From Phycicoccus flavus (GTDB lineage Bacteria; Actinomycetota; Actinomycetes; Actinomycetales; Dermatophilaceae): a stretch of 54,861 nucleotides of DNA. Numbering within the stretch: position 1 is the stretch's first letter; each line of letters begins with the position of its first letter. The position numbers were made by a program, and so were the translations under genes. The notes under the pieces were generated by a model, which was not told where the DNA came from, searched no databases, and was given only the letters and a program-made list of their open reading frames with translations. The DNA is taken from the NCBI RefSeq assembly GCF_004025965.2, contig NZ_SAYU02000024.1:1-54861 (forward strand). The letters run 5' to 3'. Shown here one piece after another: positions 1 through 54,861 of this stretch.

Positions 1-314
1 ACCGGTGTCGCGGGGTCGGCGACGAGCGAGACGAGCAGCCCGGTGGGCCGGGCGCCCATGGCGGCGACGTCCGCGAGGTTCTGCGCGGCGAGCTTGACGC
101 CCACGTCGTACCCGGTGGACCACTCGTCACGCCAGTCGCGGACGGCGACCATGCCGTCGGTCGTCGCCACCACCGAGCCGGACGGCGCGGCGAGGACGGC
201 GGCGTCGTCCCCGGGGCCCACGGGGACGGCCCGCGGGTCGGCCGGCAAGCCCCCGTAGACGGGCAGGACGCGGGCCAGGAGCTCGGCCTCGGTGAGGTCG
301 CGGAGGCGCTGCAC
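1..314 (-). CDS. thiL: Thiamine-monophosphate kinase, N-terminal part (cut by window edge)
   Basis: ThiL phosphorylates thiamine monophosphate to the diphosphate cofactor in the cytoplasm. The first ~104 residues are present. They contain the family's early ATP/Mg signature GPGDDAAV (about residue 30), then TTDGMV, and AQNLADVAAMGARP, where ThiL enzymes carry an Asp-rich metal-binding stretch. I read the start as GTG at 314, preceded by GGGAGGAGG. The stop lies outside the window to the left. The gene is divergent from the small RAM-domain gene at 440. Motif order leaves little doubt about the family; the C-terminal half cannot be checked. Confidence 0.9.
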   Translation of the reverse strand, partial: MQRLRDLTEAELLARVLPVYGGLPADPRAVPVGPGDDAAVLAAPSGSVVATTDGMVAVRDWRDEWSTGYDVGVKLAAQNLADVAAMGARPTGLLVSLVADPATP

Positions 315-439
315 GGGCCCTCCTCCCTGCGGTGACGTGCGGACCACCGGCACGGTAGCGTCTGCCGCGTCCCCGTCGCGGCGGGGCCCAGCCGCCGGTG
401 TCGCCCAGGACCCGGCCGTCGACGACAAAGGTGGACTCA

Positions 440-673
440 GTGGTTCAGGCGTACATCCTCGTGCAGACCGACGTCGGCAAGGCCGCGTCCGTGGCGGAAG
501 CGATCGCCCGGATCGACGGCGTCGTCCTCGCCGAGGACGTCACCGGCCCGTACGACGTCATCGCCCGCGTCGAGGCCGGCACGGTCGACGACCTCGGCAA
601 GCTCGTCATCTCCAAGATCCAGGACACCGACGGCATCACCCGCACCCTCACCTGCACGGTCGTCCACGTCTGA
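440..673 (+). CDS. Stand-alone Lrp/AsnC ligand-binding (RAM) domain protein
   Basis: A 77-residue protein that is essentially only the C-terminal effector domain of Lrp/AsnC regulators: starts VVQAYILVQTDVGK, then an alpha-beta core with GPYDVIARVEAG, and ends RTLTCTVVHV. No helix-turn-helix precedes it, so it should not bind DNA alone. Such proteins form ring-like oligomers that bind small ligands and may hetero-associate with full-length Lrp proteins (family knowledge). I chose GTG 440 because AAAGGTGG lies just upstream; an in-frame GTG at 431 or ATG at 398 would add residues unlike the family. It sits between thiL and the DUF3515 gene, a common actinobacterial order. The ligand is unknown. 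Confidence 0.85.
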   Translation: MVQAYILVQTDVGKAASVAEAIARIDGVVLAEDVTGPYDVIARVEAGTVDDLGKLVISKIQDTDGITRTLTCTVVHV

Positions 674-710
674 GCGTGCTCCTGCTCCCGGCCACGGCCA
701 GGACCCCGGC

Positions 711-1160
711 ATGCCCGGTCCGCGCCTGACCGGCCCGGCCCTGCGAGCGGCGGCCACGGCCGCCGCCGTGCTGCTGTCCGGGTGCTCCTCGGCGGTCGAG
801 GTCGCCGTCCCCGGCGCGGGCGCCGCGTGCGGCGAGGTCCCCTGGCCGAGCACCGTGAGCGGCCTGGACCGCCGCGCCACCGACCCCACCGACCCGGCCG
901 TCGCCGCCTGGGGCGACCCGGCCGTCGTCGCCCGCTGCGGCGTCGCCGCTCCCGGCCCGACGTCCACCGAGTGCCTCGAGGTCGACGGCGCCGGCTGGAT
1001 CCCCGAGCCCCTGTCCGACGGCACCCGGTTCACCTCCTTCGGCACCCAGCCCGCGCTGGAGGTGCTCGTCCCGTCGGCCTACGACCCCGCTCCCCTCCTG
1101 CTGCCCGCCTTCACCGCGGCGGCGAAGGCCCTGCCGCGCAACGACCTGCGCTGCCGCTGA
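711..1160 (+). CDS. DUF3515 family lipoprotein
   Basis: A 149-residue exported lipoprotein. The N-terminus has a short Arg-containing start, a hydrophobic Ala/Leu stretch and the lipobox LLSGC with the lipidated Cys near residue 25. The mature part carries the DUF3515 pattern: CGEVPWPSTVSGLDRR, a cysteine near VVARCGV, WIPE and FTSFGTQPALEVLVP. The cysteines suggest disulfides outside the membrane. It converges on ddl, next to which this family is typically encoded, but its function is unknown. The ribosome binding site is weak (AGGA about 12 nt upstream). Confidence 0.85.
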   Translation: MPGPRLTGPALRAAATAAAVLLSGCSSAVEVAVPGAGAACGEVPWPSTVSGLDRRATDPTDPAVAAWGDPAVVARCGVAAPGPTSTECLEVDGAGWIPEPLSDGTRFTSFGTQPALEVLVPSAYDPAPLLLPAFTAAAKALPRNDLRCR

Positions 1161-1168
1161 CCCGCGTG

Positions 1169-1192
1169 AGCGCGCTCGTCAGCGCGCTCGTC
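1169..1192. repeat. Two tandem copies of a 12-bp unit at the DUF3515/ddl junction
   Basis: AGCGCGCTCGTC occurs twice head to tail, and the second copy runs into the ddl stop codon. It fills most of the 30-nt convergent gap. Probably a slippage product; no function is claimed. Confidence 0.7.
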
Positions 1193-2315
1193 AGCGCAGC
1201 CCGACGCGCCGCTCCAGGGCGAGCGAGACGAGCTCGTCGATGAGCGAGGGGTAGTCGACGCCGGACGCCGCCCACATCCGCGGGAACATCGAGCTCGGTG
1301 TGAAGCCGGGCATCGTGTTCACCTCGTTGAGGACGACGCGGCCGTCCTCGCGCAGGAAGAAGTCGACCCGCGCCAGCCCCTCGCACCCCGCGACCTCGAA
1401 GGCGCGGGCGGCCATCTCGCGGATCTCCGCCGCGACCTCGTCGGGCACGTCGGCAGGCGTCGTCAGGCGCACCTCGTCGTCGCCGGAGATGTACTTGGCC
1501 TCGAAGTCGTAGAAGTCGTGGCCGGAGAGGACGACGCACTCCCCCAGCTCGCTCGTGCGCGGAGGCTCGGTGCCGTGCCCCTCGAGGACGCCGCACTCGA
1601 TCTCGCGGCCGCTGACGCCCTGCTCGACGACGACCTTGGGGTCGTGCTCGCGCGCGGCCTCGACGGCGGCCTCGAGGTCCTCCAGCGTCGTGACCTTGGA
1701 GATCCCCATGCTCGACCCGGCCCGCGCCGGCTTGACGAACACCGGCAGGTCCAGCGCGCCGACGGCCTCCATCGCCGCCGCCCGGTCCCGCCGCCACTCG
1801 CGGTCGGTGATGACGACGTAGGGCCCCACCGGCAGCCCGGCCGCGAGGAGGACGGTCTTCATCACCGCCTTGTCCATCATCACCGCGGACGCCGTGACCC
1901 CGGACCCGACGTACCGGACGTCGGCGAGGTCGAGCAGGCCCTGGATCGTGCCGTCCTCCCCGAACGGCCCGTGCAGCAGCGGGAAGACGACGTCGACCTC
2001 GCCGAGGGTGCGTGGCGGCTGCCCGGCCTCGTGGACGACGAGGCTGCGGTCCGCCGTGCTCGTCGGCACGACGACACTGGCGCCGCTGCCGTCGACCTCG
2101 GGCTCGTGGCCGCGGGCCAGCCGCAGCCGCTCCGGGTCGTCGTCGGCGAGCACCCAGTGTCCGTCCTTGGCGATGCCGACCGGCACCACCTCGTAGCGGT
2201 CGCGGTCGAGCGCCTCGAGGACGCTGGCAGCCGTCGAGCACGAGACGGCGTGCTCGCTGGAGCGACCCCCGAAGACGAGGGCGATGCGGATCTTGTCGCT
2301 GGTGGGCTCGGACAT
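1191..2315 (-). CDS. ddl: D-alanine--D-alanine ligase
   Basis: Joins two D-alanines with ATP for peptidoglycan precursor synthesis in the cytoplasm. 374 residues, normal for actinobacterial Ddl. The N-terminal domain starts at IALVFGGRSSEHAVS, the central part has LLHGPFGEDGTIQGLL, and the ATP-grasp domain holds VFVKPARAGSSMGISKV, GREIECGVLEG, ARVDFFLREDG and the metal-binding NEVNTMPGFTP. Start is ATG 2315; a TAGGCT box ends 8 nt upstream, so the mRNA may be leaderless. The gene is divergent from the PLP enzyme at 2352. Confidence 0.97.
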   Translation of the reverse strand: MSEPTSDKIRIALVFGGRSSEHAVSCSTAASVLEALDRDRYEVVPVGIAKDGHWVLADDDPERLRLARGHEPEVDGSGASVVVPTSTADRSLVVHEAGQPPRTLGEVDVVFPLLHGPFGEDGTIQGLLDLADVRYVGSGVTASAVMMDKAVMKTVLLAAGLPVGPYVVITDREWRRDRAAAMEAVGALDLPVFVKPARAGSSMGISKVTTLEDLEAAVEAAREHDPKVVVEQGVSGREIECGVLEGHGTEPPRTSELGECVVLSGHDFYDFEAKYISGDDEVRLTTPADVPDEVAAEIREMAARAFEVAGCEGLARVDFFLREDGRVVLNEVNTMPGFTPSSMFPRMWAASGVDYPSLIDELVSLALERRVGLR

Positions 2316-2323
2316 CGCAGGTG

Positions 2324-2343
2324 AGCCTAGTCGTCCGTACGCT
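2324..2343. promoter_or_regulatory. Compact divergent promoter pair for ddl and the PLP enzyme
   Basis: Only 36 bp separate the two start codons. On the minus strand TAGGCT (2324-2329) ends 8 nt before the ddl ATG; on the plus strand TACGCT (2338-2343) ends 8 nt before the GTG of the next gene. Both look like actinobacterial -10 boxes driving leaderless or near-leaderless transcripts. This is inference from spacing only. Confidence 0.5.
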
Positions 2344-2351
2344 GGGGACCC

Positions 2352-3464
2352 GTGACCGACGAGCCGAGCGCCGCCCTCCCGCCCGCCGACGACCTCGCGC
2401 CGGCCACCCGGCTCGTCGCCCTCGGCCGTGAGCCCGCCGTCCCGGGGGCCCAGGTCGGCTCCCCGCTCGTCCTCACCTCGACCTACCACGCCGACGGTCC
2501 GGTCAACTACGGCCGGGTGGACAACCCCACCTGGCGCGCGTTCGAGGAGGCGCTCGGCGCGCTGGAGGGCGGCGACGCGCTCGTCCTCGCCTCGGGCATG
2601 GCCGCCGTCACCGCGGCCTTGTCCCTGCTCCCCCACGGCGGGACGGTCGTCGTGCCGGACGCCGCGTACAACGGCGTGCTCGCGACGCTCGCCGACCGGG
2701 AGGACGCGGGCGCCGTCGTCGTCCGCCGGGTCGACCCCACCGACACCGCCGCGGTCACGGCCGCCCTGCCCGGCGCGGACCTGCTGTGGCTGGAGTCCCC
2801 GACCAACCCGCTGCTCGAGGTCGCCGACGTCCCCGCCCTCGCCGCGGCTGCCCGCGAGCACGGCGTGCTCAGCGTCCTGGACAACACCTTCGCGACGCCG
2901 CTGCTGCAGACCCCGCTGGCCGACGGCGTCGACGTCGTCGTCCACTCCGCGACGAAGTACCTCTCCGGCCACAGCGACGTCCTCCTCGGGGCGGTCGTCA
3001 CCGCCCCCACCGACGCCGGACGCGTGCTGCACGCCCGGCTGCGCCGGCACCGCCAGCTCGGTGGCGGCGTCCCGGGCCCGGTGGAGACCTGGCTCGCCCT
3101 CCGGGGCCTGCGCACGCTGCACCTGCGGGTCGAGCGCTCCTGCGCCAGCGCCGCCGACCTCGCCGGCCGGTTGGCCGGCCACGGGGCCGTCACCCGGGTC
3201 CGCTACCCCGGCTGGGGCGCGATCGTGAGCATCGAGGTCGAGGGCGGGGCCGAGGGCGCCGAGCGGGTGGCCGCCGCGGTGCGGGTGTGGACGCACGCGA
3301 CGAGCCTCGGCGGGGTCGAGTCCCTCCTCGAGCGCCGCCGCCGCCAGCCCGGTGAGCCCGAGGCCGTCCCGGAGAGCCTGCTGCGGCTGTCGGTGGGCGT
3401 CGAGGACGTCGAAGACTTGTGGCGCGACCTGTCCGGCGCCCTGGACACGGCCCCGGGGCACTGA
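2352..3464 (+). CDS. Cys/Met metabolism PLP-dependent enzyme (cystathionine gamma-synthase/lyase family)
   Basis: Fold-type I PLP enzyme of transsulfuration, 370 residues (members are usually 370-400). Visible landmarks: YGRVDNPTWRAFEEALGALEGG, the SGMAAV phosphate loop, WLESPTNPLLEV, the cofactor Asp in LDNTFATP and the PLP lysine in HSATKYLSGHSD. The C-terminus has VRYPGWGAIVSIEVEGG and TSLGGVESLLERR, which contacts substrate in this family. Whether it is a gamma-synthase (cysteine to cystathionine) or a gamma-lyase cannot be settled by eye, and no met or cys gene adjoins it. GTG start. Confidence 0.9.
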   Translation: MTDEPSAALPPADDLAPATRLVALGREPAVPGAQVGSPLVLTSTYHADGPVNYGRVDNPTWRAFEEALGALEGGDALVLASGMAAVTAALSLLPHGGTVVVPDAAYNGVLATLADREDAGAVVVRRVDPTDTAAVTAALPGADLLWLESPTNPLLEVADVPALAAAAREHGVLSVLDNTFATPLLQTPLADGVDVVVHSATKYLSGHSDVLLGAVVTAPTDAGRVLHARLRRHRQLGGGVPGPVETWLALRGLRTLHLRVERSCASAADLAGRLAGHGAVTRVRYPGWGAIVSIEVEGGAEGAERVAAAVRVWTHATSLGGVESLLERRRRQPGEPEAVPESLLRLSVGVEDVEDLWRDLSGALDTAPGH

Positions 3465-3489
3465 CCCCGGCCGGCGCCACCCGGCCGGG

Positions 3490-4488
3490 TCAGCCGGTCT
3501 CGGCCTTGCGCGGCCGGGACAGCAGGGCGGTGACGACGTCCTGCGGGGTGCGCCCGTGCCGGATCATCGCGTCGACCTGCTCGATGATCGGCACGTCGAC
3601 GCCGTGCGCCTGCGCCAGCGCGACGACCGACGTGCACGACTTCACGCCCTCGGCGGTCTGCCGGGTGAGGGCCACGACCTCGTCGACGGACATGCCCTGC
3701 CCCAGCCGGACCCCGAAGGAGTGGTTGCGCGACAGCGGCGACATGCACGTCGCGATGAGGTCACCGACCCCGGCGAGTCCGGCGAAGGTCACCGCCCGGC
3801 CGCCGACCGCCGTGCCCAGCCGGGTGGTCTCGGCCAGGCCGCGGGTGATGATCGAGGCCTTGGAGTTGTCGCCCATGCCCAGGCCCTCGGCGACGCCGAC
3901 GGCGAGGGCGATGACGTTCTTCACGGCGCCGGCGATCTCGATGCCGACGACGTCGTCGGTCGTGTACGGCCGGAAGTACGGCGCCGCGCAGGCCGCGGCC
4001 ACCCGCTCGGCCATGCGCTCGTCGCGGGAGGCGACGACCGAGGCGGCGGGCTGCTTGGCGGCGATCTCGCGGGCGAGGTTCGGGCCGGACACGACGACGA
4101 CGCGCTCGGGGTCGACCCCGCCGGCCTCCGCGACGACCTCGGACATCCGCTTGGTCGTCCCGAGCTCGACGCCCTTCATCAGCGACACGACGGCGGCCTC
4201 GCGCGGCAGCACCCCGCCCCAGGCCGCGAGGTTGTCGCGCAGCGTCTGGCTGGGCACCGCGAGGACCACGACGTCGGCGCCGTCGGCGGCCTCGGCCGGG
4301 TCGGTGGTGGCGCGGACGGTGCCCGGCAGCCGGAGCTCGGGCAGGTACTCCTCGTTGACGCCGGCGTTGACCTGCTCGACGACCTCGGCCCGGCGGCCCC
4401 ACATCGTCACCGGGGTTCCGGCGTCGGCGAGCACGGCGGCGAAGGCCGTGCCCCAGCTGCCGGTGCCGTAGACGGCGGCCCGGCTCAC
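3490..4488 (-). CDS. gpsA: Glycerol-3-phosphate dehydrogenase [NAD(P)+]
   Basis: Reduces dihydroxyacetone phosphate to sn-glycerol 3-phosphate, the backbone for phospholipids. 332 residues. The Rossmann motif GTGSWGTAFAAVLADAG is at the N-terminus, followed by VPSQTLRDNL, SLMKGVE, SGPNLAREI and the catalytic Lys region GIEIAGAVKNVIALAVG, then GLAGVGDLIATCMS and SRNHSFG. The GTG start (4488) overlaps the plsC stop by 4 bases, so it is translationally coupled to plsC, whose substrate this enzyme supplies. Confidence 0.97.
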   Translation of the reverse strand: MSRAAVYGTGSWGTAFAAVLADAGTPVTMWGRRAEVVEQVNAGVNEEYLPELRLPGTVRATTDPAEAADGADVVVLAVPSQTLRDNLAAWGGVLPREAAVVSLMKGVELGTTKRMSEVVAEAGGVDPERVVVVSGPNLAREIAAKQPAASVVASRDERMAERVAAACAAPYFRPYTTDDVVGIEIAGAVKNVIALAVGVAEGLGMGDNSKASIITRGLAETTRLGTAVGGRAVTFAGLAGVGDLIATCMSPLSRNHSFGVRLGQGMSVDEVVALTRQTAEGVKSCTSVVALAQAHGVDVPIIEQVDAMIRHGRTPQDVVTALLSRPRKAETG

Positions 4489-5261
4489 GACGCGCGCTCC
4501 CGACCGGCGTCGGGCGGCAGGGACCGGGGCCGGCCGGTGCTCGTGACGCCGGCGTGGCGCGGGTCGAAGCGCCGGGCGGGGGCCTGCTCGCCGCGGACCT
4601 CCTCGAGGAGGGCGGTGACGGCGGCGACGACGCGCGCCGTCGCCTCCGTGAGCACCTCCGTCGTCACCGGGCGGTCGTAGAGGTCGGCGAGGTCGACGGG
4701 CGCCCCCGCCCGCACGTGCATCGTCGGCCGGCCGAACAGCCGCGGACGCCTCGCGTAGGGCGCGAGGATCTCGTGCGGGCCCCAGGTGGCGACCGGGACG
4801 ACCGGGCAGCGGGTGGCCAGGGCGACGCGGGCCGCCCCGGTCTTGCCACGCATCGGCCACAGGTCGGGGTCGCGGGTCAGCGTGCCGTCGGGGTAGATGG
4901 CGACGCACTTGCCGGCGTGCACCGCCTCGACCGCGGCGCGGTAGGCCCCGACGGCCCGTCCGGTCTCGCGGTAGACCGGGATCTGGTCGGCCGAGCGCAG
5001 CACCGCGCCGACCACGGGCACCTCGAAGACGCTGTTCTTGCCGAGGAACCGGGGCGCGTAGCCGTGGTCGACCATGAAGTGGGCGAAGACCAGCGGGTCG
5101 ACGTGCGAGGTGTGGTTCGTGCAGACCACCCAACCGCCCTCGGTGGGCAGGTGCTCGGCGCCGGACCACTCGCGGCGGGTGAGGGCCACGAGGAGCGGCC
5201 GGAGCACGCGGATGGCGAACCGGTAGCCGAAGGGCCGCGAGTTGTCCTGGGCGGTGCTCAC
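4485..5261 (-). CDS. plsC: 1-acyl-sn-glycerol-3-phosphate acyltransferase
   Basis: Transfers an acyl chain to lysophosphatidic acid in phospholipid synthesis at the membrane. The catalytic HX4D block is NHTSHVDPLVF; the glycerol-phosphate-binding block is seen as YPDGTLTRDPDLWPMRGKTG. 258 residues from GTG 5261, preceded by GGAAGGCAGCAG; upstream in-frame starts give a basic extension unlike the family. It is the first gene of a plsC-gpsA pair and is divergent from cofC. Confidence 0.92.
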   Translation of the reverse strand: MSTAQDNSRPFGYRFAIRVLRPLLVALTRREWSGAEHLPTEGGWVVCTNHTSHVDPLVFAHFMVDHGYAPRFLGKNSVFEVPVVGAVLRSADQIPVYRETGRAVGAYRAAVEAVHAGKCVAIYPDGTLTRDPDLWPMRGKTGAARVALATRCPVVPVATWGPHEILAPYARRPRLFGRPTMHVRAGAPVDLADLYDRPVTTEVLTEATARVVAAVTALLEEVRGEQAPARRFDPRHAGVTSTGRPRSLPPDAGRERAS

Positions 5262-5351
5262 CTGCTGCCTTCCGTGCGGGGGGTCCCGGCATTGTCGCCG
5301 GGCCCGGGGTCGATGTCGAGCGTGCCACGGCGGCTTGGCAGGATCGTGCAC

Positions 5352-6215
5352 GTGGCGTTACCACCGAGGGTCGCGGTCGTCGTCCCGGTCAAGGGCGGCC
5401 CGCTGGCCAAGTCCCGGCTCGCGCTGCCGCACGAGCACCGGACGGCGCTGGCCGACGCCTTCGCCCGGGACACCGTCGCCGCCGTCCGGGAGGGGCTGCC
5501 ATACGCGCCGGTCCTCGTCGTCACGGCCGACCCGCTCGTCGCCCTGTGGGCGCAGGAGGCCGGCTGCCGGGCCGTCATGGACCCCGGCGGCGGGCTCGAC
5601 GCCGCCGTCGCCGCCGGCGTCGAGGTCGCGGGGTCGCAGGGCGGGGCGACGCACGTGGCCGTCCTCCTGGGCGACCACCCCGCCCTCACCGGACCCGGAC
5701 TCGCCGCCGTCCTCCCCGGGCTGCTGGCCGCGGCGCCCGCCGTCGTCCCGGACGCCGACGGCACCGGCACGGCCCTGCTCGTCGCCCCCCTGCAGACCGG
5801 CCAGGAGGTCCCCACCCGCTTCGGCGCGGGCAGCGCCGCCGCCCACCGCGCGCTCGGCTACCGGGAGCAGTCCCCCGACGCCCCGGGCCTGCGCACCGAC
5901 GTCGACGACGCCGCGTCCCTCGCCGACGCCGTCGAGCTGGGCCTCGGCCGGCACAGCCGGGGCGCCCTGGCCCGCGCTACCCTGCCGGGCGTGCAGGCGA
6001 CGATCCACCACCCCCCGGCCACGTCGGACGACGGCACCGGCAGCGCCCTGCTCGACGACGGCCTCGAGGTGCGGGTGCCCCTGGACTCGGTCGTCGACAG
6101 CGGACTGCTGCACCTGCGCCCCGGTCAGCGCGTGAGCATCGAACTCGACGCCACCGGCCGGACGGCGACGCGGGTGTGGGTCGTCGGGATCGGGCCGGGC
6201 GAGACCATCCGCTGA
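5352..6215 (+). CDS. cofC: CofC-type guanylyltransferase fused to a C-terminal cold-shock-like OB domain
   Basis: Residues 1 to about 210 are a CofC/FbiD nucleotidyltransferase, which activates phospholactate or phosphoenolpyruvate with GTP for coenzyme F420. Seen: VVVPVKGGPLAKSRLA at the start, VVTADP, MDPGGGLDAAV, VLLGDHPAL and TRFGAGSAAAH. CofC proteins normally end near 210-215. Here the frame continues for ~75 residues into a segment laid out like a cold-shock domain: GSALLDDGLEV, then SVVDSGLLHLRPGQRVSIEL, then TRVWVVG. The aromatic RNA-binding residues of true CSDs are mostly absent. The start is GTG 5352 or the in-frame GTG 5346. An internal start at 5991 may also produce the C-terminal module alone. 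Confidence 0.82.
   Translation: MALPPRVAVVVPVKGGPLAKSRLALPHEHRTALADAFARDTVAAVREGLPYAPVLVVTADPLVALWAQEAGCRAVMDPGGGLDAAVAAGVEVAGSQGGATHVAVLLGDHPALTGPGLAAVLPGLLAAAPAVVPDADGTGTALLVAPLQTGQEVPTRFGAGSAAAHRALGYREQSPDAPGLRTDVDDAASLADAVELGLGRHSRGALARATLPGVQATIHHPPATSDDGTGSALLDDGLEVRVPLDSVVDSGLLHLRPGQRVSIELDATGRTATRVWVVGIGPGETIR
5978..5993 (+). promoter_or_regulatory. Candidate internal leaderless promoter inside cofC
   Basis: TACCCT (5978-5983) is followed after exactly 7 nt by an in-frame GTG (5991), the geometry of other likely leaderless starts in this window. The GTG falls where the CofC domain ends and the OB-like module begins, so the small module may also be expressed by itself. The -35 region is not convincing. 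Confidence 0.4.
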
Positions 6216-6239
6216 CGGCGGCCGCGCCGGCCGCGGGCG

Positions 6240-6749
6240 TCAGGACTTCTTCGTCGCCTTCTTCGCGGACGCCTTCTTCGTGGAGGCCGTGGTCGCCGTC
6301 TTCTTCGTCGCGCTCTTCTTCGCGGTCTTCTTCGCCGTCGTCTTCTTCGCGCTGCCGCCCGTGCTCGCGGACGCGGCCTTCTTCGCGGCCGCCTTGCGGG
6401 TGGCGGACGTGCCGGACGTCGCCGCGGTGCCCGCCGCGGCGCGTCCGGTGGCGGGGGCGGACGTGGGCAGGCTGCTCGGGGCGTGGACGTAGTCCTTGAA
6501 CGCCGTGCCGGGACGGAAGCGCGGGGACTTGCTCTCCGGGATCCGCACCGAGGTGCCGGTGTGCGGGTTGCGGCCGGTGCGGGCGGCGCGGTCGACCCGG
6601 TCGAAGGTGCCGAACCCGGTGATCGCCACCTTGCCGCCGCGCACCACCTCCCGGACGATCGTGTCGAAGACGGTGTCGAGCGCCTCGGTGGCGGCCTTGC
6701 GACTGCCGAGGGTCTTCTCGAGCTCCCGGATGAGGTCTGCCTTGTTCAC
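6240..6749 (-). CDS. hup: HU family nucleoid protein with lysine-rich tail (HupB type)
   Basis: Histone-like protein that binds and bends DNA. Residues 1-90 are a normal HU: MNKADLIRELEK, then VAITGFGTFDRVDRAARTGR, NPHTGTSVRIPESKSPRFRPG and FKDYV. Residues ~95-169 form a low-complexity tail of Ala/Thr/Ser and repeated KKTAKK / KKATKK-type motifs, as in mycobacterial HupB; such tails bind DNA or RNA and are acetylated in relatives. GTG start with GGAGGA five bases upstream. It converges on cofC and lies upstream of leuD on the same strand but with a ~195-nt gap, so it is probably a separate unit. Confidence 0.95.
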   Translation of the reverse strand: MNKADLIRELEKTLGSRKAATEALDTVFDTIVREVVRGGKVAITGFGTFDRVDRAARTGRNPHTGTSVRIPESKSPRFRPGTAFKDYVHAPSSLPTSAPATGRAAAGTAATSGTSATRKAAAKKAASASTGGSAKKTTAKKTAKKSATKKTATTASTKKASAKKATKKS

Positions 6750-6944
6750 GTGCGTCCTCCGTCGATCGGGCGCCGGTCGGAGCCGACGGCGATGGCTGCC
6801 CGGACCGGACGACCGGCCCGTTCACCCCGACGCTATTGGGTGCAGGAGAGGCGAGTCCACCCCTCAGGGCAGCCTGTTGACGACGGCGCCCGCCCCGGGA
6901 GGAGGTGCGGGGGCGCTCCGCGGGCCCCCGCGGACGAGGGCGGG

Positions 6945-7534
6945 TCAGGCCGTGACGCGGGGCTTCCAGGCCGGGCGCGAGCCCTCGAAGGCGTCGATGT
7001 CGGCCTCGTGCCGCAGCGAGAGGCTGATGTCGTCGAGGCCCTCGAGCAGCCGCCACCGGGTGTAGTCGTCGACCTCGAACGACGCGACGAGGTCCCCGGC
7101 CGTGACGGTGCGCGACTCCAGGTCGACGGTGACCGACGTGCCGGGCTCGTTCTCGAGGAGCTTCCAGAGCAGCTCGACGTCGTCCTGCGTGCACTGGGCG
7201 GTGAGCAGGCCCTGCTTGCCGCTGTTGCCGCGGAAGATGTCGGCGAACCGCGACGAGATGACGACGCGGAAGCCGTAGTTCATCAGCGCCCAGACGGCGT
7301 GCTCGCGCGAGGAGCCGGTGCCGAAGTCGGGGCCGGCGACGAGCACGGAGCCGGCGCTGTAGCTCGGGTCGTTGAGGACGAAGGTCTCGTCGGTGCGCCA
7401 GGCGGCGAAGAGGCCGTCCTCGAAGCCGGAGCGTGTCACCCGCTTGAGGTAGACGGCGGGGATGATCTGGTCGGTGTCGACGTTGCTGCGGCGCAGCGGG
7501 ACCCCGACGCCGGTGTGGGTCGTGAAGCTCTCCA

Positions 7535-7535
<1 letters not shown>
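6945..7535 (-). CDS. leuD: 3-isopropylmalate dehydratase small subunit
   Basis: With LeuC, isomerises 2-isopropylmalate to 3-isopropylmalate in leucine synthesis. 196 residues, the family length. Seen: [32 protein letters not shown] (substrate-binding loop), and [18 protein letters not shown]. The ATG overlaps the leuC stop by 4 bases, so the subunits are translationally coupled. Confidence 0.98.
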
Positions 7536-8947
<1,412 letters not shown>

Positions 8948-9068
8948 GCGCTGCACTCCTTGCGGGGACGGGCCGCACGGTGGCGGCCGGGTCGGGCGGG
9001 CGCGCGCGGCAACGGTGGCCCCCTCGCGCTCCTCCGAGATTCGCACGCGGTCGGCACCCCTGGACTTG

Positions 9069-9087
9069 CGTCTCAGGCACTGAGACG
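9069..9087. promoter_or_regulatory. Palindromic operator candidate between leuC and iclR
   Basis: CGTCTCAG-gca-CTGAGACG is a perfect 8-bp inverted repeat with a 3-bp spacer, in the divergent gap 14 bp before the regulator's ATG. IclR regulators LtbR (Corynebacterium) and NdgR (Streptomyces) control leuCD from this position. Binding here is inferred, not known. Confidence 0.65.
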
Positions 9088-9100
9088 TCAATATCAAGTC

Positions 9101-9844
9101 ATGGACAACACGAGTGGGGTCGGGGTGCTCGACAAGGCGGCGGTCGTGCTCTCCGCCCTCGAAGCGGGGCCCTCGACCCTGGCCCAGCTCGTCACCGCGA
9201 CCGGCCTGGCGCGCCCGACGGCGCACCGTCTGGCGGTCGCCCTCGAGCACCACCGGCTCGTGACCCGCGACCTCCAGGGTCGCTTCGTGCTCGGCCCGAG
9301 GCTGGCCGAGCTCGCGGCCGCCGCCGGCGAGGACCGGCTGCTCGCCGCGGCCGGACCCGTGCTTGGCGCCCTGCGCGACCACACGAACGAGTCCGCGCAG
9401 CTGTTCCGCCGTCAGGGTGAGTACCGGGTGTGCGTCTCGGCCGCCGAGCGTCCCGTCGGCCTGCGCGACTCCATCCCCATCGGGGCGACGCTGTCGATGC
9501 GCGCCGGCTCGGCGGCCCAGGTCCTCCTCGCCTGGGAGGAGCCGGACCGCCTGCACCGCGGCCTGCAGGGCGCGGCCTTCTCCGCCACCTCGCTCTCCGG
9601 CGTCCGCCGTCGCGGCTGGGCCCAGAGCGTCGGCGAGCGCGAGCCAGGCGTCGCGTCCGTCTCGGCCCCGGTCCGCTCTCCCAGCGGCCGGATCATCGCC
9701 GCCGTCTCCATCTCCGGGCCCATCGAGCGGCTCTCCCGCCAGCCCGGCCGGCTGCACGCCGCCACCGTCATGGCGGGGGCGAACAAGCTCACCGAGGTGC
9801 TCGCGCGGCACGCCGCCCAGCAGGACGTCCAGAACCACGGCTGA
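9101..9844 (+). CDS. IclR-family regulator of leuCD (LtbR/NdgR-type)
   Basis: 247 residues. The N-terminal winged helix-turn-helix is seen as [15 protein letters not shown], then [20 protein letters not shown] and [10 protein letters not shown]. The C-terminal effector domain includes [40 protein letters not shown] and [24 protein letters not shown]. Its divergent position beside leuCD matches LtbR and NdgR, which repress or modulate leucine and other amino acid genes. An 8-bp inverted repeat lies just before the ATG, suggesting control of both leuCD and itself. The effector is not deducible. Confidence 0.9.
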
Positions 9845-9924
9845 GCCGGCCCGGCCGCTTCCGACGGGGTCCTCCGGCCCGCCGGCGGGGACCCGGCGGC
9901 GAGGTCGCCCTCCCGTCCGCTGAA

Positions 9925-9946
9925 GTTCACGTTGCGGTCACGTCGC
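9925..9946 (+). promoter_or_regulatory. PHO box (PhoP site) upstream of the PhoX-family gene
   Basis: Two adjacent 11-bp direct repeats, GTTCACGTTGC and GGTCACGTCGC, match each other at 9 of 11 positions and match the Streptomyces PHO-box plan (11-bp repeat units starting G-G/T-TCA). They lie about 100 bp before the phosphatase start, so phosphate-starvation induction through PhoR-PhoP is a strong prediction. Confidence 0.75.
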
Positions 9947-10044
9947 GTCCGCCCGAGGTGTCACCCGGGCGGCCCAGGGTGGTCCACGGCGACCGCCGGT
10001 CCGTGCGGCGCCGTCGGACTTTCTCCCATGGAGGGACACCCCAC

Positions 10045-11499
10045 GTGACTCAGAGCACAGGCATGAACCGCCGCACCGTCCTCGGCATCGCGGCCACCGG
10101 TGCCGGCGCCGCGGCCCTCGGCGTCGCCCCCGCGACCGCCGCGTCGGCCGCCCCGCGCGCGGCCACCCCGGACGCGGCCCGCGCGCGCGGAGCCGTCGGC
10201 TACGGCCCGCTCGTCCCGGACCCGGCCGGCCTGCTCGACCTTCCGGCCGGCTTCTCCTACTCCGTCCTCGCGGTCTCCGGCAACAGCGGCAACCCGGTGC
10301 CGGCGACGACGCTCACCGACGGCGGTGAGCCCAGCCCGTCGCGCTACGACGGCACCGGCTCCTTCGCCCGCCCCGGTGGCGGCTGGGTGCTCGTCTCGAA
10401 CCACGAGTGCGGCACCTCGGCCTCACAGCCGGTCCCGCACCGCGCGGGCATCACCTACGACGAGGGCCTGCGCGGCGGGACCACCTCGATCACGGTCGAC
10501 AAGCAGGGCCGCCGCGTCTCCGAGGTCGTCTCGCTCGCCGGCACCTGGTCCAACTGCGCCGGCGGCCTCAGCCCCTGGGGCACCTGGCTGTCCTGCGAGG
10601 AGAACGAGACCCGGGCCAACCCGGCCGCGGGGATCATGAAGGACCACGGCTACGTCTTCGAGGTGCGGCCGTTCGACCCGAAGAACCCGCTCAACGCCCG
10701 CCCGGTCAAGGCCTTCGGGCGCTTCCCGCACGAGGCCGTCGCCGTCGACCCGGACAGCGGCCACGTGTACTCCACGGAGGACGCGAGCAACCCCAACGGC
10801 CTGCTCTACCGCTGGACCCCCGACGGCGCGGCGCCGACCGGCTACGGCGACCTCGCCGACGACGCCGGCGTCCTCGAGGCGATGTACGTGACGCAGGACG
10901 GCGCCTTCGTCCCGGACCTGTCGGTGTACGCCGAGCTCGGGACGACGCTGGACGTCGCGTGGAAGGCCGTGCCGGACCGCGACGCCCGCACGACCTCGAC
11001 CCGCAAGCAGTTCGACACGGCGAGCACCTCCGGCACCGCCGGCGGCGCGATCACCCGTGCCCGCAAGCTCGAGGGCATGTGGTGGGGCGACGGCGGGTTC
11101 TTCTTCGACTCCTCCTTCGCGCGGACCTCGGACGGCTCGGCGGGCCAGCACGACGGCCAGGTGTGGTTCCATGACCCCGCCGCCGGCACGCTGACGCTCA
11201 CGACGTACTTCGCCTACACCCCGGACGACCAGGACACCGACCCCGACGGCCCGGACAACCTCACGGTGAACCCGCACGGCGGCCTCGTGCTCTGCGAGGA
11301 CGGTGACGGCGTCAACCACCTCGTCCTCGACGACCTCATGGGCGGCTGGGCCTTCCTCGCCCGCAACCGGCAGGACAGCGAGATGGCGGGGGCGAACTTC
11401 TCCGCCAACGGGCAGGTCCTCTTCGCCAACTCCCAGGACCCGGGCGTCGTCTTCGCGATCACCGGCCCCTGGAAGGCCAGGCGCTACAACGCGGGCTGA
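10045..11499 (+). CDS. Tat-exported PhoX-family (DUF839) alkaline phosphatase
   Basis: 484-residue secreted phosphatase-like protein. The N-terminus has a Tat signal (NRRTVLG followed by a hydrophobic Ala/Gly stretch and ASAAPRA). The mature part shows the PhoX propeller landmarks LVSNHECG, LSPWGTWLSCEENETRAN, FGRFPHEAVAVD, STEDASNPNGLLYRW, EGMWWGDGGFFFDSS and PDNLTVNPHGGLVLCEDGDG. The Cys in the SCEEN block corresponds, as I recall, to an iron ligand of PhoX. Start GTG 10045 after GGAGGG; ATG 10063 is also possible. A PHO box precedes it. Shorter than classical PhoX (~600+), but many actinobacterial members are this size. Confidence 0.88.
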   Translation: MTQSTGMNRRTVLGIAATGAGAAALGVAPATAASAAPRAATPDAARARGAVGYGPLVPDPAGLLDLPAGFSYSVLAVSGNSGNPVPATTLTDGGEPSPSRYDGTGSFARPGGGWVLVSNHECGTSASQPVPHRAGITYDEGLRGGTTSITVDKQGRRVSEVVSLAGTWSNCAGGLSPWGTWLSCEENETRANPAAGIMKDHGYVFEVRPFDPKNPLNARPVKAFGRFPHEAVAVDPDSGHVYSTEDASNPNGLLYRWTPDGAAPTGYGDLADDAGVLEAMYVTQDGAFVPDLSVYAELGTTLDVAWKAVPDRDARTTSTRKQFDTASTSGTAGGAITRARKLEGMWWGDGGFFFDSSFARTSDGSAGQHDGQVWFHDPAAGTLTLTTYFAYTPDDQDTDPDGPDNLTVNPHGGLVLCEDGDGVNHLVLDDLMGGWAFLARNRQDSEMAGANFSANGQVLFANSQDPGVVFAITGPWKARRYNAG

Positions 11500-11513
11500 C
11501 CCCCGACGTCCCT

Positions 11514-11554
11514 CCGACGGCCACCCGGCGCCCCGCGCGCCGGGTGGCCGTCGG
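11514..11554 (+). terminator. Strong hairpin after the PhoX-family gene
   Basis: Perfect 17-bp stem (CCGACGGCCACCCGGCG and its complement) with a 7-nt loop, starting 15 nt after the stop codon. No T-run follows, as is common in high-GC actinobacteria. Confidence 0.8.
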
Positions 11555-11561
11555 CGTGCCA

Positions 11562-11593
11562 GGCCGTCGGCGGGCGAGGCCGTCGGCGGGCGA
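11562..11593. repeat. Two tandem copies of a 16-bp unit
   Basis: GGCCGTCGGCGGGCGA occurs twice back to back just after the terminator. The rest of the gap to 11763 holds no gene I can support; AAGGAGG at its end serves the next start. Confidence 0.7.
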
Positions 11594-11762
11594 GACGGCC
11601 GTCGTCCCGGGCGCCTCCCCGCGGCGTCGACCGTCGGGTCCGTCCGGGGGTTGGACCGATGGCCGGTCCCCCCGAAACGGGCAGGACACATGCGGCGCGC
11701 GTTCCGGCAACATGGGTGCGGCATCGTCGGCCCACACCCGAGGACGCCGAAGGAGGCCTCTC

Positions 11763-12104
11763 GTGCCACCGACCACCGCAGGCCGGCGCATCGCCCGCGA
11801 CCGCACCCGGCTGCTCGCCTTCCCGCGCGAGGGACGCCGCGCCGTCGTCGTCGGCGGCGGCCCCGTCGCGGCCCGCCGGGCAGCCGCCCTGACCCAGGCC
11901 CGCACGCCCGTGGCCGTCTTCGCCCCCCGGCTGTGCGACGACGTCTTCGACCTCCTCGCCGAGCACCTCGTCACGTGGGAGGACCGCTGGCCGACCCTCG
12001 AGGACCTGCACGACGCGTGGCTCGTGCACGCCGCCACCGGCGACGCGGCGGTCGACGCCCGCATCTGCTCCCTGGCCGCGACCCTGCGCTCCCGCACCGC
12101 CTGA
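11763..12104 (+). CDS. Truncated siroheme-synthase (CysG/Met8) N-terminal-like protein
   Basis: 113 residues from GTG 11763 (AAGGAGG upstream). It shows the NAD-binding start of precorrin-2 dehydrogenases: LLAFPREGRRAVVVGGGPVAARRAAAL, which in that family binds NAD near GGG. Full domains run ~200 residues and continue after the LVHAATGD-AVDARI region; this one stops at TLRSRTA, before the rest of the catalytic and dimerisation part. It may be a degraded gene or a small Rossmann protein with another role. The neighbouring two loci are also broken, favouring decay. Confidence 0.6.
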   Translation: MPPTTAGRRIARDRTRLLAFPREGRRAVVVGGGPVAARRAAALTQARTPVAVFAPRLCDDVFDLLAEHLVTWEDRWPTLEDLHDAWLVHAATGDAAVDARICSLAATLRSRTA

Positions 12105-12128
12105 CGGCGGCCGGGCGGCACGGCGGCG

Positions 12129-12305
12129 TCAGGCCCGGGTGACGACGCTGCGCAGCCGCTGCCGCGCGGTCTCGCCGCGACGGCGCACCGGGACCGTCCC
12201 CGCCACCCGCCCGAGCCCGAGCGTCGCCGGACCCGCGTACACGCTCTCGACGCCACCCGGCTCGACGGCGTAGGTCTCGTGCCAGATCGTCACGGCGCCG
12301 GGGTC
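12129..12305 (-). pseudogene. 3' remnant of a DUF4188 (monooxygenase-like) gene
   Basis: Read leftward, the frame gives DPGAVTIWHETYAVEPGG, then ESVYAGPATLGLGRV and a basic end ...RSVVTRA and stop. IWHETY followed by an ESxY and a GLGR block is the C-terminal end of DUF4188 proteins. Only ~55 residues remain; the N-terminal ~2/3 is missing. Its broken 5' end abuts the broken 5' end of a MerR-like gene pointing the other way. Confidence 0.65.
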
Positions 12306-12804
12306 GGCCCTGGCCGACTACGACGACGGGCACGTGGCCCGCGTGCGGCTCGTGCGGGCGCTCGTCGAGCACGCCGGGCTCTCCCTGGACGCCGTCCGCC
12401 GCGTCGTCGACACCCTCGACGCGCCTCCGCCCACGCGACACGAGCTGCTGGGCGCCGCCGCCACGCTCGCGCCCCCCACGGCCGCCGCGGACGGCGGGGG
12501 GTCCGGTCGCGACCTGGTCGACCGGCTCGGCTGGCGGGTCCACGCGGACGGGCCGCAGGTCGCGGCGCTCGGCCGGGCCGTCGAGGCCCGCCGCTCGGCC
12601 GGGGTCCCGGTCGACGAGCCGCGACTGCGCCGGTACGCCGCGGCCATGCGCGAGGTCGCCCGGGTCGACCTCGACCTCGTCGACGGGGCGACCTCGCCCG
12701 CGGAGGCCGTGCGCACCGTGGTCGTCGGGACGACCCTCGTCGACCCGCTGCTGCTGGTCCTGCGCCGGCTCGCGCAGGAGGCCGAGAGCGCGGACCGCGG
12801 GTGA
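12298..12804 (+). pseudogene. 5'-truncated MerR-family regulator
   Basis: The frame begins inside a MerR helix-turn-helix domain: ADYDDGHVARVRLVRALVEHAGLSLDAVRRVV is the second half of the DNA-binding domain and start of the dimer helix, followed by ~125 residues of effector domain. The first ~35 residues, with the recognition helix, are absent and no start codon with a ribosome site exists at the right place. GTG 12334 could give a DNA-binding-defective fragment. Divergent DUF4188/MerR pairs would explain the head-to-head remnant by one deletion. Confidence 0.65.
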
Positions 12805-12823
12805 GCGGCCCGCGCACACGACG

Positions 12824-12852
12824 AAGGCCCGGTCCGCTGTGGACCGGGCCTT
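12824..12852. terminator. Bidirectional terminator between MerR remnant and tRNA-Glu
   Basis: AAGGCCCGGTCC and its exact complement (12-bp stem, 5-nt loop). It ends in TT on the plus strand and its reverse reads into TT also, serving the tRNA transcript from the right. Confidence 0.85.
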
Positions 12853-12858
12853 GCCACC

Positions 12859-12934
12859 TGGTAGCCCCGACGGGATTCGAACCCGCGCTACCGCCTTGAG
12901 AGGGCGGCGTGCTAGGCCGCTACACAACGGGGCC
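12859..12934 (-). tRNA. tRNA-Glu (anticodon CTC), CCA encoded
   Basis: 76-nt cloverleaf on the minus strand: acceptor GGCCCCG/CGGGGCT, D arm GTGTAGCGGCCTAGCAC, anticodon loop CTCTCAA (CTC), T loop TTCGAAT, discriminator A and a genomic CCA. The first acceptor pair is G:U, which also occurs in mycobacterial tRNA-Glu as I recall it. It is downstream of gltX's strand and close to tRNA-Gln. Confidence 0.95.
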
Positions 12935-13035
12935 AGGGTGCTGGCGGACCGCCGGGGCGGGCCGCGCAACGGGAGAGAACTCTACCGAACGGCGGGGCTT
13001 TCTCCGAATCGCCTCCGGCAGGCCGGGGGCGAGAG

Positions 13036-13107
13036 CTGGGGTACCAGGACTCGAACCTAGAACGGATGAACCAGAATCACCTGTGTTGCCAATTACACCA
13101 TACCCCA
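13036..13107 (-). tRNA. tRNA-Gln (anticodon CTG)
   Basis: 72-nt cloverleaf on the minus strand: acceptor TGGGGTA/TACCCCA, D arm with TAATTGGCAACA, anticodon loop TTCTGGT (CTG), T loop TTCGAGT, discriminator G. No CCA is encoded. U1-A72 at the acceptor end is typical of tRNA-Gln recognised by the transamidation route, and gatB/gatA are in this same window. Confidence 0.94.
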
Positions 13108-13166
13108 TGGGGTATGCCGACCGACGTTCCCGGAGGGCGCGACGAGCGGCGAACCGAGTGGCGATA

Positions 13167-13946
13167 CTACCGGGCGCCCTCCCCCGTCCCAAATCGCGCC
13201 GAGGTCGGCGTGACGAGCGCGGGGACCTCCGCGAGGGAGCGGACGACGACTGCGTCGCGCCCCGCGAGGAGACGCAGACCGCGCGGATCCGGCGCTCCGT
13301 CCCGGACGAGCCAGGCCGCGCGCAGACCGGCGTCGGTCGCGCCCACCGGGTCCGGGCCCAGCTCGTCGCCGACGTAGAGCGTCGCGGCCGGGTCGGCCTC
13401 GAGCCGGCCGCAGGCCTCGTGGAAGGCGCGCGCGTCCGGCTTGCCGAACCCGAGGGTGTCCCGGGTGCACACGACGTCGACGAGCCCGGTGAGCCCGGCC
13501 GCCGCCATCTTGCGCTCGGTGTACCGCGCCGAGGAGTTGGTGAGGATGCCGACGACGACGCCCGCCGCGTGCAGGGCGTCCACCGCGGGCCGGACGTCGG
13601 GGAAGGCCCGCATCCCGCCGAGGAAGGCCGGCTCGTAGACGGCCTCGAAGCGTGCCCACAGGTCCGACCCGGCGTCCTGACCGAGCCAGCCGGCGAGCTC
13701 GGCCAGCCGCGCGCGGCGCATCTCGTCGAACTCGATCTCCCCGCGGGTGTACGCCGAGAAGTGGCCCTCGGGGTCGTCGCGGAAGCGCACCCCGGCGCTC
13801 GCCGTCCGGTCGGGGTCGGCGTCGGGCCACAGGGCGGCCGCGGCGACGGCGCCCGCGGCGTGCATCGCCGAGCGGGTGTCGTACAGGGTGTCGTCGGCGT
13901 CGACGAGGACGGCCTGGATCGTCCGCACCGGGTCGGCGACCGTCAC
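13167..13946 (-). CDS. HAD-superfamily hydrolase
   Basis: 259-residue cytoplasmic phosphatase-like protein. HAD motif I is VLVDADDTLYDT (nucleophile Asp and Asp+2 conserved), motif II GILTNSSA, the Lys motif around GFGKPDARAF and motif IV YVGDELGPDPVGATDAG. The cap domain between motifs I and II is helical. GTG start overlaps the gltX stop by 4 bases, so it is co-translated with gltX. Substrate unknown. Confidence 0.88.
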   Translation of the reverse strand: MTVADPVRTIQAVLVDADDTLYDTRSAMHAAGAVAAAALWPDADPDRTASAGVRFRDDPEGHFSAYTRGEIEFDEMRRARLAELAGWLGQDAGSDLWARFEAVYEPAFLGGMRAFPDVRPAVDALHAAGVVVGILTNSSARYTERKMAAAGLTGLVDVVCTRDTLGFGKPDARAFHEACGRLEADPAATLYVGDELGPDPVGATDAGLRAAWLVRDGAPDPRGLRLLAGRDAVVVRSLAEVPALVTPTSARFGTGEGAR

Positions 13947-15499
13947 AGGGTCGCGCGGAGCGCGGCGAGGCGGGCGAGGGTGGAGGTCTTGCCGAGGATC
14001 TCCATGGACTCGAACAGCGGCGGGCTGACCCGGCGCCCCGACACCGCGGTGCGCAGCGGGCCGAAGGCAAACTTCGGCTTGATGCCGAGCCCGTCGACGA
14101 CCGCGCCGCGCAGCGCCGCCTCGATGGCCTCCGCGCGGAACGTCGGCTCGCTGCCGAGCAGGCCCTCGTGCTCGTCGGGGAGGGCCGCCAGGGCGTCGGC
14201 GGCCGCGTCGAGCACGGCGGGGGCGTCGTCCTTCAGCTGCGCCCGGGCGTCGGCCGCGACCTCCACCGCGTCGTCGGCGACGTAGAACGGAGCCACGAGC
14301 TCGGTCGCCTCGGTGAGGTGCGCGATCCGGGTCTGGATGAGCGCGGCGACCTGCTCGAGCCGCCCCAGCTCCCCGAGGCTCGGGGCTGCGCCCAGGACCC
14401 CGTCGCGCTGGAGGAACGGCAGCAGCCGCGAGGTGAAGTCCTGCGGCTCGAGGGCGCGCAGGTGCACGCCGTTCAGCCAGTCGAGCTTCTTGAGGTCGAA
14501 GATGGGGCCGACCGGGTTCACCTCGCGCCAGTCGAAGCGGGCGACGAAGTCCTCGAACCCGAACACCTCGACGTCGTTGCCGTCGGCGTCCTGGGCCGGC
14601 GGGTAGGCGAGCAGGCCGAGGAAGTTGACGAGCGCCTCCGGCAGGTAGCCCTGCTCCTCGAACCACGTGAGGCGGGCCTCGGGGTTCTTGCGCTTGCTGA
14701 TCTTGCTCTTGTTCTCGTTGCGCAGCAGCGGCATGTGCGCGAAGGCCGGTGGCGTGAGCCCGAGCCAGCGGTAGAGGAGGACGTGCTTGGGGGTCGAGGA
14801 GATCCACTCCTCGCCGCGCACGACATGGGTGATGCCCATCTCGTGGTCGTCGACGACGACGGCGAGGTGGTAGGTCGGGAAGCCGTCGGCCTTGAGGATC
14901 ACCTGGTCGTCGGGCCGGGGCGCGGTGAGCCGGCCGCGGATGAGGTCCTCGAAGGCGAGGTCGACGTCGTCGGGGACGCGCATCCGCACCACCGGGGTCT
15001 CGGAGAACCCGGGCAGCGCGCGCCGCTCCTCCTCGCTCTTGCCGAGACAGAGCCGGTCGTAGCCGGTCGGCTGCTTGCACGCCTGCTGGTCGGCCCGCAT
15101 CTCGGCCAGCCGCTCGGTGGAGCACCAGCAGCGGTAGGCGTGGCCGTCGGCGAGCAGGCGCTCGACGTAGGGGCGGTAGGTCGTGAGGCGCTCGCTCTGC
15201 CGGTACGGCGCGCACGGGCCGCCGACGTCCGGGCCCTCGTCCCAGCCGAGCCCCAGCCAGCGCAGCGTGTCGAAGACCTGCTGCTCGGAGTCCTCACGGA
15301 ACCGGGCGCGGTCGGTGTCCTCGATGCGCAGGAGGAACCGGCCGCCCTGCTGGCGCGCGAACGCGAGGTTGAACAGGGACATGTACGCGGTGCCGACGTG
15401 CGGGTCGCCGGTGGGCGAGGGCGCGACGCGCAGGCGGACCGGGCCGGGGAGGCCGCTCGTGTCCGGGGCGGCCGCGGGCTCGGAGGTGTGGTCGCTCAT
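13943..15499 (-). CDS. gltX: Glutamyl-tRNA synthetase
   Basis: Charges tRNA-Glu and, where no GlnRS exists, mischarges tRNA-Gln for GatCAB. 518 residues. The class I HIGH motif appears as RVAPSPTGDPHVGTAYMSLFNLAFAR and KMSKS as SKISKRKNPE. YRCWCSTERLAEMRADQQ is the connecting region; the C-terminal helical anticodon-binding cage ends LARLAALRATL. ATG 15499. First gene of a pair with the HAD hydrolase; both tRNA-Glu and tRNA-Gln genes lie just downstream on the same strand. Confidence 0.98.
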   Translation of the reverse strand: MSDHTSEPAAAPDTSGLPGPVRLRVAPSPTGDPHVGTAYMSLFNLAFARQQGGRFLLRIEDTDRARFREDSEQQVFDTLRWLGLGWDEGPDVGGPCAPYRQSERLTTYRPYVERLLADGHAYRCWCSTERLAEMRADQQACKQPTGYDRLCLGKSEEERRALPGFSETPVVRMRVPDDVDLAFEDLIRGRLTAPRPDDQVILKADGFPTYHLAVVVDDHEMGITHVVRGEEWISSTPKHVLLYRWLGLTPPAFAHMPLLRNENKSKISKRKNPEARLTWFEEQGYLPEALVNFLGLLAYPPAQDADGNDVEVFGFEDFVARFDWREVNPVGPIFDLKKLDWLNGVHLRALEPQDFTSRLLPFLQRDGVLGAAPSLGELGRLEQVAALIQTRIAHLTEATELVAPFYVADDAVEVAADARAQLKDDAPAVLDAAADALAALPDEHEGLLGSEPTFRAEAIEAALRGAVVDGLGIKPKFAFGPLRTAVSGRRVSPPLFESMEILGKTSTLARLAALRATL

Positions 15500-15734
15500 G
15501 ATGCGCCCAGCGTAGAGCGGACGCGGGCGGCGGGGCGGCGGCGGCCCGGCGGGCGGTGGGGCTCCGCGTGGTCCGGTCGCGACCGGGCGCGCCGCTCCCT
15601 CGCCCCGTGCATGCCGCCCCCCTCACCCCGTGCGGGTCTGACCTGGAGGTCGTCGTGGTCGTCCTGCATCCTCACCGGAGGTGGGAGGGCCTGTCGGTGG
15701 TCCCTGGCAGAGTCGACACATGGCAGGGGGAACC

Positions 15735-17315
15735 ATGGATCTCGCGGAGCGTCGCTCGAAGGTCGAGGCTGCGCGCCGTGCCCTGGAGGGGCTCGGCAAT
15801 GCGCTGGCCTGCGCCTCCGGTGACGAGCTGGCCGAGATCACGAGCGAGGTCGACGCCCTGGCTGCGGCCGCGTCGGCCGCCCGCCTCGGCGTCGTGGTGG
15901 AGGCCACGCGTCGGGGCGAGGTGACGGGGTCCGATGTCCTCGCGTGGGTCCGCCAGCACGCCCCCTCCCTCCGACAGGGCGGCGCCGCGTCGGTCGCCCG
16001 CATCGCGGTCGACGTCGCGGGGGCCACCGGACGGCACGGCACCGGACTCGCGCCCGGCTCCCCGCTCGCCATCGTGGCCGAGGCGGTGGTCTCCGGGCGG
16101 CTCGACCCCGGCACCGGGTGCGCTGTCCTGCGCGAGGCCGCCCGCCTCGACCCGCTGCTCCGGCCGGACGCCGTCCCCACGGTGGCAGCGGCGCTCGTCG
16201 ACCTCGCGGCCGACTGGGGTCCGTCGACGATGCGGTCCCTGCGCCCCCGTCTGCTGGCCGAGCACGGCCATCACGGCGCCCTCGACGACCTGCACGACCG
16301 CCTCGCGGCTGCCGCCCGCCTCTCGATGCCCCGCATCGAGTCCGGGGACCTCACCGAGTACCAGCTGTGGATGACCCCCGAGCAGGCCGCCGTCCTCGAG
16401 GCCGCCGTCGGCCCGCTGTCCGCGCCCGCACCGAACGACGAGACCGGGGAGCCCGACCTGCGACCTGCCGGCCGTCGCCGCGTCGAGGCCCTCACCGAGG
16501 TGTGCCGCGCCTCGTCCGCCGTGGCCGCTGATGCCGCGGGTGACCCCTCGGGCTCGCCGGCGGTGCTGCACGTCACGGTCGACCTCGCGGATCTCGAGTC
16601 CCGCAGCGGGGCGGGTGAGGTGCTCGGGTCCGTCGCCGACTCCACCCTCCTTCCGCCCGAGACCCTGCGCCGTCTGGCCTGCGACGCCGCCCTGGTCCCC
16701 TACGTGCTCGGGACCGCCGGCGAGGTCCTCGACGTCGGGCACGTCGCTCGCCTCTTCACCCGAGCCCAGCGACGCCTCCTGCGCACCCGGGACCGCGGCT
16801 GCACCTACCCCGGATGCACCGCGCCCGCCGACTGGACCCGCGCGCACCACGTCCGGCACTGGGCCGACGGCGGCCCCACCGACATCACCAACGCCGCGCT
16901 CCTCTGCCAGCGCCACCACACGCTCGTCCACCGGCGGCGGCTGTGGGCGACCGTGCGAGCCAGACCCGACCGCCACGGCCGGTCCGTGGAGTGGGACCTC
17001 TCCCCCGGTTCCTACGACCGCCGTCGCGTCACCGCCCCGGACCCGCATCCGGACCGGGTCGCCAGCGCCGTACGTGCACGAGGTCGGGTCTGCGGACCAG
17101 GCGAGCGATCCGCCGCCGACCGCCCCCGGACCGCGGACGCACCCGCGGACGGCTGCGACGACGTGGTGCCTCGACCTGGCCCGAGGCCCGACCGACGACT
17201 CGCGGCGATGCTCGAGGCACTCCTCGGGCCGCGCGGACCCGAGCCCCCCGACCCGCGACACGACGACTGGTGGAACGACCTCACCGAGGAGGACTGGACC
17301 ACTCCCGCCGCGTGA
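15735..17315 (+). CDS. DUF222 / HNH endonuclease domain protein (13E12-like)
   Basis: About 526 residues. The N-terminal two thirds is the helical DUF222 region; the HNH nuclease follows at about residues 355-420: CTYPGCTAPADWTRAHHVRHW, then DITNAALLCQRHHTLVH, with Cys, His and Asn ligands intact. The C-terminal ~100 residues are Pro/Arg-rich and variable, ending in an acidic DDWWNDLTEEDW. Such genes occur in many copies in actinobacteria; function is unproven, although mobile or DNA-repair roles are proposed. ATG 15735 has AGGGGGA close upstream; ATG 15720 is the alternative. Confidence 0.85.
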   Translation: MDLAERRSKVEAARRALEGLGNALACASGDELAEITSEVDALAAAASAARLGVVVEATRRGEVTGSDVLAWVRQHAPSLRQGGAASVARIAVDVAGATGRHGTGLAPGSPLAIVAEAVVSGRLDPGTGCAVLREAARLDPLLRPDAVPTVAAALVDLAADWGPSTMRSLRPRLLAEHGHHGALDDLHDRLAAAARLSMPRIESGDLTEYQLWMTPEQAAVLEAAVGPLSAPAPNDETGEPDLRPAGRRRVEALTEVCRASSAVAADAAGDPSGSPAVLHVTVDLADLESRSGAGEVLGSVADSTLLPPETLRRLACDAALVPYVLGTAGEVLDVGHVARLFTRAQRRLLRTRDRGCTYPGCTAPADWTRAHHVRHWADGGPTDITNAALLCQRHHTLVHRRRLWATVRARPDRHGRSVEWDLSPGSYDRRRVTAPDPHPDRVASAVRARGRVCGPGERSAADRPRTADAPADGCDDVVPRPGPRPDRRLAAMLEALLGPRGPEPPDPRHDDWWNDLTEEDWTTPAA

Positions 17316-17392
17316 CGGGGCCGCCCCTGCGCGCCTGCTGGGCCCACCGGGCCGACTCCGGTCGGCAGCCCGACGCACCCGGGACGGCCGGG

Positions 17393-17677
17393 TCAGTCGT
17401 CGGCGGGCGACACCCGGTCTGGGTGGACCCGGGGCGAGCCCTCGTCCTCGTGCTGCTTGACGTCGTCGATCTCGTCGACGACGCGCTCGCGCTCCGCGTC
17501 GTCCATCCGCACGTCGGCGGCCTCGAGGCCCTCGTCGAGCTCGCTCTCGATCGTCTCGCGCTCGCCGCTGTACTCCCAGCTGGTGACCTCGTCGACGACG
17601 TTCTGCGCGGCGTCGGTCGCGGCCTCGTCGACCTCGGCGCGGCTCGCGTCGTCGGGTCCGGGGGTCTCGGTGCTCAT
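17393..17677 (-). CDS. Small acidic protein of unknown function
   Basis: 94 residues, strongly acidic (many Asp/Glu) with predicted helices around ETIESELDEGLEAADVRM and ERERVVDEIDDVK. No signal peptide, membrane segment or cofactor motif. ATG 17677 has GGAGAC upstream. It resembles the small charged proteins found upstream of FAH-family or stress genes in relatives, but I do not recognise a family. Confidence 0.7.
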   Translation of the reverse strand: MSTETPGPDDASRAEVDEAATDAAQNVVDEVTSWEYSGERETIESELDEGLEAADVRMDDAERERVVDEIDDVKQHEDEGSPRVHPDRVSPADD

Positions 17678-17814
17678 CGTGTCTCCTCGCGTCGGGAACT
17701 TCGACCCCACGCTACGGACGGGTCCGGCCGCAGGAGCCGTCAGGGACACGCGGACCTCCGCCCGGTGCACCTCGCTGCCGCGCGCCGGTCCGGGGTCGTG
17801 GCGCGCGGCACACG

Positions 17815-18585
17815 TCAGCGGCGGACGACCGGGTTGGCGAGGACGCCGATGCCCTCGATCTCGACCTCCACCCGCTGTCCGGGCGTCATCGGCCCGACGC
17901 CGGCCGGGGTGCCGGTGAGGATGACGTCGCCCGGGAGCAGCGTGAACGCGGCGGAGACGTGCGCCACCAGTGCCGCGACCCCGTGCACCATGTCGGCGGT
18001 CGAGCCGTCCTGGACGACCTCGTCGTCCAGGCGCGTCGTCACCGCGAGAGAGGCGACGTCGAGGTCGGTCTCGATCCACGGTCCGAGCGGGCAGAAGGTG
18101 TCGAAGCCCTTGGCCCGGGCCCACTGGCCGTCCGAGCGCTGCAGGTCGCGGGCCGTCACGTCGTTGGCGCAGGTGTAGCCGAACACCGCGCGCAGCGCGT
18201 CCTCGGGCTCGACGTCCTTGCACATCCGGCCGATGACGACGGCGAGCTCGCCCTCGTAGTGGACCTCCTGCGTCTGCCGGGGGTAGACGATGGGGTCGCC
18301 CGGGCCGGACACCGCAGTATTGGGCACGAGGAACATCAGCGGCTCCTCCGGGACGTCGCTGCCCATCTCGGCGGCGTGGTCGGCGTAGTTCTTGCCGATG
18401 CCGACGACCTTGCTGCGCGGGATGACCGGCGCCAGCAGCCGGACGTCCTCGACGAGGTGCGTCGCCCCCGTGAGCTCGATCCGCTGGTAGAGCGGGTCGC
18501 CGGTGACCTCGGCGATCTTCTCGCCGGCCCCGTCGACCAGCCCGTAGACGGGGTCCTCACCCGTGGTGAACCTCGCGATGCGCAT
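17815..18585 (-). CDS. Fumarylacetoacetate hydrolase family protein
   Basis: 256 residues with the FAH fold: PRSKVVGIGKNYADHAAEMG, the metal-binding block VHYEGELAVVIGR, FGYTCANDVTARDLQ, KGFDTFCPLGPWI and the C-terminal LLPGDVILTGTPAGVGPM. Metal ligands are the Glu pair in YEGELA and an Asp downstream. Family members act as acylpyruvases, oxaloacetate decarboxylases or aromatic-degradation hydratases; no pathway genes adjoin, so a housekeeping acylpyruvase/oxaloacetate role is more likely than aromatic degradation. Confidence 0.9.
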   Translation of the reverse strand: MRIARFTTGEDPVYGLVDGAGEKIAEVTGDPLYQRIELTGATHLVEDVRLLAPVIPRSKVVGIGKNYADHAAEMGSDVPEEPLMFLVPNTAVSGPGDPIVYPRQTQEVHYEGELAVVIGRMCKDVEPEDALRAVFGYTCANDVTARDLQRSDGQWARAKGFDTFCPLGPWIETDLDVASLAVTTRLDDEVVQDGSTADMVHGVAALVAHVSAAFTLLPGDVILTGTPAGVGPMTPGQRVEVEIEGIGVLANPVVRR

Positions 18586-18778
18586 GGGCCGAGCCTACGG
18601 CGGGCCCGGACTGCGTCGACCGTCCGGGCCGCGTCCCCGCCCGGTCCGCCAGGCGGGGCGGGGAACCGGTCCCCCCGCCGGCACACGGCCCGGTGGGGTC
18701 ACCCGGCTCGCGCGCGGACAACGGACGCGACGTGCGACGTGCGACGCCGTGTGACGCGGGATGCGGATGCGGTGGGGG

Positions 18779-19735
18779 TCAGCCGACGCCGGCCTTCGTC
18801 GCGGCCTGGGCGACGACGCGGCCGACGACCGCCGCACCCTCGCCGGTGAGGTGGATGTCACCCGCGGTGCAGATGTAGGTGAGGGTGCAGACCTGCGCGA
18901 CGTTCGTCGGGACCTGCCGGCCCTGGAACTGCGTCGGCGACTCGTCGTCCAGCCGGAAGGCCCTGGTGAGGGCCACCGGCGTCGCCCCGGCCTTCTTCGC
19001 GCCCTGGCGCAGCGCCGTGTCGAGGTCGGTGTACGCCTTCGTCGCCACGGTCAGCTCCTGCTGCCCCTCCCCGAGGTAGGACGCGGCCAGCCAGGGGTTG
19101 TAGTAACCGAGGACGAGCACGGGGACGTCCTCGCCGGCGGCGGCGCGGAGCCGGTCGACGATCGTCGGCAGGTTGGTGCGCACCGTCCGCAGGCTGCGGT
19201 CGACGCACGACCGGTCCACGCTGCGGGAGGCGGCGTCGACGCAGCGCAGCAGGTCGTTGCCGCCGATGTCGATGGTGACGAGCCGCACCTCGCCCCGGTT
19301 CTGCTCGAGCAGCCGCTCGGCCTTGGCCATCTGGCTGCGCCCGGGGCACTTGCCGCCCTCGAGGAACGTCGTCGTGGTCTCCCCGCTGCACGCGAGGTTC
19401 TCCACGGTGAGGTCGGCGCCGTCGCGCGCGAGCCGTCCGGCCGCAAGCGCCGGGTAGGCGCTGTCCCGCAGCTCGGTCCCGCCGGGCTGGTACCCCGCGG
19501 CGAGGGAGTCCCCGAGCGCCAGGTAGGTCCCGCCCGCGGCGGCCGCGGGGTCCGTCGGCGAGGTCGAGGAGGAGGTCGTCGGCGCGTCGGACGGGCTCGC
19601 CGCGGACGACGACGGAGACGCGGCGCTGGAGGGGGGCGGTGCCGGGGCGGAGGACGCGGCCTCGCCCGACCCGCCGCTGCAGGCGGCGAGGGCGAGGACG
19701 GCGGCGACCGCGAGCAGGGCGGACGGGCGGGGCAC
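18779..19735 (-). CDS. SGNH/GDSL-family hydrolase lipoprotein
   Basis: 318 residues. The signal peptide ends with the lipobox LALAACSG (lipidated Cys near residue 19), followed by a ~45-residue Ser/Pro/Ala linker. The catalytic domain shows the GDSL block YLALGDSLAAGYQPGG, the Gly of block II near ENLACSGETT, the GND of block III in TIDIGGNDLLRC, and the Asp/His pair in AGDIHLTGEGA. Four or more cysteines suggest disulfides. Acts outside the membrane as an esterase/lipase; substrate unknown. Confidence 0.88.
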   Translation of the reverse strand: MPRPSALLAVAAVLALAACSGGSGEAASSAPAPPPSSAASPSSSAASPSDAPTTSSSTSPTDPAAAAGGTYLALGDSLAAGYQPGGTELRDSAYPALAAGRLARDGADLTVENLACSGETTTTFLEGGKCPGRSQMAKAERLLEQNRGEVRLVTIDIGGNDLLRCVDAASRSVDRSCVDRSLRTVRTNLPTIVDRLRAAAGEDVPVLVLGYYNPWLAASYLGEGQQELTVATKAYTDLDTALRQGAKKAGATPVALTRAFRLDDESPTQFQGRQVPTNVAQVCTLTYICTAGDIHLTGEGAAVVGRVVAQAATKAGVG

Positions 19736-19889
19736 GGGCGGGGACCTCCGGGGTGGACGGCGGGTGTCGCTCTGGGAGCAACGCGCGAGAGCACCGGTGC
19801 GTTTCCGTGCGCGTGAGGCCCGTGACCCCTAGAGTTCCGATCGCGAGGTCCGCAGTCAGGGCGGGTCCGCGTCCGAGGGGAGAGAACCC

Positions 19890-20270
19890 ATGTCGTTCGT
19901 CGACGCCGTCAAGACCTGTTTCGCGAAGTACGTCGGCTTCTCCGGCCGCGCCCGGCGCAGTGAGTACTGGTGGTGGGTCCTCTTCACCAGCATCGTCGGC
20001 ATCGTGGCCCTCATCATCGACGTCAGCATCGGCACCCGGACCGACAGCGGGGTCGGCATCGTCCAGAGCATCCTGGGTCTGGCCCTGCTGCTGCCCAACC
20101 TGGCGGTGTCGATCCGGCGACTGCACGACACGAGCCGTTCCGGCTGGTGGATCCTCCTCGGGTTCATCCCCCTCATCGGCGCCGTCATCCTCATCGTGTT
20201 CTACGTGCAGGACAGCCACGGTGACAACCAGTACGGCCCGAACCCCAAGCACGAGGTCGCCCGCGTCTGA
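19890..20270 (+). CDS. DUF805 inner-membrane protein
   Basis: 126 residues with the DUF805 signature: FSGRARRSEYWWWVLF, two or three hydrophobic helices, then SIRRLHDTSRSGWWILLGFIPLIGAVILIVFYVQDS and a charged tail ending GDNQYGPNPK. Likely three or four membrane helices; function unknown. ATG 19890 follows GGGGAGAGA. Confidence 0.92.
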   Translation: MSFVDAVKTCFAKYVGFSGRARRSEYWWWVLFTSIVGIVALIIDVSIGTRTDSGVGIVQSILGLALLLPNLAVSIRRLHDTSRSGWWILLGFIPLIGAVILIVFYVQDSHGDNQYGPNPKHEVARV

Positions 20271-20292
20271 GCCCGCTCGGTACCGTGCCGCG

Positions 20293-21195
20293 GTGCCGAA
20301 CGAGCCGACCGTCCTGACCCGGGAGGAGTGGACCGCGCGCGCCGCGGACCACGCCGCCCGGGTCGACGTCGCGACGGCCGGCCACCGCGAGCGCCGGGCG
20401 GAGGGTCGGGAGCACCCGGTCGAGGACTTCCTCTTCCGGTACTACCGCCTCTCCCCGGGCCGGCTGCGGCGCTGGCACCCCGGCGCCGGGGTCGTGCTGC
20501 GGGACGCCGCGGGCACCGAGCGCGCCGGGTGGCGGCACCACCGGGTCGACGGCGACGCGGTCGTCGTCGACGTCGGCTCCGTCCTCGCCGCCCGCGGCGA
20601 GGCCGTCCGCTTCGTCACCGGCCTGCTCACCGCGACCCTGGAGCGCCCGCCGCACCTCGGCTGCTTCGGGCTGCACGAGTGGGCCATGGTGCACCGCCTC
20701 TCCGAGGACGACGTGCGCCATCCCGGCTGGCCGCTGCGCCTCGGTCCCGAGGGCACCGACGCGGTGCTGGAGCGGCACACCGTCCGCTGCTCCCACCACG
20801 ACGCCTTCCGCTTCTTCACCGACACCGCCGTGCCGCTCAACGTGCTGCGGCCCACCCGCGCCGACCAGCAGGCCCTGGAGCAGCCGGGGTGCCTCCACGC
20901 GGGCATGGACGTCTACAAGTGGTGCTTCACCCTCGAGCCGCTGGTCCCCGGAGACCTCACCCTCGACGCCTTCGACCTGGCCCGCGAGATCCGGGTCCTG
21001 GACATGCAGGCCTCGCCCTACGACCTGCGCGCCCTCGGGTACGAGCCGGTGCGCGTGGAGTCCCCGGAGGGTAAGGCCGAGTACCTGTCCCGCCAGCGCG
21101 ACTTCGCCCGACGCTCGAACGTCCTGAGGCGGCGGCTGCTCGCGCTGCTCGAGACGGCGACGTCCGACGTGTCCTCCACCGGTCCCCGGCGCTGA
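20293..21195 (+). CDS. Conserved actinobacterial protein, often labelled 3-methyladenine DNA glycosylase
   Basis: 300 residues. Landmarks: HPVEDFLFRYYRLSPGRLRRWHPG at the N-terminus, GCFGLHEWAMVH, DAFRFFTDTAVPLNVLRP, CLHAGMDVYKWCFTLEPL and LDMQASPYDLRALGYEPV. Databases usually name this family a 3-methyladenine DNA glycosylase, but I see no HhH or AAG motif that would support that reaction. GTG 20293 stands 6 nt after TACCGT (20281-20286), so the mRNA is probably leaderless. Confidence 0.65.
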   Translation: MPNEPTVLTREEWTARAADHAARVDVATAGHRERRAEGREHPVEDFLFRYYRLSPGRLRRWHPGAGVVLRDAAGTERAGWRHHRVDGDAVVVDVGSVLAARGEAVRFVTGLLTATLERPPHLGCFGLHEWAMVHRLSEDDVRHPGWPLRLGPEGTDAVLERHTVRCSHHDAFRFFTDTAVPLNVLRPTRADQQALEQPGCLHAGMDVYKWCFTLEPLVPGDLTLDAFDLAREIRVLDMQASPYDLRALGYEPVRVESPEGKAEYLSRQRDFARRSNVLRRRLLALLETATSDVSSTGPRR

Positions 21196-21259
21196 CCACC
21201 CTCCGATCGCCGCGACCGTTGTCCCCACATCGGGGCCCGGTGGTGCGATCGTCGGAGAA

Positions 21260-22558
21260 ATGACGAGCGACCCCACCACCCTCGACTCCCCCGCCGCCCC
21301 GTCGCACGACGCGGTCGTCCGCGCCCGCAAGGCGGTCATCGCCTCCTCGGTCGGCAACGCGCTGGAGTGGTTCGACATCATCGTCTACTCCAGCTTCGCG
21401 GTCGTCATCAGCGAGCTGTTCTTCCCCGAGGTGTCGGGCTTCGCGGCGCTGATGTTCACCTTCCTCACCTTCGCGGTCAGCTACCTCATCCGTCCGGTGG
21501 GCGCCGCCGTCATCGGCAGCTGGGCCGACCGCCGGGGCCGCCGCTCGGCGCTGTCCTTCACGATCCTCCTCATGATGGTCGGCACCGGCCTCATGGCCGT
21601 GGCCCCGACGGCCGCCGTCATCGGGCCGGTCGCCGCGGGACTGTGGCTGCTCGTCTCACGGCTCGTGCAGGGCTTCTCGGCCGGTGGCGAGTTCGGTTCG
21701 GCCACGACCTTCCTCGTCGAGACCGCCCCGGACCGCAAGGCGTTCTACGGCAGCTGGCAGGTCGCGACCCAGGGCGCCGCCCTGCTGTTGGCCTCCGCGT
21801 TCGGCTTCGGCCTCACGACCTTCCTCAGCCGGGACCAGCTCTACACGTGGGGCTGGCGGGTGCCCTTCATCGTCGGCATGCTCATCGGCCCGGTCGGGTT
21901 CTACATCCGCCGCCGGATGGACGAGACCGCCGAGTTCGTCGCCGCCGACAAGGAGCACAACCCCCTCGGCGCCGCCCTCACCACCCACGTCACCCGGCTG
22001 CTCACCGCGGCCGGGGCCGTGGCCCTGGCGTCGCTGTCGGTCTACCTCATCCTCTACATGCCGACCTTCGCCGTGAAGAGCCTCGGCCTGCCCGGGTACG
22101 CGGGCTTCCTCGGCGGCATGATCGCCGGGCTCGTGACCCTCGCCGGTACCCCCTTCGTCGGGCGGCTGGCGGACCGCGTCGGACCCGCGCGGGTCATGAC
22201 GGTCGCCGCCGCGGCCGCCGCGATCCTCGCGTGGCCGCTCTTCCAGCTCCTCGTCGCCGTGCCGACGGTCGCGGTGCTCACCGTCGTCCAGGTCGCCTTC
22301 GGCCTCGTCATGGCCGCCTACTTCGGCCCGCTGCCCGGGCTGTACGCCGACCTCTTCCCGACCAACGTGCGCTCGACGGGGATGGCGGTCGGCTACAACC
22401 TCGGGGTGCTCGTCTTCGGCGGCTTCACCGGGGCGATCTTCACCGCGCTCATCCAGGCCACCGGCAGCAAGACCTCGCCGAGCATCTACTTCGTCGTCAT
22501 CGCGTTGCTCTCGCTCGTCACCGTCGTCCTGGCCCGTCGCCGCTTCGGCGTCCGCTGA
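21260..22558 (+). CDS. MFS transporter, metabolite:H+ symporter (MHS) family
   Basis: 432 residues with ~12 membrane helices. MHS landmarks are ASSVGNALEWFDIIVYSSFA in helix 1, the loop GSWADRRGRRSAL (MFS motif A), RLVQGFSAGGEFGSATTFLVE and PGLYADLFPTNVRSTGMAVGYNLGVLVFGG. Likely imports a carboxylate or compatible solute with protons (proline/betaine or citrate/ketoglutarate subfamilies); the substrate cannot be read from the sequence. ATG 21260 follows GGAGAA. Confidence 0.9.
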   Translation: MTSDPTTLDSPAAPSHDAVVRARKAVIASSVGNALEWFDIIVYSSFAVVISELFFPEVSGFAALMFTFLTFAVSYLIRPVGAAVIGSWADRRGRRSALSFTILLMMVGTGLMAVAPTAAVIGPVAAGLWLLVSRLVQGFSAGGEFGSATTFLVETAPDRKAFYGSWQVATQGAALLLASAFGFGLTTFLSRDQLYTWGWRVPFIVGMLIGPVGFYIRRRMDETAEFVAADKEHNPLGAALTTHVTRLLTAAGAVALASLSVYLILYMPTFAVKSLGLPGYAGFLGGMIAGLVTLAGTPFVGRLADRVGPARVMTVAAAAAAILAWPLFQLLVAVPTVAVLTVVQVAFGLVMAAYFGPLPGLYADLFPTNVRSTGMAVGYNLGVLVFGGFTGAIFTALIQATGSKTSPSIYFVVIALLSLVTVVLARRRFGVR

Positions 22559-22581
22559 CCCGGCTCAGGGGTGGGACGGCG

Positions 22582-23370
22582 TCAGTCCCACCAGAAGGCC
22601 CACAGCGGCCGGCGGACCTCCGGCAGGTACGCCTCGAGCGTGCCGACCCCCTGCTCGACGACGTCGGGGCAGACGGCGTGGTGCTCGGCGGCGACGCCGG
22701 GAACGTCCTGCTCGTCGAGGGCCCGGGGCAGGGCGACGAGGAGGGTGTCCCACCCCAGCCCGACGAGCACGGCCCCGAAGCGGTCCTCCCAGGACCGCAG
22801 GACGGCCGAGACCTCGGCGCCCTCGAGGTCGTGGTTCGCCGGTCCCATCCACCCGACGGCGGCCGGCCCGTCCGCCGGCCGGGTCACCGGGACCAGCAGG
22901 AGCCGGCACGGGCCCTCGGGCAGGGTCAGGACGCCCGTGGGCGCCGGCCCGGTGGGCCGTCCCGGCTCCACCCCCAGCCGCTCAAAGACGTCGGCGGGGT
23001 CGGCGACGTCCTGCGGCCGGCCGAGCACGTCGTCGCCCGGGACCTCGTGGCCCTCCTCCGGCAGGAGCAGGGGCCACAGCCCGGTCGCGGGGAACTGCAC
23101 GACGAGCCGGCCGAAGGTCTGCCGCAGGTCACCGGCGTCGTCGCTGCACCACAGCACCGGCACGCCGTCGTCGTCCTCGCGCGTGGGGTCGGACCCGAGG
23201 AGCAGCCGTCCGGGCGGCAGCCCGTCCGGGAGCACCGACAGGTCCCCGGGGCGCTCCGCCCGCGGGGTGCCCGGGGGACGGGGCCCGGGTGCGCCACCGG
23301 AGTCCCGCGCCGGCGGGCGGGGCGCCCCCCGTCCGTGCTCGTCCCGTCGCAGCCACCCGAGGATCCCCAT
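22582..23370 (-). CDS. DUF4253 domain protein
   Basis: 262 residues. After a Pro/Arg-rich, probably disordered first ~45 residues, the C-terminal half matches DUF4253: LLLVPVTRPADGPAAVGWMG, SAVLRSWEDRFGAVLVGLGWDTLLVAL, AAEHHAVCPDVVEQG and a final WAFWWD. No catalytic motif is known to me; cytoplasmic. It converges on the MHS symporter gene. Confidence 0.85.
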   Translation of the reverse strand: MGILGWLRRDEHGRGAPRPPARDSGGAPGPRPPGTPRAERPGDLSVLPDGLPPGRLLLGSDPTREDDDGVPVLWCSDDAGDLRQTFGRLVVQFPATGLWPLLLPEEGHEVPGDDVLGRPQDVADPADVFERLGVEPGRPTGPAPTGVLTLPEGPCRLLLVPVTRPADGPAAVGWMGPANHDLEGAEVSAVLRSWEDRFGAVLVGLGWDTLLVALPRALDEQDVPGVAAEHHAVCPDVVEQGVGTLEAYLPEVRRPLWAFWWD

Positions 23371-23416
23371 CGCCGGAGGCTAGCGGAGCCGGGGGCCGCC
23401 GGTGACCGGTCCGGGC

Positions 23417-25009
23417 TCAGCGGGGCGGGACCCCGGCACGGACGAGGCCGTACGTCACCGACTCCACGAGCGCGTCCCAGCTGGCCTCGAGGATGTTCGC
23501 CGCGACGCCGATCGTCGTCCACGACGTCGTGCCGTCGGAGGTCTCGATGAGCACCCGGGTCACGGCGTCGGTGCCGTGCGCGGCGTCGAGGATGCGCACC
23601 CGGTAGTCGATGAGCTCCAGGTGGCGGATCTCCGGGTACGCGCTGGACAGGGCCGCGCGCAGGGCGTGGTCGAGGGCGTTGACCGGGCCGTTGCCCTCGC
23701 CGGTCTCGACGTGCCGCTCCCCCGCCGCCCGGACCTTGACCGTCGCCTCGGACAGCGCGTCGGCGTCGCCGCGGGCGTCGGTGATGACCCGCCAGGACTC
23801 GACGGAGAAGAAGTCCGGAAGCCCGCCCTGGACCTCGCGGCGCAGCAGCAGCTCGAAGCTCGCGTCGGCGGCGTCGAAGGTGTACCCGCGCAGCTCCTTC
23901 TGCTTGACGGTGGCGAGCACCCGGCGCAGGGTCGCGGCGTCGGTCTCGTCCGCGGCGTCGAGGTCGAAGCCCAGCTCGCGCGACTTCAGCTCGATGGAGG
24001 CCCGGCCGGCCATGTCCGACACGAGCATCCGCATGTCGTTGCCGACGTGCTTGGGGTCCAGGTGCTGGTAGAGGTCGGGGTCGACCTTGATGGCGCTGGC
24101 GTGCAGCCCGGCCTTGTGCGCGAAAGCGCTGGAGCCGACGTAGGGCTGGCGCGAGTACGCCGGCACGTTCGTGACCTCGGCGATGGCGTGGGCGATGCGG
24201 GTCGCGTCCTGCAGGCGGTGGGGCTCGATGAGCGCACGGCCGGCCTTGAGCTGGAGGTTGGCGACGACCGTGAGGAGGTCGGCGTTGCCGGTCCGCTCGC
24301 CGTAGCCGTTGACGGTGCCCTGCACGTGCGTGGCCCCGGCGTCGACCGCCGCCATCGAGTTCGCGACCGCGCAGCCGGTGTCGTTGTGGCAGTGGATGCC
24401 GACCCGCGCCCCGGTCGTGCGCACGACGTCGTCGACGACCTCGGCCACCTGGTTCGGCAGGAGCCCGCCGTTGGTGTCGCACAGGGCGACGACCTCGGCG
24501 CCGGACTCGACGGCGGCGCGCACGGCCTCCAGGGCGTAGTCGCGGTCGAGCCGGTAGCCGTCGAAGAAGTGCTCGGCGTCGAGGAACACCCGGCGGCCCT
24601 CGCCGCGCAGGAGGGCGACGGTGTCGCGGATCATCGCGAGGTTCTCGGCCAGGGTCGTGCGCAGCGCCCGCTCGACGTGCCCGGTGTGCGACTTCGCGAC
24701 GAGGGTGACGACCGACGCCTGGCTGTCCAGCAGCGCGCGCACGAGCGGGTCGTCGCCGGCCCTGACCCCGGCCCGCCGGGTCGCCCCGAAGGCGGTGAGG
24801 GTCGCGGTGCGCAGCCGCAGGTCACGGGCGGCCCGGGCGAAGAACTCGGTGTCCTTGGGGTTGGCGCCGGGCCACCCGCCCTCGATGTACCCGACGCCGA
24901 GGTCGTCGAGGTGGGAGGCGATGGCCATCTTGTCGGCCACGGAGAGGTTGAGACCCTCCTGCTGGGCCCCGTCGCGCAGCGTCGTGTCGTACACGTGCAG
25001 GTCGGTCAT
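23417..25009 (-). CDS. cimA: Citramalate synthase
   Basis: Condenses pyruvate with acetyl-CoA to citramalate, giving 2-oxobutyrate (isoleucine precursor) without threonine. 530 residues: HMGL-like TIM barrel with YDTTLRDGAQQEGLNLSVADK, IEGGWPGANPKD, CDTNGGLLPNQV, HCHNDTGCAVANS and the GTVNGYGERTGNADL block, then a C-terminal LeuA-type allosteric dimer domain, usually the isoleucine sensor. It belongs to the long CimA group rather than LeuA. I chose ATG 25009 because AGGTGA lies six bases upstream; GTG 25015 has no room for one. An attenuator with its own leader peptide precedes it. Confidence 0.93.
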   Translation of the reverse strand: MTDLHVYDTTLRDGAQQEGLNLSVADKMAIASHLDDLGVGYIEGGWPGANPKDTEFFARAARDLRLRTATLTAFGATRRAGVRAGDDPLVRALLDSQASVVTLVAKSHTGHVERALRTTLAENLAMIRDTVALLRGEGRRVFLDAEHFFDGYRLDRDYALEAVRAAVESGAEVVALCDTNGGLLPNQVAEVVDDVVRTTGARVGIHCHNDTGCAVANSMAAVDAGATHVQGTVNGYGERTGNADLLTVVANLQLKAGRALIEPHRLQDATRIAHAIAEVTNVPAYSRQPYVGSSAFAHKAGLHASAIKVDPDLYQHLDPKHVGNDMRMLVSDMAGRASIELKSRELGFDLDAADETDAATLRRVLATVKQKELRGYTFDAADASFELLLRREVQGGLPDFFSVESWRVITDARGDADALSEATVKVRAAGERHVETGEGNGPVNALDHALRAALSSAYPEIRHLELIDYRVRILDAAHGTDAVTRVLIETSDGTTSWTTIGVAANILEASWDALVESVTYGLVRAGVPPR

Positions 25010-25198
25010 CGTCACTCACCTGGTCGGGCCGGGCGTCAGCCGGCGTCCGGGCCCCGGCCCGGTGCGGGCCGGGGCGTCGACGCGTGGCGTGGTCGTGTCC
25101 AGTATCGGTGTCGCGCTGCCCGGGCCGCCCACGTGGTGGGCGGGCGACCCGCTCTCGCCGGTGCGGGCCGCTCCGATGGGTGGGACGCCCCGTCCAGC

Positions 25199-25225
25199 AA
25201 AAAGACCCCCCGGGTGCGGGAGGTC
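25199..25225 (-). terminator. cimA attenuator terminator
   Basis: On the minus strand GACCTCCC...GGGGGGTC forms an 8-bp stem (one G:U) followed directly by TTTTT, 190 nt before cimA. A second hairpin (arms 25227-25236 and 25242-25251, 10 bp, perfect) precedes it. The octamer AGACCTCC occurs both in that hairpin's loop side and in the terminator's left arm, so the two can compete for the same partner. Confidence 0.8.
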
Positions 25226-25250
25226 TGCGCGACGAGGAGGTCTCGTCGCG

Positions 25251-25295
25251 CTAGCCGATAATGACCGCGGCGGTGGCCGCGTCACGGAACGTCAC
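25251..25295 (-). CDS. cimA leader peptide (Val-Ile-Ile control codons)
   Basis: 14-codon ORF read MTFRDAATAAVIIG and TAG, from GTG 25295. It holds GTC-ATT-ATC directly before the last Gly and the stop; ATT is a rare codon here. The stop codon's last base begins the first hairpin, which lies just ahead of the terminator, the standard layout for ribosome-mediated attenuation. When charged Ile/Val-tRNA is scarce, a stalled ribosome would change the folding and let transcription reach cimA. CACAGT (25302-25307) ends 6 nt before the GTG, so the leader mRNA is probably leaderless. Confidence 0.72.
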   Translation of the reverse strand: MTFRDAATAAVIIG

Positions 25296-25339
25296 GGGAG
25301 CACTGTGACACACGGGACGGGCCCGCGCCGAGCCTCCGT

Positions 25340-25350
25340 CCACATCGTGG
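25340..25350. promoter_or_regulatory. CCACATCGTGG box upstream of the cimA leader promoter
   Basis: 11-bp near-palindrome starting 33 bp from the -10 (CACAGT), centred near -50 from the inferred start of transcription. The same box, on either strand, occurs before serA and before the leader at 37978. No -35 hexamer is visible, which fits activation. The regulator is unknown. The rest of 25016-25369 holds only the leader and attenuator. Confidence 0.6.
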
Positions 25351-25369
25351 CCACCGGTGACGAGGGGCC

Positions 25370-26494
25370 TCAGGCGTGCGGGACGGCCGCGACCGCCGCC
25401 TCCCACCAGGGGTCGAGCCCCGGCGGGTCCGCGACGTCGACCCGGTCACCGACGCGCGGGACGGCGACCTGGACGCCCTCGGTGGCGGCGGCGACGAGCA
25501 GCCGCTCCACCGGCTCGGCCCACGGGTGCGGGGCGAGGACGAAGGTGCACCAGTGGATCGGCAGCAGCAGCCCACCCCGCAGCTCGGCCGTGGCGCGGAC
25601 GGCCTCCTCGGGGTCGAGGTGGATGTCGCGCCACGTCGGGTCGTACGCGCCGACGGCCATGAGCGAGGCGTCGAACGGGCCGTGCTCGGCCCCGAGGCCG
25701 GCATAGCCGTCGAAGTAGCCGGTGTCGCCGCTGAAGAACACCCGGTGCGCGGGGCTCGCGAGGACCCACGACGACCAGAGCGTGCCGTCGCGGCGCAGCC
25801 CGCGCCCGGAGAAGTGCTGCGACTCGACGGCCGTGACCCGCACCCCGGCGACCTCGTGGGACTCGCCCCAGTCGCACTCGACGATCCGACGGCCCGGCAC
25901 CCCCCAGACGTCGAGGTGGGCCCCGACGCCGAGCGGCACGAGGAAGACCGCGTCGGTCGTGTCGGCCAGGGCCTGGACCGTCGCCATGTCGAGGTGGTCG
26001 TAGTGGTCGTGCGAGATGACGACGGCGTCGACGCGCCCGAGCCGGTCCAGCGGCACCGGTGTGGCGTGCAGGCGCCGGGGCCCGACGTGGAGGCTCGGCG
26101 AGCAGCGCTCGCTCCAGACGGGGTCGAGCAGCAGCCGGGCGCCGTCGATCTCGACGAGGCAGCTGGAGTGGCCGAACCACGTGACGTGCAGGCCCTCGGT
26201 GGCGGGCTCGCGATGGGCGCTGACCACGGGGATGGGCCCGGCGGGCTTGCGCGTCTCGGCCGAGGCCCGGTAGCGCTCGAGGACGTCGCGCTGGCTGGAC
26301 GGCACGCTCGAGGTGCTGCGGCGCCGGTTGTGGAAGGCCCCGGCCCGGTACTGCGGCGAGCGCCGCATCCGTTCCAGGCGCACCCCGTCCGGGCGGGCGC
26401 CCATCGCCGCGCCGACCCCGCGGCCGGCGGCGGCGAGGACACCGAGGGCGCTCGCGGCCCCCGCGGCGACGGCCAGTCTGTTGATCCTGCTCAC
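25370..26494 (-). CDS. MBL-fold metal-dependent hydrolase (NAPE-PLD/UlaG-like)
   Basis: 374 residues. A short N-terminal hydrophobic stretch (about residues 7-30) may anchor it. The metallo-beta-lactamase core has WFGHSSCLVEIDGARLLLDP, the zinc motif SHDHYDHLDM, FFSGDTGYFDG and a late His in LPIHWCTF. The arrangement resembles NAPE-PLD/UlaG-type phosphodiesterases rather than antibiotic lactamases. GTG 26494 overlaps the stop of the upstream phosphotransferase gene by 4 bases, so the two are coupled. Confidence 0.85.
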   Translation of the reverse strand: MSRINRLAVAAGAASALGVLAAAGRGVGAAMGARPDGVRLERMRRSPQYRAGAFHNRRRSTSSVPSSQRDVLERYRASAETRKPAGPIPVVSAHREPATEGLHVTWFGHSSCLVEIDGARLLLDPVWSERCSPSLHVGPRRLHATPVPLDRLGRVDAVVISHDHYDHLDMATVQALADTTDAVFLVPLGVGAHLDVWGVPGRRIVECDWGESHEVAGVRVTAVESQHFSGRGLRRDGTLWSSWVLASPAHRVFFSGDTGYFDGYAGLGAEHGPFDASLMAVGAYDPTWRDIHLDPEEAVRATAELRGGLLLPIHWCTFVLAPHPWAEPVERLLVAAATEGVQVAVPRVGDRVDVADPPGLDPWWEAAVAAVPHA

Positions 26495-27660
26495 GCCCCC
26501 ATTGTCACCCCGGCGGCCGGGTGCGCACCCGTCGCGTCCAGCCGGTCGAGACAGAAGCGGGCGACGGCCGCCCGGTCCCGGGCGATGCGCTCCAGGGCGG
26601 TCGACGGCGGTGCCGCCAGGTGCTCCCACGGCACCGACGACAGCCCCGTCATGAGCACCATGTGCACGGCGTGCGACCGGCGCAGCACCGCGTCGTCGAC
26701 CTCGTGGCCCTCGGCCCGCAGCCCCCGCGCGTACGCGGACAGGAGTACCTCGTCGCGTTCCGCCAGGTCCTCCGCGGACGCCCGGCCGATCTGCACCTCT
26801 CCCACGAGCAGCTGCCCCAGGTCGGCACCGACCGGCATCGGCATCCAGAAGCCGTAGTCGATGAGGACGAAGCCGTCGACCCCGTCGACGGTCAGCAGGT
26901 TGTTCGGGCAGGCGTCCCCGTGAGCCGGGGTGTGCGGCAGGGCCAGCGCCTCCTCGGTGAGGGCGGCGACGCGGTCGGCGACGGCGAGCAGCCGCGTCCG
27001 CAGCGGGTCGTCGAAGGACCCCGCGACGAGCGGGTGCGACCAGAGCGCCTCGTCGCGCAGGATCGGGAGGATCTGGTGGGTCATCCGGCCCTCGAGGTAG
27101 GTGCGCAGGCTCCAGCCCTCCCCGTCGAAGCGCGACCGCTCCGCGACCCGTGGGCTGCCGGCGAGACGGCCGAGGGCCAGCGCCGCCGCCTCGTCGCACG
27201 CACGGTCCCACCGGACCTCGCGGATCTCGAGCTCCTCGAGCCAGATCGCGCTGGACTCCTCGTCCAGCTCACGGACCGCGACCGCCCGCGGCATCGTGAG
27301 TCCCGGGGGCAACCGGTCGGCGAGGTCGGAGGCGTAGGCCAGCGGCTCGCTGCGCCACGGGACCGAGTCGGCGGCCATCTCGCGGAGGTCCACCGGCACG
27401 GTGCGGTACAGCGGCGAGCGTGTGAAGGCTTGGACGACCTTGACGAACAGCCGGAACGGCCGCGGTCCGTCCGGGGTCCTCGCCCGGCCCCGGACCACGT
27501 GGCGCTGCGCCGTCGTGAGGGCGTCGAGGCCGTACGGCACCTCGGCCACCTCGACCTGCTCGACGGTCACCGGACCGGACCAGTCGTGGTGGGCGGCGAG
27601 CATCTCCGCGAGCTCGTCCTCACCGACGGCGGCCGTGCCCAGCATCTCGAGTCCACCCAT
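26491..27660 (-). CDS. APH-like phosphotransferase family protein
   Basis: 389 residues with a choline/aminoglycoside kinase-like fold: Brenner motif HTPAHGDACPNNLL and the metal-binding DFG equivalent LIDYGFW. The N-terminal lobe, with FVKVVQAF, is seen before it. It could phosphorylate a small alcohol or amine; resistance is not implied. ATG 27660 follows GGAGCG. Divergent from marR, whose operator lies in the 54-bp gap, so MarR likely controls it together with the coupled MBL gene. Confidence 0.78.
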   Translation of the reverse strand: MGGLEMLGTAAVGEDELAEMLAAHHDWSGPVTVEQVEVAEVPYGLDALTTAQRHVVRGRARTPDGPRPFRLFVKVVQAFTRSPLYRTVPVDLREMAADSVPWRSEPLAYASDLADRLPPGLTMPRAVAVRELDEESSAIWLEELEIREVRWDRACDEAAALALGRLAGSPRVAERSRFDGEGWSLRTYLEGRMTHQILPILRDEALWSHPLVAGSFDDPLRTRLLAVADRVAALTEEALALPHTPAHGDACPNNLLTVDGVDGFVLIDYGFWMPMPVGADLGQLLVGEVQIGRASAEDLAERDEVLLSAYARGLRAEGHEVDDAVLRRSHAVHMVLMTGLSSVPWEHLAAPPSTALERIARDRAAVARFCLDRLDATGAHPAAGVTMGA

Positions 27661-27702
27661 GACGCCGCTCCGTTCGTGGAAGTCGCCTGACGAGCAGGAT
27701 GG

Positions 27703-27715
27703 TAAAGTTACTTTA
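27703..27715. promoter_or_regulatory. MarR operator overlapping the marR -10 and start codon
   Basis: TAAAG-TTA-CTTTA is a perfect inverted repeat of 5-bp arms. Its first six bases (TAAAGT) form the -10, and its last base is the A of the marR ATG at 27715, 6 nt after the -10. A protein bound here would block RNA polymerase directly, implying autorepression of a leaderless mRNA. Confidence 0.65.
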
Positions 27716-28158
27716 TGACTGACGTCAAGGATGCGCTCCCCGAGCTGATGGCGAGGCTCTTCACCCGCATTCGGGGCGAGCTCGCGGACACCCCGATGGA
27801 CGGGCTGCGCTTCTCGCACGTCCGGGTCCTCGCCGCCGTGCCGTCCGGCGGCGCCAGCGTCACGGTGCTCGCGGACCGGGTGGGGATGACCAAGCAGGGC
27901 TGCGGCCAGTTCGTCGGCCAGCTCGCGGACACCGGCCACGTGCGCACCGTGCCCGACGGCGGCGACCGGCGCGTCCGGCTCGTCGAGCTCACCCCGTCCG
28001 GCGAGCGGGTGCTCGCCGAGGTCCAGCGGGCCGTGGCGCGCGTGGAGGGACGGCTGGCCGCGGAGGCCGGCGGGTCCCGGTACGCGACGTTCCGCGCCGT
28101 GCTCGAGGAGCTGGGGTCGTCCGTTGATCCCCGGGCCGGCGAGGGGGGCGGGTCGTAG
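27715..28158 (+). CDS. MarR-family transcriptional regulator
   Basis: 147 residues, a normal MarR size. The winged helix is SVTVLADRVGMTKQGCGQFVGQLADTGHVR, with the wing in PDGGDRRVRLVELTPSGERVL. N- and C-terminal helices would form the dimer. Transcribed away from the phosphotransferase and MBL genes and probably represses both itself and them through the operator at 27703. The ligand is unknown. Confidence 0.9.
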   Translation: MTDVKDALPELMARLFTRIRGELADTPMDGLRFSHVRVLAAVPSGGASVTVLADRVGMTKQGCGQFVGQLADTGHVRTVPDGGDRRVRLVELTPSGERVLAEVQRAVARVEGRLAAEAGGSRYATFRAVLEELGSSVDPRAGEGGGS

Positions 28159-28168
28159 GGTGGAGCGG

Positions 28169-29065
28169 ATGCGACCGACGGAGAGGACCGTGCACGACCA
28201 CGCCGGCGACCTGCACCGCGCCCCCCTCACCTACCCGGGCGAGGCGGTGCCCGGCCCGCGGCTCGTCGTCGGCGACTGCGCGCACACCATCCGCCCGCGC
28301 CGCAGCCGCGGCGCCGGGTCCGTGCGCTCCGGCGGGTGCGTGCGCTGCGACCTCCCCGTCGGCGGCGGCGCCGACTCCCTCGACCGCTCGCTGCGCCACC
28401 TGGGCGCCACCCCGCTGTCCGGGCGCACCCCGCTGCTGGCGGTGGGGTCGAACGCGGCGGCCTCGGTGGTGCGTCACAAGCTGACCCGGGCCGGGGTGAG
28501 CCCCGTCGTCCCGCTCCTCACCGGCGTCGTGCGCAACCTCGCCATCGGACACACCGCGTACGTCTCCCGCGGCGGGTACGTGCCGGCCGCCCCGGTGCAC
28601 CGCTCGCGGGCCCGCACCCCCGTCGTCCTCCAGCTCGTCGACGACGAGCAGCTGGCCGCCATCGACGCCACCGAGGGCGGCGGCTACGAGCGGGTCGAGC
28701 TGCGGGCCAGCCGCTACCCGCTCGTCCTCACCGGTCAGATCCGGCCCACCCGCTTCCACGTGTACGCCGCACGCGACGGCGTGCTCGGCCTGCCGCACAC
28801 CGGCCGGCGCTTCCTCCCGCAGGACGAGGTGCTCGGCGCGCTGCACGACCAGGGCCTGCCGCACACCACGGGCGAGCCCGCGGACGTGGCCGCCGGGTTC
28901 GCCGGGTCGGCCGAGCACCGCGCGGAGGTCAAGGCGGCCCTGGGCGAGCGGGGCATGGCCTGGGGCTCGGGGCTCGTCGCGTACCCGGCGGGCGAGCTGC
29001 GGTGGCCGGACGTCGTCAGGCAGCCCCGCCCTCGTCACCGCCGCGTCGCGCGCGGGCGGCGCTGA
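28169..29065 (+). CDS. Protein of unknown function with a gamma-glutamylcyclotransferase-like core
   Basis: 298 residues. The middle reads LLAVGSNAAASVVRHKL, GVVRNLAIGHTAYVSRGGYVPAA, DDEQLAAIDATEGGGYERVEL, reminiscent of the AIG2/GGCT fold (GSN near the start, a Glu in DATEG). I do not recognise a named family. ATG 28169 lies 7 nt after TAGGGT (28156-28161), so it is likely leaderless. Its last 50 bases overlap the convergent amidase gene. Confidence 0.65.
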   Translation: MRPTERTVHDHAGDLHRAPLTYPGEAVPGPRLVVGDCAHTIRPRRSRGAGSVRSGGCVRCDLPVGGGADSLDRSLRHLGATPLSGRTPLLAVGSNAAASVVRHKLTRAGVSPVVPLLTGVVRNLAIGHTAYVSRGGYVPAAPVHRSRARTPVVLQLVDDEQLAAIDATEGGGYERVELRASRYPLVLTGQIRPTRFHVYAARDGVLGLPHTGRRFLPQDEVLGALHDQGLPHTTGEPADVAAGFAGSAEHRAEVKAALGERGMAWGSGLVAYPAGELRWPDVVRQPRPRHRRVARGRR

Positions 29066-29768
29066 GCAGGGCCTCGAAGAGGGCGGCGCCCTCGGACTCC
29101 TCGGCGTGCCACTGCACGGCGAGCCGGAACGCGGCGGCCGGGCACTCCATCGCCTCCAGGGTCCCGTCCTCGTGCCACGCCGCGGGCACCCAGCCGCTGC
29201 CCTCCACCGACTCCGGCACGACGGCCTGGTGGTGGTAGGTCGGCACGTCCACCGGCTCCTCGCCGACCGCCGCCGCGACACGGGTCCCGGCGACGGGCGT
29301 CACGTGGTGCGAGGCGTAGACGCCGAGCCGCGGGCTGTGCGCCTCGTGGCCCACCCGGTCCGGCAGGTGCTGTTCCAGCCGGCCGCCGGCCACGACGGCC
29401 AGGAGCTGCATGCCCCGGCAGATCCCGAGCACCGGCAGGTCCACCTCCTCGGCCGCCCGCACGAGGGCGGCCTCCCAGGCGTCCCGGTCCGGCCGGGCGG
29501 CCTGCGAGGAAGGGTGGGCCGGCGCGCCGTAGAGCCCGGCCTGGACGTCGGCGCCGCCCGAGACGACGAGCGCGTCGAGGCGCCCGACCACCTCGCGCGC
29601 CATCTCCTCGTCGACGTCGACCCGCGGCGGCAGGAGCAGTGCGATGCCGCCGGCGGCCTCCACCTGCTGGACGTACCGGTAGGGCAGCACGGCACTGCGC
29701 TGCCCGACCCACGGGGCCCGGTCGACCTCCTCGACATAGGAGGAGATGCCGACCACGGGACGGCTCAC
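29016..29768 (-). CDS. Class I glutamine amidotransferase-like gamma-glutamyl hydrolase (PuuD-type)
   Basis: 250 residues of the peptidase C26 family. The nucleophile elbow is LGICRGMQLLAV and the catalytic His/Glu block is AVQWHAEESEG (normally QWHPE). PVVGISSYVEEVDRAPWVGQ opens the protein. PuuD and relatives remove the gamma-glutamyl group from the oxidised amine, the last step of gamma-glutamylated polyamine or monoamine use; the glnA-like, aldehyde dehydrogenase and SDR genes upstream fit this. GTG start overlaps the SDR stop by 4 bases. Confidence 0.85.
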   Translation of the reverse strand: MSRPVVGISSYVEEVDRAPWVGQRSAVLPYRYVQQVEAAGGIALLLPPRVDVDEEMAREVVGRLDALVVSGGADVQAGLYGAPAHPSSQAARPDRDAWEAALVRAAEEVDLPVLGICRGMQLLAVVAGGRLEQHLPDRVGHEAHSPRLGVYASHHVTPVAGTRVAAAVGEEPVDVPTYHHQAVVPESVEGSGWVPAAWHEDGTLEAMECPAAAFRLAVQWHAEESEGAALFEALLSAARARRGGDEGGAA

Positions 29769-30532
29769 AGCGGCGTGACGTAGGCGCCGGAGATGCCGCC
29801 GTCGACGAGGAAGGTCGAGGCGGTCATGAAGCTGGACTCGTCCGAGGCGAGGAAGAGCACCGCGTTGGCCATCTCCTCCGGCTCGCCGAACCGGCCCATC
29901 GGCACGTGGACGAGGCGGCGGGCGGCGCGGTCGGGGTCGGAGGCGAAGAGCTCCTGGAGCAGCGGGGTGTTCACCGGGCCGGGGCAGAGGGCGTTGACCC
30001 GCACGCCCTGCCGGGCGAACTGCACGCCGAGCTCGCGGGTCATCGACAGCACGCCGCCCTTGGACGCCGAGTAGCTGATCTGCGAGGTCGCGGCGCCCAT
30101 GACGGCGACGAAGCTCGCGGTGTTGACGATCGAGCCGCCGCCCTGCTCGAGCATGATCGGGATGACCGCCTTGCAGCACAGGTACACCGAGGTGAGGTTG
30201 ACGTCCTGCACCCGCTTCCAGGCCTCGAGGTCGGTGTCGAGGATCGAGTCGTCCTCCGGCGGGCTGATCCCGGCGTTGTTGAAGGCGACGTCGACGCGGC
30301 CGTAGGTGTCCCGGGCGCTCGCGAAGAGCCGGTCGACGTCGGTCTTGTCGGCGACGTCGGTGTGGACGAAGAGCCCGCCGACCTCGTCGGCGAGGGCCTC
30401 CCCCGCGTCGTCCGCGAGGTCGGCGACGACGACGGTGGCGCCCTCCTGCGCGAAGCGGCGCACGGTCGCGAGGCCGATGCCGGAGCAGCCTCCGGTGACG
30501 ACCGCGACCTTGCTCTCGAGCCTGCCTGCCAA
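29765..30532 (-). CDS. Short-chain dehydrogenase/reductase
   Basis: 255 residues of classical SDR: VAVVTGGCSGIGLATVRRF (NAD loop), NNAG in DVAFNNAGISPP, the catalytic Ser in VNTASFVAV and YSASKGG, and PGPVNTPLLQ. The start is an unusual TTG at 30532, chosen because AAGGAG lies 6 nt ahead. In the amine operon it could oxidise a gamma-glutamylated alcohol or aldehyde. Coupled to the downstream amidohydrolase. Confidence 0.88.
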   Translation of the reverse strand: MAGRLESKVAVVTGGCSGIGLATVRRFAQEGATVVVADLADDAGEALADEVGGLFVHTDVADKTDVDRLFASARDTYGRVDVAFNNAGISPPEDDSILDTDLEAWKRVQDVNLTSVYLCCKAVIPIMLEQGGGSIVNTASFVAVMGAATSQISYSASKGGVLSMTRELGVQFARQGVRVNALCPGPVNTPLLQELFASDPDRAARRLVHVPMGRFGEPEEMANAVLFLASDESSFMTASTFLVDGGISGAYVTPL

Positions 30533-30569
30533 CGGGATCTCCTTCGGGGTGGGTGTCGGGTGGGTGGGG

Positions 30570-31955
30570 TCAGTCCTCAGTGGCGAGGAAGACGTTCTTC
30601 TCCTCGGTGAACGCATCGAGGGCGTCCGGGCCGAGCTCGCGACCGAGGCCGCTGCGCTTGAAGCCGCCGAACGGGGTCGCGTAGCGGACGGCGCTGTGGC
30701 TGTTGACCGACAGGTTGCCGGCCTGGACCCCGCGGGCCACCCGCAGGGCACGCCCGACGTCCCGGGTCCAGATCGAGCCGGCCAGCCCGTAGGCGGTGTC
30801 GTTGGCCATCGCGACGGCCTGCGCCTCGTCCTCGAAGGGCAGGACGGCGACGACCGGCCCGAACACCTCCTCGCGCCAGATCCGGTCCGCGGTCGACCCG
30901 GGCAGCACGACGGTCGGCGGGTACCACCAGCCGGCGCCGTCGGGCGCGCTGCCGCGGAAGGCGACGTCGGCGGCGTCGTGGCCGTCGCCGCCGTCGACGT
31001 ACCCGCGGACGACCTCGCGCTGCCGGCTGCTGACCAGCGGCCCCATCTGGGTGGCCTCGTCGCCGGGGTCGCCGACGACGACGCGCCGCACCGCGGACTC
31101 GAACCGCTCGAGGAAGGCGTCGTGGACCGAGCGCTCGACGAGGATGCGGGTACGGGCGCAGCAGTCCTGGCCGGCGTTGTCGAGGAAGGACATCGGCGCC
31201 GAGGCGGCCGCCGCGTCGAGGTCGGCGTCGGCGAAGACGATGTTCGCCGACTTGCCGCCGAGCTCGAGGGTCACCCGCTTGAGGTGCTCGGCCGCGCCGC
31301 GCATGATGCCCTGCCCGACGGCGGAGGAGCCGGTGAAGCAGACCTTGCCGACGTCCGGGTGGGTGACGAACCGCTCCCCGACGACCGGGCCGGCGCCGGG
31401 CAGGACGGTGAGGACGCCCTCGGGGATGCCGGCCTCCAGCGCGAGCTCGCCGATGCGCATCGCCGTGAGCGGCGTGAGCTCCGCGGGCTTGAGGACGACG
31501 GTGTTCCCGGCCGCGAGCGCGGGCGCCATGCCCCAGCCCATGATCGGCATGGGGAAGTTCCAGGGGACGATGACGCCGACGACGCCGATGGGCTCCTTGA
31601 AGGTGATGTCGACCCCGCCCGCGACGGGGATCTGCCGCCCGAAGAGGCGCTCGGGGGCCGCGGCGTAGTAGCGCAGGACGTCGACGACGTTGCCCGCCTC
31701 CCAGCGCGCGTTGCCGATGGTGTGGCCGGCGTTGGCCACCTCGAGGCGGGCCAGCTCCTCGCGGTGGTCCTCGACGACGTCGGCGAACCGGCGCAGCAGC
31801 ATCCCGCGGTCGGCCGGGGACACCGCGCGCCAGGCGGGGCCGACGTCGACCGCGCGGGCGACCGCGGCGTCGGTCTCGTCGACGCCCGCGAGGTCGACGG
31901 TGGTGAGCACCTGCTCGGTGGCGGGGTCGACGACGTCGTGGGTGGTCGTGCTCAT
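30570..31955 (-). CDS. NAD(P)-dependent aldehyde dehydrogenase (PuuC-like)
   Basis: 461 residues, complete. Landmarks: IVPWNFPMPIMGWGMAPALAAGN, LKPAELTPL, the Glu base in VTLELGGKSANIVFADADLD, the catalytic Cys in NAGQDCCARTRILVE and EEVFGPVVAVLPF. Likely oxidises gamma-glutamyl-aminoaldehyde made from the glnA-like product. ATG 31955, 10 nt after the glnA-like gene's stop, with GGAGGT between them. Confidence 0.88.
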   Translation of the reverse strand: MSTTTHDVVDPATEQVLTTVDLAGVDETDAAVARAVDVGPAWRAVSPADRGMLLRRFADVVEDHREELARLEVANAGHTIGNARWEAGNVVDVLRYYAAAPERLFGRQIPVAGGVDITFKEPIGVVGVIVPWNFPMPIMGWGMAPALAAGNTVVLKPAELTPLTAMRIGELALEAGIPEGVLTVLPGAGPVVGERFVTHPDVGKVCFTGSSAVGQGIMRGAAEHLKRVTLELGGKSANIVFADADLDAAAASAPMSFLDNAGQDCCARTRILVERSVHDAFLERFESAVRRVVVGDPGDEATQMGPLVSSRQREVVRGYVDGGDGHDAADVAFRGSAPDGAGWWYPPTVVLPGSTADRIWREEVFGPVVAVLPFEDEAQAVAMANDTAYGLAGSIWTRDVGRALRVARGVQAGNLSVNSHSAVRYATPFGGFKRSGLGRELGPDALDAFTEEKNVFLATED

Positions 31956-31965
31956 GGGGAGGTGC

Positions 31966-33351
31966 TCACATCCTCTCGAAGCCGCGGACCCGCTCCCAGT
32001 CCGTGACGGCGGCGTTGAACGCGGTGATCTCGACGTCGGCGGCGTTCACGTAGTGGTCGACGACCTCGTCCCCGAAGGCCGCGCGGGCGACGGCGCTGCC
32101 GACGAGCAGCTCGCGGGCCTCGGCCAGGGTCGCCGGCACGTGCTCGTAGTCGCCCTCGTAGGCGTTGCCCTCGCAGATGGGCGGCAGCTCGAGGCCCTCC
32201 CGGATGCCGTGCAGGCCGCCGGCGAGCATCGCGGCCACGGCGAGGTAGGGGTTGACGTCGCCGCCGGGGACCCGGTTCTCGACCCGCAGCCCCTTTCCGT
32301 GCCCGACGACCCGCAGCGCGCAGGTCCGGTTGTCGGTGCCCCAGGCGACGGCCGTCGGCGCGAACGAGCCGGCGGCGAAGCGCTTGTAGGAGTTGATGTT
32401 CGGCGCGTAGAAGCACGTGAGCTCGCGCATCGTCGCCAGCAGGCCGGCGAGGAAGTGGTCGAAGAGCGGCGAGCGGCCGTGGTCCTGCGCGTCGTCGGCG
32501 AAGACGACCTCGCCGTCGGTGCCGCGCAGCGAGAGGTGGATGTGGCACGAGTTGCCCTCGCGCTCGTCGAACTTCGCCATGAAGGTGAGGCTCTGCCCGT
32601 GCCGGGCGGCGATCTCCTTGGCGCCGGTCTTGTAGACGACGTGGTTGTCGCAGGTGCGCAGCACCTCGTCGAAGAGGAACCCGATCTCGTGCTGGCCGAG
32701 GTTGCACTCGCCCTTGGCGGACTCCACGACCATCCCGGCCCGGTACATCTCGTTGCGGATCTCGCGCAGCACCGGCTCGACCTTGCTGCCGCCGAGGATG
32801 GAGTAGTCGACGTTGTAGCGGTTGGCGCCGGTGAGGCCGTGGTAGCGGCTGTCCCAGGCCTGCTCGTAGGACTCCTCGAAGAGGATGAACTCCAGCTCGG
32901 TGCCGGCGTGCGCGCCCCAGCCCTGCTCGGCGGCGGCGTCGACCTGGGTCTTGAGGATGCTGCGCGGCGACTGCACGACCTCACCGCTGCCGTCGAGCCA
33001 GGTGAGGTCGCACTGGATCGTCACCGTGCTCGGGTGGCCGGGCGTGCGGCGCAGGGTCTCGGGGTCCATCGCGAAGAACATGTCGCCGTAGCCGCGCTCC
33101 CACGAGGAGATGGCGTAGCCGCCGACGGTGTTCATGTCGACGTCGACGGCGAGCAGGTAGTTGCAGCCCTCGGTGCCGTCCTCGAGGACGTGGTCGAGGA
33201 AGTAGGCGCCGTGCAGCCGCTTGCCCTGCAGCCGGCCCTGCATGTCGGTGAAGGCGACGACGACGGTGTCGACGGTGCCGTCGGCGATGTCGGCGCGCAG
33301 CTGCTCGACGGTGAGGCGCGGCGGGCCTCCGGGGTGGACGGCAGGGGGCAT
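31966..33351 (-). CDS. Glutamine-synthetase-like gamma-glutamylamine synthetase (GlnA3/GlnA4/PuuA type)
   Basis: 461 residues with the GS fold: VVVAFTDMQGRLQGKRLHG, GTELEFILFEESY (metal ligands), GQHEIGF, KFDEREGNSCHIHLSL, and NRVPGGDVNPYLAVAAMLAGGLHG. The tyrosine-adenylylation loop of true GS (NLYDLPPEE) is replaced by LELPPICEGNAYEGDYEHVP, typical of GlnA3/PuuA relatives that ligate glutamate to polyamines or ethanolamine. It is second in an operon whose later genes would oxidise and hydrolyse the product. The exact amine cannot be chosen by eye. Confidence 0.85.
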   Translation of the reverse strand: MPPAVHPGGPPRLTVEQLRADIADGTVDTVVVAFTDMQGRLQGKRLHGAYFLDHVLEDGTEGCNYLLAVDVDMNTVGGYAISSWERGYGDMFFAMDPETLRRTPGHPSTVTIQCDLTWLDGSGEVVQSPRSILKTQVDAAAEQGWGAHAGTELEFILFEESYEQAWDSRYHGLTGANRYNVDYSILGGSKVEPVLREIRNEMYRAGMVVESAKGECNLGQHEIGFLFDEVLRTCDNHVVYKTGAKEIAARHGQSLTFMAKFDEREGNSCHIHLSLRGTDGEVVFADDAQDHGRSPLFDHFLAGLLATMRELTCFYAPNINSYKRFAAGSFAPTAVAWGTDNRTCALRVVGHGKGLRVENRVPGGDVNPYLAVAAMLAGGLHGIREGLELPPICEGNAYEGDYEHVPATLAEARELLVGSAVARAAFGDEVVDHYVNAADVEITAFNAAVTDWERVRGFERM

Positions 33352-33364
33352 GGGGATCCTCCGG

Positions 33365-34219
33365 TCAGGCGGTGGGATGGGACGCGGTCGGGCCGGACGG
33401 GTCCGCGCGCTCGAGCATGGCCTCGAGGACGACCGCGACACCGTCGTCCTCGTTGGACGGGCAGGTGTGGGTGGCGGCGGCCCGGACGTCGTCGTGGGCG
33501 TTGGCGACGGCGAACGACGCCCCGGCCCAGGCGAGCATCGGCAGGTCGTTCGGCATGTCCCCGAAGGCCCACACGTGCTCGGCGTCCACGCCCCGAGTCT
33601 GGCACCAGCGCGCCAGCCCGGCCGCCTTCGTGACACCGGGCGGGGAGATCTCGGCGAGGTGGTCGACCCCGGAGTGCGCGACGTGACCGCGCTCCCCGAC
33701 GACCTCGGCGACGGCCTCGAGGAACCCGTCCCTGTGCTCCTCCCGCGCCCGGACGAGGAGCTTGCCCGTGGGCACGTCGTCGGCGTCCTCGAGCCGGTCC
33801 AGCACGAGCCAGTCGTCCCGGCCCCGGTAGGGACTGGTGTACCCGGACTCCACGACCATGCCGGTGCTGCGCTCCAGCGCCAGGTGCGCGTCCGGGAAGG
33901 CGGCTCGCAGCGGTGCCACGAGGTCCAGGACGGCCGCGTGGGTGTAGCCGCGGGTCTCGACCACCTCGAGGGTCCGGGCGTCGACGACGAAGGCCCCGTT
34001 GCCGGCGACGACGACCCCGTGGCCCGCCACCGCGTCCGCGACCGGACGGATCCAGCGCGGCGGGCGGGCGGTGACGAAGACGACGTCGACACCGGCCTCC
34101 TCGGTGCGGCGCAGTGCGGCGCGGGTGCGGTCGGAGACCGTGGTGTCACCGCGCAGCAGCGTGCCGTCGAGGTCGCTCGCGACGACGCGCGGACGTCCCG
34201 ACGGCAGCACCGGACCCAT
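33365..34219 (-). CDS. HAD hydrolase, Cof-like subfamily
   Basis: 284 residues. Motif [22 protein letters not shown], motif [12 protein letters not shown], the Lys motif in [13 protein letters not shown] and motif [25 protein letters not shown] place it in the Cof/YbiV type IIB HAD group, which dephosphorylate sugar or vitamin phosphates. First gene of the glnA-like operon, 13 nt before the synthetase start. Confidence 0.88.
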
Positions 34220-34293
34220 GGGGGCGAGTATGCCGGGAACCGCCGTCCGCCCGGGCGGCGGGCCCGGGGCGACGGCGGTCTCCCGGTGGGGTG

Positions 34294-35091
34294 TCAGACC
34301 GTCCGGTCGTCGCGGCGGTCGTCGGTGCGGGTGTCGCCGTCGTCGGTGCGGTACCCGCCCTCGTCGGTGCGGTAGCCGCCCTCGTCGGTGCGGTGCTCGC
34401 CCTCGGTGCGGTAACCGCCCTCGTCGGTGCGGTGCTCGCCCTCGGTGCGGTAGCCACCCTCGTCGGTGCGGTGCTCGCCCTCGGTGCGGTAGCCGCCCTC
34501 GTCGGTGCGGTAGCCACCGTCGTCGGTGCGGTCGTGGCGCGACGAGGAGTCGTCGAGCCCGGAGGCGTCGACGCGCTCGTCGTCCCGGCGGTCGTGGTCG
34601 CCCACGGTGTCGTGGTCGGTGCGGTCGCCGTGCCCGTGCTGCGACGCGGCGACGCCGGCCGCGGTCCCCGCCGCGGCACCCGCGCCCGGCGTCGACATCC
34701 GGTTGCCGTCGTCGTCGAGGCGGTAGCCCTCCTTGTCGGTGCGCACGTCGGGGTCGTGCAGGTCCGCCTCGCGCATCCGGGCCTCGCGCTCCTCGCGCAC
34801 CTCACCGGCGGAGCTGGCCCGCTCGTGGGCCTCGCGCTCGAGCCGCTCGGCCTCGAGCGACTCGCGCTCCGCCTGGGCGCGGGCGAGGTCGGACTGGGCC
34901 CTGGCCTCGGTGGCCTCGACCTCGCGCTCGCGCAGCTCGCGGTCGTGCTGCTTGGCCTCCTCGCGGATCTCCTCCGCCTTGGCCCGCTCGTGCTCGGCCT
35001 TGCGCGCGCCGCTCTGACGCATCACGAGCGCCGCGATGGCGATCACGACGACGATGACGACGATGATCAGGACGATGGTTCCGGTGGTCAC
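34294..35091 (-). CDS. Membrane-anchored coiled-coil protein with C-terminal acidic repeats
   Basis: 265 residues. One hydrophobic helix (about residues 5-26, GTIVLIIVVIVVVIAIAALV) is followed by a basic stop and a long Glu/Arg/Ala coiled coil to ~residue 110, then ~70 disordered residues and a C-terminal repeat of 13-residue units (RTEGEHR-TDEGGY). The topology implies a cytoplasmic stalk or scaffold. Start GTG 35091 follows GAGGAG. Function unknown; the charged coil suggests a filament or shock-protective role. Confidence 0.78.
   Translation of the reverse strand: MTTGTIVLIIVVIVVVIAIAALVMRQSGARKAEHERAKAEEIREEAKQHDRELREREVEATEARAQSDLARAQAERESLEAERLEREAHERASSAGEVREEREARMREADLHDPDVRTDKEGYRLDDDGNRMSTPGAGAAAGTAAGVAASQHGHGDRTDHDTVGDHDRRDDERVDASGLDDSSSRHDRTDDGGYRTDEGGYRTEGEHRTDEGGYRTEGEHRTDEGGYRTEGEHRTDEGGYRTDEGGYRTDDGDTRTDDRRDDRTV
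34349..34520. repeat. 39-bp tandem repeat (three full copies) in the coiled-coil gene
   Basis: On the coding strand a unit encoding TDEGGYRTEGEHR is repeated three times with further TDEGGYR part-units on each side. Repeat copies are nearly identical at DNA level, so the number may vary between strains. Confidence 0.75.
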
Positions 35092-35175
35092 GATGTGCTC
35101 CTCAAATCCGGGATCGGCCTCGAACGTAGCGAACGCCGTGGGCCGGTGGGCTCCCGCGTGACCAGCGAAAATGTG

Positions 35176-35205
35176 CGCCGCCCGTCCGGGGCCGGACGGG
35201 CGGCG
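35176..35205 (-). terminator. ilvE terminator
   Basis: Perfect 12-bp stem (CGCCGCCCGTCC and its complement) with a 6-nt loop, directly after the ilvE stop; on the minus strand it is followed by CACATTTTCG. Confidence 0.8.
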
Positions 35206-35210
35206 GCCCG

Positions 35211-36305
35211 TCAGGCCAGCCGGGTGAGCCAGCCGCGGGTGTCGTCGGCCCGGCCGTACTGGATGTCGAGCAGGGCCCGTCGGATGGAGCGGGTGACCTC
35301 GCCGCCCTCGTCGCCGGCGGTCGAGGGGGCGCTGCCGCCGTCCCACCGCAGCTCGCCGACCGGCGTGACGACGGCCGCGGTCCCGCAGGCGAAGACCTCC
35401 CGGACGGTGCCGTCGCGCACCCCGTCCTTCCACTCCTCGATGCCGATGCGCCGCTCCTCGGGCTCGAGGCCGAGGTCCTTCGCCAGCTCGATGATCGAGC
35501 TGCGGGTGACCCCCTCGAGGATCGTGCCGGTGAGCTCGGGGGTGAGCAGCCGGCCGTCGTCGGTGACGAGGAACAGGTTCATCCCGCCGAGCTCCTCGAT
35601 GTAGGTGTGCGAGGCGGAGTCGAGGAAGACGGCCTGGTCGCAGCCGCGCTCGATGCCCTCGAGCTGCCCGGCGAGCGAGGACGCGTAGTTGCCTCCGGTC
35701 TTGGCCGCGCCGGTGCCGCCCGCTCCCGCCCGCGCGTAGTGCTCGGAGATCCACAGCGTCACCGGCTTGAGGCCGCCGGGGAAGTAGGCCCCGGCGGGCG
35801 AGGCGATGACGGAGTACGTCACCTCGGCGGCGGGACGGACGCCGAGGAAGGGCTCGGAGGCGTACATGAACGGCCGCAGGTAGAGGCTCGTCTCCCCCGT
35901 GCCGGCCTGCGGCACCCACTCGCGGTCGGTCTCGACGAGCGCGCGGAGGGAGGCGAGGAAGTCGTCGGTCGGCAGCTCCGGCAGGGCCAGGCGGCGGGCG
36001 CTGCGCTGCATCCGCTCGGCGTTGGCCTCCGGCCGGAAGCCCCACACCGAGCCGTCCTCGTGCCGGTAGGCCTTGAGGCCCTCGAAGACCTCCTGCGCGT
36101 AGTGCAGCACCGCGGCGCTCGGCATGAGGGTGATCGGGCCGTAGGGGTGGATGCGGGCGTCGTGCCAGCCGGCCTCGCGGGTCCACGTGGCGCTGGCCAT
36201 GTGGTCGGTGAAGTGCTGGCCGAAGCCGGGGTCGGAGAGGATCTCGGCGCGACGCTCGTCGCTCGCGGGGTCGGGGCGCCGGGTGGTGTCGAAGGTCAGG
36301 CTCAT
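35211..36305 (-). CDS. ilvE: Branched-chain amino acid aminotransferase
   Basis: Last step of Val/Leu/Ile synthesis: transfers the amino group from glutamate onto the keto acids. 364 residues. Fold-type IV PLP marks: HYAQEVFEGLKAYR, YLRPFMYASEP, the PLP lysine in AAKTGGNYASS, SHTYIEELGGMN, GTILEGVTRSSI and VFACGTAAVVTPVGEL. ATG 36305 with AAAGGA upstream. It belongs to the BCAA cluster with leuB and ilvC/N/B/D. Confidence 0.97.
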   Translation of the reverse strand: MSLTFDTTRRPDPASDERRAEILSDPGFGQHFTDHMASATWTREAGWHDARIHPYGPITLMPSAAVLHYAQEVFEGLKAYRHEDGSVWGFRPEANAERMQRSARRLALPELPTDDFLASLRALVETDREWVPQAGTGETSLYLRPFMYASEPFLGVRPAAEVTYSVIASPAGAYFPGGLKPVTLWISEHYARAGAGGTGAAKTGGNYASSLAGQLEGIERGCDQAVFLDSASHTYIEELGGMNLFLVTDDGRLLTPELTGTILEGVTRSSIIELAKDLGLEPEERRIGIEEWKDGVRDGTVREVFACGTAAVVTPVGELRWDGGSAPSTAGDEGGEVTRSIRRALLDIQYGRADDTRGWLTRLA

Positions 36306-36363
36306 GGGGACGGGTCAGTCCTTTCCTCGGAGCGACGGTGGTCGTGCCCGAGAGGCTACTCGT

Positions 36364-36456
36364 CGAACTTTCTCGCCTGATCCCGCAACCCTCGGGTTCG
36401 CGCCCCTTCGGAGGGTGCGCGAACCCGAAGGTCGGAGGATCAGGCGAGAAAGTTCG
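36364..36456. repeat. Compound nested palindrome between ilvE and leuB
   Basis: Outer arms CGAACTTTCTCGCCTGATCC (36364-36383) and its exact complement (36437-36456) enclose an inner inverted repeat TCGGGTTCGCGC (36392-36403) / complement (36417-36428). It could fold as one long hairpin of ~93 nt and may be a repetitive extragenic element or a bidirectional terminator. Between leuB's stop and this element the rest of the gap holds only the direct repeat below. Confidence 0.7.
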
Positions 36457-36485
36457 GCGGGGGATGGAGGGCGGCCGGGGTACGC

Positions 36486-36577
36486 GGGGCCGCGGTGACG
36501 GGACGCCACGGTCCGGTGGTGACGGTTCGCAGCGGTCCCGTGGTGGCGGGAGGCGGAGGGGCCGCGGTGACGGGACG
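36486..36577. repeat. 20-bp direct repeat 72 bp apart
   Basis: GGGGCCGCGGTGACGGGACG occurs at 36486-36505 and 36558-36577, each followed by a related CGGTCC-GTGGTG stretch. Looks like a duplicated segment; no gene is seen. Confidence 0.65.
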
Positions 36578-36603
36578 CGGCGGTCCCGTGGTGGCGCGTG
36601 GGG

Positions 36604-37677
36604 TCAGAGCCGGGCGGCGATGGCGTCGCCGACGGCGCTCGTCGAGCGCGGGGTGGTGCCCCGCTCGGCGAGGTCGGCGGCCACCGCCCGCTCTACTCGC
36701 CCGGCGGCGTCGGGCAGCCCGACGTGCGCGAGGAGCATCGCCACCGAGAGCACGGTGGCGGTGGGGTCGGCGGCCCCCTGCCCGGCGATGTCCGGCGCGG
36801 AGCCGTGGACCGGCTCGAACATGCTCGGGAAGCGGCCCTCGGGGTTGATGTTGCCGCTGGCCGCGAGCCCGATGCCGCCCGCGATGGCGGCGGCGATGTC
36901 GGTGATGATGTCACCGAAGAGGTTGTCGGTGACGACGACGTCGAAGCGGCCGGGGTCGGTGGCGAGGAAGATCGTCGCGGCGTCGACGTGCTGGTAGGCC
37001 GTGGTGACCTCGGGGAACTCGGCGCCGACCTCCTCGACGGTGCGCCGCCAGAGGTGCCCGGCGTGGGTGAGCACGTTGTGCTTGTGGACGAGGGTCAGGT
37101 GCCGGCGCGGGCGCGCCTGGGCGCGGGCGAACGCGTCGCGGACGACGCGCTCGACGCCGAAGCGGGTGTTCACGCTGACCTCGGTGGCGATCTCGGCGGG
37201 GGTGCCGGTGCGCAGCGACCCGCCGTTGCCGACGTACGGACCCTCGGTGCCCTCGCGGACGACGACGAAGTCGATGCCGTCCGGGGCGACCCGCTCGACG
37301 GCGAGCGGCGACTCCACGCCCGGGTAGAGCTTGGCCGGGCGGAGGTTGACGTAGTGCTCGAGGGCGAAGCGCAGCGGCAGCAGCACGCCCCGCTCGAGCA
37401 CACCGCTCGGGACGCCGGGGTCCCCGATGGCGCCGAGGAGGATGGCGTCGTGCTCGCGGACCTCGGCGAGGACCGAGTCGGGCAGGGTCTCCCCCGTCGC
37501 GTGCCAGCGGCGGGCGCCGAGGTCGTACTCGGTGGTCGTGACCTTCGGCCCGTCGGTGCCGACCGCGGCCTCGAGGACCTTGAGACCCTCGGCGACGACC
37601 TCGGGCCCGATGCCGTCGCCGGCGATGACGGCGAGGTCGAGGGCGGTCGGGGCCGTCGGGGACGGGGCGTCGCTCAT
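36604..37677 (-). CDS. leuB: 3-isopropylmalate dehydrogenase
   Basis: Oxidises and decarboxylates 3-isopropylmalate in leucine synthesis. 357 residues: [96 protein letters not shown], and [26 protein letters not shown] box (37685-37690) ends 7 nt before the ATG, so leuB probably has its own leaderless promoter downstream of a hairpin terminator. Confidence 0.97.
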
Positions 37678-37710
37678 GGTGCTCAGCGTAGGAGCCGAGT
37701 CCGGGATGCG

Positions 37711-37749
37711 GACGGCCGTCCCAGCCGCTGAGCGGGCGGGACGGCCGTC
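37711..37749 (-). terminator. Hairpin between the 31-aa ORF and leuB
   Basis: Perfect 12-bp stem (GACGGCCGTCCC and complement) with a 15-nt loop, just after the small ORF's stop. It would separate that ORF's transcript from leuB. Confidence 0.7.
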
Positions 37750-37761
37750 GGCACGTCCGGC

Positions 37762-37857
37762 TCAGTCCTCGCTGTGGCCCTGGTCGCGCAGGTCCATCGA
37801 CTCCTGCAGGGCCTGGCGGGCCATGGCCGCCTCGTCGTAGGTGGGCTCGGTGTTCAT
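37762..37857 (-). CDS. Candidate 31-residue acidic protein
   Basis: Reads MNTEPTYDEAAMARQAL then ESMDLRDQGHSED; predicted to be one charged amphipathic helix. No clear ribosome site (GAGACGAGA is weak). It is 120 nt downstream of a branched-chain leader peptide, in its transcript, and ends at a strong hairpin. I recognise no family. It may be the regulated product, a second leader, or a chance ORF. Confidence 0.45.
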   Translation of the reverse strand: MNTEPTYDEAAMARQALQESMDLRDQGHSED

Positions 37858-37977
37858 CGTCTCGTCTCGCATTCCGCGGCCGTGCCGCGTCGGGTGGGGT
37901 GGTCCGGGTGCTCGAGCCGGTGGGTGCACCGGCGAGCGGTCAGCGACGTCGCGGGGTCTCCGCGGCGAGGGTGCTGA

Positions 37978-38028
37978 CTACCGGGCCTCGCCGCGGCCGG
38001 GAATGAGGAGTACCACGAGCCGCGTCAT
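37978..38028 (-). CDS. Branched-chain leader peptide MTRLVVLLIPGRGEAR
   Basis: 16 codons from ATG 38028 to TAG. It has six consecutive Leu/Val/Leu/Ile codons (CTC GTG GTA CTC CTC ATT), including the rare GTA and ATT. A -10 TACCGT (38036-38041) ends 7 nt before the ATG, so translation is probably leaderless. Its tail (37986-37996) pairs perfectly over 11 bp with 37960-37970, and that arm overlaps a competing CGCGG-agacc-CCGCG hairpin. The layout is that of an attenuator; the regulated gene is uncertain (31-aa ORF or leuB). Confidence 0.6.
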   Translation of the reverse strand: MTRLVVLLIPGRGEAR

Positions 38029-38072
38029 GGCTTCGACGGTAGATGGACGTCCTCGTACCGAGCACCCGGTTT

Positions 38073-38083
38073 CCACGATGTGG
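38073..38083. promoter_or_regulatory. CCACGATGTGG box upstream of the third leader
   Basis: Sits 32 bp from the -10 at 38036, centred near -50. It lies inside a wider palindrome, CCGGT-tt-CCACGATGTGG-ACCGG, so it may be the strongest copy. Shared with cimA and serA. Confidence 0.6.
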
Positions 38084-38093
38084 ACCGGCGAGG

Positions 38094-38231
38094 TGGTGCC
38101 ATCCGCGTCCGCGGACCGCGGACGATGCCGCGATCCGTCGTCGGGACCCGGCGCGACGACGGGATCCGTGGCCGCCGCGACGCATCCCCCGCCGTCGAGC
38201 AGGGGCGCACGCGCCCCGCCGCCGAACGGCC
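38094..38231. other. Intergenic stretch with no supported feature
   Basis: The 400-nt gap between the 31-aa ORF and serA contains the leader, its promoter and box, and a terminator. Between 38094 and 38231 I see no gene or clear signal. Confidence 0.6.
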
Positions 38232-38263
38232 GCGGCGGGCCGCCCCGAGGGGTGACCCGCCGC
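38232..38263 (-). terminator. serA terminator
   Basis: 8-bp perfect stem (GCGGCGGG with its complement) and an inner CCCC/GGGG pairing, 18 nt after the serA stop. No T-run. Confidence 0.65.
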
Positions 38264-38280
38264 CGGTCGCGTGCCCGGGC

Positions 38281-39867
38281 TCAGCCCAGGTCGACCGTCC
38301 TGACCGTGTCGGCGCCGATCTCGCGGCCGATGGCGGTGACGACGTCGTCCGGGATGGCGCTGTCGAGGGTGAGGGCGACGATCGCCGTGCCGTTCTCGTC
38401 GTGCGGCGAGACCTGCATCGCGGCGATGTTGACGTCGGCGTCGCCGAGGAGGCGGCCGATGGTGCCGATGACGCCGGGGCGGTCGGTGTAGGAGAAGAAG
38501 GCCATGTGCCGGCTCAGCGGCACCTCGAGGTCGTAGCCGTTGACGCCGATGACCTTCTGGACCATCTTCGGCCCGGTGAGCGTGCCGGCCACGGACAGGA
38601 CCGTCCCGTCACCGAGGGTGCCGCGCAGCGTCGTGACGTTGCGGTAGGCCTCGCTGTGCGGGTCGGTGACGAGCCGCGACTCGATGCCGCGCTCCTTGGC
38701 CAGGAGCGGGGCGTTGACGTAGGTGACCGAGTCCTCGGTGAGGTCGGTGAAGATGCCCTTGAGGGCCGACAGCTCCCAGATGGAGACGTCGTGCGCGGTG
38801 ATCTCGCCGCGGACCTCGACGTCGAGCTGGACCGGCACCGTCCCGGCGAGCGCGGTGAAGACCCGGCCGAGCTTCTCGACGAGGTCGATGCCCGGACGGA
38901 CGTCCTCGTCGACGGCGCCGCCGGAGACGTTGACCGCGTCGGGCACGAGGTCCCCGCCGAGCGCGAGCCGCACCGAGCGGGCGACGGCGACGCCGGCCTT
39001 CTCCTGCGCCTCGTCGGTGGACGCGCCGAGGTGCGGGGTGACGACGACGGACTCGAACGCGAACAGCGGGCTGTCGGTGCACGGCTCGCTGGCGTAGACG
39101 TCGAGCCCGGCGCCGGCGACGCGGCCGTCGGCGATGGCCTCGGCGAGCGCGTCCTCGTCGAGCACGCCGCCGCGGGCGGCGTTGACGATCCGCACGGTCG
39201 GCTTGACCTTGGCCAGCGCCTCCTTGCCGATGAGCCCGAGGGTCTCGGAGGTCTTCGGCAGGTGGATGGTGATGAAGTCGGACTCGGCGAGGAGCTCGTC
39301 GAGGGTGACGAGCCGCGCCCCGAGCTGGCCGGCGCGCTGCACCGAGACGTAGGGGTCGTAGGCGAGGATCTCGACGCCGAAGCCCTTGAGGCGCTCGGCG
39401 ACGAGCTGGCCGATGCGGCCGAAGCCGACGATGCCGACCTTCTTCTCGAGCAGCTCGACGCCCCCGTACTTGCTGCGCTTCCAGGCCCCGCCCTTGAGGG
39501 CCTCGTTGGCCGGGGCGATGTTGCGGGCGCAGGCGAGGAGCAGGCCGATGGCGAGCTCGGCGGCGGAGGTGATGTTGGACGTGGGCGCGTTGACGACCAT
39601 GACGCCGGCCTTGGTGGCGGCGTCGATGTCGACGTTGTCGAGCCCGACGCCGGCGCGGGCGACGACCTTGAGCTCCCGGGCGGCGGCGAGGGCCTCGGCG
39701 TCGACCTTCGTCGCGGAGCGCACGAGGATCGCGTCGACGTCCGCGATCGCGGACAGCAGCTGGTCGCGGTCGGACCCGTCGGTGTGGCGGACCTCGAAGT
39801 CGGGTCCGAGGGCGTCGATGGTCGCTGGGGACAGCTCCTCGGCGATGAGCACGACGGGCTTGGTCAC
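38281..39867 (-). CDS. serA: D-3-phosphoglycerate dehydrogenase (with ACT domain)
   Basis: First step of serine synthesis. 528 residues, the long actinobacterial form with an intervening allosteric domain. Landmarks: VLIAEELSPATIDALGP, VVARAGVGLDNVDIDAAT, VGIVGFGRIGQLVAERLKGFG (NAD loop), RIVNAARGGVLDEDALAEAI, VVVTPHLGASTDEAQEKAGV and a C-terminal ACT domain with HMAFFSYTDRPGVIGTIG, the serine sensor. GTG 39867 follows GGAAGG at a long spacing. The upstream box at 39987 is shared with two BCAA leaders. Confidence 0.97.
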   Translation of the reverse strand: MTKPVVLIAEELSPATIDALGPDFEVRHTDGSDRDQLLSAIADVDAILVRSATKVDAEALAAARELKVVARAGVGLDNVDIDAATKAGVMVVNAPTSNITSAAELAIGLLLACARNIAPANEALKGGAWKRSKYGGVELLEKKVGIVGFGRIGQLVAERLKGFGVEILAYDPYVSVQRAGQLGARLVTLDELLAESDFITIHLPKTSETLGLIGKEALAKVKPTVRIVNAARGGVLDEDALAEAIADGRVAGAGLDVYASEPCTDSPLFAFESVVVTPHLGASTDEAQEKAGVAVARSVRLALGGDLVPDAVNVSGGAVDEDVRPGIDLVEKLGRVFTALAGTVPVQLDVEVRGEITAHDVSIWELSALKGIFTDLTEDSVTYVNAPLLAKERGIESRLVTDPHSEAYRNVTTLRGTLGDGTVLSVAGTLTGPKMVQKVIGVNGYDLEVPLSRHMAFFSYTDRPGVIGTIGRLLGDADVNIAAMQVSPHDENGTAIVALTLDSAIPDDVVTAIGREIGADTVRTVDLG

Positions 39868-39951
39868 GACAGACTGCCTTCCTACGGTGGGGGTGGGGTC
39901 CCGGACGGCCTGGGGCGCGTCCTCCCGGCACGCCGATGTGGCGGGGTTTCC

Positions 39952-39997
39952 ATCGTAGGGTCTGGCCCGCGGGGGCCCGGTCCGGCCCACGATGTGG
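39952..39997 (-). promoter_or_regulatory. serA promoter with CCACGATGTGG box
   Basis: The -10 TACGAT lies at 39952-39957 on the minus strand. The box is at 39987-39997, 30 bp upstream, centred near -47. No -35 is visible. The spacing matches the cimA and third-leader promoters within 3 bp, pointing to one activator. Confidence 0.6.
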
Positions 39998-40018
39998 TAA
40001 CCGGCCCTCAGAGGACGC

Positions 40019-40513
40019 TCAGCCGGGGTCGGCCTCGGTGGTGGTGGCGACGTCGGCGGCGACGCCCGCGCGCAGCCGCGTGGTGAGCACGGCGACGACC
40101 GCGAGCAGCGCGACCGCCGCGGCCACGGTCCACCAGGGCACGCGCCCGAGCACGGCGTCGACCACCGCGAACCCGACCGTCGTGTAGACCACCGCCCAGA
40201 GCGCGCCCCCGAGGACGACGGCGGGGAGGAAGCGGCGCGGCGGCATGCGCAACAGACCGGCCGAGGCGTTGATGGCGCTCTGGAGGCCGACGGTGAGGTA
40301 GCCCAGGGTCACCGCCGGCGGGCCGACCCGGCGGACGAGCCGCTCGGCCCGGGCGACGAGCGGCCGGTCGAGGTGGTGGGCGAGGCGGGAGCGCGCTCCC
40401 CCGGCCCGCACGCCCCGCCCGAGGGAGTACAGCAGCAGGCCCCGGCCGGTCGCGGCGACCCACAACGTCCCGAAGACGGCCCACACCGGCCACTCGTCGA
40501 GGAGGTCGCGCAC
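40019..40513 (-). CDS. DedA/VTT-like small membrane protein
   Basis: 164 residues with about four hydrophobic segments. GYLTVGLQSAINASAGLLRM and RRFLPAVVLGGALWAVVYTTVGF correspond to the VTT/DedA core, here shorter than usual DedA (~200). Members are lipid or undecaprenyl-phosphate scramblases in relatives. GTG 40513 lies 6 nt after TACCCT (40520-40525), so leaderless. It separates serA from ilvC. Confidence 0.7.
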   Translation of the reverse strand: MRDLLDEWPVWAVFGTLWVAATGRGLLLYSLGRGVRAGGARSRLAHHLDRPLVARAERLVRRVGPPAVTLGYLTVGLQSAINASAGLLRMPPRRFLPAVVLGGALWAVVYTTVGFAVVDAVLGRVPWWTVAAAVALLAVVAVLTTRLRAGVAADVATTTEADPG

Positions 40514-40570
40514 CCGCCCAGGGTAGGGCGGCGTGCGGGGCCCGCGGGCCCGCCGGCGGTGGCGGCAGCA

Positions 40571-40603
40571 GGATGCCCGGCCCCTCGGGGGGACCGGGCA
40601 TCC
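40571..40603 (-). terminator. Terminator of the ilvB-ilvN-ilvC operon
   Basis: Perfect 10-bp stem GGATGCCCGG/CCGGGCATCC with a 13-nt loop just after the ilvC stop. Confidence 0.8.
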
Positions 40604-40618
40604 CGGGTGACGCGGGGG

Positions 40619-41707
<1,089 letters not shown>

Positions 41708-42220
41708 TCAGGCGCTGCGCAGCGCGCGGTCGGTGATCGAGCGCGGGCCGCGGCCGATGGCGACGAGCCCGGACTGGACGAGCTCGCGGACGCCGAACGG
41801 CTCGAGCACCTCGAGCAGCGCGCGGAGCTTCTCGCCGGTGCCGGTGGCCTCGATGGTCAGCGAGTCGGACGCGACGTCGACGACCTTGGCCCGGAACATG
41901 GAGACGAACTCCAGCACCTGGCTGCGGGTGGCGGCGTCGGCGCGGACCTTGATGAGCATGACCTGGCGCTGCACGGCCGAGCCGGACTCCAGCTCGACGA
42001 CCTTGAGCACCTCGACGAGCTTGTTCAGCTGCTTGGTCACCTGCTCCAGCGGCAGGTCCTCGACGTCGACGACGACCGTCATCCGCGAGACCTCGGCGTG
42101 CTCGGTCTCGCCGACGGCGAGGCTGTCGATGTTGAAGCCGCGGCGCGAGAACAGCGCCGCGATGCGGGCCAGGACGCCGGGCTTGTTCTCGACGAGGACG
42201 GACAGGGTGTGCTTGGACAT
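41708..42220 (-). CDS. ilvN: Acetolactate synthase regulatory (small) subunit
   Basis: 170 residues with the ACT domain that binds valine: LSVLVENKPGVLARIAALFSRRGFNIDSLAVG, followed by a C-terminal region (LIKVRADAATRSQVLEFVSMF). It activates IlvB and confers feedback control. ATG is 2 nt after the ilvB stop, so translation is probably coupled. Confidence 0.97.
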   Translation of the reverse strand: MSKHTLSVLVENKPGVLARIAALFSRRGFNIDSLAVGETEHAEVSRMTVVVDVEDLPLEQVTKQLNKLVEVLKVVELESGSAVQRQVMLIKVRADAATRSQVLEFVSMFRAKVVDVASDSLTIEATGTGEKLRALLEVLEPFGVRELVQSGLVAIGRGPRSITDRALRSA

Positions 42221-42222
42221 CG

Positions 42223-44121
42223 TCAGGCCCCTTCGGAGTCGTCGTAGCCGTCGTCGGTGTCCACCGGCGGCTGCTCGACCGCCTCGGACTCCTCGCGGTC
42301 CCACTGCGGCGCGGTGTCGCGCGCCACCTGGATGAGGTCGTTGCTCACGCCGGCGGGCACCATCGGCCACACCATCGCGTCGCGGTGGACGACGAAGTCG
42401 ACGACGACCGGTCGGTCGGTGACGGCCATCGCCTGACGGATCGTGTCGTCGACGTCCTCGGGCCGCTCGCAGCGCAGGCCGACGCAGCCGTAGGCGTCGG
42501 CGAGCTTGACGAAGTCGGGCACCCGCGAGCCGACCGAGGTGTGCAGGTCGGTGTTGGAGTACCGCTCGTTGTAGAAGAGGGTCTGCCACTGGCGGACCAT
42601 CCCGAGGGAGGAGTTGTTGATGATCGCGACCTTGATCGGGATGTTGTTGATGACGCAGGTCGCGAGCTCCTGGTTGGTCATCTGGAAGCAGCCGTCGCCG
42701 TCGATGGCCCACACCGTGCGCTCGGGCTCGCCGACCTGGGCGCCCATCGCCGCGGGCACCGAGTACCCCATGGTCCCGAGGCCGCCGGAGTTGAGCCAGG
42801 AGTTCGGCCGCTCGTAGGAGACGAACTGGGCCGCCCACATCTGGTGCTGGCCGACGCCCGCGCAGTACACGGCGTCGGGGCCGGCGATGGCGCCGAGCCG
42901 CTCGATGACCAGCTGCGGCGAGAGCGTGCCGTCGTCCGGCGCGGTGTACCCGACGGGGAAGGTCTCCTTCCAGCCGGCGACCCGCTCGCGCCACTCGGTG
43001 TAGTCACCGCCCTGGCCGGCCTCGAGGTCGGCGTCGACCGCGTCGAGCAGGTCGGTGAGCACGGCCTTGCAGTCGCCGACGATCGGGACGTCGGCGCGGC
43101 GGTTCTTGCTGATCTCGGCGGGGTCGATGTCGGCGTGGACGACGCGGGCCTCGGGCGCGAAGGTCGACAACTGGCCGGTCACGCGGTCGTCGAAGCGGGC
43201 GCCGAGGGCGACGATGAGGTCGGCCTTCTGGAGGCCGGTGACCGCGGCGACCGAGCCGTGCATCCCCGGCATGCCGAGGTGCAGGGGGTGGCTGTCCGGC
43301 AGGGCGCCGCGGGCCATGAGGGTCGTGACGACGGGGATGTGGGTGAGGTCGACGAACCGGCGCAGCTCCTCGGCGGCCCGGGCGCGGATGACCCCGCCGC
43401 CGACGTAGAGCACCGGGCGCTCGGCGGCGGCGATGAGCCGGGCGGCCTCGCGGATCTGCTTGCCGTGCGGGCGGGTCACCGGGTGGTAGCCGGGCAGCGC
43501 GATCTTCGGCGGCCAGGAGAACGTCGTCCGCGAGGTGAGGACGTCCTTGGGGATGTCGACGAGCACCGGGCCGGGCCGGCCGGTGGCGGCGATGTGGAAG
43601 GCCTCGGCGACGACCCGCGGGATGTCGGCGGCGTCGGTGACGAGGTAGCTGTGCTTGGTGATCGGCATGGTGATGCCGCGGATGTCCGCCTCCTGGAAGG
43701 CGTCCGTGCCGATGGCGGAGGAGACGACCTGGCCGGTGATGGCGACGATCGGGACCGAGTCCATGTAGGCGTCGGCCAGCGGGGTGACGAGGTTCGTCGC
43801 GCCGGGGCCGGAGGTCGCCATGCACACGCCGACCCTGCCGGTGGCGGCGGCGTAGCCCTCGGCGGCGTGGCCGGCGCCCTGCTCGTGCCGGACGAGGATG
43901 TGCCGCACCGAGACCGAGTCCAGCAGCGGGTCGTAGGCCGGGAGGATGGTCCCGCCCGGGATGCCGAAGACGGTGTCGACCTCGAGGGCCTCGAGGGCCA
44001 GGACGAGGCTCTGCGCGCCGGTGACCTCGACCGGCGCCTTGGCTCGGGCCTGCTGGGCCATCTGCGCCGGGCTGGGGGCCGGGTGCAGGCCGGTCGGGGT
44101 CGCCGTCCTGGTCTCGCTCAC
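42223..44121 (-). CDS. ilvB: Acetolactate synthase large subunit
   Basis: ThDP/FAD enzyme for the first common BCAA step. 632 residues. N-terminal Pyr domain with the catalytic Glu in [20 protein letters not shown], mid FAD-binding region, and C-terminal ThDP/Mg motif [19 protein letters not shown]...INN. The GTG start lies at 44121, ~108 nt after an attenuator terminator and a BCAA leader peptide. First gene of ilvBNC. Confidence 0.98.
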
Positions 44122-44171
44122 GATGGGGTCACCGCTCTCTCGTTGCTGGGGGTGTGGCCGGGTCCGCGCAC

Positions 44172-44209
44172 AAAAAAACCCTCCAGCCCCGGACGGGGAC
44201 GACGGAGGG
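44172..44209 (-). terminator. ilvB attenuator terminator
   Basis: CCCTCC...GGAGGG with an inner CCCC/GGGG pairing, followed by TTTTTTT on the minus strand. A 9-bp hairpin (44211-44219 with 44231-44239) precedes it and includes part of the leader stop codon. The rest of the ~250-nt gap to 44368 holds the leader and promoter. Confidence 0.85.
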
Positions 44210-44229
44210 CGCGCGCCTGGTGCTGCGAT

Positions 44230-44265
44230 TCAGGCGCGCGGACGAAGTACGAGGACGACTGCCAC
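44230..44265 (-). CDS. ilvB leader peptide (MAVVLVLRPRA)
   Basis: 11 codons from GTG 44265, with GTC GTC CTC GTA CTT in a row, then TGA. Attenuation of ilvB by BCAA leaders is known in actinobacteria. The -10 GACAGT ends 6 nt before the GTG, and TTGACA lies 17 nt before that, so the leader transcript begins at or near its own start codon. Confidence 0.8.
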   Translation of the reverse strand: MAVVLVLRPRA

Positions 44266-44271
44266 GCGATC

Positions 44272-44300
44272 ACTGTCCCCCGGCGCCCCGTCCGTGTCAA
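44272..44300 (-). promoter_or_regulatory. ilvB promoter
   Basis: Minus strand TTGACA (44295-44300), 17-nt spacer, GACAGT (44272-44277), 6 nt, leader GTG. The -10 resembles the cimA leader's CACAGT. The good -35 contrasts with the box-bearing promoters of cimA and serA. Confidence 0.7.
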
Positions 44301-44368
44301 CCGGCGAGACGCCCGGTCCCATCATGCAAGACCCCCCGGGGTGGGCGATCCGGACGGTTCCCGGCCGG

Positions 44369-45940
44369 TCAGAACTGGGCCCGGCCGAGCTGGACGAGCA
44401 GCTCGGGGGCGCGGGCGTCGAGGCGCCTGCCCCCGACGACGACCCCGGCGACGAGCAGCCCGAGCCCGTAGAGCCCGCCGAACACGACGACGGCCCAGCC
44501 CCACGCGGTGTGCCCGCGGGTGAGCACCGCCGCGACGACGACCGGCGCGATGAGCAGCACCGGCCCGATGAACGAGATGAGCGCCGTGAGGCACCCCTGG
44601 GCCGCCCCGCCGGACGTCGCCGCGAACGGGTTGCCGCCGGTGCGCGGCGCCGTGCCCGGCAGGTACGCGCCGACGCCGACCGCGAGGGCGAGGGCGCCGA
44701 GGAAGGACGCGAGCACGACGGCGAGCCAGGGCAGCGGCTCCCCGATGACCCCGATCCACACCGACACGGCGAAGGTCAGCGCGACCGACGGCGCGAAGAC
44801 GAGGGTCGAGGCGATGGCGCGGCCGAGCCGGTCCTCCCAGCCGCGCAGGCCGGTGGTCACGTGCAGCCACCAGGCCTCGCCGTCGAAGGCGAGGTCGTTC
44901 ATGAGGGTCAGGCCGGCGAAGACGGCGAGGGTGACCACCCCGGTCCCGGCGAGGCCGGGCGAGCCGGTGATGACCGCCTGGAGGACGAAGAACACCGGGA
45001 GGACGGCGGTGCGCAGCGCGATGGCGACGAGACGGCTGTCGCGGTACCAGGCGCGGACCCGGCGGGCGGCGACGATGCCGGTCGGGGTGGACCCGAGCAG
45101 CACGGGCAGGATCCGGCCCCGGCCGATGCGCTGGCCCCCGCTGGAGGTCAGGGGCGAGGTGAGCATCCGCTCGAGCTGGCGCACCCAGACCGTCCACAGC
45201 ACGACGAGCAGCCCGACGCCGAGCACGAGGTGGACGACCGCCGTGCTCCATCGGCCCTCGGCGACGTCCAGCGGCAGGGCCCAGCCCCAGCCGGACGGGA
45301 ACCACGAGGCGGCCCGGGCCACCGGCCGGGCGTCGAGGTCGAAGAGGGCGTCGACCCGGCGCCCGCGGGCGGCGACGAGGTTGAGCGCCAGCGGCAGCAG
45401 CGTGGCGAGGGAGACGATGCTCGCGCCGACGAGGCGTCCGGCGTGACTCGTCATCACCCCGGCGAGCAGGGTCGTCACGGCCCGGGAGGCGAGGACGGCG
45501 GTGAGGACGCCGATGACCCCGCCGAGCACCGCCGCCGGGACCGCGCGCGGGGTGCCCGCCCAGGAGAAGCACTGCGCCACCGCGAGCAGCGTGAGCAGGA
45601 GGGCCGGCACGCCGGTGAGCGCGGCCGCGAGCAGCCCGCGGGCCAGCGTCCGGGCGCGCAGCGGCAGCACGGCGAACCGGGCGGGGTCCAGGACGTTGTC
45701 GACGCCCGCGGCGGCGAGCCCGAGGACGACCCACATGAGGGTCGCCGTCGTGAAGATCGGGACGGTGAGGGCGGCGACCCGGGGCGGGCGGAGCCCGAGC
45801 AGGCCGAGCGCGGGACCGAGGAGCCCGACGACGGCGAGCGCGGCGATGATGCCGACGACCGAGGACACGAGGTGCAGCGAGCTGCGGGTCATCGCCGTCC
45901 ACCACATCCGGAACCGGAGCCGGACGACGAGTGCGGTCAC
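44369..45940 (-). CDS. ABC transporter permease (export type)
   Basis: 523 residues with about 12 hydrophobic helices and a large loop in the middle (about 275-300). It lacks a periplasmic-binding partner, so with the coupled ATPase it probably exports a compound. Family resemblance is to actinobacterial ABC-2-type membrane proteins with names like YhgE only in topology. GTG overlaps the ATPase stop by 4 bases. Confidence 0.75.
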   Translation of the reverse strand: MTALVVRLRFRMWWTAMTRSSLHLVSSVVGIIAALAVVGLLGPALGLLGLRPPRVAALTVPIFTTATLMWVVLGLAAAGVDNVLDPARFAVLPLRARTLARGLLAAALTGVPALLLTLLAVAQCFSWAGTPRAVPAAVLGGVIGVLTAVLASRAVTTLLAGVMTSHAGRLVGASIVSLATLLPLALNLVAARGRRVDALFDLDARPVARAASWFPSGWGWALPLDVAEGRWSTAVVHLVLGVGLLVVLWTVWVRQLERMLTSPLTSSGGQRIGRGRILPVLLGSTPTGIVAARRVRAWYRDSRLVAIALRTAVLPVFFVLQAVITGSPGLAGTGVVTLAVFAGLTLMNDLAFDGEAWWLHVTTGLRGWEDRLGRAIASTLVFAPSVALTFAVSVWIGVIGEPLPWLAVVLASFLGALALAVGVGAYLPGTAPRTGGNPFAATSGGAAQGCLTALISFIGPVLLIAPVVVAAVLTRGHTAWGWAVVVFGGLYGLGLLVAGVVVGGRRLDARAPELLVQLGRAQF

Positions 45941-46722
45941 CTCGGCTGCTCCGCGGCGCCGAGCCAGCCGAGGCCGTCGTCGGCGACGAGCTGCCCGGCG
46001 CCGACGAGCTCGAGGAAGCGTTCGTGCAGCGAGCCGCCCGCGGTGAGCGCGGTGACGGTGTCGACGGCGAGCACCCGGCCGCCGGCGACGACGGCCACCC
46101 GGTCGCACAGGCCCTCGACGAGCTCCATGACGTGGCTGGACATGACGACGGTCCCGCCGGTCGCGACGTAGCGGCGCAGGATGGTGCGGATGGCCTGGCC
46201 GGACACGGGGTCGACGGCCTCGAACGGCTCGTCGAGCACGAGCAGGCGGGGGGCGTGGATGAGCGCCGCGGCGAGGCTGATCTTCTTGACCATGCCGGCG
46301 CTGTAGTCGGCGACGACGGTGTTGGCGTCACCGGCCAGGTCCAGGACGGCCAGCAGCTCCTCGGACCGGGCGGCGACGTCCTCCGCCGGCATCCGGCGCA
46401 GGGCGCCGACGTAGCGCAGCAGCTCACGGCCGGACAGCTGCTCGAAGAGGCGCATGCCGTCCGGCGAGACGCCCATGACCGCCTTGGCCGCCGCGGGGTC
46501 GGCCCAGACGTCGATGCCGAGCACCCGCGCCGTGCCCGCCGTGGGCCGCAGCAGACCCGTCGCCATCGAGAGGGTCGTCGTCTTGCCGGCGCCGTTCGGC
46601 CCGACGAGCCCGAAGAGCGAGCCGCGCGGGACCGCCAGCGAGAGCTCGTGGACGACCCGGCGGCCGCGGAACTCCTTGACGAGGCCGGAGAGCTCGATCG
46701 CCGGCGGGGCGCTCTCAGTCAC
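45937..46722 (-). CDS. ABC transporter ATP-binding protein
   Basis: 261 residues. Walker [17 protein letters not shown], the signature helix written [17 protein letters not shown], where SAGM replaces the usual LSGGQ, Walker [14 protein letters not shown] and the switch His in [14 protein letters not shown]. It drives the permease encoded next. GTG 46722 lies inside the ilvD end (8-base overlap), so the pair follows ilvD in the operon. Confidence 0.9.
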
Positions 46723-48415
46723 ACACGGCGCCGGTGCTGGCACTGCGGACGAGCTTGCGGTACTTCGCGAGGACGCCGCGGGTGTACTTCGGCTCCGGGT
46801 GGGTGACGCCCTCCTCGCGGCGGCGCGCGAGCTCCTCGTCGTCGACGAGCAGGTCCAGGGTGCCGCCGGCGACGTCGAGCCGGACCCGGTCGCCGTCGCG
46901 GACGAAGGCGATGGGCCCCTCGTCGACGGCCTCCGGCGCGACGTGCCCGACGCACAGGCCGGTGGTGCCGCCGGAGAAGCGGCCGTCGGTGAGCAGCAGG
47001 ACGTCCTTGCCGAGCCCGGCGCCCTTGATGGCGCCGGTGACCGCGAGCATCTCGCGCATCCCCGGGCCCCCCTTGGGGCCCTCGTAGCGGATGACGACGA
47101 CGTCGCCCGCCTGCAGCGTGCCGTCCTCGACGGCGTCCATGGCCGGGCGCTCGCCGTCGAAGACGCGCGCCGTGCCCTCGAAGACGTCCTCGTCGAAGCC
47201 GGCGGACTTGACGACCGCACCCTCCGGGGCGAGCGAGCCGGTGAGGATGGTGATGCCGCCGGTCCGGTGGATCGGCTCCTGCATGGCCCGCACGACCTTG
47301 CCGTCGACGTCCGGCGGGGCGATGTCGGCGAGGTTCTCGGCCATGGTGCGGCCGGTGACGGTGAGGCAGTCGCCGTGCAGCAGGCCGGCGTCGAGCAGGG
47401 CGCGCATGACGACGGGCACGCCGCCGACGCGGTCGACGTCGGTCATCACGTACTGCCCGAACGGCTTGACGTCGGCCAGGTGCGGCACCTTCGCGCCGAC
47501 CCTGCGGAAGTCCTCGAGGGTGAGGTCGACCTCGGCCTCGTGGGCGATGGCGAGCAGGTGCAGGACGGCGTTCGTCGAGCCGCCGAAGGCCATGACGACG
47601 GCGATGGCGTTCTCGAACGCCTCCTTGGTCATGATGTCCCGGGCGGTGATGCCGCGGCGGAGCAGCTCGACGACGGCCTCGCCGCTGCGCCGCGCGAACC
47701 CGTCGCGACGCCGGTCGGTGGCGGGCGGGGCGGCGGACCCGGGCAGCGACATGCCGATGGCCTCGGCGACCGACGCCATCGTGTTCGCGGTGTACATGCC
47801 GCCGCAGGCGCCCTCGCCGGGGCAGATGGCGCGCTCGATGGCGTCGACGTCCTCGCGCGGGATGAGCCCGCGGGCGCAGGCGCCGATGGCCTCGAAGGCG
47901 TCGATGATCGTCACCTGCTTCTCGGTGCCGTCCGAGAGCTTGGCGATGCCCGGCAGGATCGAGCCGGCGTAGAGGAAGACCGACGACAGGTCGAGGCGGG
48001 CGGCGGCCATGAGCATGCCCGGCAGGGACTTGTCGCAGCCGGCGAGCAGGACCGAGCCGTCGAGCCGCTCGGCGTTCATCACGGTCTCGACGGAGTCGGC
48101 GATGACCTCGCGGCTGACGAGCGAGAAGTGCATCCCGTCGTGGCCCATCGAGATGCCGTCGGAGACCGAGATGGTCCCGAACTCCAGCGGGTAGCCGCCG
48201 CCGGCGTGCACGCCGTCCTTGACGGCCTGCGCCAGCCGGTCCAGCGACAGGTTGCACGGGGTGATCTCGTTCCACGAGCTCGCGACCCCGACCTGCGGCT
48301 TGGCGAAGTCCTCGTCCCCAAGCCCCACCGCCCGGAGCATGCCGCGGGCGGCGGCCTTCTCGAGACCGTCGGTGACGTCACGGCTGCGGGGCTTGATGTC
48401 GGGGGTCGAGCTCAT
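46715..48415 (-). CDS. ilvD: Dihydroxy-acid dehydratase
   Basis: 566 residues, Fe-S enzyme for the third common BCAA step. Cluster ligands: GCDKSLPG and [16 protein letters not shown], with [14 protein letters not shown] near the N-terminus. Late landmarks are [24 protein letters not shown] 48415 stands 7 nt after TAGGAT (48423-48428), so leaderless. The ABC transporter pair follows with overlap. Confidence 0.98.
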
Positions 48416-48500
48416 GCGCCACATCCTAGGTTCGGGTCCGGGCGCTCGCCCGGCCATCCGCGACACGGCCACGTCGGTGCGTGGGGGACCTCCCGGATCC

Positions 48501-49813
48501 CTACCCGTTCTCGCAGGCGATGCCGTCGCCGTCCGCGTCGAGGTCGTAGGGGTCGCTGCCCGTCACCCGGATCGGCCCGGTCGCATACTCGGGGCCGTTC
48601 CCGCTGCCCCCGGCGCAGTCGTAGTCCGACGCGGGCGCCAGGCAGGGCGAGTACCCGTCCGTGCAGTTCGAGGGTGGTGGCGGGGGCGGCTCCGGGATGA
48701 CGACCTTCGCGACCGTGAGTGTCACAGCGCTGCCGGGACGACGGCGTTCACCTGCGGCAGGTGACTGGGACAGGACGCGTCCGGTCGTCCCCGACTCCAC
48801 CACTCTCGTCCTGGTGCGAACCCGGAACCCGGCAGCGGAGAGGCGCTGCGCGGCAGCACTTCTCGACACCGTGAGAACCGCCGGGATCTCGGGGAAGGGA
48901 ACACCGACCACCAGGGTCAGTCGCGTCCCGGGCCTCCTCCGGGTGTCCGCAGCGGCGGAGGTCCGAAGGACCCTCCCCACCTTCTGCATCGGCACCATCC
49001 GCGTCGTGACCCTCGTCCGGAAGCCCGCGGCCCGCAGGGCCAGGACACCCTTCACCTTCGTCTTACCCACGACCTTCGGCACCTTCGGATAGGGCGAGGC
49101 GACAACGAGCCGCACCCGTTCGCCCGGTCGCAGCGGGGTTCCGTCCGACACGCTCTGTCGCAACACCGTTCCGGCCGCCTCCGCCGACGGCCTGGAGGTG
49201 ACCAGGACGGTCAGACCCGCGGACTCCAACGCCTCGAGCGCCTCACGCCGTGTCCGTCCTTCGACCGCCGGGACGACGACGGCCACCGCCGTCGGTCCGG
49301 GCGTCGCGCTCGGGACGACGGTCGCCTTCGCGGCGGGCTCCGCGATCGACTCCGGGAGAGGGGCCGTCGTGGAGGAGGCACTCGGGGACGCGGCAGCCAC
49401 GGTCTCCACGGGGCGCACCGAACCGTCGTCGAGAACCGAACCGAGGACGAGCATGAGCACGACCGCGGCTGTGACGACACCCTTGAGCCCGAGGGAGGTG
49501 CCGCGGCGCAGCCAGAGTCCGACGAGGCCGACGGGGAAGCAGAGGACGAGGGAGGGATGACCGCCCACCACGTCTGCCACCAGGGGCGCCCGGCAGACGT
49601 CGTCCCGGGCCGCACGACGGCCGGTGCGGGAACCCGCGGTGGCGCGGCAGCCTCGGAGTACGTCAACGGTGGCGGCACCACGGCCGCACCACCCGGCGGC
49701 GTGCCGGTAGGGGCCGGGGCGCGGTGATCCGTCCAACGCGTGCCGTCCCAGTAACGGAGGGTGGAGGACATCTGCGGGTCGGGGTACCAGCCCGCGCGGG
49801 GCAGAGTTGTCAC
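48501..49813 (-). pseudogene. Frameshifted DUF2510 - membrane - PASTA x3 - Excalibur protein
   Basis: Begins GTG 49813 after AAGGAG: TLPRAGWYPDPQMSSTLRYWDGTRWTDH is a DUF2510 domain, then a Pro-rich linker. The next frame carries a membrane helix (CFPVGLVGLWLRR, then VVTAAVVLMLVLG), an Ala/Ser linker, three PASTA repeats (first VVPAVEGRTRREALEAL) and a C-terminal Excalibur calcium-binding domain, [14 protein letters not shown]. The frames join near 49549-49558 at a run of Cs on the coding strand; one added base restores a 437-residue ORF. It could be an indel pseudogene or a sequencing error. PASTA domains bind cell wall precursors or beta-lactams. Confidence 0.75.
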
Positions 49814-50008
49814 ATCGACTCCTTGTCGGGGCTCGGCGCCCGCTCCACTCGGGCGGAGCCGTCGCCATCGCCGCGCCGCGAAGTGTCGCAGCAACGTCGA
49901 GGCATTGCTGCGTCACGGGACAAACCGCCGACGTCCACGCGGCCAGGACACCACACCACCGCCGCTCCCACCAGAGCCGAGCCCGCGGTGGGGTCTACCG
50001 TCATCGTC

Positions 50009-51019
50009 ATGGGTGACCTCCCTGGGCTCGGCCCGCTCCTCGGGCGGGCCGTGGGCGCGGCGCCGCAGGCGCTCGACGCGGTGCTGGACCGGGCGGTCCT
50101 CCCCGGCTTCACCCGGGTCGGTCTCGGCGTCCGGCGGCGGCTGCCCGGCTGGCCGGCGGACCCCTCCCCCGGCGCACTGGACGGCCACGCCGTCGCGGTC
50201 ACCGGGGCGTCCTCCGGGCTGGGCCGGCGCACGGTCCTGGACCTCGCGGCGCTCGGGGCGCGCGTCCACCTCGTCGTGCGGGACGTCGCGAAGGGCGACC
50301 GGGTGGCCGAGGAGGTCCGCGCGGCCGCCGGGCGCGAGGACGCCGCCCGGGTGTGGCGCTGCGACGTCGCCGACCTGGACTCGGTCCGCGCCTTCGCGGA
50401 GGCGTTCCTCGACGACGGCGGGCCGCTGCGCGGCCTCGTCCACAACGCCGGCGCGTTGCCGCCCCGGCGCACCGCCTCACCGCAGGGCCACGAGCTCACC
50501 GCCGCGCTGCACGTCCTCGGGCCGGTGCTCATGACCGAGTCGCTGCTGCCGTCGCTGTCCACCGGCGCCGGCCGCGTCGTCCTCGTCAGCTCCGGCGGCA
50601 TGTACACCCAGCGCCTGCCGGTCGAGGACCCCGAGTACTCGCAGGGGCCCTACAGCGGGTCGGTGGCCTACGCCCGCAGCAAGCGCGGCCAGGTCGAGCT
50701 CCTGCCCCGGCTGGCCCGCCGGTGGGGCGGGCACGGCGTCTCCGTCCACGCGACGCACCCCGGCTGGGCCCGCACCCCCGGGCTCGACGACTCGCTGCCC
50801 GGCTTCTCGCGGGCGCTGCGACCGGTGCTGCGGACGGACGCCGAGGGCGCGGACACCACCGTCTGGCTCCTCGCCGCCGATCCCCCGCCGGGGTCCGGCC
50901 GGTTCTGGCACGACCGCCGGCCGCGACCCACGGCCGTCGTGCCGGGCACCGACCCGACCGAGGCGGACCGGGCGCGCTACTGGCGCTGGGCGGCGGACGC
51001 GGTCGGCCTCACGCCCTGA
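50009..51019 (+). CDS. Short-chain dehydrogenase with N-terminal extension
   Basis: 336 residues. About 55 residues precede the SDR core: VAVTGASSGLGRRTVLDLAALG, DVADLDSVRAFAEAF, LVHNAGALPP and the YxxxK motif AYARSKRGQVELLPRLA. The C-terminal part resembles DHRS12-like proteins. ATG 50009 lies 7 nt after TACCGT (49996-50001), so leaderless. The next gene's end overlaps it by 43 bases. Confidence 0.82.
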   Translation: MGDLPGLGPLLGRAVGAAPQALDAVLDRAVLPGFTRVGLGVRRRLPGWPADPSPGALDGHAVAVTGASSGLGRRTVLDLAALGARVHLVVRDVAKGDRVAEEVRAAAGREDAARVWRCDVADLDSVRAFAEAFLDDGGPLRGLVHNAGALPPRRTASPQGHELTAALHVLGPVLMTESLLPSLSTGAGRVVLVSSGGMYTQRLPVEDPEYSQGPYSGSVAYARSKRGQVELLPRLARRWGGHGVSVHATHPGWARTPGLDDSLPGFSRALRPVLRTDAEGADTTVWLLAADPPPGSGRFWHDRRPRPTAVVPGTDPTEADRARYWRWAADAVGLTP

Positions 51020-51531
51020 CGGCGGGTGTCCCACCAGAGACGTCCCGAGAGCGGCTCGACGGCGAGGACGGCGGCCAGGGCCAGCAGGCACCCGGCGACG
51101 ACGACGGCGTCGCCGGCCCGGACGGCACCGAGCAGGACGCCGGCGGTCGCGACGAGCGGGCGCACGAGCGTGAACGGCCCGAGGATCAACGCGGACGCGA
51201 GGTAGCCCCAGCGCCACCCGAGCACGACGTACGCGGCGAGCGCGGCCAGGACGACCGCCGCGTACGGCAGGTACACGGCGAGCAGACCGGTGCCCGCCCG
51301 GACGTAGGCGGCCGCGGGCCAGTCGCCCGGGGCGAGGGCGTGGCCGGCGGCGAGCACGGCCACCGGGAGCAGGAGCGCCGCCATGAGCCCGAGGCCCCGG
51401 CGGGCGGCCACCCGGTCACGGGCGCGGTGGTCGACGGCGCCGGTGCGCCCGAGCGAGGAGCGGAACCCGGCGAGCGCGCCGTCGAGCAGTCCGAGGGCCA
51501 GCAGGGCGCCGGCCACGACGAGCACCGTCAC
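50977..51531 (-). CDS. Small integral membrane protein, unknown function
   Basis: 184 residues with about five hydrophobic segments, the last near AAVLAVEPLSG. No recognised motif. GTG 51531 overlaps the methyltransferase stop by 4 bases, so it is co-translated. Its final 43 bases overlap the convergent SDR gene. Confidence 0.65.
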   Translation of the reverse strand: MTVLVVAGALLALGLLDGALAGFRSSLGRTGAVDHRARDRVAARRGLGLMAALLLPVAVLAAGHALAPGDWPAAAYVRAGTGLLAVYLPYAAVVLAALAAYVVLGWRWGYLASALILGPFTLVRPLVATAGVLLGAVRAGDAVVVAGCLLALAAVLAVEPLSGRLWWDTRRQGVRPTASAAQRQ

Positions 51532-52394
51532 GGCCGGGTGCCCACGAGCGGGCGGACGACGTCGATGGCGCGGGGGTGCCAGCGCGGCCCCTCGAGCACG
51601 GCGTGCCGGTAGCCGGGTGCGCCGTCCCGGGCGGCGGCGAGCAGCACCGGCGCCGGGTGCGCCCGGCGGGCCGAGAGCACCCCGTCGTGCCGCGACACCG
51701 GCTCACGCATCCGCGCCCGGTGGAAGACCCACGCGCCGAGCGTCGACCAGAGGCACGGCGCGATGTCCCAGTGCGCCCACCCGGCGACACCGAGCCCCGC
51801 CTGGGCGCGGACCAGGGCGGTCAGCTCCTCGGTCGAGAGGTGGTGCAGGACACCGCTGGAGACGACGACGGTCCGTCCGGGCCGCTCCACCGCGACCCCG
51901 GGGGCGAGGGCGTCGCCGTGGACGAACCGGCAGGCGAGGTCCTCGTCCCGGCGCAGCCGCTCGGCCTCGGCGACGAGCACGGGGTTGAGGTCGACCCCGA
52001 CGAGCTCGACGTCCGGGCCGAGCAGCCCCGAGCGGGCGAGCGAGCGGACGACGTAGCCGAGCCCGCAGCCGAGGTCGACGACGCGCACCGGGCCGGGACC
52101 GGCCGCCCGCAGCCGGTCGAGCACCGGGGCGAGTGTCGCCGCGACCCGGCGCGGGAACTGCAGCTCCTCGACGAGCCGGGTGAGCTCGCAGTGCACCCGC
52201 ACGCCGAGGGCGTCGACCGCGTCGGGGTCGAGCACGTCGTCGGTGGCCGGCATCCGGGCGACGATCCGCGCGGCGCCGTGCTGGCCCGTGGCCCGCAGCC
52301 GGTCGACGACGGCCGAGCGCCGCACCGGCCGGCGGACGCCGTCGGCGGCGACGTCCCACAGCAGGTCGGTGATCTCGACGGCGTCGGCGCGCAC
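51528..52394 (-). CDS. SAM-dependent methyltransferase
   Basis: 288 residues, class I Rossmann. Motif I VVDLGCGLGYVVRSLA, motif II LVGVDLNPVLVAEAERLR, post-motif VVVSSGVLHHLS. The C-terminal region AHWDIAPCLWSTLGAWVFHRARMREPVSRHDGVLSARRAHP is shared with actinobacterial proteins that modify polyketide or quinone products, so a small-molecule methyl acceptor is likely. GTG start. Coupled to the membrane protein. Confidence 0.83.
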   Translation of the reverse strand: MRADAVEITDLLWDVAADGVRRPVRRSAVVDRLRATGQHGAARIVARMPATDDVLDPDAVDALGVRVHCELTRLVEELQFPRRVAATLAPVLDRLRAAGPGPVRVVDLGCGLGYVVRSLARSGLLGPDVELVGVDLNPVLVAEAERLRRDEDLACRFVHGDALAPGVAVERPGRTVVVSSGVLHHLSTEELTALVRAQAGLGVAGWAHWDIAPCLWSTLGAWVFHRARMREPVSRHDGVLSARRAHPAPVLLAAARDGAPGYRHAVLEGPRWHPRAIDVVRPLVGTRP

Positions 52395-52446
52395 GGGTGG
52401 GCGGGTTCGGCGGCGGGGTGCGGGGTCGGGTGGTGGAGCCGGCGGG

Positions 52447-52971
52447 TCAGCCGCGGGCGACGTGGAAGCGCTCGAGGCGGGCGTCGCCGGGTGCCATGTC
52501 GGACCAGCGGCCGGCGTAGCGCAGGACGGCGATGCCGCAGGTCGGGAAGCCCTCGGCCAGGGCGCGGTGCCCCTCCTCGCTGCCCTGGCCCTCGGCGAGC
52601 AGACCGGCCAGGGCCGGGATGCCGGGGGCGTGCCCGACGACCATGAGCACGTCGGCGTCGTCGTCGGCCTCGTGGACGACGTCGAGGATCGACTCCGGGG
52701 AGGCGTTGTAGATGCGGCGGTCGTGGTGGACCTCGCCCTCGGCGCAGCCCGCGTCCCACACCGCCTCGCAGGTCTGCCGGGTGCGCTCGGAGGTCGAGCA
52801 CAGGACCTCGTCGACGCCGTAGCCGTGGCCGCAGAGCCACCGGCCGGCCTCGGTGGCGTCCCGGCGCCCGCGCGCGGTGAGCTCGCGCTCGTGGTCGCCG
52901 CCCGGGTTGGACTCCTCGGTCTTCGCGTGGCGCAGGAGGACGAGGGTGCGGTCGCGGGCGGCGCGGGTCAT
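52447..52971 (-). CDS. sixA: Phosphohistidine phosphatase SixA family
   Basis: 174 residues of the histidine phosphatase superfamily: catalytic RHG block LVLLRHAKTEESNPG, then CSTSERTRQTCEAV and the second His in VVGHAPGIPALAGL. Dephosphorylates phosphohistidine in proteins in relatives. ATG 52971; GGAGG touches the start codon, so the true start may be leaderless. Confidence 0.85.
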   Translation of the reverse strand: MTRAARDRTLVLLRHAKTEESNPGGDHERELTARGRRDATEAGRWLCGHGYGVDEVLCSTSERTRQTCEAVWDAGCAEGEVHHDRRIYNASPESILDVVHEADDDADVLMVVGHAPGIPALAGLLAEGQGSEEGHRALAEGFPTCGIAVLRYAGRWSDMAPGDARLERFHVARG

Positions 52972-53020
52972 CCTCCGATGATGCCCCTTCGGCGCGAGGA
53001 CGTCAGCCCCTCCGCGGTCT

Positions 53021-53054
53021 CCCCCGAACCTCTGCCGGCGGAGGTTCGCGGGGG
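53021..53054 (-). terminator. gatB terminator
   Basis: CGAACCTC/GAGGTTCG stem (8 bp), extended by CCCC/GGGG past a mismatch, 7 nt after the gatB stop. Confidence 0.7.
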
Positions 53055-53060
53055 GCGGGG

Positions 53061-54590
53061 TCAGGACTGGCCGAGCCTGTCGAGGATGATGCCGCGGGCG
53101 GCGCCGGCGTCGGCCTGACCGCGCATCTCCCGCATCACCTGGCCGATGAGCGCGCCGACGGCCTGGACCTTGCCGCCGCGGATCTTCTCGGCGACGTCCG
53201 GGTTGGCGGCGATGACCTTGTCGACCGCGGCCTCGAGCGCCCCGGTGTCCTGGACGAGCTCCAGCCTGCGGTTGTCGGCGACCTCGGTGGGGCTGCCCTC
53301 GCCGTCGAGGACGCCCTCCCACGTCTGCCGGGCCATCGGGTCGTTGAGCCGGCCGCTCGTCACGAGACCCTCGAGCTCGACGACGTGGGCCGGGGTGACC
53401 CCGAGGCGCGCGGCGTACGTCGGCACGTCCTCGCCCTCGGTGTTCGCGCGGCGGGCGACCTCGCCGGACCACCACTTGCGGGCGGCGGCGGGCGAGGCCC
53501 CGGCGGCGACGGTCTCGCCGACGAGGTCGACGAGCCCGGCGTTGAGCACGTCGCGCATCTCGAGGTCGCTGAAGCCCCAGTCGGCCTGGAGGCGGCGACG
53601 CCGCTCGGCCGGCGGCTCGGGCAGCGTGGCCCGCAGCGCCTCGACGGTCTCGCGCGAGGGCGCGACCGGCACGAGGTCGGGCTCGGGGAAGTAGCGGTAG
53701 TCCTCGGCGTCGGACTTGATCCGCCCGGCGGTCGTGATGCCGGTGTCCTCGTGCCAGTGCCGCGTCTCCTGCGTCACCAGGTCTCCGCGCGAGAGCACGG
53801 CGGCGTGCCGGCCGACCTCGTAGCGCACCGCCCGCTCCACCGAGCGCAGCGAGTTGACGTTCTTGGTCTCGGTCCGGGTGCCGAGCGTGCCGGACCCGGC
53901 CGGCGCCAGCGACAGGTTGACGTCGCAGCGCATCGAGCCCTGCTCCATCTTGACGTCGGACACCTCGAGCGCCTTGAGCAGGTCGCGCAGCGCCGAGACG
54001 TACGCGCGCGCCACCTCGGGGGCCTTCTGCCGGGTGCCGGTGATCGGCTTGGTGACGATCTCGATGAGCGGGATGCCGGCCCGGTTGTAGTCGACGAGGC
54101 TGTGCGTCGCGCCGTGGATGCGGCCGGTCGAGCCGCCGACGTGCAGCGACTTGCCGGTGTCCTCCTCCATGTGCGCGCGCTCGATCTCGACCCGGAAGGT
54201 CGAGCCGTCCTCGAGCTCGACGTCGAGATACCCGTCGAAGGCGATGGGCTCGTCGTACTGGGAGGTCTGGAAGTTCTTCGGCATGTCCGGGTAGAAGTAG
54301 TTCTTCCGCGCGAACCGGCACCACGTCGCGATCTCGCAGTTGAGGGCCAGCCCGATCCGGATCGCCGACTCCACACCCACCTCGTTGACGACCGGCAGCG
54401 CCCCCGGCAGCCCGAGGCACACCGGACAGACCTGCGTGTTCGGCTCGGCGCCGAAGGTCGTCGGGCAGCCGCAGAACATCTTCGTGTTCGTGCCGAGCTC
54501 GACGTGCACCTCGAGGCCGAGGGCGGGGTCGAACGCGGCCAGGGCGTCGTCGAAGGACAGGACCGGCTCGGTCCCGGTCGTGCTGCTCAT
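53061..54590 (-). CDS. gatB: Asp/Glu-tRNA(Asn/Gln) amidotransferase subunit B
   Basis: 509 residues. Binds tRNA-bound Glu or Asp and phosphorylates it before amidation, in GatCAB. Landmarks: [44 protein letters not shown] (zinc Cys), [39 protein letters not shown] and the C-terminal tail domain ending [14 protein letters not shown] overlaps the gatA stop by 4 bases. Confidence 0.98.
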
Positions 54591-54861
54591 GCCGTCACCT
54601 CCGCGAGGTCGGGGGCGCGGTCCAGGAGGGGGCCGCCCCAGGCCGCCGTGAGCCGCGCCTCGAGCGCGGCGCCGACGGCGTACATCCGGTCGTCGGCCAT
54701 CGCCGGCGCGAGCACCTGGAACCCGGTGGGCAGTCCGTCCTCGTCGGCCAGACCGCTCGGGACCGACAGGCCCGGGATGCCGGCGAGGTTGGCCGGGATG
54801 GTCGCGATGTCGTTGAGGTACATCGCCATCGGGTCGTCGAGCTTGTCGCCGAGCCGGAAGG
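54587..54861 (-). CDS. gatA: Asp/Glu-tRNA amidotransferase subunit A, C-terminal part (cut by window edge)
   Basis: Only the last ~91 residues are present: [50 protein letters not shown] and ends DLAEVTA. This is the C-terminal end of the amidase-signature subunit; the catalytic Ser-Ser-Lys lies outside the window. gatA precedes gatB on the same strand with ATGA coupling. Confidence 0.95.

Follow-up and report, generated by a model that had tools for sequence, protein, structure and literature searches.

The region analysed (the window) comprises 54,861 nt of contig NZ_SAYU02000024.1 of Phycicoccus flavus, read on the forward strand. It carries leuC, a gene for an IclR-family regulator, cimA, leuB, serA and ilvB; ilvE and ilvC were also found with NCBIfam models. 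Boxes are named for their likeness to the published operator of the regulator NdgR. The features are as follows.

7577-8947: leuC.
9070-9086, plus strand: palindrome GTCTCAGGCACTGAGAC of the TCTCA-N5-TGAGA type between ndgR and leuC, a probable autoregulatory operator.
9101-9844, plus strand: IclR-family regulator gene (PF01614 and PF09339), taken as ndgR/ltbR, divergent from leuC.
23417-25015, minus strand: cimA, citramalate synthase (TIGR00977, 643.7 bits against a cut-off of 450).
25199-25226, minus strand: terminator-like hairpin and T run after the cimA leader.
25251-25295, minus strand: putative leaderless leader peptide VTFRDAATAAVIIG before cimA, conserved in 14 of the 14 loci given.
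25302-25307, minus strand: putative -10 (CACAGT) of the cimA leader promoter.
25338-25352, minus strand: NdgR-type box before the cimA leader (GGCCACGATGTGGAC), with the exact 11-mer.
36604-37677, minus strand: leuB (NF002898, 584 bits against a cut-off of 393).
37699-37713, minus strand: a further NdgR-type box (GTCCGCATCCCGGAC) directly upstream of leuB, found by pattern search; a putative -10 (TACGCT) follows after about 16 nt.
37762-37857, minus strand: small ORF encoding 31 aa (MNTEPTYDEAAMARQALQESMDLRDQGHSED), downstream of the leu leader and upstream of leuB.
37978-38028, minus strand: putative leader peptide MTRLVVLLIPGRGEAR before the small ORF of leuB (the leu leader).
38071-38085, minus strand: NdgR-type box before the leu leader (GTCCACATCGTGGAA), with the exact 11-mer, centred at -50 from the leader start.
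38281-39867, minus strand: serA, phosphoglycerate dehydrogenase (TIGR01327, 587 bits against a cut-off of 454).
39952-39957, minus strand: putative -10 (TACGAT) of serA.
39985-39999, minus strand: NdgR-type box before serA (TACCACATCGTGGGC), with the exact 11-mer; in relatives, this is the distal one of two tandem boxes.
42223-44121: gene of a TPP enzyme (Pfam), taken as ilvB.
44317-44331, minus strand: degenerate box position before the ilvB leader (TCTTGCATGATGGGA), centred at -59 from the leader start; position conserved.

The 11-mer CCACATCGTGG was searched for as an exact word. Three copies were found in the window, at 25340-25350 (minus strand), 38073-38083 (plus strand) and 39987-39997 (plus strand), upstream of the cimA leader, of the leader before leuB and of serA, respectively. 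These are the three intergenic copies named in a sequence-only reading of the same DNA, and there were no others. That reading had placed each copy 30-33 bp before a -10 hexamer. Counted by eye, the distances were 32 nt (cimA leader, CACAGT), 31 nt (leu leader, TACCGT) and 29 nt (serA, TACGAT), close to that range, and no -35-like hexamer was visible at the three promoters, as it had also stated. It had set the copy at 38073 inside a larger palindrome; the outer arms were present, were imperfect (0 and 2 nt from the core) and were absent in the relative L220.

Random 11-mers of the same letters had a mean of 0.03 occurrences in the window, and 12 of 20,000 such words occurred at least three times. 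In the 4.26-Mb genome (153 contigs) the exact word occurred four times, and its reversed control was absent. The probability that at least three of four randomly scattered copies would land in this contig was approximately 8.5e-6. Up to two mismatches gave 49 window matches where 23.6 were expected, and one mismatch gave 88 genome places, compared with 74 for the reversed word; inexact copies are thus mostly background. The start codon of a MarR-family gene (family assigned by eye) is overlapped by the fourth exact copy. This gene was considered as a regulator or target and rejected; the copy is probably due to chance, since, at E <= 1e-20, a single one of 18 other genomes gave a match to the gene (39% identity).

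The bare 11-mer was also rejected as a regulon marker outside the genus. A copy occurred in 57 of 58 genomes, and serA, leuB, cimA, ilvB, ilvC and ilvE were near none of the 30 copies examined from 30 genomes of other genera (the window genus was represented among these loci by none but the window genome's own). The stricter pattern KTYCRCATNNYGGRM gave 3 matches in the window's own genome against 8 for the backward control and therefore reveals no larger regulon. The sequence GTCCGCATTTCGGAC stands just upstream of an ORF resembling, by eye, an AEC-family transporter (L278:1490-2499, G000:C81), a possible further target.

Spacing was compared among orthologous promoters, the genus being defined as genomes G000-G011, grouped with the window. 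At cimA, 14 of the 27 loci found were used (12 of the genus, L154 and L155). The window box is centred at -50 from the leader start, and the best site within 90 nt lay at -49 or -50 in all 14 loci, with scores of 8.1 to 15.6. A mean-offset test gave a conserved extra half-site signal at offset +11 (z 4.0). At the leu leader, the box centre was at -48 to -50 in all nine leaders recognised within the genus, out of 11 leuB loci available (no leuB match in G002). The full set was 13 loci, with 10 leaders recognised and none in L218, L223 or L227; a false leader matched at -45 in L228, from another genus, was not counted. L223 carries GTCCACATTGTGAAA upstream. The mean-offset test for tandem sites gave no peak at the leu leader and an offset of +21 (z 3.2) at Streptomyces leuB.

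Before serA, the box centre was 35 nt upstream of the -10 in 12/12 loci of the genus. A second box, centred 14 nt before the -10 and exactly 21 bp downstream of the distal one, was present in 10 of these 12 and absent from the window and G008; the same 21-bp offset appeared in the mean-offset test (z 3.5). The serA spacing noted earlier therefore belongs to the distal one of two paired boxes. The nearest serA relatives among named genomes were an uncultured Phycicoccus (L061, 89% identity), then Knoellia, Tetrasphaera and others. Among the 15 relatives L061-L075, seven carried a site 14-16 nt upstream of the -10, whereas others had the distal place only; L072 and L073 had no site above 3.4, and L074 had no recognised -10. 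The exact 11-mer was found 35 nt before the -10 in Kineosporia (L075). It was found at up to one mismatch in none of the 24 loci L076-L099 (Streptomyces-type and one Jiangella). Loci L213-L215 were also inspected, outside the spacing counts. Absence of the box from orthologous serA and cimA promoters had been named as an observation that would speak against a shared regulator; the box was kept at both within the genus, and outside it the exact 11-mer was no marker.

A weak related sequence had been noted upstream of ilvB near 44311. The box position TCTTGCATGATGGGA does lie where relatives carry a box; its own score was poor (rank 2682). The ilvB box was centred 23 nt before GTTGAC in 16 of the 25 loci given, 3 of the 25 had no GTTGAC, and the window's own best site was elsewhere. 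The +21 offset came only fourth at ilvB in the mean-offset test (z 1.8, not clear), and the tandem arrangement there rests on pattern counts instead. For leuA, nine of the ten genus loci were used, a second copy in G004 being omitted. Sites were at -48 to -50 or -59 in 9/9, of which four scored 5.8 or less, within background. Before ilvD (46718-48349), a box above background was found in 0 of 11 loci.

The regulator was sought by comparison with published operators. ChIP-seq of S. coelicolor NdgR (SCO5552) gave 19 loci and a 15-bp motif, with leuB and ilvB among the targets, according to the available text of PMC4340878. A symmetrised matrix was built only from its 18 published sites (PMC4340878, available text). 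Among 54,847 window positions, the leu-leader box ranked 1, the cimA box 2, the leuB box 5 and the serA box 16, and none of 200 column-permuted matrices ranked the four as well. Ranks 3 and 4 fell at 32044 and at 43684, the latter inside ilvB and neither before an amino-acid promoter, and the matrix is thus imperfectly specific. A second matrix used palindromes chosen blind in 21 leuB promoters of the Streptomyces lineage; it ranked the same boxes (leu leader, cimA, leuB, serA) at 1, 3, 4 and 48, again with 0/200 permutations as good. When picked by likeness, GTCC-N7-GGAC was present before leuB in 19 of these 21 promoters. Matching by order the two tables given in PMC4340878, the S. coelicolor sites would be GTCCGCCATGCGGAC for leuB and TCCCACCCACTTGAC for ilvB. 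A survey of the IclR family gives the NdgR/LtbR motif as KTYCRSMWYSYGRRM in its available text (PMC8222616); the leu-leader and leuB boxes fit it at 15/15 positions, and the cimA and serA boxes at fewer than all 15.

The IclR gene at 9101-9844 is taken as the ndgR/ltbR ortholog by its position beside leuC; its protein passes no NCBIfam model. An IclR gene adjoined leuC at 30/30 leuC loci as well as in the window. The sequence TCTCA-N5-TGAGA was found in 20 of the 30 leuC upstream regions and a looser form in all 30. In the window this palindrome stands immediately before the ndgR start codon (putative promoter 9070-9100, plus strand), and by eye the message seems leaderless. It is spelled differently from the other boxes, and the best rank of the ChIP matrix in the ndgR-leuC intergenic region was only 925. 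Operators mixing one window-type half with one TGAGA half of the ndgR-leuC type were found in 48 of 64 Streptomyces-lineage ilvB regions; regions read backwards gave 0 and serA regions 0. In 48/48 a box ending in TTGAC lay 21 bp beyond (46 of the form TCCCAC-N4-TTGAC), and 27 of the 48 were identical to the S. coelicolor ChIP sequence. Because one half of each kind is joined in these operators, we favour a single regulator that would read both half-site spellings.

Taken with the matrix ranks and the rigid spacing, these observations make it probable that CCACATCGTGG is the core of a 15-bp operator of NdgR/LtbR, a known actinobacterial regulator of leucine, isoleucine and valine synthesis; it belongs to the IclR family and would be encoded in the same window. 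The sequence-only reading knew of no regulator with such a site, and in this it does not stand. S. coelicolor NdgR resembles the present system in the IclR gene adjoining leuC, the palindromic GTCCAC-type sites and the targeting of leuB and ilvB (PMC4340878, available text). It differs in that the regulon table of that paper lists neither serA nor cimA, names that do not occur in its text either, and in that ilvD is targeted there, with no box at ilvD here (PMC4340878). The degeneracy of the ChIP-derived motif counts against the identity of the operator. So do the differently spelled, poorly scoring palindrome at ndgR-leuC, where an autoregulatory site would be expected, the two off-promoter positions at ranks 3 and 4, the missing box at ilvD, the 24 Streptomyces-type and Jiangella serA loci lacking the 11-mer at up to one mismatch, and the lack of an NCBIfam model passed by the IclR protein. 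Operators of the PcaU/PobR type have an external direct half-site, to which the extra signal 11 bp beyond the cimA box may be compared; as described in the available text of PMC8222616, their regulators are catabolic and their half-sites have other letters. The window protein scored 79.6 bits against that family, far below the cut-off of 284.75.

Two explanations dispense with this operator. Chance repetition of the palindrome might be supported by the abundance of inexact copies and by a fourth exact copy that is probably accidental; one contig carries three of the genome's four copies and relatives keep their position, so that chance is already contradicted by conservation and is extremely improbable. 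It is also improbable, though less so, that another regulator owns the GTCCACAT-type box, that binding by NdgR is confined to the TCTCA palindrome before leuC, and that the likeness to the ChIP sites arose from co-occupied promoters. The different spelling and poor matrix score of the ndgR-leuC palindrome would fit such an arrangement, and the mixed half-site operators at ilvB and the ranks of the window boxes under the ChIP matrix speak against it.

The sign of regulation was considered separately. With the same operator and regulator, NdgR might instead repress, lack of an amino-acid signal giving relief as for LtbR of C. glutamicum. We regard this as rather unlikely. In its favour, the leuB box and the proximal serA boxes cover the -35 region, 14-16 nt upstream of the -10. 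LtbR itself is said, by a title in a reference list, to be an IclR regulator of leucine genes, a likeness to the present regulator. The available text of PMC9138238 describes it as a repressor of the trp operon and of leucine and tryptophan genes, a difference from the activation preferred here, as is its 12-bp motif between the -10 and the ribosome binding site at trpL. Against repression, the distal serA box and the boxes of the cimA and leu leaders are placed farther upstream than the usual -35 region; their distance is fixed, and no -35 can be seen. A further paper is reportedly titled for NdgR as an activator of leucine and methionine synthesis.

NdgR most likely activates the promoters of serA and of the cimA and leu leaders, because these show no -35 and have the site at about -47 to -50. 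An NdgR dimer would occupy each palindrome and, from this position, would help RNA polymerase at the three promoters. A pair of dimers 21 bp (two helical turns) apart would be accommodated at the serA promoters of relatives and at Streptomyces ilvB. For the boxes over the -35 region (leuB and the proximal serA box of relatives), activation and repression would both fit. The analysis shows the sites, their conservation and rigid spacing, their fit to the ChIP-derived sites and the presence of the gene; NdgR binding to the boxes, the sign of regulation and the ligand are inferred. The earlier proposal of a single activator for serine and branched-chain genes is thus supported as to a common regulator, given the same box, rigid spacing and retention in the genus; activation is plausible from position.

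The cimA and leu promoters are followed by leader peptides rich in Ile, Val or Leu codons, which would probably add attenuation. The cimA leader (25199-25295, minus strand) is strongly conserved, of the VTFRDAAT.AIII type, and is followed by the hairpin and terminator; the fold z was -4.3 (25203-25297), against a weaker -2.3 for the leu leader. No Rfam match was obtained in 20000-48000. The leu leader MTRLVVLLIPGRGEAR, with its GC-rich hairpin region, resembles a LEU-type leader, yet it stands before the small ORF of leuB. An actinobacterial ilvB leader and terminator and a LEU element before leuA are described in PMC1262725 (available text). The present leaders are alike in having peptides with branched-chain codons before such genes, and they differ in that cimA and leuB are unmentioned in the main text of that paper. 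The 31-aa ORF had no NCBIfam match. ORFs sharing its LRDQGH-, LREQGH- or LRDQDH-type ending were found in 11 of the 14 loci L216-L229 (one of the 11 also gave an unrelated ORF) and in 8/8 further loci given.

The box is of a known kind; as far as the open-access literature shows, serA and cimA are new likely NdgR targets. Open-access searches gave no paper on NdgR with serA that seemed pertinent from its title and the start of its abstract, and none on NdgR with cimA or on an IclR regulator linked to phosphoglycerate dehydrogenase and leucine biosynthesis in actinobacteria. Control of serA by LtbR was absent from the available text of the C. glutamicum paper (PMC9138238). A fuller proposal is judged about equally likely to be right or wrong: that in Phycicoccus and related genera NdgR took in serA and cimA, that it activates without a -35 (at two promoters leading into leader peptides), acting from set positions that differ by roughly one or two turns of the helix (approximately -28, -49 and -59), and that it reads GTCCAC and TCTCA half-sites that can be mixed.

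An apparently orphan box would thus gain a likely regulator. The branched-chain regulon would also take in the opening step of serine synthesis, as well as the citramalate route to isoleucine. The tandem spacing of 21 bp and the mixed half-sites may offer a testable reason for the degeneracy of the published NdgR motif.
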